Assembly (NCBI GenBank): GCA_017509155.1 | Contig: JAFWQE010000154.1 | Span: forward strand, 1-36,541 | DNA length: 36,541 bases | Source: Prevotella sp. | Lineage (GTDB): Bacteria > Bacteroidota > Bacteroidia > Bacteroidales > Bacteroidaceae | Direction: 5' to 3' | Part shown: positions 1 through 36,541 of the stretch, piece by piece | Layout of the letters: each line of letters begins with the position of its first letter | How positions within the stretch are numbered: position 1 is the first letter of the stretch | Made by a program: the position numbers and the translations under genes | The notes under the pieces: model-generated | Database searches by the model: none | The model's input: the letters and a program-made list of their open reading frames with translations, nothing else | Told to the model about the DNA's origin: nothing

Positions 1-166
1 GGTGAGTGGTGAGAGGTAAGAGGTGAGAGGAATGCGGGCAAGCCCAGAATACGATCATCCCCCTCCCTTAACTCCCTACCTAAATAGGGAGGGCTGGGGA
101 GGGTCTTGGAGGTCTTGAAGCGGAAGAGGTATTCTCTTACCTCTCACCACTTACCTCTCACCTCTA
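1..166. repeat. Composite intergenic repeat: heptamer arrays around a CCCTCCC hairpin
   Basis: The first 30 bases are GAGGTAA/GAGGTGA-type heptamers, and about 132-166 carries the same units in reverse orientation. Between them, about 60-110, lies a C-rich/G-rich imperfect palindrome (CCCTCCC ... GGGAGGG). The same components recur at 11288-11562 and 13836-13975, and the word AGCGGAAGAGGT here (about 119-130) is found reversed at about 11401-11413. The window begins inside the element, so its left end is unknown. No gene is seen here. Confidence 0.75.
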
Positions 167-700
167 TAAGTCATTCACGTTTGGTTCACGTAGATTTACG
201 TTTTAAACCCTGAGGAATAATTATAATAATTACGGTAATTTCTGTCTAAATCTCTCATCCACATTCATGTTTAATTCACGTAGATTTACGTTTTAAGACG
301 TAAGGGAAATTATATTAATTATGGTAATTTCTGTCTAAATCTCTCATCCACATTCATGTTTGATTCACGTAGATTTACGTTTTAAGACGTAAGGGAAATT
401 ATATTAATTATGGTAATTTCTGTCTAAATCACTCATCCGCATTCACGTTTGATTCATGTAGATTTACGTTATAAAATGTGGGTGATAATTATACTAATTA
501 TGGTAATTTCTGTCTGAATCTCTCATCCGCATTCATGTTTGATTCATGTAGATTTACGTTATAAAATGTGGGTGATAATTATACTAATTATGGTAATTTC
601 TGTCTAAATCTCTCATCCGCATTCATGTTTGATTCACGTAGATTTACGTTTTAAAACCTGAGGAATAATTAAAATAATTACGGTAATTTCTGTTCAAAAT
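167..700. repeat. Tandem array of six 89-90 bp units
   Basis: The word GTAGATTTACG recurs at 190, 280, 369, 458, 548 and 638, giving periods of 90, 89, 89, 90 and 90. Each unit has a small palindrome (ACGTA-GATT-TACGT), an A+T-rich block resembling TAATTATAATAATTA and the word GGTAATTTCTGT. Units 2 and 3, and units 4 and 5, are nearly identical pairs, which suggests recent amplification. The last unit runs into the 3' end of the Nudix gene and supplies its final codons and stop. No other gene is seen in 1-677. Confidence 0.9.
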
Positions 701-1097
701 AACAGGGAGCGTCCATGAGCGCCTTCACCGCAACCTTGTCTGCCGGCAGCCAGTCCACGCTGTCCATGTCGTCTTTCGTCAGCCACCGCGCCGCCTCATG
801 CTCCTTCAGCTTCGGCGCACCGCCCACCATGCGGCATCGGAAGCAGTGCATCGTCAGATGGAAATGCTCATAGTCATGCTCCACCGTGCAAACCCTCTGC
901 CCCACTTCAACGCGCGCCTCCAGTTCCTCCCACATCTCCCTTTCCAATGCCACCTCGGGAGTCTCGCCGGCCTCCATTTTCCCGCCGGGAAACTCCCATC
1001 CGTCCTTCATCTCGCCATAGCCACGCTGAGTGGCCAGCACCTTGCCGTCGTCGCTGAAGATCATCGCGGCCACCACTTCGAGCACTTTCCGCGTCAT
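678..1097 (-). CDS. MutT-like Nudix hydrolase
   Basis: A 139-aa protein of the usual size for MutT-type pyrophosphohydrolases, which cleave nucleoside triphosphates such as oxidised dGTP to the monophosphate. The Nudix box lies at about residues 39-61: G39, E45, then R53-E54 and E57-E58, the metal-binding glutamates. The usual glycine near the end of the box is E60, a small departure. The preceding PGGK and the early RGYGEMKDGWEFPGG are typical of MutT/CTP-pyrophosphohydrolase relatives. The start codon lies 4 bases after the stop of the upstream lipoprotein gene, so the two are probably cotranscribed. The last residues (FEQKLP) and the TAA stop are encoded by the adjacent tandem repeat. The exact substrate cannot be read from sequence. 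Confidence 0.9.
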   Translation of the reverse strand: MTRKVLEVVAAMIFSDDGKVLATQRGYGEMKDGWEFPGGKMEAGETPEVALEREMWEELEARVEVGQRVCTVEHDYEHFHLTMHCFRCRMVGGAPKLKEHEAARWLTKDDMDSVDWLPADKVAVKALMDAPCYFEQKLP

Positions 1098-1101
1098 CGT
1101 G

Positions 1102-1587
1102 TCATCGTTTTCTTGGTTCTGTCACTTCTCCGTCAAAGCGTATGCGGTCACGCTGTTTCATCTGCACGTCTATCGATGCGTTTCCGTTCGCAAACACCTC
1201 CAGCTGATAGTAATAGGTGTCTTCTTCGTTGGTGGTGACAATCTCCACGTATGTGATGCCCCTCTTCCCTTTCGTTTCCTGATAGCCGTCGATATGAGAC
1301 ACGAAGTTGAGTCCCTTTCCTCCCCCGTATGGCACGCTGTATGCCCTTCCGAAGTAAGGCAGGTAGCTCACCAGTGTGTCGCCCCTCACCTCCAGTTCAT
1401 ACCCGAAGTCCACGCTCACGCTGCGTCCTCTCAGCGGATGCATGCGTGTCACGGCCACCGTGTAATGGCGGTCTGCCAATGCCATAGCCACCATCTGAGC
1501 CTTCTCCGCCTCGCGGGCAGCTCTTTCTTCAGCAGTAGCGCACCCAGCCAGCACGGCTACCAGCAATCCAAACAATAGTTTCTTCAT
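1102..1587 (-). CDS. DUF4251 family lipoprotein
   Basis: The start is placed at MKKLLFG because this gives a clean lipoprotein signal: a lysine pair, a hydrophobic stretch LLFGLLVAVLAG, then the lipobox cysteine in AGCATAE. The frame is open for 14 further codons upstream, to 1629. The mature part carries the motif YLPYFGRAYSVPYGGG, which I associate with the Bacteroidota DUF4251 family, a beta-rich domain of unknown function. After the cysteine comes a short charged helix (EERAAREAEKAQ). It is probably anchored in the outer membrane facing the periplasm. It lies between a metal transporter gene and the Nudix gene on the same strand with very short gaps, so an operon is likely. Function unknown. 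Confidence 0.8.
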   Translation of the reverse strand: MKKLLFGLLVAVLAGCATAEERAAREAEKAQMVAMALADRHYTVAVTRMHPLRGRSVSVDFGYELEVRGDTLVSYLPYFGRAYSVPYGGGKGLNFVSHIDGYQETKGKRGITYVEIVTTNEEDTYYYQLEVFANGNASIDVQMKQRDRIRFDGEVTEPRKR

Positions 1588-1630
1588 GTTATTCAGGCTT
1601 TCGTTCATATTCTTCGATTTACGATTCATC

Positions 1631-2734
1631 CTATTCGCTGTAGTTATGATCCAGTACGAGACTGAACGTCAACTCCGGGTATCGCTCTTCGAGTTCGGCC
1701 CTCAGCGTCTCCACGAGTCCCTTTTCGTCCTTCACCCAGTCCTTGGGCACGATGTCGAGTGTCACCAGTTTCTTTTCTTCATAGTAGAAGAACGCATGCA
1801 CCTGCATCACCTCGTCGTGCTTGCTCACCATCTGCATAATCTTCCGCTGCAGCTTGGCCTGTTTGCTGTCGCCCGTGGGAATGGCATAGATGCCCACGGT
1901 CAGTATGACGTGCATCTTTTCGTAGATGCTCCGCGATATCTCGCGTGTCAGTCCGTGAATCTCCCGAGCCGTCATCGTGTCGGGCACATTGACGTGGAGC
2001 GAACCGATAATCATGTCCGGCCCATAGCTGTTCATGATGATGTCGAACACGCCATACACCTTGTCGAAGCCCATCACCTCGTTCTTCAGCTCAGCCACGA
2101 ACTCCGGCGAGATGCGACTTCCCAGCAGTTCATTCACTGGCGACGAAAGCATCTCCCAGCCAGCCTTCAGAATGACCAGCGAGATGAGAATGCCGAAGAC
2201 GCCGTCGAGGTTGACGCCCCACAGCAGCATGATTCCCGCCGACACCAGCGTGGCCAGCGTCACCACGGCATCAAACAAGGCATCGGCACCACTGGCAATG
2301 AGCGCATCGCTCTTCAGACGCTCGCCCTGACGTTTCACATAGCGTCCCAGCACAATCTTCACCACAATGGCCACCACGATAACGGTCAGTGTGGCAGCGG
2401 TGTACGTGGGAGTTGTCGGCTCAATGATTTTTCTGATTGACTCAACCAAAGCGCCGATGCCTGCCATCAGCACGATGACGGCGATGATGATGGCGCTGAA
2501 GTATTCTATCCTGCCATGACCAAACGGATGCTCATGGTCGGCGGGCCGTTCCGACAGCTTTGTCCCCACAATCGTGATGATCGACGACAACGCGTCGCTC
2601 AGGTTGTTCAGTGCATCCATCACCACAGCCACCGAACCTGCCATCAGTCCCACCACCGCCTTAAACGCAGCCAGCAGCACATTCGCCGCAACGCCCACCA
2701 CGCTGGTCCTTATGATTTGTTTGTTCCTATCCAT
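1631..2734 (-). CDS. Cation diffusion facilitator (CDF) family metal transporter
   Basis: A 367-aa integral membrane protein with six predicted transmembrane segments followed by a soluble C-terminal domain of about 90 residues, the layout of CDF antiporters that export Zn, Fe or Mn in exchange for protons. The second segment holds MDALNNLSDALSS and the fifth holds ADALFDAV, the places where the intramembrane metal site lies. The first motif reads N-x3-D rather than the D-x3-D of FieF-type zinc/iron exporters, so the metal is uncertain. HEHPFGHGR between segments 2 and 3 is a family signature. It starts 29 bases after the defence operon and precedes the lipoprotein and Nudix genes on the same strand. 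An imperfect promoter-like TAGAATTG lies just upstream. Confidence 0.92.
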   Translation of the reverse strand: MDRNKQIIRTSVVGVAANVLLAAFKAVVGLMAGSVAVVMDALNNLSDALSSIITIVGTKLSERPADHEHPFGHGRIEYFSAIIIAVIVLMAGIGALVESIRKIIEPTTPTYTAATLTVIVVAIVVKIVLGRYVKRQGERLKSDALIASGADALFDAVVTLATLVSAGIMLLWGVNLDGVFGILISLVILKAGWEMLSSPVNELLGSRISPEFVAELKNEVMGFDKVYGVFDIIMNSYGPDMIIGSLHVNVPDTMTAREIHGLTREISRSIYEKMHVILTVGIYAIPTGDSKQAKLQRKIMQMVSKHDEVMQVHAFFYYEEKKLVTLDIVPKDWVKDEKGLVETLRAELEERYPELTFSLVLDHNYSE

Positions 2735-2763
2735 CTATGTTTCTGCAATTCTAATTCTGCCTT

Positions 2764-3426
2764 TCAAATGATCGTTATTTCCAGCCTAAGTCTCAACATG
2801 GCATCTATGATTCGCAGCATTTTATATTTGTCCTTTGTTGAGTTTGGAACTGTGAGCCACATGTTCTCACCTACTTGCACCTGACCGTTATACTTCTTTA
2901 TTGGTGTGATTATGTTCTTGTTCTTGAACATCAGCTCTTTTCTCTGTATGATTTCCGGTCCAATTTGCCATATAGCATCAATCAAGGTGTCAATGGGATT
3001 CTCACCGGCTGCATATTCGCCACTAGGGAACTTCACCAATAGTTTATCGTCTTTCTTTTTCTGCTTTTGGATCACCTTCTCATCACTGGTTTCAAAATCC
3101 GTTCCCACTTCCACTTCCATCTGCAACCCCAACTGGGTTCTGATAGAAATGAGCTGCATGTACTTTTGTTGTGTATCACTTTGTGCATTGACATACCAGC
3201 CATTGCAGACGGGTTTCATGTAATCTTTATAGCGAGGATATATCTCTTTGCTCAGCAGTGGCAAATGACAGTTCTCAGTCGTAATCTTCGAAAAGTTTTC
3301 TTCGCCTATTGCCACCAGTGCGTCTATAAGCGTCATGGTGGCACTCTTATAACAAATCACCTTGCCGTCAGGCATGGTCACTCTCAGCAGTTTCCTCGTT
3401 GCTCTTTGTCTTAGGTTTTCGTCCAT
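2764..3426 (-). CDS. Two-copy domain protein, last gene of the McrBC-like operon
   Basis: A 220-aa protein that is an internal duplication. Residues about 12-107 and 127-220 each follow the pattern KLL-V-PDG, a TLIDA helix, an IG turn, a small beta segment, a short S/N-S/D-T-x-x-K-Y motif (SDTQQKY / NSTKDKY), and end in a hydrophobic LGLQMEVEV / LRLRLEITI strand. A lysine-rich linker (KQKKKDDK) joins them. I recall similar domains beside restriction and helicase genes, but I cannot name the family. The start is 2 bases after the nuclease gene's stop and has a strong Shine-Dalgarno, unusual in this phylum, so high and coupled expression is likely. It could be an accessory or substrate-recognition subunit; that is inference from position only. 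Confidence 0.8.
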   Translation of the reverse strand: MDENLRQRATRKLLRVTMPDGKVICYKSATMTLIDALVAIGEENFSKITTENCHLPLLSKEIYPRYKDYMKPVCNGWYVNAQSDTQQKYMQLISIRTQLGLQMEVEVGTDFETSDEKVIQKQKKKDDKLLVKFPSGEYAAGENPIDTLIDAIWQIGPEIIQRKELMFKNKNIITPIKKYNGQVQVGENMWLTVPNSTKDKYKMLRIIDAMLRLRLEITII

Positions 3427-3428
3427 TT

Positions 3429-5564
3429 CTATACCTCCCCTTTGTACAGTTTCATTGTATAGTCGTATGAGATCAGTTCACCAGGCTGCATCTTTTCACG
3501 GTAGATTTTCACCTTCTCCTCCCCTATAGGAATATACCTCCCCAACCGGAGCCTCAACGCTGGTTTGTCCTCAAACGTGGTAAAGCCGATGCGCTGTACC
3601 TCATAATAGCCGTCGATACCTCCCGCCACCATCGGCAAGAAGTACCGTATGTTCATCAGATTGATGTTTGGTATTCGCTCCATGACATACGACTTTGCTT
3701 CGTGGTCCATGAATATCTTGAAGTCTGATGCCGTTCTGCGAACCAATCCTGTCAGGATATTCTTCTCTGCAGGCTTCTCCTTAATCTGAGCGGGCGTTTC
3801 AATAATGGCCCTATTGATTACTACTTGTGGATTGTCACCGAGCGCACACTCCACCACATAGAAGTGCCGTCGCAGTTCTTCCAGCAGCGTAGCATTGTTC
3901 GCCTCGTCACTCTTATCAAGTGCGAGCGAGTAGTATTCGGTGTTTTCATAAGGAGTGTACATCTTGCCCAGCACGTCTTGGAAGTGGGTCTTGATATACC
4001 GCTTGCCATCCTCGTCTGGATGCGACTTCATGGCATAGAACTGATAGTTCTGCTGAAGCATCTTTTGTATTTCTTCGCGGAATATCTCCCTCACCTTCTT
4101 CTTCCAGCTTGCTTTCTTCGACTTGTTGTTCAGCGCATATAGCGACACGACAAAGAGGAAGTTCACATCATAGTGGCACACCAACAGCGTATCACGGTCG
4201 AACAATCGGTTGGAGAATTGGTCAGACGTGAAGTATTTGTTCTTCTTCTCCGTCAGTCGGATGGTGTCCCTATAGCTCAAATCCTCCTCCATCGTGGCAC
4301 TGATGAAGAAGTTGGGTATGATGTTATAGCCCTCTGTCACCTCATCTCGCAGCTTTGGTACTTCGCGGAATTGGTTCCAATCGCTTTTCCAGTCCTCATC
4401 GTTCTCGTTGCCTTTCATGAACAGGTTCAGGTTCCATTGTATCACATTTCTGGCATACGTGAACTGCTTGGCAACCGACTCGCGGCCTATCGGATTGTTG
4501 CGCTTATAGTACTTCGAGTCGCCTATATAATAAATAGGTGTGTCCTCATTATGCGTGGTCAGCCCCTTGTAGGTATAGATGTGGTCAACCATCTTGCCGT
4601 CTTCCTGCTTCTTCAGTCCGGCTGGTACTTCGCCCGTCTCACCAATCAGCTCGTCGATGATGGCCTCGAACACGATGTTGAAACTCTTCACCAGCAGATA
4701 GTCCTTCTGCCCCATGTCGATGGTCACGTTTTTGGCCTTGTCAAAGAAAGCATAACACAAGTTCCACAGCTGCAGTGCCTTGTCAGAGAAGTATTTGTAC
4801 TTTATCTGTTGCAACCGTATCTTCCCCACCCCTTTCAGATAGTTCTGGAACCTACGGCCTGTTATCAGTTCGTAGTTGCAGTTTATCTTCACTGGGAAGC
4901 CATAGTGCTCGTTGATGTAGTTCAGGATAGAGAAGAAGATGATGAGCAGCTCCTCGTCGAAGTTGATTTGTCGTTTCTTGTTGACGGGGTTCACGTAGAT
5001 GGCACTGTTATCCTGCACCACTGCCGTAGTCTTGGCTATCGTCCGCGTCCAGTTAATCTTGTTAAAGCCGGCATGCATGTTCTTGATGATGAACATAAAG
5101 AACTGCTGGTTGTCATCGTTAAACTGTATGAGCGACAGCAGAATGTCGAGGAAGGTGTTGTTACGCTGCTTGCGACCACGATTCACCTGCGCCATCTTTT
5201 TGTGATAGACTATCGACGTATCGTTGCGCTTGTCGTTGTAGAACACCACCACAGCACGATATATCCACACCGAGAAGTCGTAGATGAAGTTCTTCTGCTC
5301 CTCAGTCAATGGTGAGTCTTCGCCTATGCAGATGATGTCCTCCGGCTTGTACTGTCCAAACACCAGTTCCTGACCATCCCTTACCTCCAACAGCACCTTG
5401 GGAAGAATAAAGACACAGTCGTACACGTCAGGGTGACTATTGAAGTAATATCCCACATAGTTCACCGAGACGTAGCCTTCGATGTCCTCCAAGGCATCAA
5501 TGCCATGAATGGTTTGCCTCACATCGTCAGCCAGGTATCTGTATTCCTCAATCAGGATTCTCAT
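3429..5564 (-). CDS. McrC/LlaJI-like PD-(D/E)XK restriction nuclease
   Basis: A 711-aa protein, about twice the length of E. coli McrC and closer to LlaJI-type partners of McrB GTPases. The likely catalytic core is at residues 300-375: a helix ending FEAIIDELIG, then D327 in MVDHIYTYKG, the strand IYYIGDSKYYK with D349-x-K351, and a following helix FTYARNVIQ. This is the order expected for a PD-(D/E)XK nuclease. The N-terminal 110 residues resemble McrC-type beta-rich partner-binding segments, and the C-terminal 300 residues are unassigned. Its ATG overlaps the TGA stop of rhuM (ATGA), indicating translational coupling. It presumably cuts DNA when activated by the McrB ring on modified or foreign DNA. 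An exact second copy of its first 23 bases lies just after mcrB (6631-6653). Confidence 0.82.
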   Translation of the reverse strand: MRILIEEYRYLADDVRQTIHGIDALEDIEGYVSVNYVGYYFNSHPDVYDCVFILPKVLLEVRDGQELVFGQYKPEDIICIGEDSPLTEEQKNFIYDFSVWIYRAVVVFYNDKRNDTSIVYHKKMAQVNRGRKQRNNTFLDILLSLIQFNDDNQQFFMFIIKNMHAGFNKINWTRTIAKTTAVVQDNSAIYVNPVNKKRQINFDEELLIIFFSILNYINEHYGFPVKINCNYELITGRRFQNYLKGVGKIRLQQIKYKYFSDKALQLWNLCYAFFDKAKNVTIDMGQKDYLLVKSFNIVFEAIIDELIGETGEVPAGLKKQEDGKMVDHIYTYKGLTTHNEDTPIYYIGDSKYYKRNNPIGRESVAKQFTYARNVIQWNLNLFMKGNENDEDWKSDWNQFREVPKLRDEVTEGYNIIPNFFISATMEEDLSYRDTIRLTEKKNKYFTSDQFSNRLFDRDTLLVCHYDVNFLFVVSLYALNNKSKKASWKKKVREIFREEIQKMLQQNYQFYAMKSHPDEDGKRYIKTHFQDVLGKMYTPYENTEYYSLALDKSDEANNATLLEELRRHFYVVECALGDNPQVVINRAIIETPAQIKEKPAEKNILTGLVRRTASDFKIFMDHEAKSYVMERIPNINLMNIRYFLPMVAGGIDGYYEVQRIGFTTFEDKPALRLRLGRYIPIGEEKVKIYREKMQPGELISYDYTMKLYKGEV
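3433..3441 (-). promoter_or_regulatory. Strong Shine-Dalgarno for the two-copy domain gene
   Basis: On the minus strand AGGGGAGGT lies 6 bases before the ATG at 3426, inside the last codons of the nuclease gene. Bacteroidota genes usually lack such sites, so it supports both the start choice and efficient translation of the last gene in the operon. Confidence 0.7.
5542..5564 (-). repeat. 23-bp direct repeat, copy at the nuclease start
   Basis: These 23 bases are the start codon and the next codons (MRILIEE) of the nuclease gene. They are identical to 6631-6653, and the bases on either side differ (G versus A on the left, A versus G on the right of the plus strand), so the identity is exactly 23 bp. 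The pair brackets rhuM. Confidence 0.95.
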
Positions 5565-6613
5565 ATTTCCGTTTTCTCGTCATCGGACGATTGGTGCTCA
5601 CCATCGGACGATTGGTGCTCACCATCGTCTTCCTTATTGTTTTTCAACCGCTTCACTGCCTTATCGAAATCGCTTTCCAACATCCGCATTTCCCGCTCAC
5701 GATAGATTTCAAACTCTCGCTCTGCCTTCTCAATGGCTTCTTGGTGGGAAACTGTCCCGTTGCCTTCCAAGATATTTTTCCGCAGTCGGAGAATCTGGTC
5801 ATCAAGTGCAGCAATCCAGTCGGCCATCGTCATCGGGTTCTGTTCCAGTGCTTGAAATTCAGCATAGTCGAGGAATTGCGAGGTCAATAGGTTTAACCGC
5901 TGTAATTCAAGTTCCGTTAGGTAGTTCTTGGCTATCTTTACATCATCACGGGTCACATAGTTACCCTTGAAGTTGGTCATGCCGACGAAAGGCTTCTCAT
6001 TATCCACTCGTTCATAGATGAGTTCCGCTGCCGTATGCTCGTGCACAGCATAATGCATCTTGTTCTGCACAGTGGCAAAGAACAACTTCGTCATCTTGGC
6101 TCTTGGGTCATAGTCTGTGCTGGTGGCATAGATGTCCGTCACCTGCTGATAGAAGTTACGCTCGCTGCTGCGGATGTCACGAATGCGCTGCAAGAGTTCT
6201 TTGAAGTATCGGTTGCCACCTTGCTTCAATCGCTCATCGTCCATCGTGAATCCCTTCTGGATATACTCGTGTAACCGCTGCGTTGCCCAACGCCGGAACC
6301 TCACGGCAATAGACGACTGTACCCGATAGCCTAGGGCAATAATCATATCGAGATTGTAGTGGTCAATCTCTCTTTGCACCTGCCGTTTACCTTCTTGACG
6401 AACTAGAAAGAATTTCTTTCGAGTTCCCTCTTCACTCAACTCCTTGTCTTGGTAGATGTTGCCGACATGAAGGCTGATGTTCTGAGGTGTGGTTGCATAA
6501 ATCTCCGCAAGATTCTCTCTTGTCAGCCACACATCTTCGTCAGCAAAGCGCACATTCACATTCACCTTGCCCTCATCATCTTTATAGAGTATCAGTTTGT
6601 TTTCCTTGTCCAT
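5561..6613 (-). CDS. RhuM family protein
   Basis: A 350-aa protein from the ATG at 6613; the frame is open to a TTG at 6640, but those residues come from the 23-bp repeat region. It matches the RhuM family: an N-terminal helix-turn-helix-like Fic/Bro-type region (VWLTRENLAEIYATTPQNISLHVGNIYQDKEL), then DHYNLDMIIALGYRVQSSIAVRFRRWAT and a C-terminal coiled-coil region. RhuM genes are often found inside restriction and pathogenicity islands, and their biochemical role is not established. The C-terminus ends in an acidic tail containing two exact GEHQSSD repeats. Its stop overlaps the nuclease start. It sits between the two subunits of an McrBC pair, so it may modulate or sense the system, or may be a passenger. 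Confidence 0.88.
   Translation of the reverse strand: MDKENKLILYKDDEGKVNVNVRFADEDVWLTRENLAEIYATTPQNISLHVGNIYQDKELSEEGTRKKFFLVRQEGKRQVQREIDHYNLDMIIALGYRVQSSIAVRFRRWATQRLHEYIQKGFTMDDERLKQGGNRYFKELLQRIRDIRSSERNFYQQVTDIYATSTDYDPRAKMTKLFFATVQNKMHYAVHEHTAAELIYERVDNEKPFVGMTNFKGNYVTRDDVKIAKNYLTELELQRLNLLTSQFLDYAEFQALEQNPMTMADWIAALDDQILRLRKNILEGNGTVSHQEAIEKAEREFEIYREREMRMLESDFDKAVKRLKNNKEDDGEHQSSDGEHQSSDDEKTEI
5581..5627. repeat. In-frame 21-bp tandem repeat in rhuM
   Basis: Two identical 21-bp units (5581-5601 and 5602-5622) plus five bases of a third encode GEHQSSD twice in the acidic C-terminal tail of RhuM. The period is a multiple of three, so copy-number change by slippage would add or remove seven residues without a frameshift. 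Confidence 0.9.
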
Positions 6614-6653
6614 TTGCGATGCGAAATTGATATTCCTCAATCAGGATTCTCAT
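6582..6653 (-). other. Mini-ORF with a duplicate of the nuclease start
   Basis: Two bases after the mcrB stop codon there is an ATG opening a 23-codon frame. Its first seven residues, MRILIEE, are the same as the nuclease N-terminus because of the 23-bp repeat. It then runs out of frame through the first codons of rhuM and ends at TAA 6582-6584. It looks like the original nuclease start left behind when rhuM arrived, and it may still couple translation from mcrB into rhuM. Confidence 0.7.
6631..6653 (-). repeat. 23-bp direct repeat, copy after mcrB
   Basis: Identical to 5542-5564. It lies between the mcrB stop and the rhuM start, in the same orientation as the other copy, 1089 bp away. Confidence 0.95.
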
Positions 6654-6655
6654 GA

Positions 6656-8533
6656 TTATTTCTTCTCAATATGAATACCCCATGATTGCTTATTCACCTT
6701 ATCTACAAATTCTGTAATCCGCTCCACATTATATTGGTTTGACACATAAAGCGATTGCCCATTCATCATCTGTACTGTTTTATATCTTGAACGAAGTCCT
6801 GGGTCTGAAGAAGAAGCGGTACGAGTCTCAAACATTTGCTGTGTCTCAATGAGATTAGGAACTTTGATATTCAGACCAAGCCAAACATCAACAACCTCTT
6901 CAGCTGTCATTTCCGGGTGCATTGACACATACATCTCAATAGCCGCATGTGCAACTCGTCCCTTTGGGTAAGCTCCTTCACCGTTGATTGAGAACTTCGT
7001 ATAGTCATAATTCCTATTATTAGGATTAGAGATGTCGTCCCCATTATCGTCAAGCACAGGCTCTTCTACCATTGTCTGATTGCTTTCTAATATCGCATCT
7101 ACTCCCAGATTCTGCAGGAACAACTCTACTTTGTCTTCCTTTACAACGGCCTTTCCATTAGCGTTCACATCATAGAACTTATTGAACGTCAGTTCTTCCT
7201 CACCATCGCGGAAAATGTCGCTGCCAAATGCCTGGTCTTTGAACACGTCGTTCCAGAGATAGAATATAACCTTCGAAACAAACGTCTCAGCCTTCACCAC
7301 ACCATCCTGTGCCTTACAGAAGAAGTAGCCCAGCTTCTTATCCTCAGACTTGGTTTGCTCGTTAATCTCAGCATTGATTTTCTCCACAAACTGCCACCAG
7401 TCGTACAGTTTGCCGTTCACCTTAATCCTCCATCCCAGCGACACACCATTCTCCTTACCCTCGCAGATAGGCATATACTTCCAGTCCCAACGACGCTTGA
7501 AGGCCGAGTCTATCGGGAACAAGCTCTGGTCAGAGGTGTTCATTGTTGCCCAGATATACAGATTATCAGGCAATAGCAGAATATCACCACTCAGCACCTT
7601 ACTCACGATGTCCTTGCCATAGATGTTGTTGATGCGCTCAGCATCGGCAATCGTCTTGCCTTCGAAAGCTTTGCTCAGTTGCTTCTTCATGTCCTTATCA
7701 GCCTGAATGGGATAGTCGGAGAATCCACAGCCATTGCGGTCGAGCAACTGGAACAGGTCGCCGAATATCTGTGCACAGTTACCACGGTTGATTTCCTCAA
7801 TCACCAGATACTGCTCCTCAGCCTTTTCTCCCTCTGCTGCCTTGGCGTAAGCATCCCATGCCTTGATGTAAGCTTGGAGGAAAGCCTGTTCAACAAACTC
7901 ATAGACGATACGTGTTTCCCAAACTGGCTCTTTCGTTTCTTCGTCAAAAACCAGATGCCCTGCGATGTCACGCATTTGCACATCAATAGTTGTTGGTTTG
8001 TATGCACCAACAAATGTTGAATAATCACTGTCTGGATGGAAAGTAGTTCGAATTACGTCTGCAGAAGCAGTTAACCTCTTTACCTCATGAGACTTTCCTG
8101 TACCTGGGGCACCAAAATAAATCACCTGTCTCGGAAGCTTCTCTTGTTTTACTGGACTCTTCTTAACTTCCTTACTTGAAGTGAACTGATTTGCCAGTAA
8201 ACGCACAGCCCTCAAAAAGTTGATGTACGTAAGCAGAGCATTATGGTACTGACCTCCACCTATTTTTTTGAAAGGTTTACCCTCGTTGGTCCCTCCCTTG
8301 AACTCGTCGAACGAAGGTAGAGCTGATAGTTCAACATATATCTGCTGAATGTAATCAGGGTCATCAACGTCTATCAATTCCGTAAAGCCTGTATACCGAT
8401 TTTTTATCAGCATGTTCAGCCTTGCAAAGTCGGAATAATTCTCAGCACTTGCTGGAGAAGAAGTACATTGGCGAATGTAGTTCCTGTATAATTCCAGTTT
8501 GCTTTCCTTGCTTTTAAATAGTTCTGTTATCAT
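6656..8533 (-). CDS. mcrB: McrB-type AAA+ GTPase of a modification-dependent restriction system
   Basis: A 625-aa protein. The AAA+ core begins with Walker A GAPGTGKS (141-148), then Walker B LVIEEINRGN (243-252), MNTSD (331-335, sensor/nucleotide-specificity region) and FKRRWDW with arginines 347-348. The EINRGN and MNTxD forms are characteristic of the McrB GTPase clade. The N-terminal 130 residues form a separate helical domain that should recognise DNA and is not the classical EVE or DUF3578 domain as far as I can tell by eye. In the known E. coli system McrB forms GTP-driven hexamers that activate McrC. Here it is followed by rhuM and then the nuclease, and preceded by a small repressor-like gene with a 47-base gap. 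Confidence 0.92.
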   Translation of the reverse strand: MITELFKSKESKLELYRNYIRQCTSSPASAENYSDFARLNMLIKNRYTGFTELIDVDDPDYIQQIYVELSALPSFDEFKGGTNEGKPFKKIGGGQYHNALLTYINFLRAVRLLANQFTSSKEVKKSPVKQEKLPRQVIYFGAPGTGKSHEVKRLTASADVIRTTFHPDSDYSTFVGAYKPTTIDVQMRDIAGHLVFDEETKEPVWETRIVYEFVEQAFLQAYIKAWDAYAKAAEGEKAEEQYLVIEEINRGNCAQIFGDLFQLLDRNGCGFSDYPIQADKDMKKQLSKAFEGKTIADAERINNIYGKDIVSKVLSGDILLLPDNLYIWATMNTSDQSLFPIDSAFKRRWDWKYMPICEGKENGVSLGWRIKVNGKLYDWWQFVEKINAEINEQTKSEDKKLGYFFCKAQDGVVKAETFVSKVIFYLWNDVFKDQAFGSDIFRDGEEELTFNKFYDVNANGKAVVKEDKVELFLQNLGVDAILESNQTMVEEPVLDDNGDDISNPNNRNYDYTKFSINGEGAYPKGRVAHAAIEMYVSMHPEMTAEEVVDVWLGLNIKVPNLIETQQMFETRTASSSDPGLRSRYKTVQMMNGQSLYVSNQYNVERITEFVDKVNKQSWGIHIEKK

Positions 8534-8580
8534 ATGGCATATCTTATTCTATAATTCTGTTTTGCTCGCTGTAGTTTTCA

Positions 8581-8799
8581 TTAGCCTCTACTTTTTGGGG
8601 CTCTTACCAGTTCGGTATAATCGACTTCGAGCAAATCTGCGATTTCTAACAACAAGTCAAGTGTTGGCTGAGACGCATTTGTACACCACTTGCTGATAGT
8701 GGCGGGGTCTTTGCCTAACTGTTCAGCCAACCATTTGCTGGTTCGTTTTTTTTCTACCAGCATCACCTTTATTCTGTTCAAGTCTTTAGTATCTTCCAT
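8581..8799 (-). CDS. XRE family helix-turn-helix regulator
   Basis: A 72-aa protein that is essentially one Cro/C1-type DNA-binding domain: residues about 20-45 (WLAEQLGKDPATISKWCTNASQPTL) are the helix-turn-helix, followed by LLLEIADLLEVDYTELV, the usual closing helices. It is the first gene of the McrBC-like operon and has a Bacteroidota promoter immediately upstream with a leader of about ten bases. Small XRE proteins heading restriction operons commonly repress their own promoter, and the 20-bp direct repeats at 8871-8909 are candidate operators. Confidence 0.9.
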   Translation of the reverse strand: MEDTKDLNRIKVMLVEKKRTSKWLAEQLGKDPATISKWCTNASQPTLDLLLEIADLLEVDYTELVRAPKSRG

Positions 8800-8820
8800 G
8801 AAAGTGCTTTATTTGTGCTG

Positions 8821-8852
8821 CAAAGATAACTATAATTCATGAAACAAACAAG
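8821..8852 (-). promoter_or_regulatory. Promoter of the XRE-McrBC operon
   Basis: Minus-strand CTTG, 20 bases, TATCTTTG: the -33 and -7 boxes of the Bacteroidota sigma-ABfr promoter. The -7 box is 21 bases before the XRE start codon. Confidence 0.75.
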
Positions 8853-8870
8853 AAAAACGACGGATAAAAT

Positions 8871-8909
8871 TGATTATTTTCCATCTTCAGTGATTATTTT
8901 CAACCTTCA
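8871..8909. repeat. 20-bp direct repeats upstream of the defence operon promoter
   Basis: Two imperfect copies (8871-8889 and 8891-8909) share TGATTATTTT and CTTCA with a period of 20, about two helical turns. They begin 19 bases upstream of the -33 box, a suitable position for a regulator binding site. Confidence 0.5.
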
Positions 8910-9196
8910 TGTATTAAACGCCCATATGTCATATCTGAAATATCTTGTGTTATAAGATGCCTTCCAAGACTATGAAGGATGAAGCATAACTATAAAAAAG
9001 CACACAAAAAAACAATACAATCTCATAGCTACCAAAGCCCTGCTACTATCGCAAGAAAAAATTGTGGAAATGGAAACATAAACTCTTGCCTTCATTATCC
9101 TTTTACATCCATAGTAATATCGTCAAAGGCTACTTTTTAAAACCTCTTGTATGGGAACGATTGACAGGTGGCGCCACAATAAATAGAGTAAAAAGC
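8910..9196. other. A+T-rich intergenic region
   Basis: No convincing gene, hairpin or terminator is seen here. The frame of the dinD remnant is open upstream to 9062, but those residues do not resemble the family. Confidence 0.5.
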
Positions 9197-9512
9197 ATGG
9201 ATATACAAAAGATATTTCAGTATAAGTCTACATTTGACCTCATTGCGAAAGAGATTAAAGATGATGACGGCAACACCATTGAAATATGGTATGCCTGTGA
9301 ACTACAACAACAATTAGGCTATGCCCGCTGGGTGAAAAACTTGTGGAAGCAATAGGGCGAGCCGCCGAATCTTGTAAAACGCTGGGGGTCAATATTGATA
9401 ACCTTTTTCGTGAAGTCACGAAAATGGTCCAGTTGGGTAGTGCTCTGAACGCTAGATTCAATACTTTATGCTCACCCGCTATGCCTGTTATTTGATAGCC
9501 CAAGATTCTGTT
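9197..9512 (+). pseudogene. dinD: dinD remnant (DNA-damage-inducible protein D), frameshifted and truncated
   Basis: Three successive frames give consecutive pieces of DinD. From 9197: MDIQKIFQYKSTFDLIAKEI and EIWYACELQQQLGYARWVKN. From 9343 in a second frame: VEAIGRAAESCKTLG and VTKMVQLGSA. From about 9461 in a third frame: YFMLTRYACYLIAQD. DinD is normally near 275-280 residues, so about two thirds of the protein is missing at the 3' side. After QD the expected GDPRK.EIAFAQSYFA is absent and the sequence runs into the convergent DUF2442 gene. At least two frameshifts and a 3' deletion make this non-functional unless the window has sequencing errors. Confidence 0.8.
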
Positions 9513-9572
9513 GATATTCCTGCAACATTCCGAGCGTCGGAGCCTTACAAAGAAGGATATATACGCTATTGC

Positions 9573-9815
9573 CTATGCTACCTTGAACAAATCGAGCACG
9601 GAGTAGACGCGCGTCATGTTCTCGAAAGTGAAGTACTGGTCGTCGAGCACCATCCATTTCTGACGTTCCTTTACCGGCATTCGCTTGATGTCAGGGAAGA
9701 ACGAGAGGGGAATAATCAACTCCCGTCCGTCGGTAAGCTTCACATACATCTTGCCGCGATAGTCGGTAAAGTTCATGTCTTTGATGCCAAAATGTACATC
9801 TTTCATCTTACACAT
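9573..9815 (-). CDS. DUF2442 family protein
   Basis: An 80-aa protein with the DUF2442 pattern: an N-terminal strand VHFGIKDMNFTDYRGKMYVKLTDGRELIIPLSFFPDIKRM, then a short helical segment and hydrophobic C-terminus. The ATG at 9806 (MKDVHFG) is an equally possible start. It follows the DUF4160 gene by 18 bases on the same strand. DUF4160/DUF2442 pairs are a recurrent two-gene arrangement in bacteria and have been suggested to be toxin-antitoxin-like, but activity is not established. The lack of signal peptide or membrane segment implies a cytoplasmic protein. Confidence 0.82.
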   Translation of the reverse strand: MCKMKDVHFGIKDMNFTDYRGKMYVKLTDGRELIIPLSFFPDIKRMPVKERQKWMVLDDQYFTFENMTRVYSVLDLFKVA

Positions 9816-9833
9816 ATCACTGTTCTCCTATTT

Positions 9834-10130
9834 TTATTTTTCAATGTCAATAGCTACGGTCTTCTCACCGTTGAATGCCCTTGTTATCTGTTCGTTGATG
9901 AAGTCCCCGTGACGGTTGATAGCCGCAACAAGCATCTCGTTCTCTTTCGTTGAAAGTGTAGACTCTGCTATCTCCACACATTGCTTTCCATCTGACTCTA
10001 TCCAGATTTTAGCCAACGATTGCTGGTGCCGCTTTCCCTTCTTAAACACATGAACGTGCCTGCGATTGTCGTTTACGTCGAGTGAAATGGCGACCAAGAT
10101 GAACATTCTCAAGAACGCTAACTGTCCCAT
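9834..10130 (-). CDS. DUF4160 family protein
   Basis: A 98-aa protein from the ATG at 10130; the longer frame starts at a TTG two codons upstream, within the inverted repeat. The sequence has the DUF4160 core FILVAISLDVNDNRRHVHVFKKGK (a paired histidine motif), followed by AKIWIE and a helical C-terminal part (STLSTKENEMLVAAINRHGDFINEQI). It is the first gene of a two-gene unit with the DUF2442 gene and has its own near-perfect promoter. The arrangement suggests a small autoregulated module next to the restriction operon. Confidence 0.8.
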   Translation of the reverse strand: MGQLAFLRMFILVAISLDVNDNRRHVHVFKKGKRHQQSLAKIWIESDGKQCVEIAESTLSTKENEMLVAAINRHGDFINEQITRAFNGEKTVAIDIEK

Positions 10131-10133
10131 GTA

Positions 10134-10181
10134 CAAACAGATTGTTTGTGCAAAGATAACAATTTATTTTTAGCTGACAAA
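10134..10181 (-). promoter_or_regulatory. Promoter and possible operator of the DUF4160-DUF2442 pair
   Basis: Minus-strand TTTG (10178-10181), exactly 19 bases, TATCTTTG (10151-10158) matches the Bacteroidota consensus. An inverted repeat CAAAC-AGATT-GTTTG at 10134-10148 covers the expected transcription start, a usual operator position for self-regulated modules. Confidence 0.75.
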
Positions 10182-10353
10182 TATTTGTGGCGGAATTTCT
10201 CCAAAGTTTGCAAAATGATAATGATTCAATAAGACCTTCTTCAAATACTTCCTGACTACGAAAGGTCTATAAAAATGGTCAACTTTCCCATCAATTTGCA
10301 GGGTACCTGCAAAGTGTTTAAGCGACTGATTTCGAACGGTTTACATTATATAA
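10182..10353. other. Intergenic region without a recognised gene
   Basis: Nothing convincing apart from a short palindrome GCAGGGTACCTGC near 10301. The region 10611-10844 on the other side of the repeat is likewise empty. Confidence 0.4.
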
Positions 10354-10610
10354 CCGCAGTCCTTGTTAAGGTTCACTGTTGGCGGACTCGAGTCCCAACG
10401 GCAGAAGGACTCGTGTCGTTTGGCGGACGGACTCGTGTAGGATGGCGCAGGGACTCGAGTAGGATGGCGCGCGGACTCTGGGCATTTGACATCGAGGGAA
10501 AAGGAAGACGATGGGGGGATGAAATAAGACTGGCAGGAAAGTGTAGTTTATTTGGCAAATAAAAGTGATTTGTTTGGCAGATAAATGCAGTTTATTTGGC
10601 GGGAAAAAGT
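10354..10610 (+). repeat. Composite 22-bp-period repeat, copy A
   Basis: The word GGACTCG/GGACTC occurs at 10384, 10407, 10429, 10451 and 10473 (spacings 23, 22, 22, 22). It is followed by a second array with TGGCA or TGGC at 10531, 10553, 10575 and 10597 (period exactly 22) built on GGCAAATAAA. The left boundary CCGCAGTCC is 30 bases before the first unit. Copy B at 31838-32046 has the same boundary, spacing and order of units. Confidence 0.9.
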
Positions 10611-10844
10611 AACGCCTGCACCGGGCCTTGTAAAGGAGGGTGAAAGAAAGGCGGCGAGGGGTAGACGAAAAATCCCACCCTTCTGAGGACTACGGACGGG
10701 GCAAACTTGACGAATGGGGTGTGGGGGACGTGGATTCGTGACGTTCGTTCCGTTTGCTGTCGGTCAGAAGGATGGGAAAAGGAGGGCGGCTATCGGCCGC
10801 TTGAGAGAGGGCACTGGGGCGGGAGGATGGACCGCAAGGAGCGG

Positions 10845-11276
10845 TTAATCATCCCAGTTGTAGCGCTCCTCGTAGGCGTCGAAGTCGAGGTGGCTGAGGC
10901 CAAGCGAGGCGAGGCGACGACGAACGCAGGCCACCTCGCTGGGCGAACAAAGGTGGCGGCCGCTGCGACGCTCATAGTAGGCGTTGCGACCGAACTGCCG
11001 GCGCAGGGAATAGCTGAACTCCCGATACTGCGCGGGCAGCATCTGGCTCTGCATGTGGAGGAAACCTCGGCCGTAGGCAACGGGAGTGGCATCGCGGTAG
11101 TAGGCACACTTGGCCGACAGTGCGGTGCGCTGAGGGTTGACGATGGTGAGGAAACGGTCGCGACGACCGGCCACCTGCATGGCCATCTGGCGCAGACAAC
11201 AGCTGGCCATGGGGCACGAGGATTGATCACAAAGTACGAAACTGCGGGGAACATCCCGCCAACTAAGGTTTTTCAT
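10845..11276 (-). CDS. DUF6078 family protein
   Basis: A 143-aa protein that resembles the Bacteroidota DUF6078 family: an N-terminal cysteine cluster FVLCDQSSCPMASCCLRQM (C-x4-C-x4-C-C), a middle segment with another cysteine (KCAYYRD), the helical part MQSQMLPAQYREFSYSLRRQFGRNAYYERRSGR and a C-terminal acidic end FDAYEERYNWDD. The cysteines could bind a metal, but this is inference. It has no signal peptide. It is flanked by repeats on both sides and stands alone, so its transcription unit is probably monocistronic. Function unknown. Confidence 0.82.
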   Translation of the reverse strand: MKNLSWRDVPRSFVLCDQSSCPMASCCLRQMAMQVAGRRDRFLTIVNPQRTALSAKCAYYRDATPVAYGRGFLHMQSQMLPAQYREFSYSLRRQFGRNAYYERRSGRHLCSPSEVACVRRRLASLGLSHLDFDAYEERYNWDD

Positions 11277-11287
11277 GGTAATAAGTA

Positions 11288-11405
11288 TTTAAAATTTTAG
11301 AATTAAGAATTAAGAGTTAAGAGTTAAGAAGTAAAAGGTAAGAGGTAAGAATTTAGAGGTAAGAATTAGAGGTAAGATTTAAGAGGTGAGAAGTAAGAGG
11401 AAACC
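11288..11405. repeat. Degenerate heptamer array (AAGAGTT / AAGAGGT type)
   Basis: About 115 bases of near-7-bp units that drift from TTAAGAA and TTAAGAG to GTAAGAGG and GTGAGAAG. The same unit family is found at 1-30, 132-166 and 13897-13975. It lies directly upstream of the DUF6078 start. Confidence 0.8.
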
Positions 11406-11454
11406 TCTTCCGCTACCTTTTTATGACTCTATTCTGGACTCGGCGGAATCGTTT

Positions 11455-11562
11455 TGAACCCCTCCCCTGCCCCCTCCCATTGAAGGGATGGGAGTGCCTG
11501 CGGCTTGCTTTCCGGCGGTAGCTGATCCCCTCCCTTCAAGGGGAGGGGTCAGGGGTGGGGTC
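11455..11562. repeat. Pair of CCCTCCC/GGGAGGG hairpins
   Basis: Two C-rich/G-rich imperfect palindromes occur here, the second with arms CCCCTCCC and GGGAGGGG around TTCAAG (about 11527-11549). They belong with the hairpins at 60-110 and 13836-13875 and again lie near heptamer repeats. No gene is seen between 11277 and 11746. Confidence 0.75.
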
Positions 11563-11705
11563 TCTATCTGTTACTATTCGTGTTTGCTTTCGCTATGACG
11601 AAAATGTTACTGCAAAGGTAATGCTTTTGAGGGCGAAATGCAAGGAAATCGGTGGCTTTAAGAAAGAATTAACGATTGGAATGGGGTTGTGGAGGGAGAA
11701 ATGTG

Positions 11706-11713
11706 TAAATTTG
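11706..11713 (+). promoter_or_regulatory. -7 promoter box for the RNA methyltransferase gene
   Basis: TAAATTTG fits TAnnTTTG and lies 33 bases before the ATG at 11747. It argues against the longer frame starting at 11555. The -33 region is weak (GTTG at a 16-base spacing). Confidence 0.55.
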
Positions 11714-11746
11714 CACGAGAAAAATGACAGGAAAGGAAACAACGAT

Positions 11747-12553
11747 ATGGCAATCATTGAAATCCGTTCGCTCAGGGAGCCGGGCGTGGAGGTGTTCAGC
11801 ACACTGACGGAGGCGCAGCTGCGCAACCGTCTGGAACCCGAGAAGGGGGTGTTCATCGTGGAGAGTCCGAAGGTGATACGCGTGGCGCTGGATGCTGGCT
11901 ACGAACCGCTGGCGCTGTTGTGCGAGCGGAAACACATCGAGGGCGACGCGAAGGACATTGTGGAGCGCTGCGGCGACATGCCTGTGTACACGGGGGAAAG
12001 GGAACTGCTGGCGGAATTGACGGGCTACACGCTGACAAGAGGGGTGCTGTGCGCCATGCGGCGACCGGCAGAACGCAGCGTGGCCAACATCTGCGACGGG
12101 GCGAGACGCATCGTGGTGATAGACGGTGTGGTGGACACGACGAACATCGGGGCCATCTTCCGTTCGGCGGCGGCACTGGGCATCGACGCGGTGCTGCTGA
12201 CGCGCAACTCGTGCGACCCTCTGAACCGTCGGGCGGTGAGGGTTTCCATGGGGTCGGTGTTCCTGATGCCGTGGGCATGGATTGACGAGGGCATCGGCAG
12301 TCTGCACGCGCTGGGATTCCGCACGGCGGCGATGGCGCTGACCGATGACTCGGTGAGCCTTGACGACGAACGGCTGAAACAGGAGCCGCGACTGGCCATC
12401 GTGATGGGCACGGAAGGCGACGGGCTGCCCAAAGAGACCATCGGCGAGGCCGACTATGTGGTGCGCATACCGATGGCGCACGGCGTGGACTCGTTGAATG
12501 TGGCGGCGGCGGCCAGCGTGGCGTTCTGGGAGCTCGGGAAACGACGGACATGA
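11747..12553 (+). CDS. TrmH/SpoU family RNA 2'-O-methyltransferase
   Basis: A 268-aa protein from MAIIEIRSL; the longer open frame upstream contains the promoter and is not family-like. The three SpoU motifs are present in order: motif 1 NIGAIFRSAAALG (the knot entry with the catalytic arginine), motif 2 IVMGTEGDGLP and motif 3 IPMAHGVDSLNVAAAAS. These form the trefoil-knot S-adenosylmethionine site. The N-terminal 100 residues are an RNA-binding domain. It methylates ribose 2'-hydroxyls in tRNA or rRNA; the target cannot be told from sequence. It is a single gene flanked by repeat-rich intergenic DNA. Confidence 0.92.
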   Translation: MAIIEIRSLREPGVEVFSTLTEAQLRNRLEPEKGVFIVESPKVIRVALDAGYEPLALLCERKHIEGDAKDIVERCGDMPVYTGERELLAELTGYTLTRGVLCAMRRPAERSVANICDGARRIVVIDGVVDTTNIGAIFRSAAALGIDAVLLTRNSCDPLNRRAVRVSMGSVFLMPWAWIDEGIGSLHALGFRTAAMALTDDSVSLDDERLKQEPRLAIVMGTEGDGLPKETIGEADYVVRIPMAHGVDSLNVAAAASVAFWELGKRRT

Positions 12554-12602
12554 ATGACTTAGATGTTGTCTGCGACGCTACACGAATAGACATTTAATAT
12601 TG

Positions 12603-12719
12603 GACAGAAATTATTATAATTATTATAATTCAAATCACGAATTTGAGAATTAGAGAATTATGAAATTGAGGTTGGGAAACGGCAAAAGAGAATTATAAGA
12701 ATTATAATAATTTCTGTTC
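12603..12719. repeat. Element with about 29-bp inverted ends (GACAGAAATTATTATAATT)
   Basis: The left arm at 12603-12631 and right arm at 12690-12719 are inverted copies with one or two mismatches. The end motif (ATTATAATAATTTCTGTTC on the plus strand of the right arm) recurs at about 12894-12912 and, with an inserted TTACGG, in every unit of the 167-700 array. The interior of about 58 bases encodes nothing. Confidence 0.8.
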
Positions 12720-12912
12720 AAGTTTCGCATTCGCTCAACTTCTTGGAGTTCAGGAGTTCAGGAGTTACAGGAGTTACAGACGATAGTGCTGAAGGCTCCC
12801 TTTGCGTCAGTTTACAGGGGTTGGAAGTATTGTCTGAACTCCTGTAACTCCTGTAACTCCTAAACTCCATCAACTTGCGAAAGTTGAGTAATAATTATAA
12901 TAATTTCTGTTC
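12720..12912. repeat. Long inverted-repeat element of GGAGTTCAGGAGTTACA units, copy A
   Basis: The left arm contains GGAGTTCA, GGAGTTCA, GGAGTTACA and GGAGTTACA in series after CAAGTTTCGCA, then ACGATAGTG at the centre. The right arm is the inverse (CTGTAACTCCTGTAACTCC and CTTGCGAAAGTTG). Architecture and centre word match copy B at 17767-17946. It ends in the ATTATAATAATTTCTGTTC motif. No gene is seen in 12554-13027. Confidence 0.85.
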
Positions 12913-12971
12913 ATAACGACTGGCTGCAGGAGCGTATTATTATCGCGACAAACATGAAATAATGGGTTTTT

Positions 12972-13003
12972 CTTGCTTATTTCCGTTATTATCTTTATAT
13001 TTG
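12972..13003 (+). promoter_or_regulatory. Promoter of the inositol-phosphatase-like gene
   Basis: CTTG (12972-12975), 20 bases, TATATTTG (12996-13003). The longest frame of the gene starts upstream at 12962 and so overlaps the promoter, which rules that start out. Confidence 0.75.
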
Positions 13004-13045
13004 CAGCTGCATTTAGTTTTTGGAGAAATGAGGTTTACAATTGAT

Positions 13046-13894
13046 ATGGAGAACCTAAAGGAACTGACAGGAAAGGTGTGTGAGGTGGCGCGCAAGGCTG
13101 CCGACTACATTGCCGACGAACGGAAGCGGTTTCACACCGAACAGGTGGAACGGAAACACGCGCACGACTACGTGTCGTACGTGGACAAGACATCGGAGCG
13201 GCTCATCGTGGAAGGCCTGCGAAGGCTGCTGCCGGAGGCGGGCTTCATCACCGAGGAAGGCACGGCCGGACACGGGAGAGAAGAGTATTGCTGGGTGGTG
13301 GACCCACTGGACGGCACGACGAACTTCATCCACAACTACGCGCCTTACTGTGTGAGCATCGCTCTGTGCAAGGGCAAGGAGATTGTGGTGGGCGTGGTGT
13401 GCGAGGTAACCACCGGTGAGTGCTTCTATGCCTGGAAAGATGGCGGAGCCTACTGCAACGGGACGCGTCTGACGGTGAGCAACAATGCCATCGGCGATGC
13501 ACTGCTCTGCCTTCAGCTGCCCTACAACAGCGAAGTGTACAGTCCTGTGGCCCAACGACTTATAAAAAGATTCTACGGCAACGTAGCAAGCATTCGCATG
13601 AGCGGTTCGGCGGCCATGTCGCTCTGCTATGTGGCTGCGGGCAGACTCGATGGCTATGCAGAGAAATTCATCGGACAGTGGGACTTCATGGCCGGAGCTT
13701 GCATCGTGAAGGAGGCCGGCGGAAAGGTGACCAGCTATGAGGGCGAAGAGGACTTCATGGAAGGTGACGGCGTGGTGGCCACCAATGGCATCATACACCA
13801 GGAGCTGCTGGAAGCGTGCGGAAGTGCCATACAAGACCCTCCCCAGCCCTCCCTGTTTAGGGAGGGGGTTCAGAGCGGGAAATGTGATGTGTGA
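13046..13894 (+). CDS. Inositol monophosphatase family protein
   Basis: Start at MENLKELTG, 43 bases after the -7 box; the in-frame ATG at 13028 (MRFTIDMEN) is the alternative. The protein has the Mg-dependent, lithium-sensitive phosphatase motifs: GFITEEGT (first acidic site), WVVDPLDGTTNFIH (the DPLDGT metal motif) and GQWDFMAGACIVKEAGG (the second WD motif). These enzymes hydrolyse inositol phosphates, 3'-phosphoadenosine phosphate or sugar phosphates; substrate is not resolvable here. The last 20 or so residues (about DPPQPSLFREG onward) are encoded by an intergenic CCCTCCC hairpin repeat and are not part of the normal fold. Confidence 0.92.
   Translation: MENLKELTGKVCEVARKAADYIADERKRFHTEQVERKHAHDYVSYVDKTSERLIVEGLRRLLPEAGFITEEGTAGHGREEYCWVVDPLDGTTNFIHNYAPYCVSIALCKGKEIVVGVVCEVTTGECFYAWKDGGAYCNGTRLTVSNNAIGDALLCLQLPYNSEVYSPVAQRLIKRFYGNVASIRMSGSAAMSLCYVAAGRLDGYAEKFIGQWDFMAGACIVKEAGGKVTSYEGEEDFMEGDGVVATNGIIHQELLEACGSAIQDPPQPSLFREGVQSGKCDV
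13836..13875. repeat. CCCTCCC hairpin inside the 3' end of the phosphatase gene
   Basis: CCTCCCCAGCCCTCCCTGTT followed by AGGGAGGG forms a hairpin. More than 20 bases are identical, in reverse orientation, to the palindrome at 60-110. It lies within the coding frame and adds the C-terminal tail. Confidence 0.8.
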
Positions 13895-13896
13895 GA

Positions 13897-13975
13897 GGAC
13901 TTTTCTCTCACCTCTTACCTCTTACCACTCACCTCTAAAAAACACTCACCTCAAAAAAACCTCTCACCTATATAA
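13897..13975. repeat. Heptamer array (CTCTTAC / CTCTCAC) between phosphatase and msrA
   Basis: Repeated CTCACCTCTTACCTCTTACC units, the reverse orientation of those at 1-30. They directly follow the phosphatase stop and precede msrA by about 20 bases. Confidence 0.75.
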
Positions 13976-13995
13976 AAAGGTAAAAACAAAAAGAT

Positions 13996-14544
13996 ATGAA
14001 GGAAATATATTTTGCCGGAGGATGCTTCTGGGGAACAGAGCATTTCTTCAAACAGATAGAAGGCGTGAAGGACACGGAAGTGGGGTTTGCCAACGGTCGC
14101 ACCGAGCAGCCCACCTACGAAGAGGTGTACACCGACCAGACCGGGCACGCCGAGACGGTGCGCGTTGTCTACGACGAGGCCGTGGCCGACCTGGAGTTCC
14201 TGCTCAACATGTTCTTCAAGGCCATTGACCCCACCAGCCTCAACAAACAAGGACACGACGAGGGGACACGCTATCGCACTGGCGTCTACTACACCAGCGA
14301 CGAGCAGTTACCAGTCATCAGGAAGGTGTTTGCCGAACAGCAGGCACAGCTCTCTGAGCCCATCGTCGTGGAAGTGGCTCCGCTGCAGTGCTTCTATGCG
14401 GCAGAAGAACGCCATCAGGACTATCTCGACAAGAACCCTGAGGGATATTGCCACCTGCCGCTGGAGCTGTTTGCATTTGCAAAGAAAGCAAGGCCAACGA
14501 CCCACACGGGTACTCCCAAAGGGAGGGAGAATGAAGATAGGTGA
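13996..14544 (+). CDS. msrA: Peptide-methionine (S)-S-oxide reductase MsrA
   Basis: A 182-aa protein. FAGGCFWGTEHFF near the N-terminus holds the nucleophilic cysteine at residue 10. GFANGRTEQPTYEEVYTDQTGHAETVRVVYD and the later NPEGYCHLPLELF match the MsrA fold. It reduces methionine-S-sulfoxide in proteins, repairing oxidative damage in the cytoplasm. The last 15 or so residues (about RPTTHTGTPKGRENEDR) are charged and unconserved and are encoded by a small hairpin-containing stretch, so they may be an acquired tail. No MsrB domain is fused, and none is in the window. Confidence 0.95.
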   Translation: MKEIYFAGGCFWGTEHFFKQIEGVKDTEVGFANGRTEQPTYEEVYTDQTGHAETVRVVYDEAVADLEFLLNMFFKAIDPTSLNKQGHDEGTRYRTGVYYTSDEQLPVIRKVFAEQQAQLSEPIVVEVAPLQCFYAAEERHQDYLDKNPEGYCHLPLELFAFAKKARPTTHTGTPKGRENEDR

Positions 14545-14673
14545 AAGGAGTGAAGGAGTCTTGTCATTATCTCTGATTGCAGGAAACGGCAAAAAGGACG
14601 AAAAAGTCTATTGTCCAGACTCCCAGACTACAAAATAAAGTAGAACAACCGAAATATCAATAAGGAGAAAAAT

Positions 14674-15735
14674 ATGAAAAAAGGATTTGCATTTTTGTTG
14701 GCACTGCTGGGACTGAACGTCAACACAGCCTGCAGTCAGCAGAACTTCGAGAACCGCGAAGTGAAAGAGTTCGCCCAACTGATTGACAGTGGCGACGTAC
14801 AACTGGTAGACGTGCGCACGGCAGAGGAATATGCCGAGGACCATCTGGTGGGCGCACTGAACATCGACGTGAAGGAAGAGTCGTTTGTGGAGAAAGCCAC
14901 GGCACAGCTGAGCAAGGAGAAGACGGTGGCCGTCTACTGCCGCAGTGGCAGAAGGTCGGTAACGGCTGCTGAGAAGCTGGCCGAAAAAGGCTACAAGGTG
15001 GTGAACCTGCTGGGCGGCATCGTGGCCTGGAAGAAAGCCCAGATGCCCGTGACCACGCAGACAGACGACGCCGACACCTTCAAGACCAAGAGCGGGAAGA
15101 CGCTGCGCATTCATGCCCTGATACACGCCAGCATCCGGATAGAATACGACGGTCAGGAAATAGAGATTGACCCCGTGGGCAAACTGGGCAACCGCACCAC
15201 CGACTACGGCGCACTGCCCAAGGCTGACCTGATTCTCGTGACCCATGAGCACATGGACCACTTCGACAAGGAAGCCATCAAGACGCTGACAAAGGAAGGC
15301 ACGCAGCTGGTGACCAACCAGCGCTGCGCTGACATGTATGGAGCAGGAACCGTGATGAAGAACGGCGACCAGAGGGAATGGAAAAAGGACTTCAGCATTG
15401 AGGCCGTGCCTGCCTACAACACCACCGAGGAACACAAAAAATTCCATCCACAGGGACGAGACAACGGCTACATCCTCACTGTGGACGGAATCAGGATATA
15501 CATTGCCGGCGATACAGAAGACATACCGGAAATGAGTTCGTTCAAGAATATCGACATCGCCTTCCTGCCCTGCAACCAGCCCTACACCATGACGACGGAA
15601 CAGTTCGTCAACGCGGCCCGCATGGTCAAGGCCAAGGTGGTGTATCCCTACCACTACGGACAGACAGACGTGAGCGTGCTTCCCGCCCAGCTCAAGGCCG
15701 ACGGCATAGAAGTGAGGCTGAAGGCTTTCGACTAA
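14674..15735 (+). CDS. Exported rhodanese / UlaG-like metallo-beta-lactamase fusion
   Basis: A 353-aa protein with two enzymatic domains. The signal region is MKKGFAFLLALLGLNVNTACSQQ, in which Cys20 may be lipidated. Residues about 30-128 are a rhodanese with the active-site loop CRSGRR (Cys89) and the usual VDVRTAEEY start. Residues about 140-353 are a metallo-beta-lactamase-fold hydrolase with HEHMDHFD (191-198), AGDTED (Asp280) and YPYHYG (His327), closest to UlaG-type lactonases or phosphodiesterases. A clear Shine-Dalgarno AAGGAG precedes the ATG. The fusion suggests coupling of sulfur transfer or sulfane chemistry with hydrolysis in the envelope, for example handling of persulfides or thioesters; this is inference. 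Its stop overlaps the convergent alcohol dehydrogenase stop. Confidence 0.88.
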   Translation: MKKGFAFLLALLGLNVNTACSQQNFENREVKEFAQLIDSGDVQLVDVRTAEEYAEDHLVGALNIDVKEESFVEKATAQLSKEKTVAVYCRSGRRSVTAAEKLAEKGYKVVNLLGGIVAWKKAQMPVTTQTDDADTFKTKSGKTLRIHALIHASIRIEYDGQEIEIDPVGKLGNRTTDYGALPKADLILVTHEHMDHFDKEAIKTLTKEGTQLVTNQRCADMYGAGTVMKNGDQREWKKDFSIEAVPAYNTTEEHKKFHPQGRDNGYILTVDGIRIYIAGDTEDIPEMSSFKNIDIAFLPCNQPYTMTTEQFVNAARMVKAKVVYPYHYGQTDVSVLPAQLKADGIEVRLKAFD

Positions 15736-16913
15736 CGTGCCATGCGATAGATGGCCTCCATGTCGGCGGGTTGCAGCACCTTGAAGCAACCCGTGGTGCA
15801 AGTGAAGTCGCGGCTGCACTTGCGCACCATCTCGTGGATTTCCTCGTCGGTGATGTCGCGGCCAATCAGTTCGTGGATGTTGATGGGCATCCCGATGGCA
15901 TGATAGAACTGCTCCATGGCCTCAATGCCGCGGAGTGCCGTCTGCTCGGGGTCGGTGAAGTCGTTGGGAACGTCCATCACGTTGACGGCGAAACGCACGA
16001 AGCGACTGATGTTTTCCTTATAGACATAGCGTGCCCAGCTCGGCCAGATGGCAGCGAGACCGGCGCCGTGGGTAACGTCGAACATGCCGCTGAGCTCGTG
16101 CTCCAGCTGATGGGTGGCCCAGTCGTCGGAGAGACCGCAGCCCGTCAGTCCGTTGTGGGCGACGCTGCCGCCCCACATGATCTGAGCACGGTTGCGGTAG
16201 TCGGTGGGATTCTTGAGGACAGCGAACACACAGTCTTTCATGGTGCGCAGGATGGACTCGGCAATGTTGTCGGTGAGCGTCATGTCGTCGTCGTGCGTGA
16301 AATAGCGCTCCATGGTGTGCATCATCATGTCGGTGACGCCGGCGGCCGTCTGATAGGGCGGCAGGGTGAACGTGCGCTCGGGATTCATGATGGCAAACTT
16401 CGGACGCGACAGGTCGTTGGAATAGCCCAGCTTCACGTCGCCATCCTCATTGGTAACAACACTGGCCTCGCTCATTTCGCTGCCTGCAGCCGGAATGGTA
16501 AGCACAGAAGCAACGGGCAGACACGCAGTGGCCTGAGCCTTGCCCAGATAGAAATCCCACACATCGGTGTCGGTGACCACTCCATAGGCGATGCCCTTGG
16601 CTGAGTCGATGACGCTTCCACCACCCACGGCAAGGATGAAGTCGACGCCTTTCTCCCTGCACAGCGCGATGCCTTCGCGCACCTTCGACAAACGTGGATT
16701 GGGTACGACGCCACCGAGTTCTACGTGTTCTATGCCGCCTTCATCGAGAAGCCGGCATATTTTCTCCAGCAGTCCTGAGCGGAGGGCGCTCTTTCCACCA
16801 TAGTGCACAAGCACGCGATGGCCACCATATTTACGAACCAGGTCGGCAACTTTTTCTTCCGACTGTGCTCCAAACACGACTTCCGTGGGAGTATAATAGA
16901 CAAAATCTTTCAT
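15732..16913 (-). CDS. Iron-containing alcohol dehydrogenase (butanol dehydrogenase type)
   Basis: A 393-aa protein with the group III alcohol dehydrogenase layout: an N-terminal Rossmann-like domain with GGGSVIDSAKG at 97-107 for NAD(P)H binding and a helical C-terminal domain carrying metal ligands in TDMMMHTMERYF and LEHELSGMFDVTHGAGLAAIWP. The VYYTPTEVVFG start and the overall length are those of YqhD/BdhA-like enzymes that reduce aldehydes with NADPH. It is the second gene after the secreted esterase, with a gap of 25 bases. Its stop codon overlaps that of the convergent fusion gene over four bases (CTAA reads as a stop on both strands). Confidence 0.93.
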   Translation of the reverse strand: MKDFVYYTPTEVVFGAQSEEKVADLVRKYGGHRVLVHYGGKSALRSGLLEKICRLLDEGGIEHVELGGVVPNPRLSKVREGIALCREKGVDFILAVGGGSVIDSAKGIAYGVVTDTDVWDFYLGKAQATACLPVASVLTIPAAGSEMSEASVVTNEDGDVKLGYSNDLSRPKFAIMNPERTFTLPPYQTAAGVTDMMMHTMERYFTHDDDMTLTDNIAESILRTMKDCVFAVLKNPTDYRNRAQIMWGGSVAHNGLTGCGLSDDWATHQLEHELSGMFDVTHGAGLAAIWPSWARYVYKENISRFVRFAVNVMDVPNDFTDPEQTALRGIEAMEQFYHAIGMPINIHELIGRDITDEEIHEMVRKCSRDFTCTTGCFKVLQPADMEAIYRMAR

Positions 16914-16938
16914 TTCTTTGTATTCTTAATTGTTGTAG

Positions 16939-17751
16939 TTAAGGATTCACAGGACGCCCCAACATCTTGTTGAGGTGGGTTTCGAGTATATGGAACGACG
17001 GTCCAACCATGGCACCATGGCCGTGGCCGCCTATTTCATAGAGGAAGGTGTTCTGATGTCCGGCCAGCTTCATCATGCGTGCGAGATACTGGTTTTCGTC
17101 GTATCGGCCATAGAGTTCTAGCTCGCGGTCGCCACAGATAAGCACAAGTGGCGGACAATCGCCGCGCACCCAGTAGATGGGAGCGTACTGATCGATGGTG
17201 GCCTGCAGCGGTCCCAGTCCCTGCATCTTCCGCACATTGTAGTGGGTGACGGCCTGACCACTGAACGGCACATACATCATCACGTCGTCGGCATCGGCTC
17301 CGTATCTGGCGAGCCACGCTTTGTTGAGACACAGCATCATGGCGATGTAGCCTCCGGCGGAGTGGCCTGTCACCACCATCTTGCGCGCATCGCCTCCATA
17401 CCGTGCGGCATTGGCAAACACCCAGGCGACGGCCTCTGCAGCGTCGTCGAGCGTCTGATCGACCGTGACACGCGGCAACAGGCGGTAGTTAACGCCCACC
17501 ACGACGAGTCCTTTCTGCATGAGTTGTGAGGGAATCTCCTTCTGTCCGGCCTCAAGACCGCCACCATGGAACCACACCACCACGGGACAATCCTTGGCGT
17601 TCTGCGGATAATAGACGTCGAGTTTGAGCCGTTCCATGGCGTAGGCATCGGTTTTCGATGTGTAGAGGATGTCTTTCGCTAATTGATAGTCCTGTGCTTG
17701 CACAGTGAAGAAGAGCAACATTGTGCAGGCAAACGTGAGAAGTCTTTTCAT
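16939..17751 (-). CDS. Secreted alpha/beta-hydrolase (carboxylesterase-like)
   Basis: A 270-aa protein with a signal peptide MKRLLTFACTMLLFFTVQAQ, so periplasmic or exported. HGGG (62-65) is the oxyanion-hole motif and GHSAG (129-133) the nucleophile elbow with Ser131. D208 and H243 or H245 (in EIGGHGHGAM) can complete the triad. This is the layout of hormone-sensitive-lipase/BD-FAE esterases that remove acetyl or feruloyl groups from plant polysaccharides or small esters. The substrate is not known. The gene is upstream of the alcohol dehydrogenase on the same strand, and a long inverted-repeat element lies just before it. Confidence 0.9.
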   Translation of the reverse strand: MKRLLTFACTMLLFFTVQAQDYQLAKDILYTSKTDAYAMERLKLDVYYPQNAKDCPVVVWFHGGGLEAGQKEIPSQLMQKGLVVVGVNYRLLPRVTVDQTLDDAAEAVAWVFANAARYGGDARKMVVTGHSAGGYIAMMLCLNKAWLARYGADADDVMMYVPFSGQAVTHYNVRKMQGLGPLQATIDQYAPIYWVRGDCPPLVLICGDRELELYGRYDENQYLARMMKLAGHQNTFLYEIGGHGHGAMVGPSFHILETHLNKMLGRPVNP

Positions 17752-17766
17752 TATGAGTAAACAACT

Positions 17767-17946
17767 GATTCAACTTTCGCAAGCTCCGCTTGCTCTTTGG
17801 AGTTTGGGAGTTTGGGAGTTTGGGAGTTTGGACGATAGTGTATTTGCGGCGACCGCACTAAAACTATCGTCCAAACTCCAGCGGCTGAAAGCCGCGGAAA
17901 CTCCCAAACTCCTAAACTCCTCAAACATGCGAAACTTGAATAACTG
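17767..17946. repeat. Long inverted-repeat element of GGAGTTTGGGAGTTT units, copy B
   Basis: Left arm: TCAACTTTCGC, a nested hairpin GCAAGC-TCC-GCTTGC, then four GGAGTTTG/GGAGTTT units and GACGATAGTG. Right arm: ACTATCGTCC, AAACTCC, a second nested hairpin GCGGCT-GAA-AGCCGC, then three inverse units and GCGAAACTTGAA. Copy A (12720-12912) has the same order of outer CAACTTTCGC-type ends, repeat arms and ACGATAG centre. It fills the gap between the esterase start and the neighbouring gene. Confidence 0.88.
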
Positions 17947-17949
17947 AGA

Positions 17950-18504
17950 TTAGAGATCCGTGGGGGAGTTCTCGAAAACGGAGCGTCCGTAGTCCTTCAT
18001 CCCGTTGGCAATGGTGAGAGCTGACTTCGCCTTGGATGCCGACGATGCTGGCAAAGCCTTGAGCAGTTTCCCCTTGGAGAAATAGAAGCGATGGTCGTCG
18101 AACTCTCCGGTATCGGGATTCATGTCGTGGAAATAGCAGAAGATGGGTTCCCGGGTTTCGGGGTCGTAGAGATATTCGCGGTATTTCTGCCATGGTCCCC
18201 GTTCGAAGTTCTCGCGTATCATCACCACCTGTTGTGTGTTGAAGAGCTCGTCATCGAATTCTTCACCGTCGTAGAGATAGGTATAAATCTCAGTCCTCCC
18301 CTTGATGTACCCCACAGCACTGTAGGTGGCAATATGGTCGATGACAGCGGTGCCGATAGGATTCTCGGTGCTATATCCCTTCTTTGCTTGTTCTTGCACG
18401 AGATTGTAGAAATCGCGTATTTTCTGGATTTGCGCGTCGACACTTTGTGCGGAGGCCATGAGTGCCGCACAAAGAAGAAAGATGCTCAAAGATAGCCTTT
18501 TCAT
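17950..18504 (-). CDS. Small secreted protein of unknown function
   Basis: A 184-aa protein from MKRLSLSIFLLCAALMASAQS, a clear type I signal peptide ending AQS. The longer frame (to 18711) would overlap the end of the DUF4301 gene and is rejected. The mature part begins with a helical segment SVDAQIQKIRDFYNLVQEQAKKG, then alternating strands rich in tyrosine (TEIYTYLYDGEEFDDELF, EYLYDPETREPIFCYFHDMN). I do not recognise a named family. It follows the DUF4301 gene on the same strand, separated by a hairpin. The two could be partly cotranscribed. Confidence 0.72.
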   Translation of the reverse strand: MKRLSLSIFLLCAALMASAQSVDAQIQKIRDFYNLVQEQAKKGYSTENPIGTAVIDHIATYSAVGYIKGRTEIYTYLYDGEEFDDELFNTQQVVMIRENFERGPWQKYREYLYDPETREPIFCYFHDMNPDTGEFDDHRFYFSKGKLLKALPASSASKAKSALTIANGMKDYGRSVFENSPTDL

Positions 18505-18540
18505 ATTCAGACTGAAAGAGAAACAGTTGATTGAAGTATA

Positions 18541-18576
18541 AGCACCTGCGGCCTTCTTTCGGAGACCGCAGGCGCT
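18541..18576 (-). terminator. Hairpin after the DUF4301 gene
   Basis: AGCACCTGCGGCC pairs with GACCGCAGGCGCT around TTCTTTCGGA. The stem is G+C-rich; the minus-strand tail is only weakly T-rich, so termination may be partial. Confidence 0.55.
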
Positions 18577-18602
18577 GGTATATAAAAGAGGTAATAGACC
18601 AA

Positions 18603-20108
18603 TTACTGATGCTGCTCGCGAAGCAGGTCGTTGACGGTCTTCACGGGATTGAACGTAGAGAGGGGCACCTCCACGAAGACGGTGTTCCAGTTGCTCATGG
18701 CACCATTCCACAGTCCCGGCAGCTCGAGGGCACGGAGTTCCTTACCGTTCTTGCTCTTGCTCGAGATGAATCCCGTTGACTTATCCACAAAGGCAGGCAG
18801 GTCAAAGGGCTGTCCCTTGTAGTCCTTCACGGCGCATACCAGGTCTACGGGGTTGAAATGTGTGCCTGAGGTGAACATCTTCATGTAGGCCTCATTGCTC
18901 TTGTCTATCTGCGAACTCTCCAGAATCTGCAGGCTGACGGTGCCGTCCTGGTTGTAGGTGAGGAACGGACCACCGCCCGGCTCGCCCACATTCTTCACCA
19001 TGCCGCATACACGCATGGGGCGGTTGAGCTTCGTGCGCAGGTAGTCGGCCGTTGGTTTTACGCCGTCTGCGGGCTTGCAGCAGAGGTCTTTCTCTACGAA
19101 GGCGGCGATTTCCGCGAGCTGCTCCTCGGTGGCGCCATTGTCGAGTATCTGCAGATAGGCGAATGCCTTCTTCTGCAATGCTACCAACACACCTGCGATG
19201 AGCTGCTTGTATTCCACGGTGTCGGCCTTCAGACGGTCGGGCACCACATTGTCGATGTTCTTGATGAAGATAACGTCGGCGTCGATGTCGTTGAGGTTCT
19301 GGATGAGCGCTCCATGTCCGCCCGGACGGAAGAGCAGCGATCCGTCTTCATTGCGGAACGGCGTGTTGTCAGCATTGGCGGCCACCGTGTCGGTGCTGGG
19401 TTTCTGCTCCGAGAACGAGATATTGTAGTGCACGCCATACTCGCGGGCCAGTCCTTCTTCCTTCTCTGCCACCTTGTTCTGGAAGAACTCGATGTGCTCA
19501 TGGCTCACGGTGAAGTGCACGTTTGCCTCGCCATTGGAAGAAGCATAGAGCGCTGCCTCCACCAAGTGTTCCTCCATGGGCGTGCGGGCTCCCTCATCAT
19601 ACTTGTGGAAGAGAAGCATGCCCTTCGGCAACTGGCCATAGTTGAGGCCCTCCTTCCGCAGCATGTTGGCAGCTACGGCCTTGTAGTTGCCGTCGGCAAT
19701 CAGTTCGCGAACGCCCTTGCCCTCGTTCTTCTTGCAGGCCTCGTCGAGTGCGCCAAAGAAGGCAAAGCTCTCAATGTGGGCGAAATAGTTCTTCTCGAAG
19801 TCGGTGGTGGGCACGTCGTAGGGTGCGTCGACAAACGCGAACATGTCTTTGAACATGCGCGATGCCGCACCGCTGGCCGGCACGAACTTCACAATCTTGT
19901 GGCCCTCGTCCTTATACTTTTTCCATGTGTCGACAAAAGCCTTGCGGTCTTCTTCGGCGGGTGCCAAGATGCCTCCGTTGGCAATGCTTGCAGCAGCCTC
20001 CAGCTTCAGATAGGGGAAACCTGTCTTGAATTCTTCCAGCTGATTGTTGATTTGTTCCTCTGAAATTCCTTTCAGTTCGATTTGTTTAAGATCTTGTTGT
20101 GATAACAT
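18603..20108 (-). CDS. DUF4301 family protein
   Basis: A 501-aa protein of the size and sequence expected for the DUF4301 family of Bacteroidota. The segment IVKFVPASGAASRMFKDMFAFVDA resembles the G-x-G-T-R-M loop of sugar-nucleotidyltransferases, and later segments such as RPGGHGALIQNLNDIDADVIFIKNIDNVVPD are consistent with that fold (UDP-GlcNAc pyrophosphorylase-like). No transmembrane or signal segment is seen. The true activity is unproven. A TATATTTG -7 box lies about 40 bases upstream. The divergent neighbour is relA. Confidence 0.85.
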   Translation of the reverse strand: MLSQQDLKQIELKGISEEQINNQLEEFKTGFPYLKLEAAASIANGGILAPAEEDRKAFVDTWKKYKDEGHKIVKFVPASGAASRMFKDMFAFVDAPYDVPTTDFEKNYFAHIESFAFFGALDEACKKNEGKGVRELIADGNYKAVAANMLRKEGLNYGQLPKGMLLFHKYDEGARTPMEEHLVEAALYASSNGEANVHFTVSHEHIEFFQNKVAEKEEGLAREYGVHYNISFSEQKPSTDTVAANADNTPFRNEDGSLLFRPGGHGALIQNLNDIDADVIFIKNIDNVVPDRLKADTVEYKQLIAGVLVALQKKAFAYLQILDNGATEEQLAEIAAFVEKDLCCKPADGVKPTADYLRTKLNRPMRVCGMVKNVGEPGGGPFLTYNQDGTVSLQILESSQIDKSNEAYMKMFTSGTHFNPVDLVCAVKDYKGQPFDLPAFVDKSTGFISSKSKNGKELRALELPGLWNGAMSNWNTVFVEVPLSTFNPVKTVNDLLREQHQ

Positions 20109-20148
20109 AATGATGGAATATTTATAGGTTTTCGTTTAAAAAGTGCTA

Positions 20149-20156
20149 CAAATATA
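20149..20156 (-). promoter_or_regulatory. -7 promoter box for the DUF4301 gene
   Basis: Minus-strand TATATTTG, 40 bases before the start codon. The -33 region does not match well. Confidence 0.5.
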
Positions 20157-20199
20157 GTCACTTTTTTTGAATTAAGGAAAGTTTTGACAGAAAAATGCG

Positions 20200-20207
20200 T
20201 ATCTTTG
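20200..20207 (+). promoter_or_regulatory. -7 promoter box for relA
   Basis: TATCTTTG lies 75 bases upstream of the chosen ATG. No good -33 box is seen. It lies inside the longest open frame of the gene, so the first ATG of that frame is not used. Confidence 0.55.
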
Positions 20208-20282
20208 CCCAAAAATATGGGTCAGGCAGCTTTATACGCCAGTCCCGAAAGACAAACGAAAAGAAACATTGGCATACATACG

Positions 20283-22577
20283 ATGAACAACATAGAACTG
20301 ATATTCACCGAAGACGAGCGTCGCGAAGCCGTTGAATTACTTGGCCATTTGAGGTCGGCTCTCGGAGACTCGCTCAACGAAGACGACGACCGCAAGATGC
20401 GCAGCCATCTGCTCATGATGATGGAGCAACAGGGACTGCAGCGGGACATCTTCGGTCTGAACCCCATCGTGCAGAGCCTGCGCACAGCCATCATTGCCGT
20501 CGATGAGGAAGGACTCAAGCGCGACGGCGTCATTGCCATCATGCTCTACTCCAGTGTCATCAACGCCGGACAGCGCCTCGGCAGTGCTGAGGATGAAGAC
20601 GTGCAACACGAGGAACAGGAGCAACTGCTCGCCACCATCCAACAGGAATATGGCACCAGCGTGGCCACCATCATTCGCGGACTGGTGCGCATTCAGCAAC
20701 TCTACAAGAAGAACCCCGTCATCGAGAGCGAGAACTTCCGCAACCTGCTGCTCTCCTTTGCCGAGGACATGCGCGTCATCCTCATCATGATAGCCGACCG
20801 CGTGAGTCTCATGAGGCAGATCAGGGACACCGACAACGAAGAGGGCAGGCGCCGTGTGAGCGAGGAGGCCAGCTATCTCTATGCACCGCTGGCCCACAAG
20901 CTCGGACTCTACAAGCTGAAGAGCGAACTCGAGGACCTGTCGCTGAAATATCTCGAGCACGATGCCTACTACATGATCAAGGATAAGCTCAACGCCACGA
21001 AGAAGAGCCGCGACGCCTACATTGAGAAGTTCATCGCGCCCATCGAGGAGAAACTGCGCGATGCAGGACTGCGGTTCCACATGAAAGGACGCACCAAGAG
21101 CATCCACAGCATCTGGCAGAAGATGAAGAAGCAGCAGTGTGGCTTCGAGGGCATCTACGACCTCTTTGCCATCCGCATCATACTCGAAACCGATGGCGAC
21201 CACACTACCATCAACCGCGCCAAAGAGCACGGCCAGTGCTGGCAGGTGTTCGCTATCATCACCAACATGTACCAAAGCAATCCCAAACGGTTGCGCGACT
21301 GGCTCACCGTGCCGAAGTCCAACGGCTACGAAAGCCTCCATATCACCGTGCTCGGACCTGAGCAGAAATGGGTGGAAGTGCAGATAAGAACCGACCGCAT
21401 GGACGAGGTGGCCGAGCGTGGACTCGCGGCCCATTGGCGCTATAAAGGCGTGAAAAGCGGCGAGGGAGGACTCGACCAATGGCTCACCAGCATTCGCAAC
21501 GCGCTGGAAAACAACGACAGCCGGCAGATGATGGACGAGTTCAAGATGGACCTCTATGAAGACGAGGTCTTCGTGTTCACCCCTAAGGGCGACCTGCTGA
21601 AGTTCCCTAAGGGCGCCACCGTCCTCGACTTTGCCTACCACATCCACTCGCGCATCGGCGGCCAATGTACAGGCGCACGCATCAACAATAAGGTGGTCAC
21701 CCTCCGCTATCAGCTGCAGTCGGGCGACCAGGTGGAGGTCATGACGTCGAGCACGCAAAAGCCCAAGCAGGACTGGCTTGGCATCGTGAAGACAAGTCGC
21801 GCCAAGTCGAAGATACGGCTCGCGCTGAAGGACATCCAGGTAAAGGAGGCTGCCATTGCCAAGGAGATGCTCGAGCGAAGGATGAAGAACCGCAAGCTGG
21901 AGTTCGACGAGAGCACCATGAACCACCTCATCAAGAAGATGGGATTCAAGGAGACGCGCGACTTCTACAAGCAACTCGCCGAAGGTGTGCTCGACACCGT
22001 CACCGTCATCGAGCGCTATGCACAGTTGCAGCAGCGCGAAAGCGGCAACGCTCCCCTACCCTCCGTACCAACTCAGAGTGCCGAGGACTTCGTCTTCGAG
22101 AATCCTAACGAAGAGATTACCTATGGCAGCGACGACGTCATCGTCATCGACAAGAACCTGAAAGGCATCGACTTCCAGCTCGCCAAGTGCTGCCGTCCCA
22201 TCTATGGCGACTCCGTGTTTGGCTTTGTCACCAACGGCGGCGGCATCAAAATCCACCGCAGTGACTGTCCCAACGCCCGCGAAATGCGGCGGCGGTTCCC
22301 CTACCGCATCGTCCGTGCCATGTGGAGCGGAAAGGGAACGGCTCAGTATGCCATCGTGCTACGCGTCATTGGCAACGACGACATCGGCATTGTGAACAAC
22401 ATCACGAGCATCATCTCCAAGGAAGAGAACATCGCCATGCGCAGCATTAACATCGAGAGCAACGACGGACTGTTCAGCGGTAATATTACCGTGAACATTG
22501 AGGACACCACCAAGCTCGAGGCGCTCATCAAGAAAATCAAGACCGTGAAAGGGGTCAAACAGGTGACGCGCATTTAG
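20283..22577 (+). CDS. relA: RelA/SpoT homologue, (p)ppGpp synthetase with degenerate hydrolase
   Basis: A 764-aa long RSH protein from MNNIELIFTEDERRE. Domain order: N-terminal HD-like region, synthetase, TGS domain (VFVFTPKGDLLKFPKGATVLDFAYHIH), zinc-finger/helical linker (CC at AKCCRPI) and C-terminal ACT (YAIVLRVIGNDDIGIVNN). The HD signature that should read HDxxEDT is absent: the place holds LYSSVINAG, so hydrolysis of (p)ppGpp is probably lost. The synthetase keeps RTKSIHSIWQKM, DLFAIRII, RLRDWLTVPKSNGYESLH and EVQIRT. It makes the stringent-response alarmone from ATP and GTP/GDP upon ribosome stalling. A second, bifunctional RSH is expected elsewhere in the genome. Confidence 0.92.
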   Translation: MNNIELIFTEDERREAVELLGHLRSALGDSLNEDDDRKMRSHLLMMMEQQGLQRDIFGLNPIVQSLRTAIIAVDEEGLKRDGVIAIMLYSSVINAGQRLGSAEDEDVQHEEQEQLLATIQQEYGTSVATIIRGLVRIQQLYKKNPVIESENFRNLLLSFAEDMRVILIMIADRVSLMRQIRDTDNEEGRRRVSEEASYLYAPLAHKLGLYKLKSELEDLSLKYLEHDAYYMIKDKLNATKKSRDAYIEKFIAPIEEKLRDAGLRFHMKGRTKSIHSIWQKMKKQQCGFEGIYDLFAIRIILETDGDHTTINRAKEHGQCWQVFAIITNMYQSNPKRLRDWLTVPKSNGYESLHITVLGPEQKWVEVQIRTDRMDEVAERGLAAHWRYKGVKSGEGGLDQWLTSIRNALENNDSRQMMDEFKMDLYEDEVFVFTPKGDLLKFPKGATVLDFAYHIHSRIGGQCTGARINNKVVTLRYQLQSGDQVEVMTSSTQKPKQDWLGIVKTSRAKSKIRLALKDIQVKEAAIAKEMLERRMKNRKLEFDESTMNHLIKKMGFKETRDFYKQLAEGVLDTVTVIERYAQLQQRESGNAPLPSVPTQSAEDFVFENPNEEITYGSDDVIVIDKNLKGIDFQLAKCCRPIYGDSVFGFVTNGGGIKIHRSDCPNAREMRRRFPYRIVRAMWSGKGTAQYAIVLRVIGNDDIGIVNNITSIISKEENIAMRSINIESNDGLFSGNITVNIEDTTKLEALIKKIKTVKGVKQVTRI

Positions 22578-22593
22578 GCAACTGCACCAATAA

Positions 22594-22692
22594 AAAACGA
22601 CAACGGACTCAATAGATTCAACGGATGGCTTCGATGCTGACTGTCAGCAAATGGCCGGTTTCCGTATGGTCTGTTTGGTCCGTTGTCGTTTT
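22594..22692. terminator. 15-bp perfect inverted repeat between relA and glyA
   Basis: The arms at 22594-22608 (AAAACGACAACGGAC) and 22678-22692 are exact inverse copies separated by 69 bases. The convergent genes end on either side. It could form a bidirectional terminator-like structure or be the ends of a small repeat; the large spacing makes termination uncertain. Confidence 0.5.
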
Positions 22693-22747
22693 GTCGTCTT
22701 ACTATCTATTCCTTTTTCTTCCTATGCCCTCAACGGGGCAGCGTGAC

Positions 22748-24028
22748 TTAATAGGCGAAGATGGGATAGTCCTTCATGGTGTCGTTGACACGCTGACGCA
22801 CCGCTGCGATGACTTCGGGGTTCTCAGGATCGTTGAGCACGGTCTCGATGAGCTCTGCGATGAGAATCATGAGGTCTTCCTTGGCACCGCGGGTGGTGAT
22901 GGCGGGCGTTCCGAGGCGAAGGCCACTGGTCTGGAAGGCTGAACGGGAATCGAAGGGCACCATGTTCTTGTTAACGGTGATGTCGGCAGCGACAAGGGCG
23001 TTCTCGGCCACCTTTCCAGTGAGGTCAGGATACTTCGTGCGCAGGTCAACGAGCATGGAGTGGTTATCGGTGCCTCCACTGACAATGTGGAAGCCGCGCT
23101 TGATGAGTTCGTCGGCCAGCACCTTGGCGTTCTTCTGCACCTGCTGGGCCCACTCCTTGAACTCGGGCTGCAGAGCCTCGCCAAATGCGACGGCCTTTGC
23201 GGCGATGACGTGTTCGAGCGGTCCGCCCTGCTGTCCGGGGAACACGGCTGAGTTGATGAGCTGCGACATCATCTTGGTGACGCCCTTCGGGGTCTTGAGC
23301 CCCCAGGGATTCTCGAAGTCCTTGCCCATGAGGATGATGCCTCCACGCGGTCCGCGCAAGGTCTTGTGAGTGGTGGAGGTAACAATGTGTGCATACTTCA
23401 CGGGGTTGTCAAGGAGTCCGGCAGCGATGAGTCCGGCGGGGTGTGCCATGTCAATCATGAGCAGGGCGCCCACCTTGTCGGCGATGTCGCGCATACGCTT
23501 GTAGTCCCACTCGCGGCTGTAGGCTGAGCCACCGCCGATGATGAGCTTAGGCTTGTGCTCAAGAGCGAGCTTCTCCATCTCGTCGTAGTCCACGCGACCG
23601 GTTTCCTTGTTGAGGTTGTAGCCAATGGGATTGTAGAGAATACCACTGGTGTTGACGTGGGAACCGTGGGAGAGGTGTCCGCCGTGGTCGAGGTTCATTC
23701 CCATGAAGGTGTCGCCGGGCTTCAGCACTGCGAGGAGTACAGCTGCGTTGGCCTGTGCTCCTGAATGGGGCTGCACGTTGGCATATTCAGCGCCGAAGAG
23801 CTTGCAAACGCGCTCGATGGCGAGCGATTCAACTTCGTCGACCACCTGACAGCCGCCATAATAGCGCTTGCCGGGATAGCCCTCAGCGTATTTGTTGGTC
23901 AGACACGAGCCCATGGCCTGCATGACCTGCTCGCTGACGAAGTTTTCACTGGCGATGAGCTCGATGCCTTTCAGCTGACGCTGGTGCTCTTTCTCAATCA
24001 ACTCAAAAACGGTGTTGTCTCTTTTCAT
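22748..24028 (-). CDS. glyA: Serine hydroxymethyltransferase
   Basis: A 426-aa protein, full length for [36 protein letters not shown] is the canonical N-terminal active-site segment. The pyridoxal-phosphate lysine is K222 in [14 protein letters not shown]. It converts serine and tetrahydrofolate to glycine and 5,10-methylene-THF, feeding one-carbon units for purine and thymidylate synthesis. It follows the CobW-type gene by about 107 bases that contain a small GTCCCC-CTCT-GGGGAC hairpin. It may be the last gene of a pyrB-pyrI-cobW-glyA unit. Confidence 0.97.
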
Positions 24029-24135
24029 TTGAATTATGGTTTTGGGTTTATAAAATCAATTAAAATGCGGCCTCTCACTTTTCCCGAAAGGATTGTCCCC
24101 CTCTGGGGACGACAGGAGGGCTTGGAGCTCTTCTT

Positions 24136-25374
24136 CTACTCCAGGCAGAAGTCGAGGAGGCGCGCTATGCGTTCCTTGTCGAGATGCTGTCCGATGAAGA
24201 CGAGCTTCTGCATTCGGTCGCCGTATTCGTCGTCCCAGTCGCGGCGCAAACCGGGGTTGCGCTCCATCAGTTGCTGGAGCTCGTCCTTCGGCATGGTAGC
24301 ATACCAAAGGCCTGCATCACGGATGGATACCTGTTTGCCTGCCTGTTCGAAGACGTAGCATTTGTCCTGCTCGTCGTGGAAATAGCAGATGCCCTTGGCA
24401 CGGATGATGCCCTTGGGCCACTTACGGGCTACGAACTCGTCGAAGAGTCCGAGGTTGAAAGGCCTACGGGCATAGTAGACATAGGTGCCAATGCCATATT
24501 CTTCGGCCTCACCTTCATCATGGTGATGATGGTGCTCATGATGGTGATGATGGCTGTGGGCGTCGTCATCGTGATGATGATGGTGTTCGTGGGATTCCTC
24601 CTCTTCGGCTTCCTCATGCGACGGATGGTCGTCATCATCGTCGTGCAGCGGGGCTTCCACTTCCTTGATCCATGTGGCGGAGGTGGCAACGCGCTCAAAA
24701 TCGAACAGGTGGGTGTTGACAATGCGGTCAAGGTCTACATCACCATAGTTGCAGTCGATGATGTCGGCCTGTGGCTGTAGCGTCCTCACAATCTGACGGA
24801 TGCGGCCCAGTTCGTCGGGCTCCACCTCGGCAGCCTTGTTGAGCAGCACGATGTTGCAGAATTCTATTTGCTGGATAACGAGGTTCTCGATGTCGTCCTC
24901 GTCGATGTTCTGACGTGTGAGGTCGAGTCCGCTTCCAAACTCGTCGCGCATGCGCAGTGCATCAACGACGGTGACAATGCAGTCAAGCCGCGGCACGCCG
25001 TGGCGTGTCACCTCGGGTGCCATGGAAGGAATGGAGCAGATGGTCTGCGCGATGGGAGCTGGTTCGCAGATGCCACTGGCCTCGATGACGATGTAGTCGA
25101 AACGCTGCATGGCGATGAGGTCCTGAAGCTGCTGCACGAGGTCCATCTTGAGCGTACAGCAGATGCAGCCGTTCTGCAGAGCCACGAGACTGTCGTCCTG
25201 CTGGTTGACAATGCCGCCTTTCTGAATGAGGTCGGCATCAATGTTCACCTCACCGATATCGTTGACGACAACAGCAAACCTGATGCCCTGCTTGTTGGTG
25301 AGGATGCGGTTCAGCAAGGTCGTCTTTCCACTGCCAAGATAGCCGGTGAGGAGTAGTACGGGTGTTTCTTTCAT
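24136..25374 (-). CDS. CobW/G3E-family metallochaperone GTPase
   Basis: A 412-aa protein. GYLGSGKTT (11-19) is the P-loop, CICC (70-73) the metal-binding CxCC motif, VIEASG the switch region and LLNKAA (near 177-182) replaces the usual NKxD guanine motif. The segment 244-285 is extremely rich in His, Asp and Glu (blocks of four to five histidines), a metal-storing loop, followed by the CobW C-terminal domain (KGIIRAKGICYFHDEQDK). G3E proteins deliver zinc or cobalt to target enzymes under zinc limitation. It lies 30 bases after pyrI, whose product is a zinc protein, and before glyA. Confidence 0.93.
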   Translation of the reverse strand: MKETPVLLLTGYLGSGKTTLLNRILTNKQGIRFAVVVNDIGEVNIDADLIQKGGIVNQQDDSLVALQNGCICCTLKMDLVQQLQDLIAMQRFDYIVIEASGICEPAPIAQTICSIPSMAPEVTRHGVPRLDCIVTVVDALRMRDEFGSGLDLTRQNIDEDDIENLVIQQIEFCNIVLLNKAAEVEPDELGRIRQIVRTLQPQADIIDCNYGDVDLDRIVNTHLFDFERVATSATWIKEVEAPLHDDDDDHPSHEEAEEEESHEHHHHHDDDAHSHHHHHEHHHHHDEGEAEEYGIGTYVYYARRPFNLGLFDEFVARKWPKGIIRAKGICYFHDEQDKCYVFEQAGKQVSIRDAGLWYATMPKDELQQLMERNPGLRRDWDDEYGDRMQKLVFIGQHLDKERIARLLDFCLE

Positions 25375-25404
25375 TTGATATGGATGATGAATGGTGCGAG
25401 ACGG

Positions 25405-25851
25405 TCACACCAGTTCTACTTTGTTAATGTCCTGTTCCATCTCGCAATAGTGGCACGTAAGGATGCCGTTATCGACATGGAAATGGGTTTGCATGGGCTC
25501 GTTGTTGGTGACGCACTTCGGGTTGTTGCACCGCACGATGCCACGGATGTCCTTGGGCGTGATGACGGTTTTCTTCTCCACCACCTCGAATTCCTTGATG
25601 ACATTGAGCACGATGTTGGGAGCTACCACCGAGAGACGGCTGATCTCTTCGTCGGTGAAGAACTTGTTCTCAATCTTGATGATGCCCTTGCGTCCGAGTT
25701 TCTTCGAGCGCAGGTTGTAACCGATGGTGACGGGCGTGGTCATCTCGTTGAGCTTGAGCAGCGTTGCCACCTGATAGGTCTTCTCCGATGGTATGTGGTC
25801 GATGACGGTGCCGTTCTGAATGGCCGCCACGAGCATTTCTTTCTTTGCCAT
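25405..25851 (-). CDS. pyrI: Aspartate carbamoyltransferase regulatory subunit
   Basis: A 148-aa protein with the N-terminal nucleotide-binding domain ([27 protein letters not shown]) and the C-terminal zinc domain with four cysteines in C-N-N-P-K-C and C-H-Y-C ([12 protein letters not shown]). In the E. coli enzyme this subunit binds CTP/ATP and holds the catalytic trimers. It starts 3 bases after the pyrB stop, so translation is coupled. Confidence 0.97.
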
Positions 25852-25854
25852 GAC

Positions 25855-26802
25855 TTATAGTATGATTGTTTTGTCGTTCTTTACTTGTTCGAGACTGATG
25901 CCAAGGACGTCGCAGAAGATGGCCTCACGTGCGAAGAGTCCGTTTCCTGCCTGCTGGATGTAGTAGGCGTGGGGATTCTCGTCCACGTCGTAGGCGATTT
26001 CGTTGACGCGCGGCAGCGGATGCAAGATGCGCATGTTGGGCTTGGCGAGCGAGAGCATGTCGTTTTTCAGAATGTAGACGTTCTTCACGCGTTCGTATTC
26101 CATGAGGTCGGAGAAGCGTTCCTTCTGCACGCGTGTCATATACAAAATGTCGGCATCGGCAATGACCTTCTCGTTGAAGGCCGTATGCTCCTGGTATTTG
26201 ATGCCGTGCTCGTCGCAGTAGAGTTTGTATTCCTTTGGCATGGCCAGTTCCTTGGGAGCCACGAAGTGGAAGGTGGGGTTGAAATGGCGCATGGCCATGA
26301 GCAGGGAGTGAACCGTCCGCCCGTATTTCAGGTCGCCCACCATGTAGATGTTCAGGTTGTCGAGTGTCCCCTGGGTCTTGTAGATGCTGTAGAGGTCGAG
26401 CATGCACTGCGACGGATGCTGATGGGCTCCGTCGCCGGCGTTGACAATGGGAACGGGCGACACCTCCGAAGCGTAGCGTGCGGCTCCCTCGATGTAATGG
26501 CGCATGACAATGACGTCGGCATAGTTTGACACCATGAGGATGGTGTCCTTCAGGGTCTCGCCCTTGGTTCCGCTGGTCACCTTGGGGTCGGCAAAGCCGA
26601 TGACGCGCGCACCAAGGCGGTTGGCAGCGGTTTCAAAACTAAGGCGTGTGCGGGTGGAAGGCTCGAAGAAAAGCGTGGCAACGACCTTGCCCTTGAGCAG
26701 TTCGCGGTTGGGGTAACGTTCAAACTCCTGCGCCATCTCTATCATATAGAGAATTTTCTCTCTTGTGAGGTCGGCAATCGTTACAAAATCATGTTTTTCC
26801 AT
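25855..26802 (-). CDS. pyrB: Aspartate carbamoyltransferase catalytic subunit
   Basis: A 315-aa protein from [16 protein letters not shown]; the longer frame to 26913 runs into the promoter region of the divergent gene and lacks family sequence. The carbamoyl-phosphate motif [14 protein letters not shown] and HPLPRVNEI are present, and the length fits PyrB. It condenses carbamoyl phosphate and aspartate in the first committed step of pyrimidine synthesis. It is the first gene of a unit with pyrI, the CobW-type gene and perhaps glyA. Upstream on the minus strand TAACTTCG resembles a -7 box. Confidence 0.97.
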
Positions 26803-26862
26803 TCTTAAACGACGTTTATTTCGGTATTCGACCGCGAAGTTACGCATAATTTTTGGTTTATG

Positions 26863-26894
26863 GTTGATAATTAGAAATAAAAGTTGTATTTTTG
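26863..26894 (+). promoter_or_regulatory. Promoter of the penicillin-binding protein gene
   Basis: GTTG (26863-26866), 20 bases, TATTTTTG (26887-26894). The longest open frame begins at 26884, inside the -7 box, so translation begins instead at 26923. Confidence 0.7.
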
Positions 26895-26922
26895 CAGAAA
26901 TTTTCTGAGACATCTATTAAAA

Positions 26923-29223
26923 ATGAGGAAAAAACTGATACGTTTTCTTTGGATTTCCATGGCCTCTGTGGTTGTCCTTCTTGCATTAGCCTTCGTCGCC
27001 ATCTGGAACGGATGGATTGGCTACATGCCTGACATGGAAGAGCTCGAGAACCCAATCAGCCGTTCGGCATCTATGATATACAGTGCCGACGGAAAGCTGA
27101 TGGGAACCTACAACTCCGACCGTGAAAACCGAATCATCGTGGACTACAACAAGCTGTCGCCAGACCTGGTGCGCGCCTTGGTGGCCACCGAGGACGAGCG
27201 TTTCTACGAACATTCGGGCATCGACTTCAAGGCCCTGGGACGTGCCATTGTCAAGCGTGGCATCATGGGACAGGCTAGTGCAGGTGGCGGCAGTACCATC
27301 ACACAGCAGCTCGCCAAGCAGCTTTTCACAGAGAAAGCGCACAGCACTCTGGAGCGTCTCATCCAGAAACCCATCGAGTGGGTCATTGCCATCAAGCTGG
27401 AACGTAACTTCACCAAGGAGGAAATCATTGCCATGTACCTCAACTATTTTGACTTCCTGCACAATGCGGTGGGAATCAAGATGGCTGCAGACACCTATTT
27501 CAGCAAAGAGCCCAAGAACCTGAACCTGGCGGAAAGTGCCACGCTCATCGGCATGTGCAAGAACCCTTCCTACTTCAATCCCTATCGCTACGAGGAGCGA
27601 TGCGTTGAAAGACGCAACGTGGTGCTGGGACAGATGTACAACGCACGCTACATCTCAAAGGCTGACTACGACTCGGCACGCGTGCAGCCGCTGGGACTGA
27701 ACATCCGCCGGCGCACCCACCAGGAGGGCATTGCCATGTACTTCCGTGAGTTCATCAAGCAGTACATGATGGCCGAGGAGCCCGAAATGAAGAACTATCC
27801 CTCGTGGAACCGCGCGCAATATCTGATTGACTCCGTGGCTTGGGCCAACGACCCGCTCTTCGGCTGGTGCCACAAGAACAAGAAGCGCAACGGCGAGGAC
27901 TACAACGTATATACCGACGGCCTGCGCATCTATTCAACCATCGACACCCGCATGCAGAAGTATGCCGAGGAGGCTGTCTACCAGCATGTGGTGAAGGAAC
28001 TGCAGCCGCAGTTCAACGTGGAGATGAGAATGAAGCCCAACGCGCCTTTCTCTCGTCACATTACTCAGAAAGAAGCACAGGGCATCATCGACAGAAGCAT
28101 GCGCCGAAGTGAGCGATACAGGGTGCTCAAGGAGAACGGTGCATCGGAAGAAGAAATACGCCATTCGTTCCGCACACCTGTGGAGATGACGGTGTTCACC
28201 TATCGTGGCGAGAAGGACACCACGATGTCGCCGCTCGACTCCATACGCTACTACAAGAAGTTCCTGCGCTCGGGATTTGTCAGCATGGACGCACACACGG
28301 GCTACGTGAAAGCCTACGTGGGCGGCCTCAACTACGAGCATTTCTCCTACGACATGGCATTCATGGGTCGCCGACAGGTGGGTTCTACCACCAAGCCCTA
28401 CCTCTATGCTCTCACCATGGAGAACGGAATGAATCCCTGCGACCAGGTTCTGAACGTGCAGAAGAACTACGGCGGATGGATTCCGCGTAACGGAAGCCGC
28501 GCCCGATACGGGGCCATGGTGCCGCTGAAGTGGGGACTTGCCCAGTCGAACAACTGGATTTCGGCACAGCTCATGAGCCGCATCAACCCACAGGACTTCA
28601 TCAACATCCTCCACAAGTTCGGCATCAACACGCCTGGCATTGAGCCCAGCATGGTGCTTTGTCTGGGACCCAACGAGGTGAGCGTCGGCGAAATGGTGAG
28701 TGCCTACACCGCCTTTGCCAACCACGGCATACGCTGTGCGCCCATCTTCGTGACCAAGATTGAAGACTACGAAGGCAACGTGATAGCCGAATTCCAGCCG
28801 CGACTGAACGAGGTGATCAGCGAATCGAGTGCCAACAAGATGCTGGTGATGCTCAAGGGCGTCATCGACGGCGGAACGGGTAGCCGCATGCGCTACCGCT
28901 ACAACGTGCGCTGTGAGATGGGCGGCAAGACCGGAACGACCAACCTGAACGCCGATGTCTGGTTCATGGGATTCACGCCCTCGCTGGTAAACGGCTGCTG
29001 GGTGGGTGGCGAAGACCGCGACATCCACTTCGACAGCACAAGCATCGGACAAGGTGCCAACATGGCGCTCCCCGTCTGGGCATACTTCATGCAGAGGGTC
29101 TTTGCAGATAAATCGCTCGGCTACAAACCCGACGAGAAATTCGAGCTGCCCAGCGGCTACGACCCCTGTAAGTCGGAGGAAGACCGCTATGGTCTCAACG
29201 GCATCGAGGAGGTCTACGAATAG
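26923..29223 (+). CDS. Class A penicillin-binding protein (PBP1A-like)
   Basis: A 766-aa protein from MRKKLIRFLW. One N-terminal transmembrane helix (residues about 8-30) is followed by the family 51 glycosyltransferase: EDERFYEHSGID, GGSTITQQLAKQL and the EIIAMYLNYF segment. The transpeptidase follows with S-T-T-K (GSTTKPYLY), SNN (LAQSNNWISAQL) and KTG (GGKTGTTNLN). It polymerises and cross-links peptidoglycan at the inner membrane and is a beta-lactam target. A perfect 18-bp stem terminator lies 16 bases after the stop. Confidence 0.96.
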   Translation: MRKKLIRFLWISMASVVVLLALAFVAIWNGWIGYMPDMEELENPISRSASMIYSADGKLMGTYNSDRENRIIVDYNKLSPDLVRALVATEDERFYEHSGIDFKALGRAIVKRGIMGQASAGGGSTITQQLAKQLFTEKAHSTLERLIQKPIEWVIAIKLERNFTKEEIIAMYLNYFDFLHNAVGIKMAADTYFSKEPKNLNLAESATLIGMCKNPSYFNPYRYEERCVERRNVVLGQMYNARYISKADYDSARVQPLGLNIRRRTHQEGIAMYFREFIKQYMMAEEPEMKNYPSWNRAQYLIDSVAWANDPLFGWCHKNKKRNGEDYNVYTDGLRIYSTIDTRMQKYAEEAVYQHVVKELQPQFNVEMRMKPNAPFSRHITQKEAQGIIDRSMRRSERYRVLKENGASEEEIRHSFRTPVEMTVFTYRGEKDTTMSPLDSIRYYKKFLRSGFVSMDAHTGYVKAYVGGLNYEHFSYDMAFMGRRQVGSTTKPYLYALTMENGMNPCDQVLNVQKNYGGWIPRNGSRARYGAMVPLKWGLAQSNNWISAQLMSRINPQDFINILHKFGINTPGIEPSMVLCLGPNEVSVGEMVSAYTAFANHGIRCAPIFVTKIEDYEGNVIAEFQPRLNEVISESSANKMLVMLKGVIDGGTGSRMRYRYNVRCEMGGKTGTTNLNADVWFMGFTPSLVNGCWVGGEDRDIHFDSTSIGQGANMALPVWAYFMQRVFADKSLGYKPDEKFELPSGYDPCKSEEDRYGLNGIEEVYE

Positions 29224-29239
29224 CAACAACCCAAATAGT

Positions 29240-29282
29240 AAAAGAAGTAGAGGCGCCTTTGTGTGGCGCCTCTACTTCTTTT
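29240..29282. terminator. Bidirectional intrinsic terminator
   Basis: A perfect 18-bp stem (AAAAGAAGTAGAGGCGCC and its inverse) with a 7-base loop, with A-rich and T-rich flanks. It terminates the penicillin-binding protein gene on the plus strand and can also work on the minus strand for the YihY gene. Confidence 0.9.
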
Positions 29283-29307
29283 ATATATGCCCCCCAGGCT
29301 AAGCGTA

Positions 29308-29328
29308 GGCAGAGGCACCGCCTCTGCC
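29308..29328. terminator. Small G+C-rich hairpin (GGCAGAGGC-ACC-GCCTCTGCC)
   Basis: A perfect 9-bp stem with a 3-base loop, just after the stop of the minus-strand YihY gene. The tail is not T-rich; it may assist termination or be a small palindromic repeat. Confidence 0.5.
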
Positions 29329-29348
29329 CCCCTTTGCCGCCAGAAGCC

Positions 29349-30668
29349 CTACAGGTCCTTCAGCAAAACGGAGCGCTGCGCAGTGAGATACTCATTCCTG
29401 CTCTTCAGTATCTTACTCCAGTTCTCGCTTTTCATCTGGTTCATGTCCATGTCAATTTTCCATTTCCCGTGAGCCTCAAGCCGGTCTATCACGCTGCCCA
29501 CGCTGAGCATCGACGTGGAGAGCGCTGGCTGATACGACGGGTCCTCGCCTTTCTCGTCGTTGGTCACGTTGGTGATGAGCCCCACCTTGGTCAGCTCATT
29601 CAGCAGGTCGTGCACGATGCGCGAGGGAATGCCGGTGATGGTCTTCAGCTCCAATGCCGTATAGGGATGGAGGCCTTCCTCAAAGCGCTTGCAGATGCAG
29701 CTCATCAGCAGCACGCTCAGCATCAGCTTGTAGCGATAGCTCAGGTCGCTGGTCTGCGTGCGGAACGAGAAGGTCTCGAGGTTCTGATTGGTGTAAGTGA
29801 GCTCGGCACCGAAAAGGCAGATGGTCCAGGATATCTGCAACCAGAGCATGAACAAAGGCAGAGCGGCAAACGAACCGTAGATGGCGTTGTAGCTCGTCAC
29901 CCAAATCTGCGAATGGATGTAGACAAACTGCAGGCCTTGCATGGCAAAACCCGAAAGAATGCCCGGCACGATGGCGTTCTTGATGTGCACCTTGGTGTTG
30001 GGCATGAACACGTAGAGCACGATGAAAACGGCCGACATCAGGAGATAAGGGAACAAGGCCAGCAGGAACCGCATGGTGTGACCAACAAGGAAATAGTCGC
30101 CGATGTCGCCTGTCACGGTGGCCATGAGGATGGAGATACCCGACGTCACCACGATGGTGATGGGCGCCAAAACGAACATGCTCGTGTAGTCGGTGATGGT
30201 GCGGAAAATGCTGCGAGGCTTGCTCACCTGCCAGATGTTGTTGAACGCCTTCTCAATATTGCTGATCAGCATGATGACCGTCCAGAGCATGAACAACAAT
30301 CCAATGCCGAGGAACACGCCGCTCTTGGTGTGGACAAGATAGGAATTGACGAAGCCGATGATGATTTCTGCGGCCTGTGGTTGTGAGGACAGCGTGTCGC
30401 GAAACCACACTTCGATGTATTTGTTGTAGCCGAACCCGCGGGCGATGGCAAACACCACGGCCATGATGGGCACGATGGCAAGGAGCGTGCTATAGGTGAG
30501 CGCTGCGGCATAATCCATCAGGCGCTTCGTCGTGAACCACTCCACAGAAAGAATGAGTTTCTTGAGCAGCTGGCAGAAGAAATAGGCCACAGCAGATACA
30601 TCTCCGCTCTTGATACGCCAGAGGTCTACTTTCAGGAACTGGATGATTTTCTTCAGCAATTCGTTCAT
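29349..30668 (-). CDS. YihY/BrkB family inner-membrane protein
   Basis: A 439-aa protein from MNELLKKIIQF; MTMNELL at 30674 is an equally good start, while the longer frame to 30779 overlaps the RNase P RNA. Six transmembrane segments are visible (for example ALTYSTLLAIVPIMAVVFAIARG, GVFLGIGLLFMLWTVIMLISN). The motif NAIYGSFAALPLFMLWLQISW is a family mark. The C-terminal 130 residues form a soluble winged-helix-like domain (ALELKTITGIPSRIVHDLLNELTKVGLI). The old name ribonuclease BN is wrong for this family; its role is unknown, possibly envelope-related transport. Confidence 0.9.
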   Translation of the reverse strand: MNELLKKIIQFLKVDLWRIKSGDVSAVAYFFCQLLKKLILSVEWFTTKRLMDYAAALTYSTLLAIVPIMAVVFAIARGFGYNKYIEVWFRDTLSSQPQAAEIIIGFVNSYLVHTKSGVFLGIGLLFMLWTVIMLISNIEKAFNNIWQVSKPRSIFRTITDYTSMFVLAPITIVVTSGISILMATVTGDIGDYFLVGHTMRFLLALFPYLLMSAVFIVLYVFMPNTKVHIKNAIVPGILSGFAMQGLQFVYIHSQIWVTSYNAIYGSFAALPLFMLWLQISWTICLFGAELTYTNQNLETFSFRTQTSDLSYRYKLMLSVLLMSCICKRFEEGLHPYTALELKTITGIPSRIVHDLLNELTKVGLITNVTNDEKGEDPSYQPALSTSMLSVGSVIDRLEAHGKWKIDMDMNQMKSENWSKILKSRNEYLTAQRSVLLKDL

Positions 30669-30732
30669 GGTCATTCTTTTATGCACGCTCTCCGCACGCG
30701 TCTTTTCAGAGTCAGATGGGAAAGGAAAAAAG

Positions 30733-31150
30733 AAAGCAGTGCCCCTATAAGCCGGGTTCTGTGCTGGCGCATGGAGCACCAGTGTCTGTCATTTATCTAC
30801 TCCGCGAGTCACCCCGCGGCTCTAGCATTCTACCCTCCATCGTAATTGCCGTGTTTGACTCCGGCAAATATTGGGCGGGCAACCCTCAGACGACGGTATA
30901 CGCGAACTTGCAGCCTCCAGCCGACACAGCCCTACGATCACCCGCAGGCTGGTGGTCTCTTACACCACCTTCTCACCCTTACCGCCACCTTGCGGCAACG
31001 GCGGTTGTTTTCTTCTGTCGGAGCCCACTGTCGCCAATGGCTTCTACTTTCGGAAGTGGAGCGCCCTGTGCTACCCGGACTTTCCTCTCGTGGCCGCTCG
31101 TCAGGAAAACCTGCGGCTGACTCACCAGCGACAGACCGTGACACTGCTTT
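30733..31150 (-). ncRNA. rnpB: RNase P RNA (bacterial class A)
   Basis: On the minus strand the 5' part contains GAGGAAAGTCCGGG and the 3' part ATAAATGACAGA and ACAGAACCCGGCTTAT, the universally conserved P4 and 3' signatures. AAAGCAGTG at the 5' end pairs with CACTGCTTT at the 3' end to form helix P1, which fixes the ends. Length is about 418 nt. The RNA removes 5' leaders from tRNA precursors. The YihY gene follows downstream on the same strand, and the tRNA-Arg repeat region lies upstream. Confidence 0.96.
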
Positions 31151-31228
31151 CTAATAGCAAAGAAGGACACCCACATGTTCTTGAGTGCCCTTTTTCTCTA
31201 TCTATATCTCCTTTTTCTTCTTTCAATT

Positions 31229-31593
31229 TCCCTGGGCGTTGCCCAGGTCCCTCTGCGTTTTGGTCGGGGAAGCTACTCTCCGTTTGGTGATTCCGCTGGG
31301 GCTCGAACCCAGAATCCTCTGCGTTTTGGTCGGGGATTCTTATTACCGTTTGGTGATTCCGCTGGGGCTCGAACCCAGGACCCATTGCGTTTTGGTCGGG
31401 GATTCTTGCTACCGCTTAGTGATTCCGCTAAGAGTACGAATCAATTCCCCATTGCGACCTTGGTGATTCCGCTGGGGCTCGAACCCAGGACCCTCTGCGT
31501 TTTGGTCGGGGAAGATTATCTCCGCTAGGTGATTCCGCTGGGGCTCAAACCTAGGACCCTCTGCGTTTTTGGTCGGGGAAGATTATCTCCGCT
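31229..31593 (-). repeat. Tandem array of partial tRNA-Arg 3' ends
   Basis: Five copies of the last 30 or so bases of the tRNA-Arg gene (T-stem, T-loop, acceptor 3' strand and most of CCA) begin at 31285, 31351, 31417, 31461 and 31527 on the plus-strand numbering. The unit of about 66 bp contains a 36-bp spacer with TTTTGGTCGGGGA. One copy (31417) is degenerate and one spacing is 44. Beyond the last unit, CCTGGGC-GTT-GCCCAGG at about 31229-31245 looks like a further degraded T-arm. All units have the same orientation as the intact tRNA and lie directly 3' of it. No protein gene is claimed here. Confidence 0.92.
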
Positions 31594-31671
31594 TGGTGAT
31601 TCCGCTGGGGCTCGAACCCAGGACCCACAGCTTAGAAGGCTGTTGCTCTAATCCAACTGAGCTACGGAACC
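31594..31671 (-). tRNA. tRNA-Arg (TCT)
   Basis: 78 nt with encoded CCA. Acceptor GGTTCCG / CGGAATC (one G-T pair), D-arm GCTC / GAGC, anticodon stem ACAGC / GCTGT with loop CTTCTAA (anticodon TCT, reading AGA), and T-arm CTGGG-TTCGAGC-CCCAG. Discriminator base A then CCA. It reads AGA codons. Confidence 0.97.
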
Positions 31672-31691
31672 CCTTATCGCTAAATTGCGTG

Positions 31692-31723
31692 CAAAATTAC
31701 GCTTTTTTTTTCTGACAACCAAA
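31692..31723 (-). promoter_or_regulatory. Promoter of tRNA-Arg
   Basis: Minus-strand TTTG (31720-31723), 20 bases, TAATTTTG (31692-31699), about 20 bases before the tRNA 5' end. Confidence 0.7.
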
Positions 31724-31837
31724 TAATCGGTCTTTTTTTTTCCAAAAGCCCGTAAAAAACCTCGCGCAAAGCCACCCAACACAAACACACAACACACATA
31801 CATAAGTCGCTGACTATAATACTTTTAGAGTTCAATT

Positions 31838-32046
31838 CCGCAGTCCTCGTTCAATCTTTTAGTTGCAGGACTCGAGTCCCGACGGCGAAAGGACTCGAGT
31901 AGTTTGACGCACGGACTCGTGTAGTTTGGTGCGCGGACTCGTGTAGGATGACGCGCGGACTAAACAACAACGACAATGAACGAAAAAAAAGACGGCAAAT
32001 AAAAGCAAAAAAGACGGCAAATAAATTGAAAAAAGATGGCGGAAAA
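31838..32046 (+). repeat. Composite 22-bp-period repeat, copy B
   Basis: GGACTCG/GGACT at 31868, 31891, 31913, 31935 and 31957 (spacings 23, 22, 22, 22), then CGGCA/TGGC at 31993, 32015 and 32037 (period 22). The left boundary CCGCAGTCC starts 30 bases before the first unit, exactly as in copy A. It has one second-type unit fewer. No gene is seen in 31724-32172. Confidence 0.9.
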
Positions 32047-32082
32047 ACCGACTTAGATTGTTGAGGACATTTCTCGGAGACA

Positions 32083-32125
32083 AAAGGACGCGGGCTCCGT
32101 TTTGCTGTCGGAGCCCGCGCCTTTT
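32083..32125. terminator. Intrinsic terminator after rho
   Basis: CGCGGGCTCCG and its inverse (32089-32099 and 32109-32119) with a 9-base loop, extended by AAAAGG / CCTTTTT. It follows the rho stop on the minus strand by about 45 bases and can act in both directions. Confidence 0.85.
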
Positions 32126-32172
32126 TATGATGCGGAGGCAGGTGTTAGCCTGCTGGTCGCTATGAAAGTGCA

Positions 32173-34194
32173 TCAGGAGTTCATGGAGAGCAGGAACTCC
32201 TCGTTGTTGAGCGTGCGCTGCATCTTGTCGTGGATGGTGTTCATGGCCTCCATGGCGTTCATGTCGGAGATGAACTTGCGCAGTATCCACATGCGGTCGA
32301 GCGTCGTCTTGTCCTGCAGCAGATCGTCGCGGCGCGTGCTCGATACCACGAGGTTCACGGCCGGGAAGATGCGCTTGTTGCTCAGGCTGCGGTCGAGCTG
32401 CAGCTCCATGTTGCCCGTTCCCTTGAACTCTTCGAAGATCACTTCGTCCATCTTCGAACCGGTGTCGATGAGGGCCGTTGCAATGATGGTGAGCGAACCG
32501 CCGCCTTCTATGTTTCGTGCGGCACCGAAGAAGCGCTTCGGTTTCTGCAGGGCGTTGGCGTCGACACCACCGGTGAGCACCTTGCCACTGGCGGGAGCCA
32601 CGGTGTTGTAGGCACGGGCCAGACGTGTAATAGAGTCGAGGAAGATGACCACGTCGTGGCCACATTCCACCATGCGCTTCGCCTTCTCGAGCACGATGCC
32701 GGCAATCTTCACGTGACGCTCGGCAGGCTCGTCGAACGTAGACGCAATCACCTCGGCATTCACCGTGCGGGCCATGTCGGTCACCTCCTCAGGGCGCTCG
32801 TCGATGAGCAGCATCATCAGGTAGGCCTCGGGATGGTTGGCGGCAATGGCATTCGCCACGTCTTTCATCAGGATGGTCTTACCTGTCTTCGGCTGGGCGA
32901 CAATAAGCGCGCGCTGACCTTTACCGATGGGGGCAAAGAGGTCGACAATGCGCGTGGAGAGATTCGTTGTGCGGGGGTCGCCACAGAGGTTGTATTTCTC
33001 CTCGGGGAAGAGCGGGGTGAGGTGCTCAAAAGGTATGCGGTCGCGCACCTCACTGGGCTGACGGCCGTTGATCATGTCGATGCTGGTCAGCGGGAAATAC
33101 TTCTCACCGTCGTGGGGCGGACGCACATGGCAGCTCACCACGTCGCCGGTCTTCAGACCGTAGTGCTTGATCTGCGTCACCGAAACGTACACGTCGTCGG
33201 GACTCGACAGGTAGTTGTAGTCGCTCGAGCGCAGGAAGCCGTAGCCGTCGGGCATGATTTCGAGCACGCCGTTGGCCGAGATGATGTCGCTGAAATCGTA
33301 GCGCGTGTTGGTGTGGACAACAGGCGCAGGCTGGTAGATTGGAGCCTGGCGGCTGACAGGCATGGTGGGATTGTCAAAGATGTCGTAGCTTGGCAGCGCC
33401 GACTGGTCTTCGATGGGGAGGTCGACCACGGGAATGAAGTCGGTGCCGTCGCCAGGATCGCCTTCCCAGATGTAGGCATCGGCCGTATTAGGCATCTCGT
33501 CCTCATTCTCATGATGGGCGTTCACCTTCTCCTGCAGCTGTGCCAGCAGGTTGCGCTGCTCATCGTTCTCGTCGCCCTGTTCCACGCCGTACTCTGCCTC
33601 GGGCACCATAGGCGCATCGGCAGGATAATCTTCGGCAGGCATCGTTTCGGGGGCAGCCTCTAATGCGTCCCCTTCGGGCGACGACACGGGGGCCTCCTCT
33701 TCGGGTGAAGAAGGGAGTGTTTCCTCCTCAGCTTTCTGCTGTTCTGCCTCCTCGGCGGCCTTCTTGGCAGCCTCAGCAGCGGCTATGGCGGCCAGCTCGG
33801 CCTTCGACTTGCGCCCGCGCTTCTTAGGAGCAGGAGCGGGAGCCGGTGCATCCTCCACGGGGGCAGGCTCAGCAACGGGAGCCGGCTTCAGGTCATCGTC
33901 GTCCTTGAAGAGCGGCGTCTGCTCAACCACGGCCTTGTTCTTCTTCAGGTCGAAGTTCTCACCTTCCTTGCCGTTGACCGTATACACGCGATCGGTGTCT
34001 TTCTTCGCAATGCGCGTGCGCTTGCGCTTCGGAGCGCTGCTGGTCTGCGAGCCTGCAGCAATGGCCTGCTGGTCCAGAATGCTGTACACGACCGATTCCA
34101 AATCGGCTTTCGTGTCGATTTCTACACCTATCTCTTTTGCAATATCGCTCAGTTCGTCGATACTCTTGGATAATAATTCGTCTTTACTATACAT
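32173..34194 (-). CDS. rho: Transcription termination factor Rho with long N-terminal insertion
   Basis: A 673-aa protein, compared with about 420 in E. coli. The N-terminal helical domain is at 1-45, then about 250 residues of low-complexity sequence rich in A, P, E and K (for example [20 protein letters not shown]), the RNA-binding cold-shock-like domain ([19 protein letters not shown]) and the ATPase: Walker A QPKTGKT near 434-440, [15 protein letters not shown] and [11 protein letters not shown]. It is a hexameric RNA helicase that terminates transcription. The disordered insert is typical of Bacteroidota Rho and may support phase separation or extra RNA contacts (established for a relative in Bacteroides; inference here). 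Confidence 0.95.
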
Positions 34195-34286
34195 ATTATT
34201 AATATGCTTGATGGGAAATGCTTTTAATGATATTGGGATTTTGTTTCACGAAAGGAAACCAAAACTGTTTGAAAAACGGCATTTAT

Positions 34287-34332
34287 CCGCTTTTGCGGCT
34301 GCAAAATTACGAAAAAAAATCCATACGCCAAA
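34287..34332 (-). promoter_or_regulatory. Promoter and leader hairpin of rho
   Basis: Minus-strand TTTG (34329-34332), exactly 19 bases, TAATTTTG (34302-34309). The leader to the ATG is about 100 nt and begins with a hairpin CCGC-AAAA-GCGG (34287-34298). A long leader would permit autoregulation, which is known for rho in E. coli; there is no direct evidence here. Confidence 0.75.
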
Positions 34333-34411
34333 ATTTTGTTGTAAATAATTAACCATCAACAGCCGAATTTGTGGTTTTTGACTTGAACGACGAAAACTTA
34401 TGCACCGAAAC

Positions 34412-34443
34412 GTTGGCTGTTTCAAGGAAAAACGCTACCTTTG
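34412..34443 (+). promoter_or_regulatory. Promoter of the TIR operon
   Basis: GTTG (34412-34415), 20 bases, TACCTTTG (34436-34443). It lies inside the longest open frame, so the ATG at 34505 is the start. The rest of 34195-34504 holds only this and the divergent rho promoter. Confidence 0.72.
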
Positions 34444-34504
34444 CTTGACCGCAAAAGAAAATACACTACTGCGGCACACCGATAATCCATCAATCTACCA
34501 CCAG

Positions 34505-35635
34505 ATGAAACAGGAATTCAAATACTACGCATTCATCAGCTACAGTTCGAAGGACACCTCCTGGGGAAAGGAACTGCAACGCAAACTGGAGAACTATCGC
34601 ATGCCAGCCACGCTTTGTCAGGAACGCGGATGGGACCGAAAGCCCATCAAGCCCGTGTTCTTTGCACCTACCGACATTCAGCCCGGCGGACTCAACGCGG
34701 AACTGCAGGAACGGCTGCGCGCCTCGCGCAACCTCATCGTCATTTGTTCGCCCCATTCGGCACGGTCGGAATGGGTGGGCAGGGAGATTGAGTTCTTCCA
34801 TCAGCTGGGACGCACCGACCACATCCACTTCTTCATCGTGGACGGAAAGCCTCACAGCGGCGACCCCGACACGGAGTGCTTCAACCCCGTGGTGGACAAG
34901 CTGGGACTGCCCGAGATTCTCGGTGCCAACATCCACGAACAGGTGTTCCGATGGCCGTGGCTCAACAAGGAAAGGGCCTACGTGCAGCTCATCTCTAAGT
35001 TGCTCGGCGTAGAGTTCGACACCATCTGGCAGCGACATCGGCGCTTGCTCATCCAGAAAGCCATCGGATGGGGTGTGGGACTCATTGCCGTGCTGGCCAT
35101 CGTGGCTGGGGTGTGGCTCAACAGTCAGCCCGTCGACGTGGAAGTGCGGCTCAACGAGGCGACCGAACACAACGACCAGCTGCCGCCACTGAAGGACGCT
35201 GTAGTGACCATGACGATGGACAACGAGAGCAAGACCGACACCATTGCCGACCTCCAGCTGCCGGCATCGTTCCCCAACATTCCCCATCGCTTCCTCGACA
35301 AAGAGGTGCAGGTAAGTGTCGTCTGCGACAACTGCCTGCGTCTGGACACCACGCTGATGCTCACCCGCCAGATGGTTCTCCCTATCCGTCGCGACGCGAA
35401 GGTCTACGGCGACATCCGCTTCCGCCTGTGGAATCCGAATACCGAGCGCTTTGTGCCCAACACCTCCATTCAGGTAGACGGCCAGTCCGTGGCGACTGAT
35501 GCCGAGGGCAACGTCCGTCTCACCATTCCTCTGTCGCGCCAGAAGCCTTTCTACATCGTCACCGCTCCCCTACCCCTCGCCTCCGACACCCTCTTTATGC
35601 CGTGCGGCGAAAGCGACGTCATCAGCCTGAGATAA
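34505..35635 (+). CDS. Membrane-anchored TIR domain protein
   Basis: A 376-aa protein from MKQEFKYYAFISYSSKD. Residues about 5-150 form a TIR domain: YYAFISYSSKD (strand A/box 1), PVFFAPTDIQPGGLNAEL (BB-loop region) and ICSPHSARSEWVGREIEFF, where E94 in W-V-x-R-E is in the place of the catalytic glutamate of NAD-cleaving TIRs. A single transmembrane helix (about 187-205, GWGVGLIAVLAIVAGVWL) follows, then about 170 residues outside the cytoplasm with two beta-sandwich-like parts (the second with NTSIQVDGQSVATDAEGNVRL). The topology suggests an external sensor with a cytoplasmic TIR effector. The next gene follows after 32 bases. Role inferred, not known. Confidence 0.85.
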   Translation: MKQEFKYYAFISYSSKDTSWGKELQRKLENYRMPATLCQERGWDRKPIKPVFFAPTDIQPGGLNAELQERLRASRNLIVICSPHSARSEWVGREIEFFHQLGRTDHIHFFIVDGKPHSGDPDTECFNPVVDKLGLPEILGANIHEQVFRWPWLNKERAYVQLISKLLGVEFDTIWQRHRRLLIQKAIGWGVGLIAVLAIVAGVWLNSQPVDVEVRLNEATEHNDQLPPLKDAVVTMTMDNESKTDTIADLQLPASFPNIPHRFLDKEVQVSVVCDNCLRLDTTLMLTRQMVLPIRRDAKVYGDIRFRLWNPNTERFVPNTSIQVDGQSVATDAEGNVRLTIPLSRQKPFYIVTAPLPLASDTLFMPCGESDVISLR

Positions 35636-35667
35636 CCCTCCCCTTCCCCACCTTAATACATCCGAAA

Positions 35668-36541
35668 ATGAAAAAAACAATCCTCCTATTCTGCTTAGCA
35701 CTCACCACCCTGCTTGCATCGGCGCAGACGCAACAAGGCATTGTAAAGACCAAGGGCCGCATGGTCAACGGAAAACTGGTGCAAGGACAAGGACTGCCTG
35801 GAGCCACGGTGACCATTCAGGGACGCACGCCCGTAGCGGTGCAGAACGCCAACGGCTCGTTCTCGTTCCCCATTCCCGGACAGACGTTCCGCGTGACCGG
35901 CGTGAAGAAGAACGGCTATCAGCTGGTGGACCTCGATGCCATCAGCAAGTCGTTCAAGTATTCCAGCAACCCCATCTACCTCATCATGGAGAAGCCCGAG
36001 CAGCAGCAGGCCGATCTGCTGGCCAAAGAGCGGAAGCTGCGGCGCGACCTGCAGCGCCGACTCCATCAGAAAGAGGACGAGGTGGAGACGCTCAACGTCT
36101 CCATCGAGGAGAAAAACCGCCTGCTACAGGAAATCAACAAAGAGCGCGATGAGAACGAAAAAATCATCCGCGACCTGTCGCAATACTACGCCACCCTCGA
36201 CTACGACCAACTCTCGGAGTTCCAGCGCCGCGTGAGCGACCTCCTGGAGAACGGCGAGCTGGAACGCGCCGACTCATTGCTGCGCACGCGTGGCGATATG
36301 AACGAGCGCATCCGTCAGGTGCAATCCGAACAGCAACAAGAGGCCCAGCGCGAGGCCGAACTGGCGCAGCAACAGCAACAGCTCGCCGACAGCAAGGCGG
36401 GCACCCAGCGAAAGCTCGAGGACATCGCCGCCGACTGCCTCAGCTTCCACCAGCGCTTCCTCGCCGCCCACCAGAATGACTCCGCCGCCTATTACATAGA
36501 GCTGCGCGCACAGCTGGACACCACGAACGTGGAATGGCAGA
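35668..36541 (+). CDS. Secreted coiled-coil protein with a carboxypeptidase-regulatory-like domain (partial)
   Basis: The frame is open to the window edge, giving at least 291 residues. MKKTILLFCLALTTLLASAQ is a signal peptide. Next is a domain of about 80 residues with the pattern GLPGATVTIQGR and NANGSFSFPIP, as in carboxypeptidase-regulatory/TonB-plug-associated domains. Residues about 110-245 are a long charged, Gln-rich coiled coil (EQQQADLLAKERKLRRD, AELAQQQQQLADSK). After that a helix-rich part begins that may be a TPR-like domain, but only its start is in the window. It is downstream of the TIR gene and exported, so it may interact with the outside part of the TIR protein. Confidence 0.82.
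   Translation, partial: MKKTILLFCLALTTLLASAQTQQGIVKTKGRMVNGKLVQGQGLPGATVTIQGRTPVAVQNANGSFSFPIPGQTFRVTGVKKNGYQLVDLDAISKSFKYSSNPIYLIMEKPEQQQADLLAKERKLRRDLQRRLHQKEDEVETLNVSIEEKNRLLQEINKERDENEKIIRDLSQYYATLDYDQLSEFQRRVSDLLENGELERADSLLRTRGDMNERIRQVQSEQQQEAQREAELAQQQQQLADSKAGTQRKLEDIAADCLSFHQRFLAAHQNDSAAYYIELRAQLDTTNVEWQ

Follow-up and report, generated by a model that had tools for sequence, protein, structure and literature searches.

The operon at 2764-8799 of the window (the whole 36,541-nt stretch of DNA that was analysed, from a Prevotella of gut or rumen) was found to be a mosaic of recurring modules, in which RhuM and a 220-aa protein are recurrent additions to an McrBC/LlaJI-like chassis. 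Across relatives of this chassis, the type of the McrB N-terminal domain predicts the presence or absence of an adjacent 5mC methylase, and this arrangement has been switched repeatedly. We propose, with a probability of about 0.62, that the operon encodes a methylase-less McrBC-type restriction machine of Type IV-like character on a LlaJI-like Bacteroidales chassis, with RhuM as a guard and the 220-aa protein (referred to as DUP220) as an accessory. The five ORFs of the original prediction were all intact on the minus strand and in the claimed order, although the end coordinate given there (8852) lay past the last ORF, which ends at 8799. A decayed DinD-like remnant adjoins the operon, the features of which are as follows (window coordinates):

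8581..8799, minus strand: XRE/Cro-type regulator of 72 aa (HTH_3, E 4.7e-9)
6656..8533, minus strand: McrB-like AAA+ GTPase of 625 aa (AAA_5, E 6.3e-7; NxxD signature MNTSD)
8144..8533, minus strand: N-terminal domain of McrB, presumed to serve recognition, short n2 type, ~130 aa (single-linkage sequence cluster)
6656..7100, minus strand: exchangeable C-terminal region of McrB (PADLOC PDC-S57, E 1.2e-8; DUP profile, E 0.8)
6631..6653, minus strand: exact 23-nt copy of the nuclease gene start, upstream of rhuM, opening a 23-codon remnant ORF (MRILIEEYQF...)
5561..6613, minus strand: RhuM (PF13310), taken from the probable ATG start; TTG 6640 can also open the ORF (359 aa)
5542..5564, minus strand: the other copy of the 23-nt repeat, which is the actual start of the nuclease gene and overlaps the rhuM stop as ATGA
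3429..5564, minus strand: McrC/LlaJI.R2-like nuclease of 711 aa (D327, D349, S350, K351; phrog_16589)
2764..3426, minus strand: DUP220, 220 aa, with an unnamed domain present twice, at 3103-3396 and at 2767-3054

The core of the operon was compared with a sample of 146 loci, from which 11 duplicates were removed to leave 135; since six of these had no McrB on the contig, 129 pairs of McrB and nuclease remained (L036 was left out of the counts, an antisense ORF having been called there in place of the nuclease). The motifs GAPGTGKS, EINRGN and MNTSD of the original prediction were all present in the 625-aa protein, which matched five McrB-type sequences in the PDB (E 2.3e-10 to 1.6e-8). Its NTSD signature has the NxxD form and not the shortened NxD of CoCoNuT; among the 129 pairs it read ATMNTSD in 121 and ATMNTCD in one, and the pattern was not found in seven. 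The nuclease residues of PD-(D/E)XK type, D327 and D349-x-K351, were invariant in ten of ten relatives and then, together with S350, in all 135 distinct relatives. The nuclease matched phrog_16589 ('restriction endonuclease', E 3.4e-7) and no Pfam family, DUF2357 included, and its profile found nothing in the PDB search. In the predicted model the core, where a PD-(D/E)XK fold would lie, was mostly at pLDDT below 50, followed by a beta-rich C-terminal extension (approximately residues 600-711) mostly at 76-90. The McrB signature, the PDB matches and the retained nuclease residues thus bear out the McrBC/LlaJI-like pairing that had been proposed.

Most relatives of the window pair carry 5mC methylases, and the window operon has none. 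No such methylase lay upstream of its McrB, and a genome-wide search with the PF00145 family, the only one so searched, revealed none in the window's assembly (82% complete), with matches in 10 of 14 genomes as a control. The relation with the N-domain was examined in 113 distinct loci including the window, each with at least 1.5 kb upstream and a Walker A match (two earlier tables, with the window left out, also sum to 113). Loci with the short n1 or n2 N-domains, clusters built from sequence alone, lacked an adjacent 5mC methylase in 28 cases and had one in three (L080, L086 and L197, with N regions of at least 265 aa), and both short types showed the same absence. In contrast, 76 of the 82 loci with other N-domains had at least one adjacent methylase and six had none; the LlaJI-type trait of two 5mC methylases in the operon is absent from the window.

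The rule also held among the 44 loci of a second set that had not entered the clustering, with nine short-type loci without and one with a methylase versus four without and 30 with among the others (p ~9e-6, worked by hand from the counted rows). An alternative split (10/1 versus 6/34, p 6e-6) takes in seven loci that were already clustered (L018, L019, L020, L021, L022, L023 and L026). In 20 independent pairs the switch proved recurrent (~17.5 versus 0.3, median p 1.5e-5). Moreover, L076 with two methylases and L077 without any have nucleases that are 98.6% identical, and for L186 with one methylase and L184 without any the figure is 98.4%. If our reading is true, such near-identical nucleases (98% and more) with and without methylases are natural matched pairs that could be used to ask how a restriction enzyme moves from sparing only methylated DNA to cutting in the absence of any methylase. 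This swapping of McrB N-domains and methylases, which the original prediction had missed, is the larger fact.

By single linkage, the window N-domain clustered with those of L044, L045, L050, L073, L086, L095 and L101. Its residues 1-130 matched no Pfam family at E <= 1, and hence not DUF3578, and in a search for the B3-like N-domain of LlaJI-type GTPases neither the n2 profile nor those of two methylase-type N-domains matched any PDB sequence. At the nucleotide level, neither the N-domain nor the C-terminal region of McrB had a match in the loci compared.

In the available part of its description (PMC1459862), LlaJI of Lactococcus combines an McrB-like specificity subunit with a nuclease subunit bearing a PD...D/EXK motif. 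The window shares both components, and most of its relatives add one or two upstream 5mC methylases; compared by description, however, the window differs from LlaJI in having no methylase, another short N-domain, RhuM inside the pair and DUP220 after it. With EcoKMcrBC (Type IV; see in part PMC11090510) it shares an NxxD AAA+ GTPase, a nuclease and the absence of a methylase, but it differs in its N-domain (no DUF3578 match), in a nuclease without a Pfam match and in its extra genes. The available part of PMC11090510 also mentions McrBC branches with predicted DNA methyltransferases, left to a later paper, and most window relatives likewise pair McrBC with methyltransferases; for these branches it describes neither switching nor a DUP domain, and RhuM, LlaJI and SeqA do not occur in the main text. 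For Prevotella intermedia, of the same bacterial group, the available part of PMC5608340 presents McrBC loci as two-gene Type IV systems, next to an AIPR-linked R-M locus. Several of the operons found in this analysis likewise include AIPR genes (cluster c8), whereas RhuM and DUP220, as seen in the window, are not described for the P. intermedia loci in that part. The LlaJI-like chassis itself is common in Bacteroidales.

By analogy with McrBC and LlaJI, McrB would act as the GTP-driven motor, its short N-domain would pick the target, and the nuclease would cut once the motor is loaded. Because a cognate methylase is absent, the target of the short N-domain is most likely a DNA modification or another feature that host DNA lacks, and the window would most likely work like a Type IV system, for which we predict modification dependence. 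Close relatives with ~200-aa N-domains and 5mC methylases would work like LlaJI. RhuM may serve as a guard effector that the complex restrains, as EcoprrI restrains PrrC, and DUP220 as a putative accessory subunit for recognition or assembly, belonging to nucleases with the C-terminal extension.

It seems rather unlikely that the short N-domain binds unmodified DNA instead, with self being spared through XRE-repressible expression or through the state of DNA during entry or replication. The XRE gene adjoining mcrB would suit such control, and LlaJI binds an unmodified site according to the available part of a review, but steady cutting without a methylase would be self-toxic, and the methylase is absent with both n1 and n2. 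We consider it improbable that the operon is a broken LlaJI-type R-M system, the methylases of which were lost and in which restriction is weak or off. The seven nearest tabulated relatives of the nuclease (L034, L035 and L037-L041) do carry 5mC methylases, and the DinD-like remnant next to the operon would fit decay. Nevertheless, all five ORFs are intact and the nuclease residues are retained; moreover, mere methylase loss would have left the old N-domain in place, whereas the window has the type common to methylase-less loci and no remnant of the long one.

The original prediction had linked RhuM and the 220-aa gene to McrBC genes in a five-gene system. Both additions recur. RhuM occupied the slot inside the McrB-nuclease pair in 9 of 129 distinct pairs, and in 8 of 129 the 220-aa gene came at most 1.5 kb after the nuclease (10 with L039 and L055, which the 1.5-kb filter missed and which were entered manually in the tree's DUP220 list), but the five-gene order is rare, at 1 of 129. 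The four-gene order McrB-RhuM-nuclease-220 occurred in two pairs, including L043, and 20 of the 129 pairs had an XRE-like gene upstream of McrB at a distance of up to 4.5 kb. Measured against the refuting condition set in the original prediction, the result is mixed. These frequencies indicate a mosaic and not one fixed system. The closest relatives of the window nuclease lay in loci that carry methylases and have no RhuM in the slot, and the window RhuM was 96-97% identical to the same-slot RhuM of distant loci (96.7% to L165 and 96% to L074, both methylase loci). No relative was found in viral-contig scans with P0001, P0004 and P0002 or in a plasmid search with P0001.

RhuM itself was assigned to PF13310 with E 3.6e-106 (354.5 bits against a gathering score of 33.7) and found nothing in the PDB search. 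The available part of PMC3710099 proposes RhuM as a toxin domain and places it in R-M loci with PrrC-like genes. As with PrrC/EcoprrI there, the window has an extra gene embedded in an R-M-type operon; unlike in those loci, its RhuM lies between McrB and nuclease, with a copy of the nuclease start on either side. In the open-access literature, RhuM appeared together with McrB only in the HEPN survey.

The exact 23-nt copy between mcrB and rhuM had escaped the earlier reading. Clear start copies were present in only three of the nine RhuM-slot loci (window 23/23, L071 29/30, L073 20/24), each scoring above 200 shuffles, and L165 shares a decayed copy together with the bases just before rhuM. 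We infer that the repeat flanking rhuM is an insertion footprint, and the copies suggest a route by which accessory genes enter restriction operons without breaking them.

There is a substantial minority chance that RhuM only rides along, as a selfish gene or an independently acting defence gene using the site. It was scattered over the nuclease tree as if at random (9 rows and 9 changes, against a shuffled mean of 8.8, on a quick tree of 128 rows, one further pair being absent, with some long branches joined), it was found with both methylase classes, and it stood out of the slot in L036, L037, L075, L088, L089, L103 and other loci. A tie between RhuM and methylase absence proved a tendency only (Fisher p 0.003; independent pairs, median p 0.125). 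However, two groups of RhuM use the same slot, the gene overlaps the nuclease gene by 4 nt in the window (ATGA, 5561-5564), L070, L074 and L107, and the other slot genes, SLFN_AlbA_2 and Bro-N, are of kinds linked to defence; these points speak against a passenger. It is scarcely credible that the gene order arose through misassembly of a metagenome bin: the assembly comprises 229 contigs, with 6.24% contamination, but the McrB-RhuM-nuclease order recurs in eight other distinct loci, the four-gene order in L043, and the decayed start copy with the bases before rhuM in L165.

The predicted internal duplication of DUP220 was confirmed, as both halves (22-23% identical) matched one domain profile of nine rows, the two halves among them, and showed the same strand and helix order in an AlphaFold2 model (mean pLDDT 84.8). 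No Pfam family matched DUP220 at E <= 1. Its tight coupling also stood, with GGGGAGG before an ATG that lies 2 nt after the nuclease stop. DUP220 occurred only with the full C-terminal extension of the nuclease (10/28 versus 0/100, p 6e-8) at a stricter cut, E < 1e-30, that was chosen afterwards, with no such link at a weaker cut (8/0 versus 88/33, p 0.11); the link comprises three independent pairs.

A likeness of the DUP domain to the SeqA C-terminal domain, prompted by a 28-residue motif, was not upheld. In the PDB it reached E 0.37-0.49 and was gone with a wider profile, in Pfam one of 19 members gave E 0.025, hhalign gave a probability of 12-22%, and SeqA was absent from the best 50 of 143 Foldseek matches, none of the matches having E <= 0.001. 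The C-domain of the window's own McrB was likewise rejected as a DUP domain: the first match (probability 97) came from a mixed profile, the DUP profile gave E 0.8, and a clean profile of the window type gave a probability of 0.5 in a poor alignment that says little. DUP-type McrB C-domains, taken apart, did match the DUP profile (probability 98).

Tentatively, and at somewhat under even odds, we suggest that the chassis passes freely from R-M to restriction without methylases and back, as McrB recognition domains are exchanged either alone or along with the methylases. RhuM would then be a mobile cassette with a guard function, inserted exactly at the start codon of the nuclease gene and duplicating it, which would leave the nuclease intact and translationally coupled, and the DUP domain would be an unrecognised adaptor used across defence systems, either as part of an McrB fusion or as a separate tandem-pair protein acting in trans. 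When 395 genomes of the phylum were searched with the DUP profile, three matched, the window's own among them, perhaps an under-count. The DUP domain is also found at the end of other McrBs and, repeatedly, next to R-M and BREX genes, and might in turn flag further defence genes that are unnamed in the family libraries searched here.

The five genes of the predicted defence operon, namely an XRE regulator, McrB, RhuM, a 711-aa nuclease and a 220-aa protein, were all found, and all lie on the minus strand:

8581-8799, minus strand: XRE regulator
6656-8533, minus strand: McrB (Pfam AAA_5; PDB sequence search)
5561-6640, minus strand: RhuM (Pfam RhuM, E 3.6e-106)
3429-5564, minus strand: nuclease of 711 aa (matches one restriction endonuclease family of a phage collection, E 3.4e-7)
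2764-3426, minus strand: DUP220, of 220 aa

The genes are tightly packed, with ATGA shared as an overlap by rhuM and the nuclease gene, and with the DUP220 start 2 bases past the nuclease stop and preceded by GGGGAGG. McrB matched five solved McrB-type sequences in the PDB search, while a Pfam search revealed no family in the nuclease or in DUP220.

A scan of genome contigs yielded 473 nuclease relatives, the best 80 of which were kept and combined with plasmid, phage and further genome searches and with the window itself. This resulted in 146 loci with a nuclease ORF, of which 135 were distinct and 129 had an adjoining McrB gene (a pair). Within the window's genus, 62 of the 398 searched genomes carried a relative at E <= 1e-50. 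Residues D327, H328, D349, S350 and K351 were identical in all 135 distinct nucleases. The AlphaFold2 model of the nuclease had a mean pLDDT of 51.9 and a poor core, with the last 110 residues forming a beta-rich domain (pLDDT mostly 76-90).

Most relative operons carry one or two 5mC methylases ahead of McrB, resembling the layout given for the known LlaJI system (PMC1459862). Methylase-linked McrBC has already been described (PMC11090510), as have further McrB readers, among them EVE, YTH and B3 (PMC12707154). Upon clustering of the McrB N-terminal, presumed recognition, domains from sequence alone, 28 of the 31 loci with the short types n1 and n2 (the latter being that of the window) had no 5mC methylase alongside, whereas 76 of the 82 loci with any other type had one. 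The three n1/n2 exceptions have long N regions (at least 265 aa). Two of the six methylase-less exceptions among the other types (L021 and L022) carry genes that by eye resemble methylases of other kinds, leaving L024, L025, L188 and L189. Among the 44 loci of a second set that lay outside the clustering, 9 of 10 with short N-domains lacked the methylase and 30 of 34 others carried it (p about 9e-6, calculated by hand).

The methylase-less state required at least 21 changes on a quick nuclease tree; the best tree gave 26, against a mean of 30.9 after shuffling. The association held over 20 independent pairs (median p 1.5e-5). Because of these many changes and independent pairs, shared descent does not explain the rule. 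L076 and L077, for example, have nucleases that are 98.6% identical; in one of these loci the N region measures 295 aa and two methylases are present, in the other it measures 112 aa and there is no methylase. No PF00145 methylase was found in the window's assembly, which is 82% complete. We infer that short N-domains serve methylase-free, probably modification-dependent, restriction.

The McrB motor core is conserved, its N- and C-terminal regions being variable. Identity to the window's nuclease is 82-89% for its eight closest relatives, and the McrB N-domains of seven of these eight loci scarcely align with the window's. At the nucleotide level, the window's nuclease gene is nearest L034, L036, L037 and L038 (78-80%). 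For the motor core, the nearest loci are L034-L038 (74-77%). None of these loci carries RhuM in the slot between mcrB and the nuclease gene; the McrB N and C regions found no nucleotide match in the loci compared. The window's rhuM is nearest L074 and L165 (86% nucleotide, 96-97% protein), the nuclease genes of which are only 65-67% alike the window's.

RhuM occupies this slot in 9 of the 129 pairs. Other occupants are SLFN_AlbA_2 (L042, L048, L103), Bro-N (L086), DUF2971 (L102) and one unnamed gene (L191), two further entries being split mcrC or mcrB genes. RhuM required nine changes for nine rows on the nuclease tree, and a tree of eight slot RhuMs gave two groups, one including the L088 RhuM from outside the slot. 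Because of both observations, rhuM is, as judged from these comparisons, a mobile gene. The RhuMs of L074 and L070 are shorter (335 aa), and near the end of the window's rhuM a GEHQSSD-coding unit is present as two tandem copies (5581-5630, minus strand).

On either side of the window's rhuM, the nuclease start is present as an identical 23-nt repeat, at 6631-6653 and at 5542-5564. Copies in L071 (29/30) and L073 (20/24) each beat all 200 shuffles, and that of L097 beat them (14 vs 11), the match covering roughly 11 bases at the beginning of the nuclease start. L165 showed no excess over shuffles, but a decayed version is recognisable there by eye, and the bases leading up to its rhuM start are the same as in the window. 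Compared with shuffles, no copy was found in L043, L070 or L107, and L074 scored one above them but away from the start. Among the non-RhuM slots, L048 was marginal (17 vs 16) and the other five had no copy. The simplest reading would be that rhuM was inserted a short way into the nuclease gene and that the start of the latter was remade downstream, which would have kept the nuclease whole.

As to function, RhuM has been put forward in a survey as a toxin domain where R-M loci contain PrrC-like genes (PMC3710099), and one study reported that LexA binds in vitro to a site next to a rhuM gene (PMC3998124). Alongside McrBC, RhuM would fit a guard role, as we propose, the main rival being that it is a passenger.

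The internal duplication originally predicted for DUP220 was borne out by its model (mean pLDDT 84.8, pTM 0.52), in which two domains of ~100 aa have the same strand and helix order; a fold search against the PDB gave no match at E <= 0.001. With a profile built from free-standing copies, this DUP domain was located at the McrB C-terminus in 18 of 129 pairs, but not in the window's McrB. The domain also follows AIPR by an EcoRII-type system (L028), an HNH gene (L031), BrxL (L032) and an Eco57I-type enzyme (L119), and is fused to HSDR_N in L029. DUP220 tends to track nuclease descent, its 10 rows needing 5 changes against a mean of 9.8 after shuffling, and occurs solely with the full window-type nuclease C-terminal extension (10/28 vs 0/100, p 6e-8; three independent pairs), at an extension cut chosen after a looser one gave no link. 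This suggests that DUP220 serves the nuclease complex as an accessory subunit. In the open-access literature searched, we found neither the DUP domain nor the repeated methylase switch described, and no mention of nuclease start copies flanking rhuM.

AIPR genes (cluster c8) lie upstream in operons L034, L035, L038, L039, L040, L041, L055 and L056, with PF10592 confirmed in L039, the only one tested; all except L038 also have DUP220. In L028, AIPR is immediately ahead of the DUP220 relative. Vsr-like endonuclease genes (cluster c3, 21 ORFs, by eye from sequence) are frequent with methylase-bearing operons.

Around the operon, weak profile matches indicated a DinD/PDC-S13-like remnant that looks broken (9062-9506, plus strand), of which 9178-9506 is 84% identical to L034 5213-5541, apparently inside a 288-aa ORF between the AIPR and methylase of that locus. 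Just upstream of the operon is a small DUF2442-like and DUF4160 pair (9573-10136, minus strand), the DUF2442 match being slightly under its cut-off. GC skew changes sign at about 9600-10000, the plus strand being C-rich over the first 10 kb and G-rich over the next 5 kb. A gene judged by eye to be Nudix-like lies near the restriction genes of the window (678-1097, minus strand), and one directly follows the nuclease in L046 and L080.
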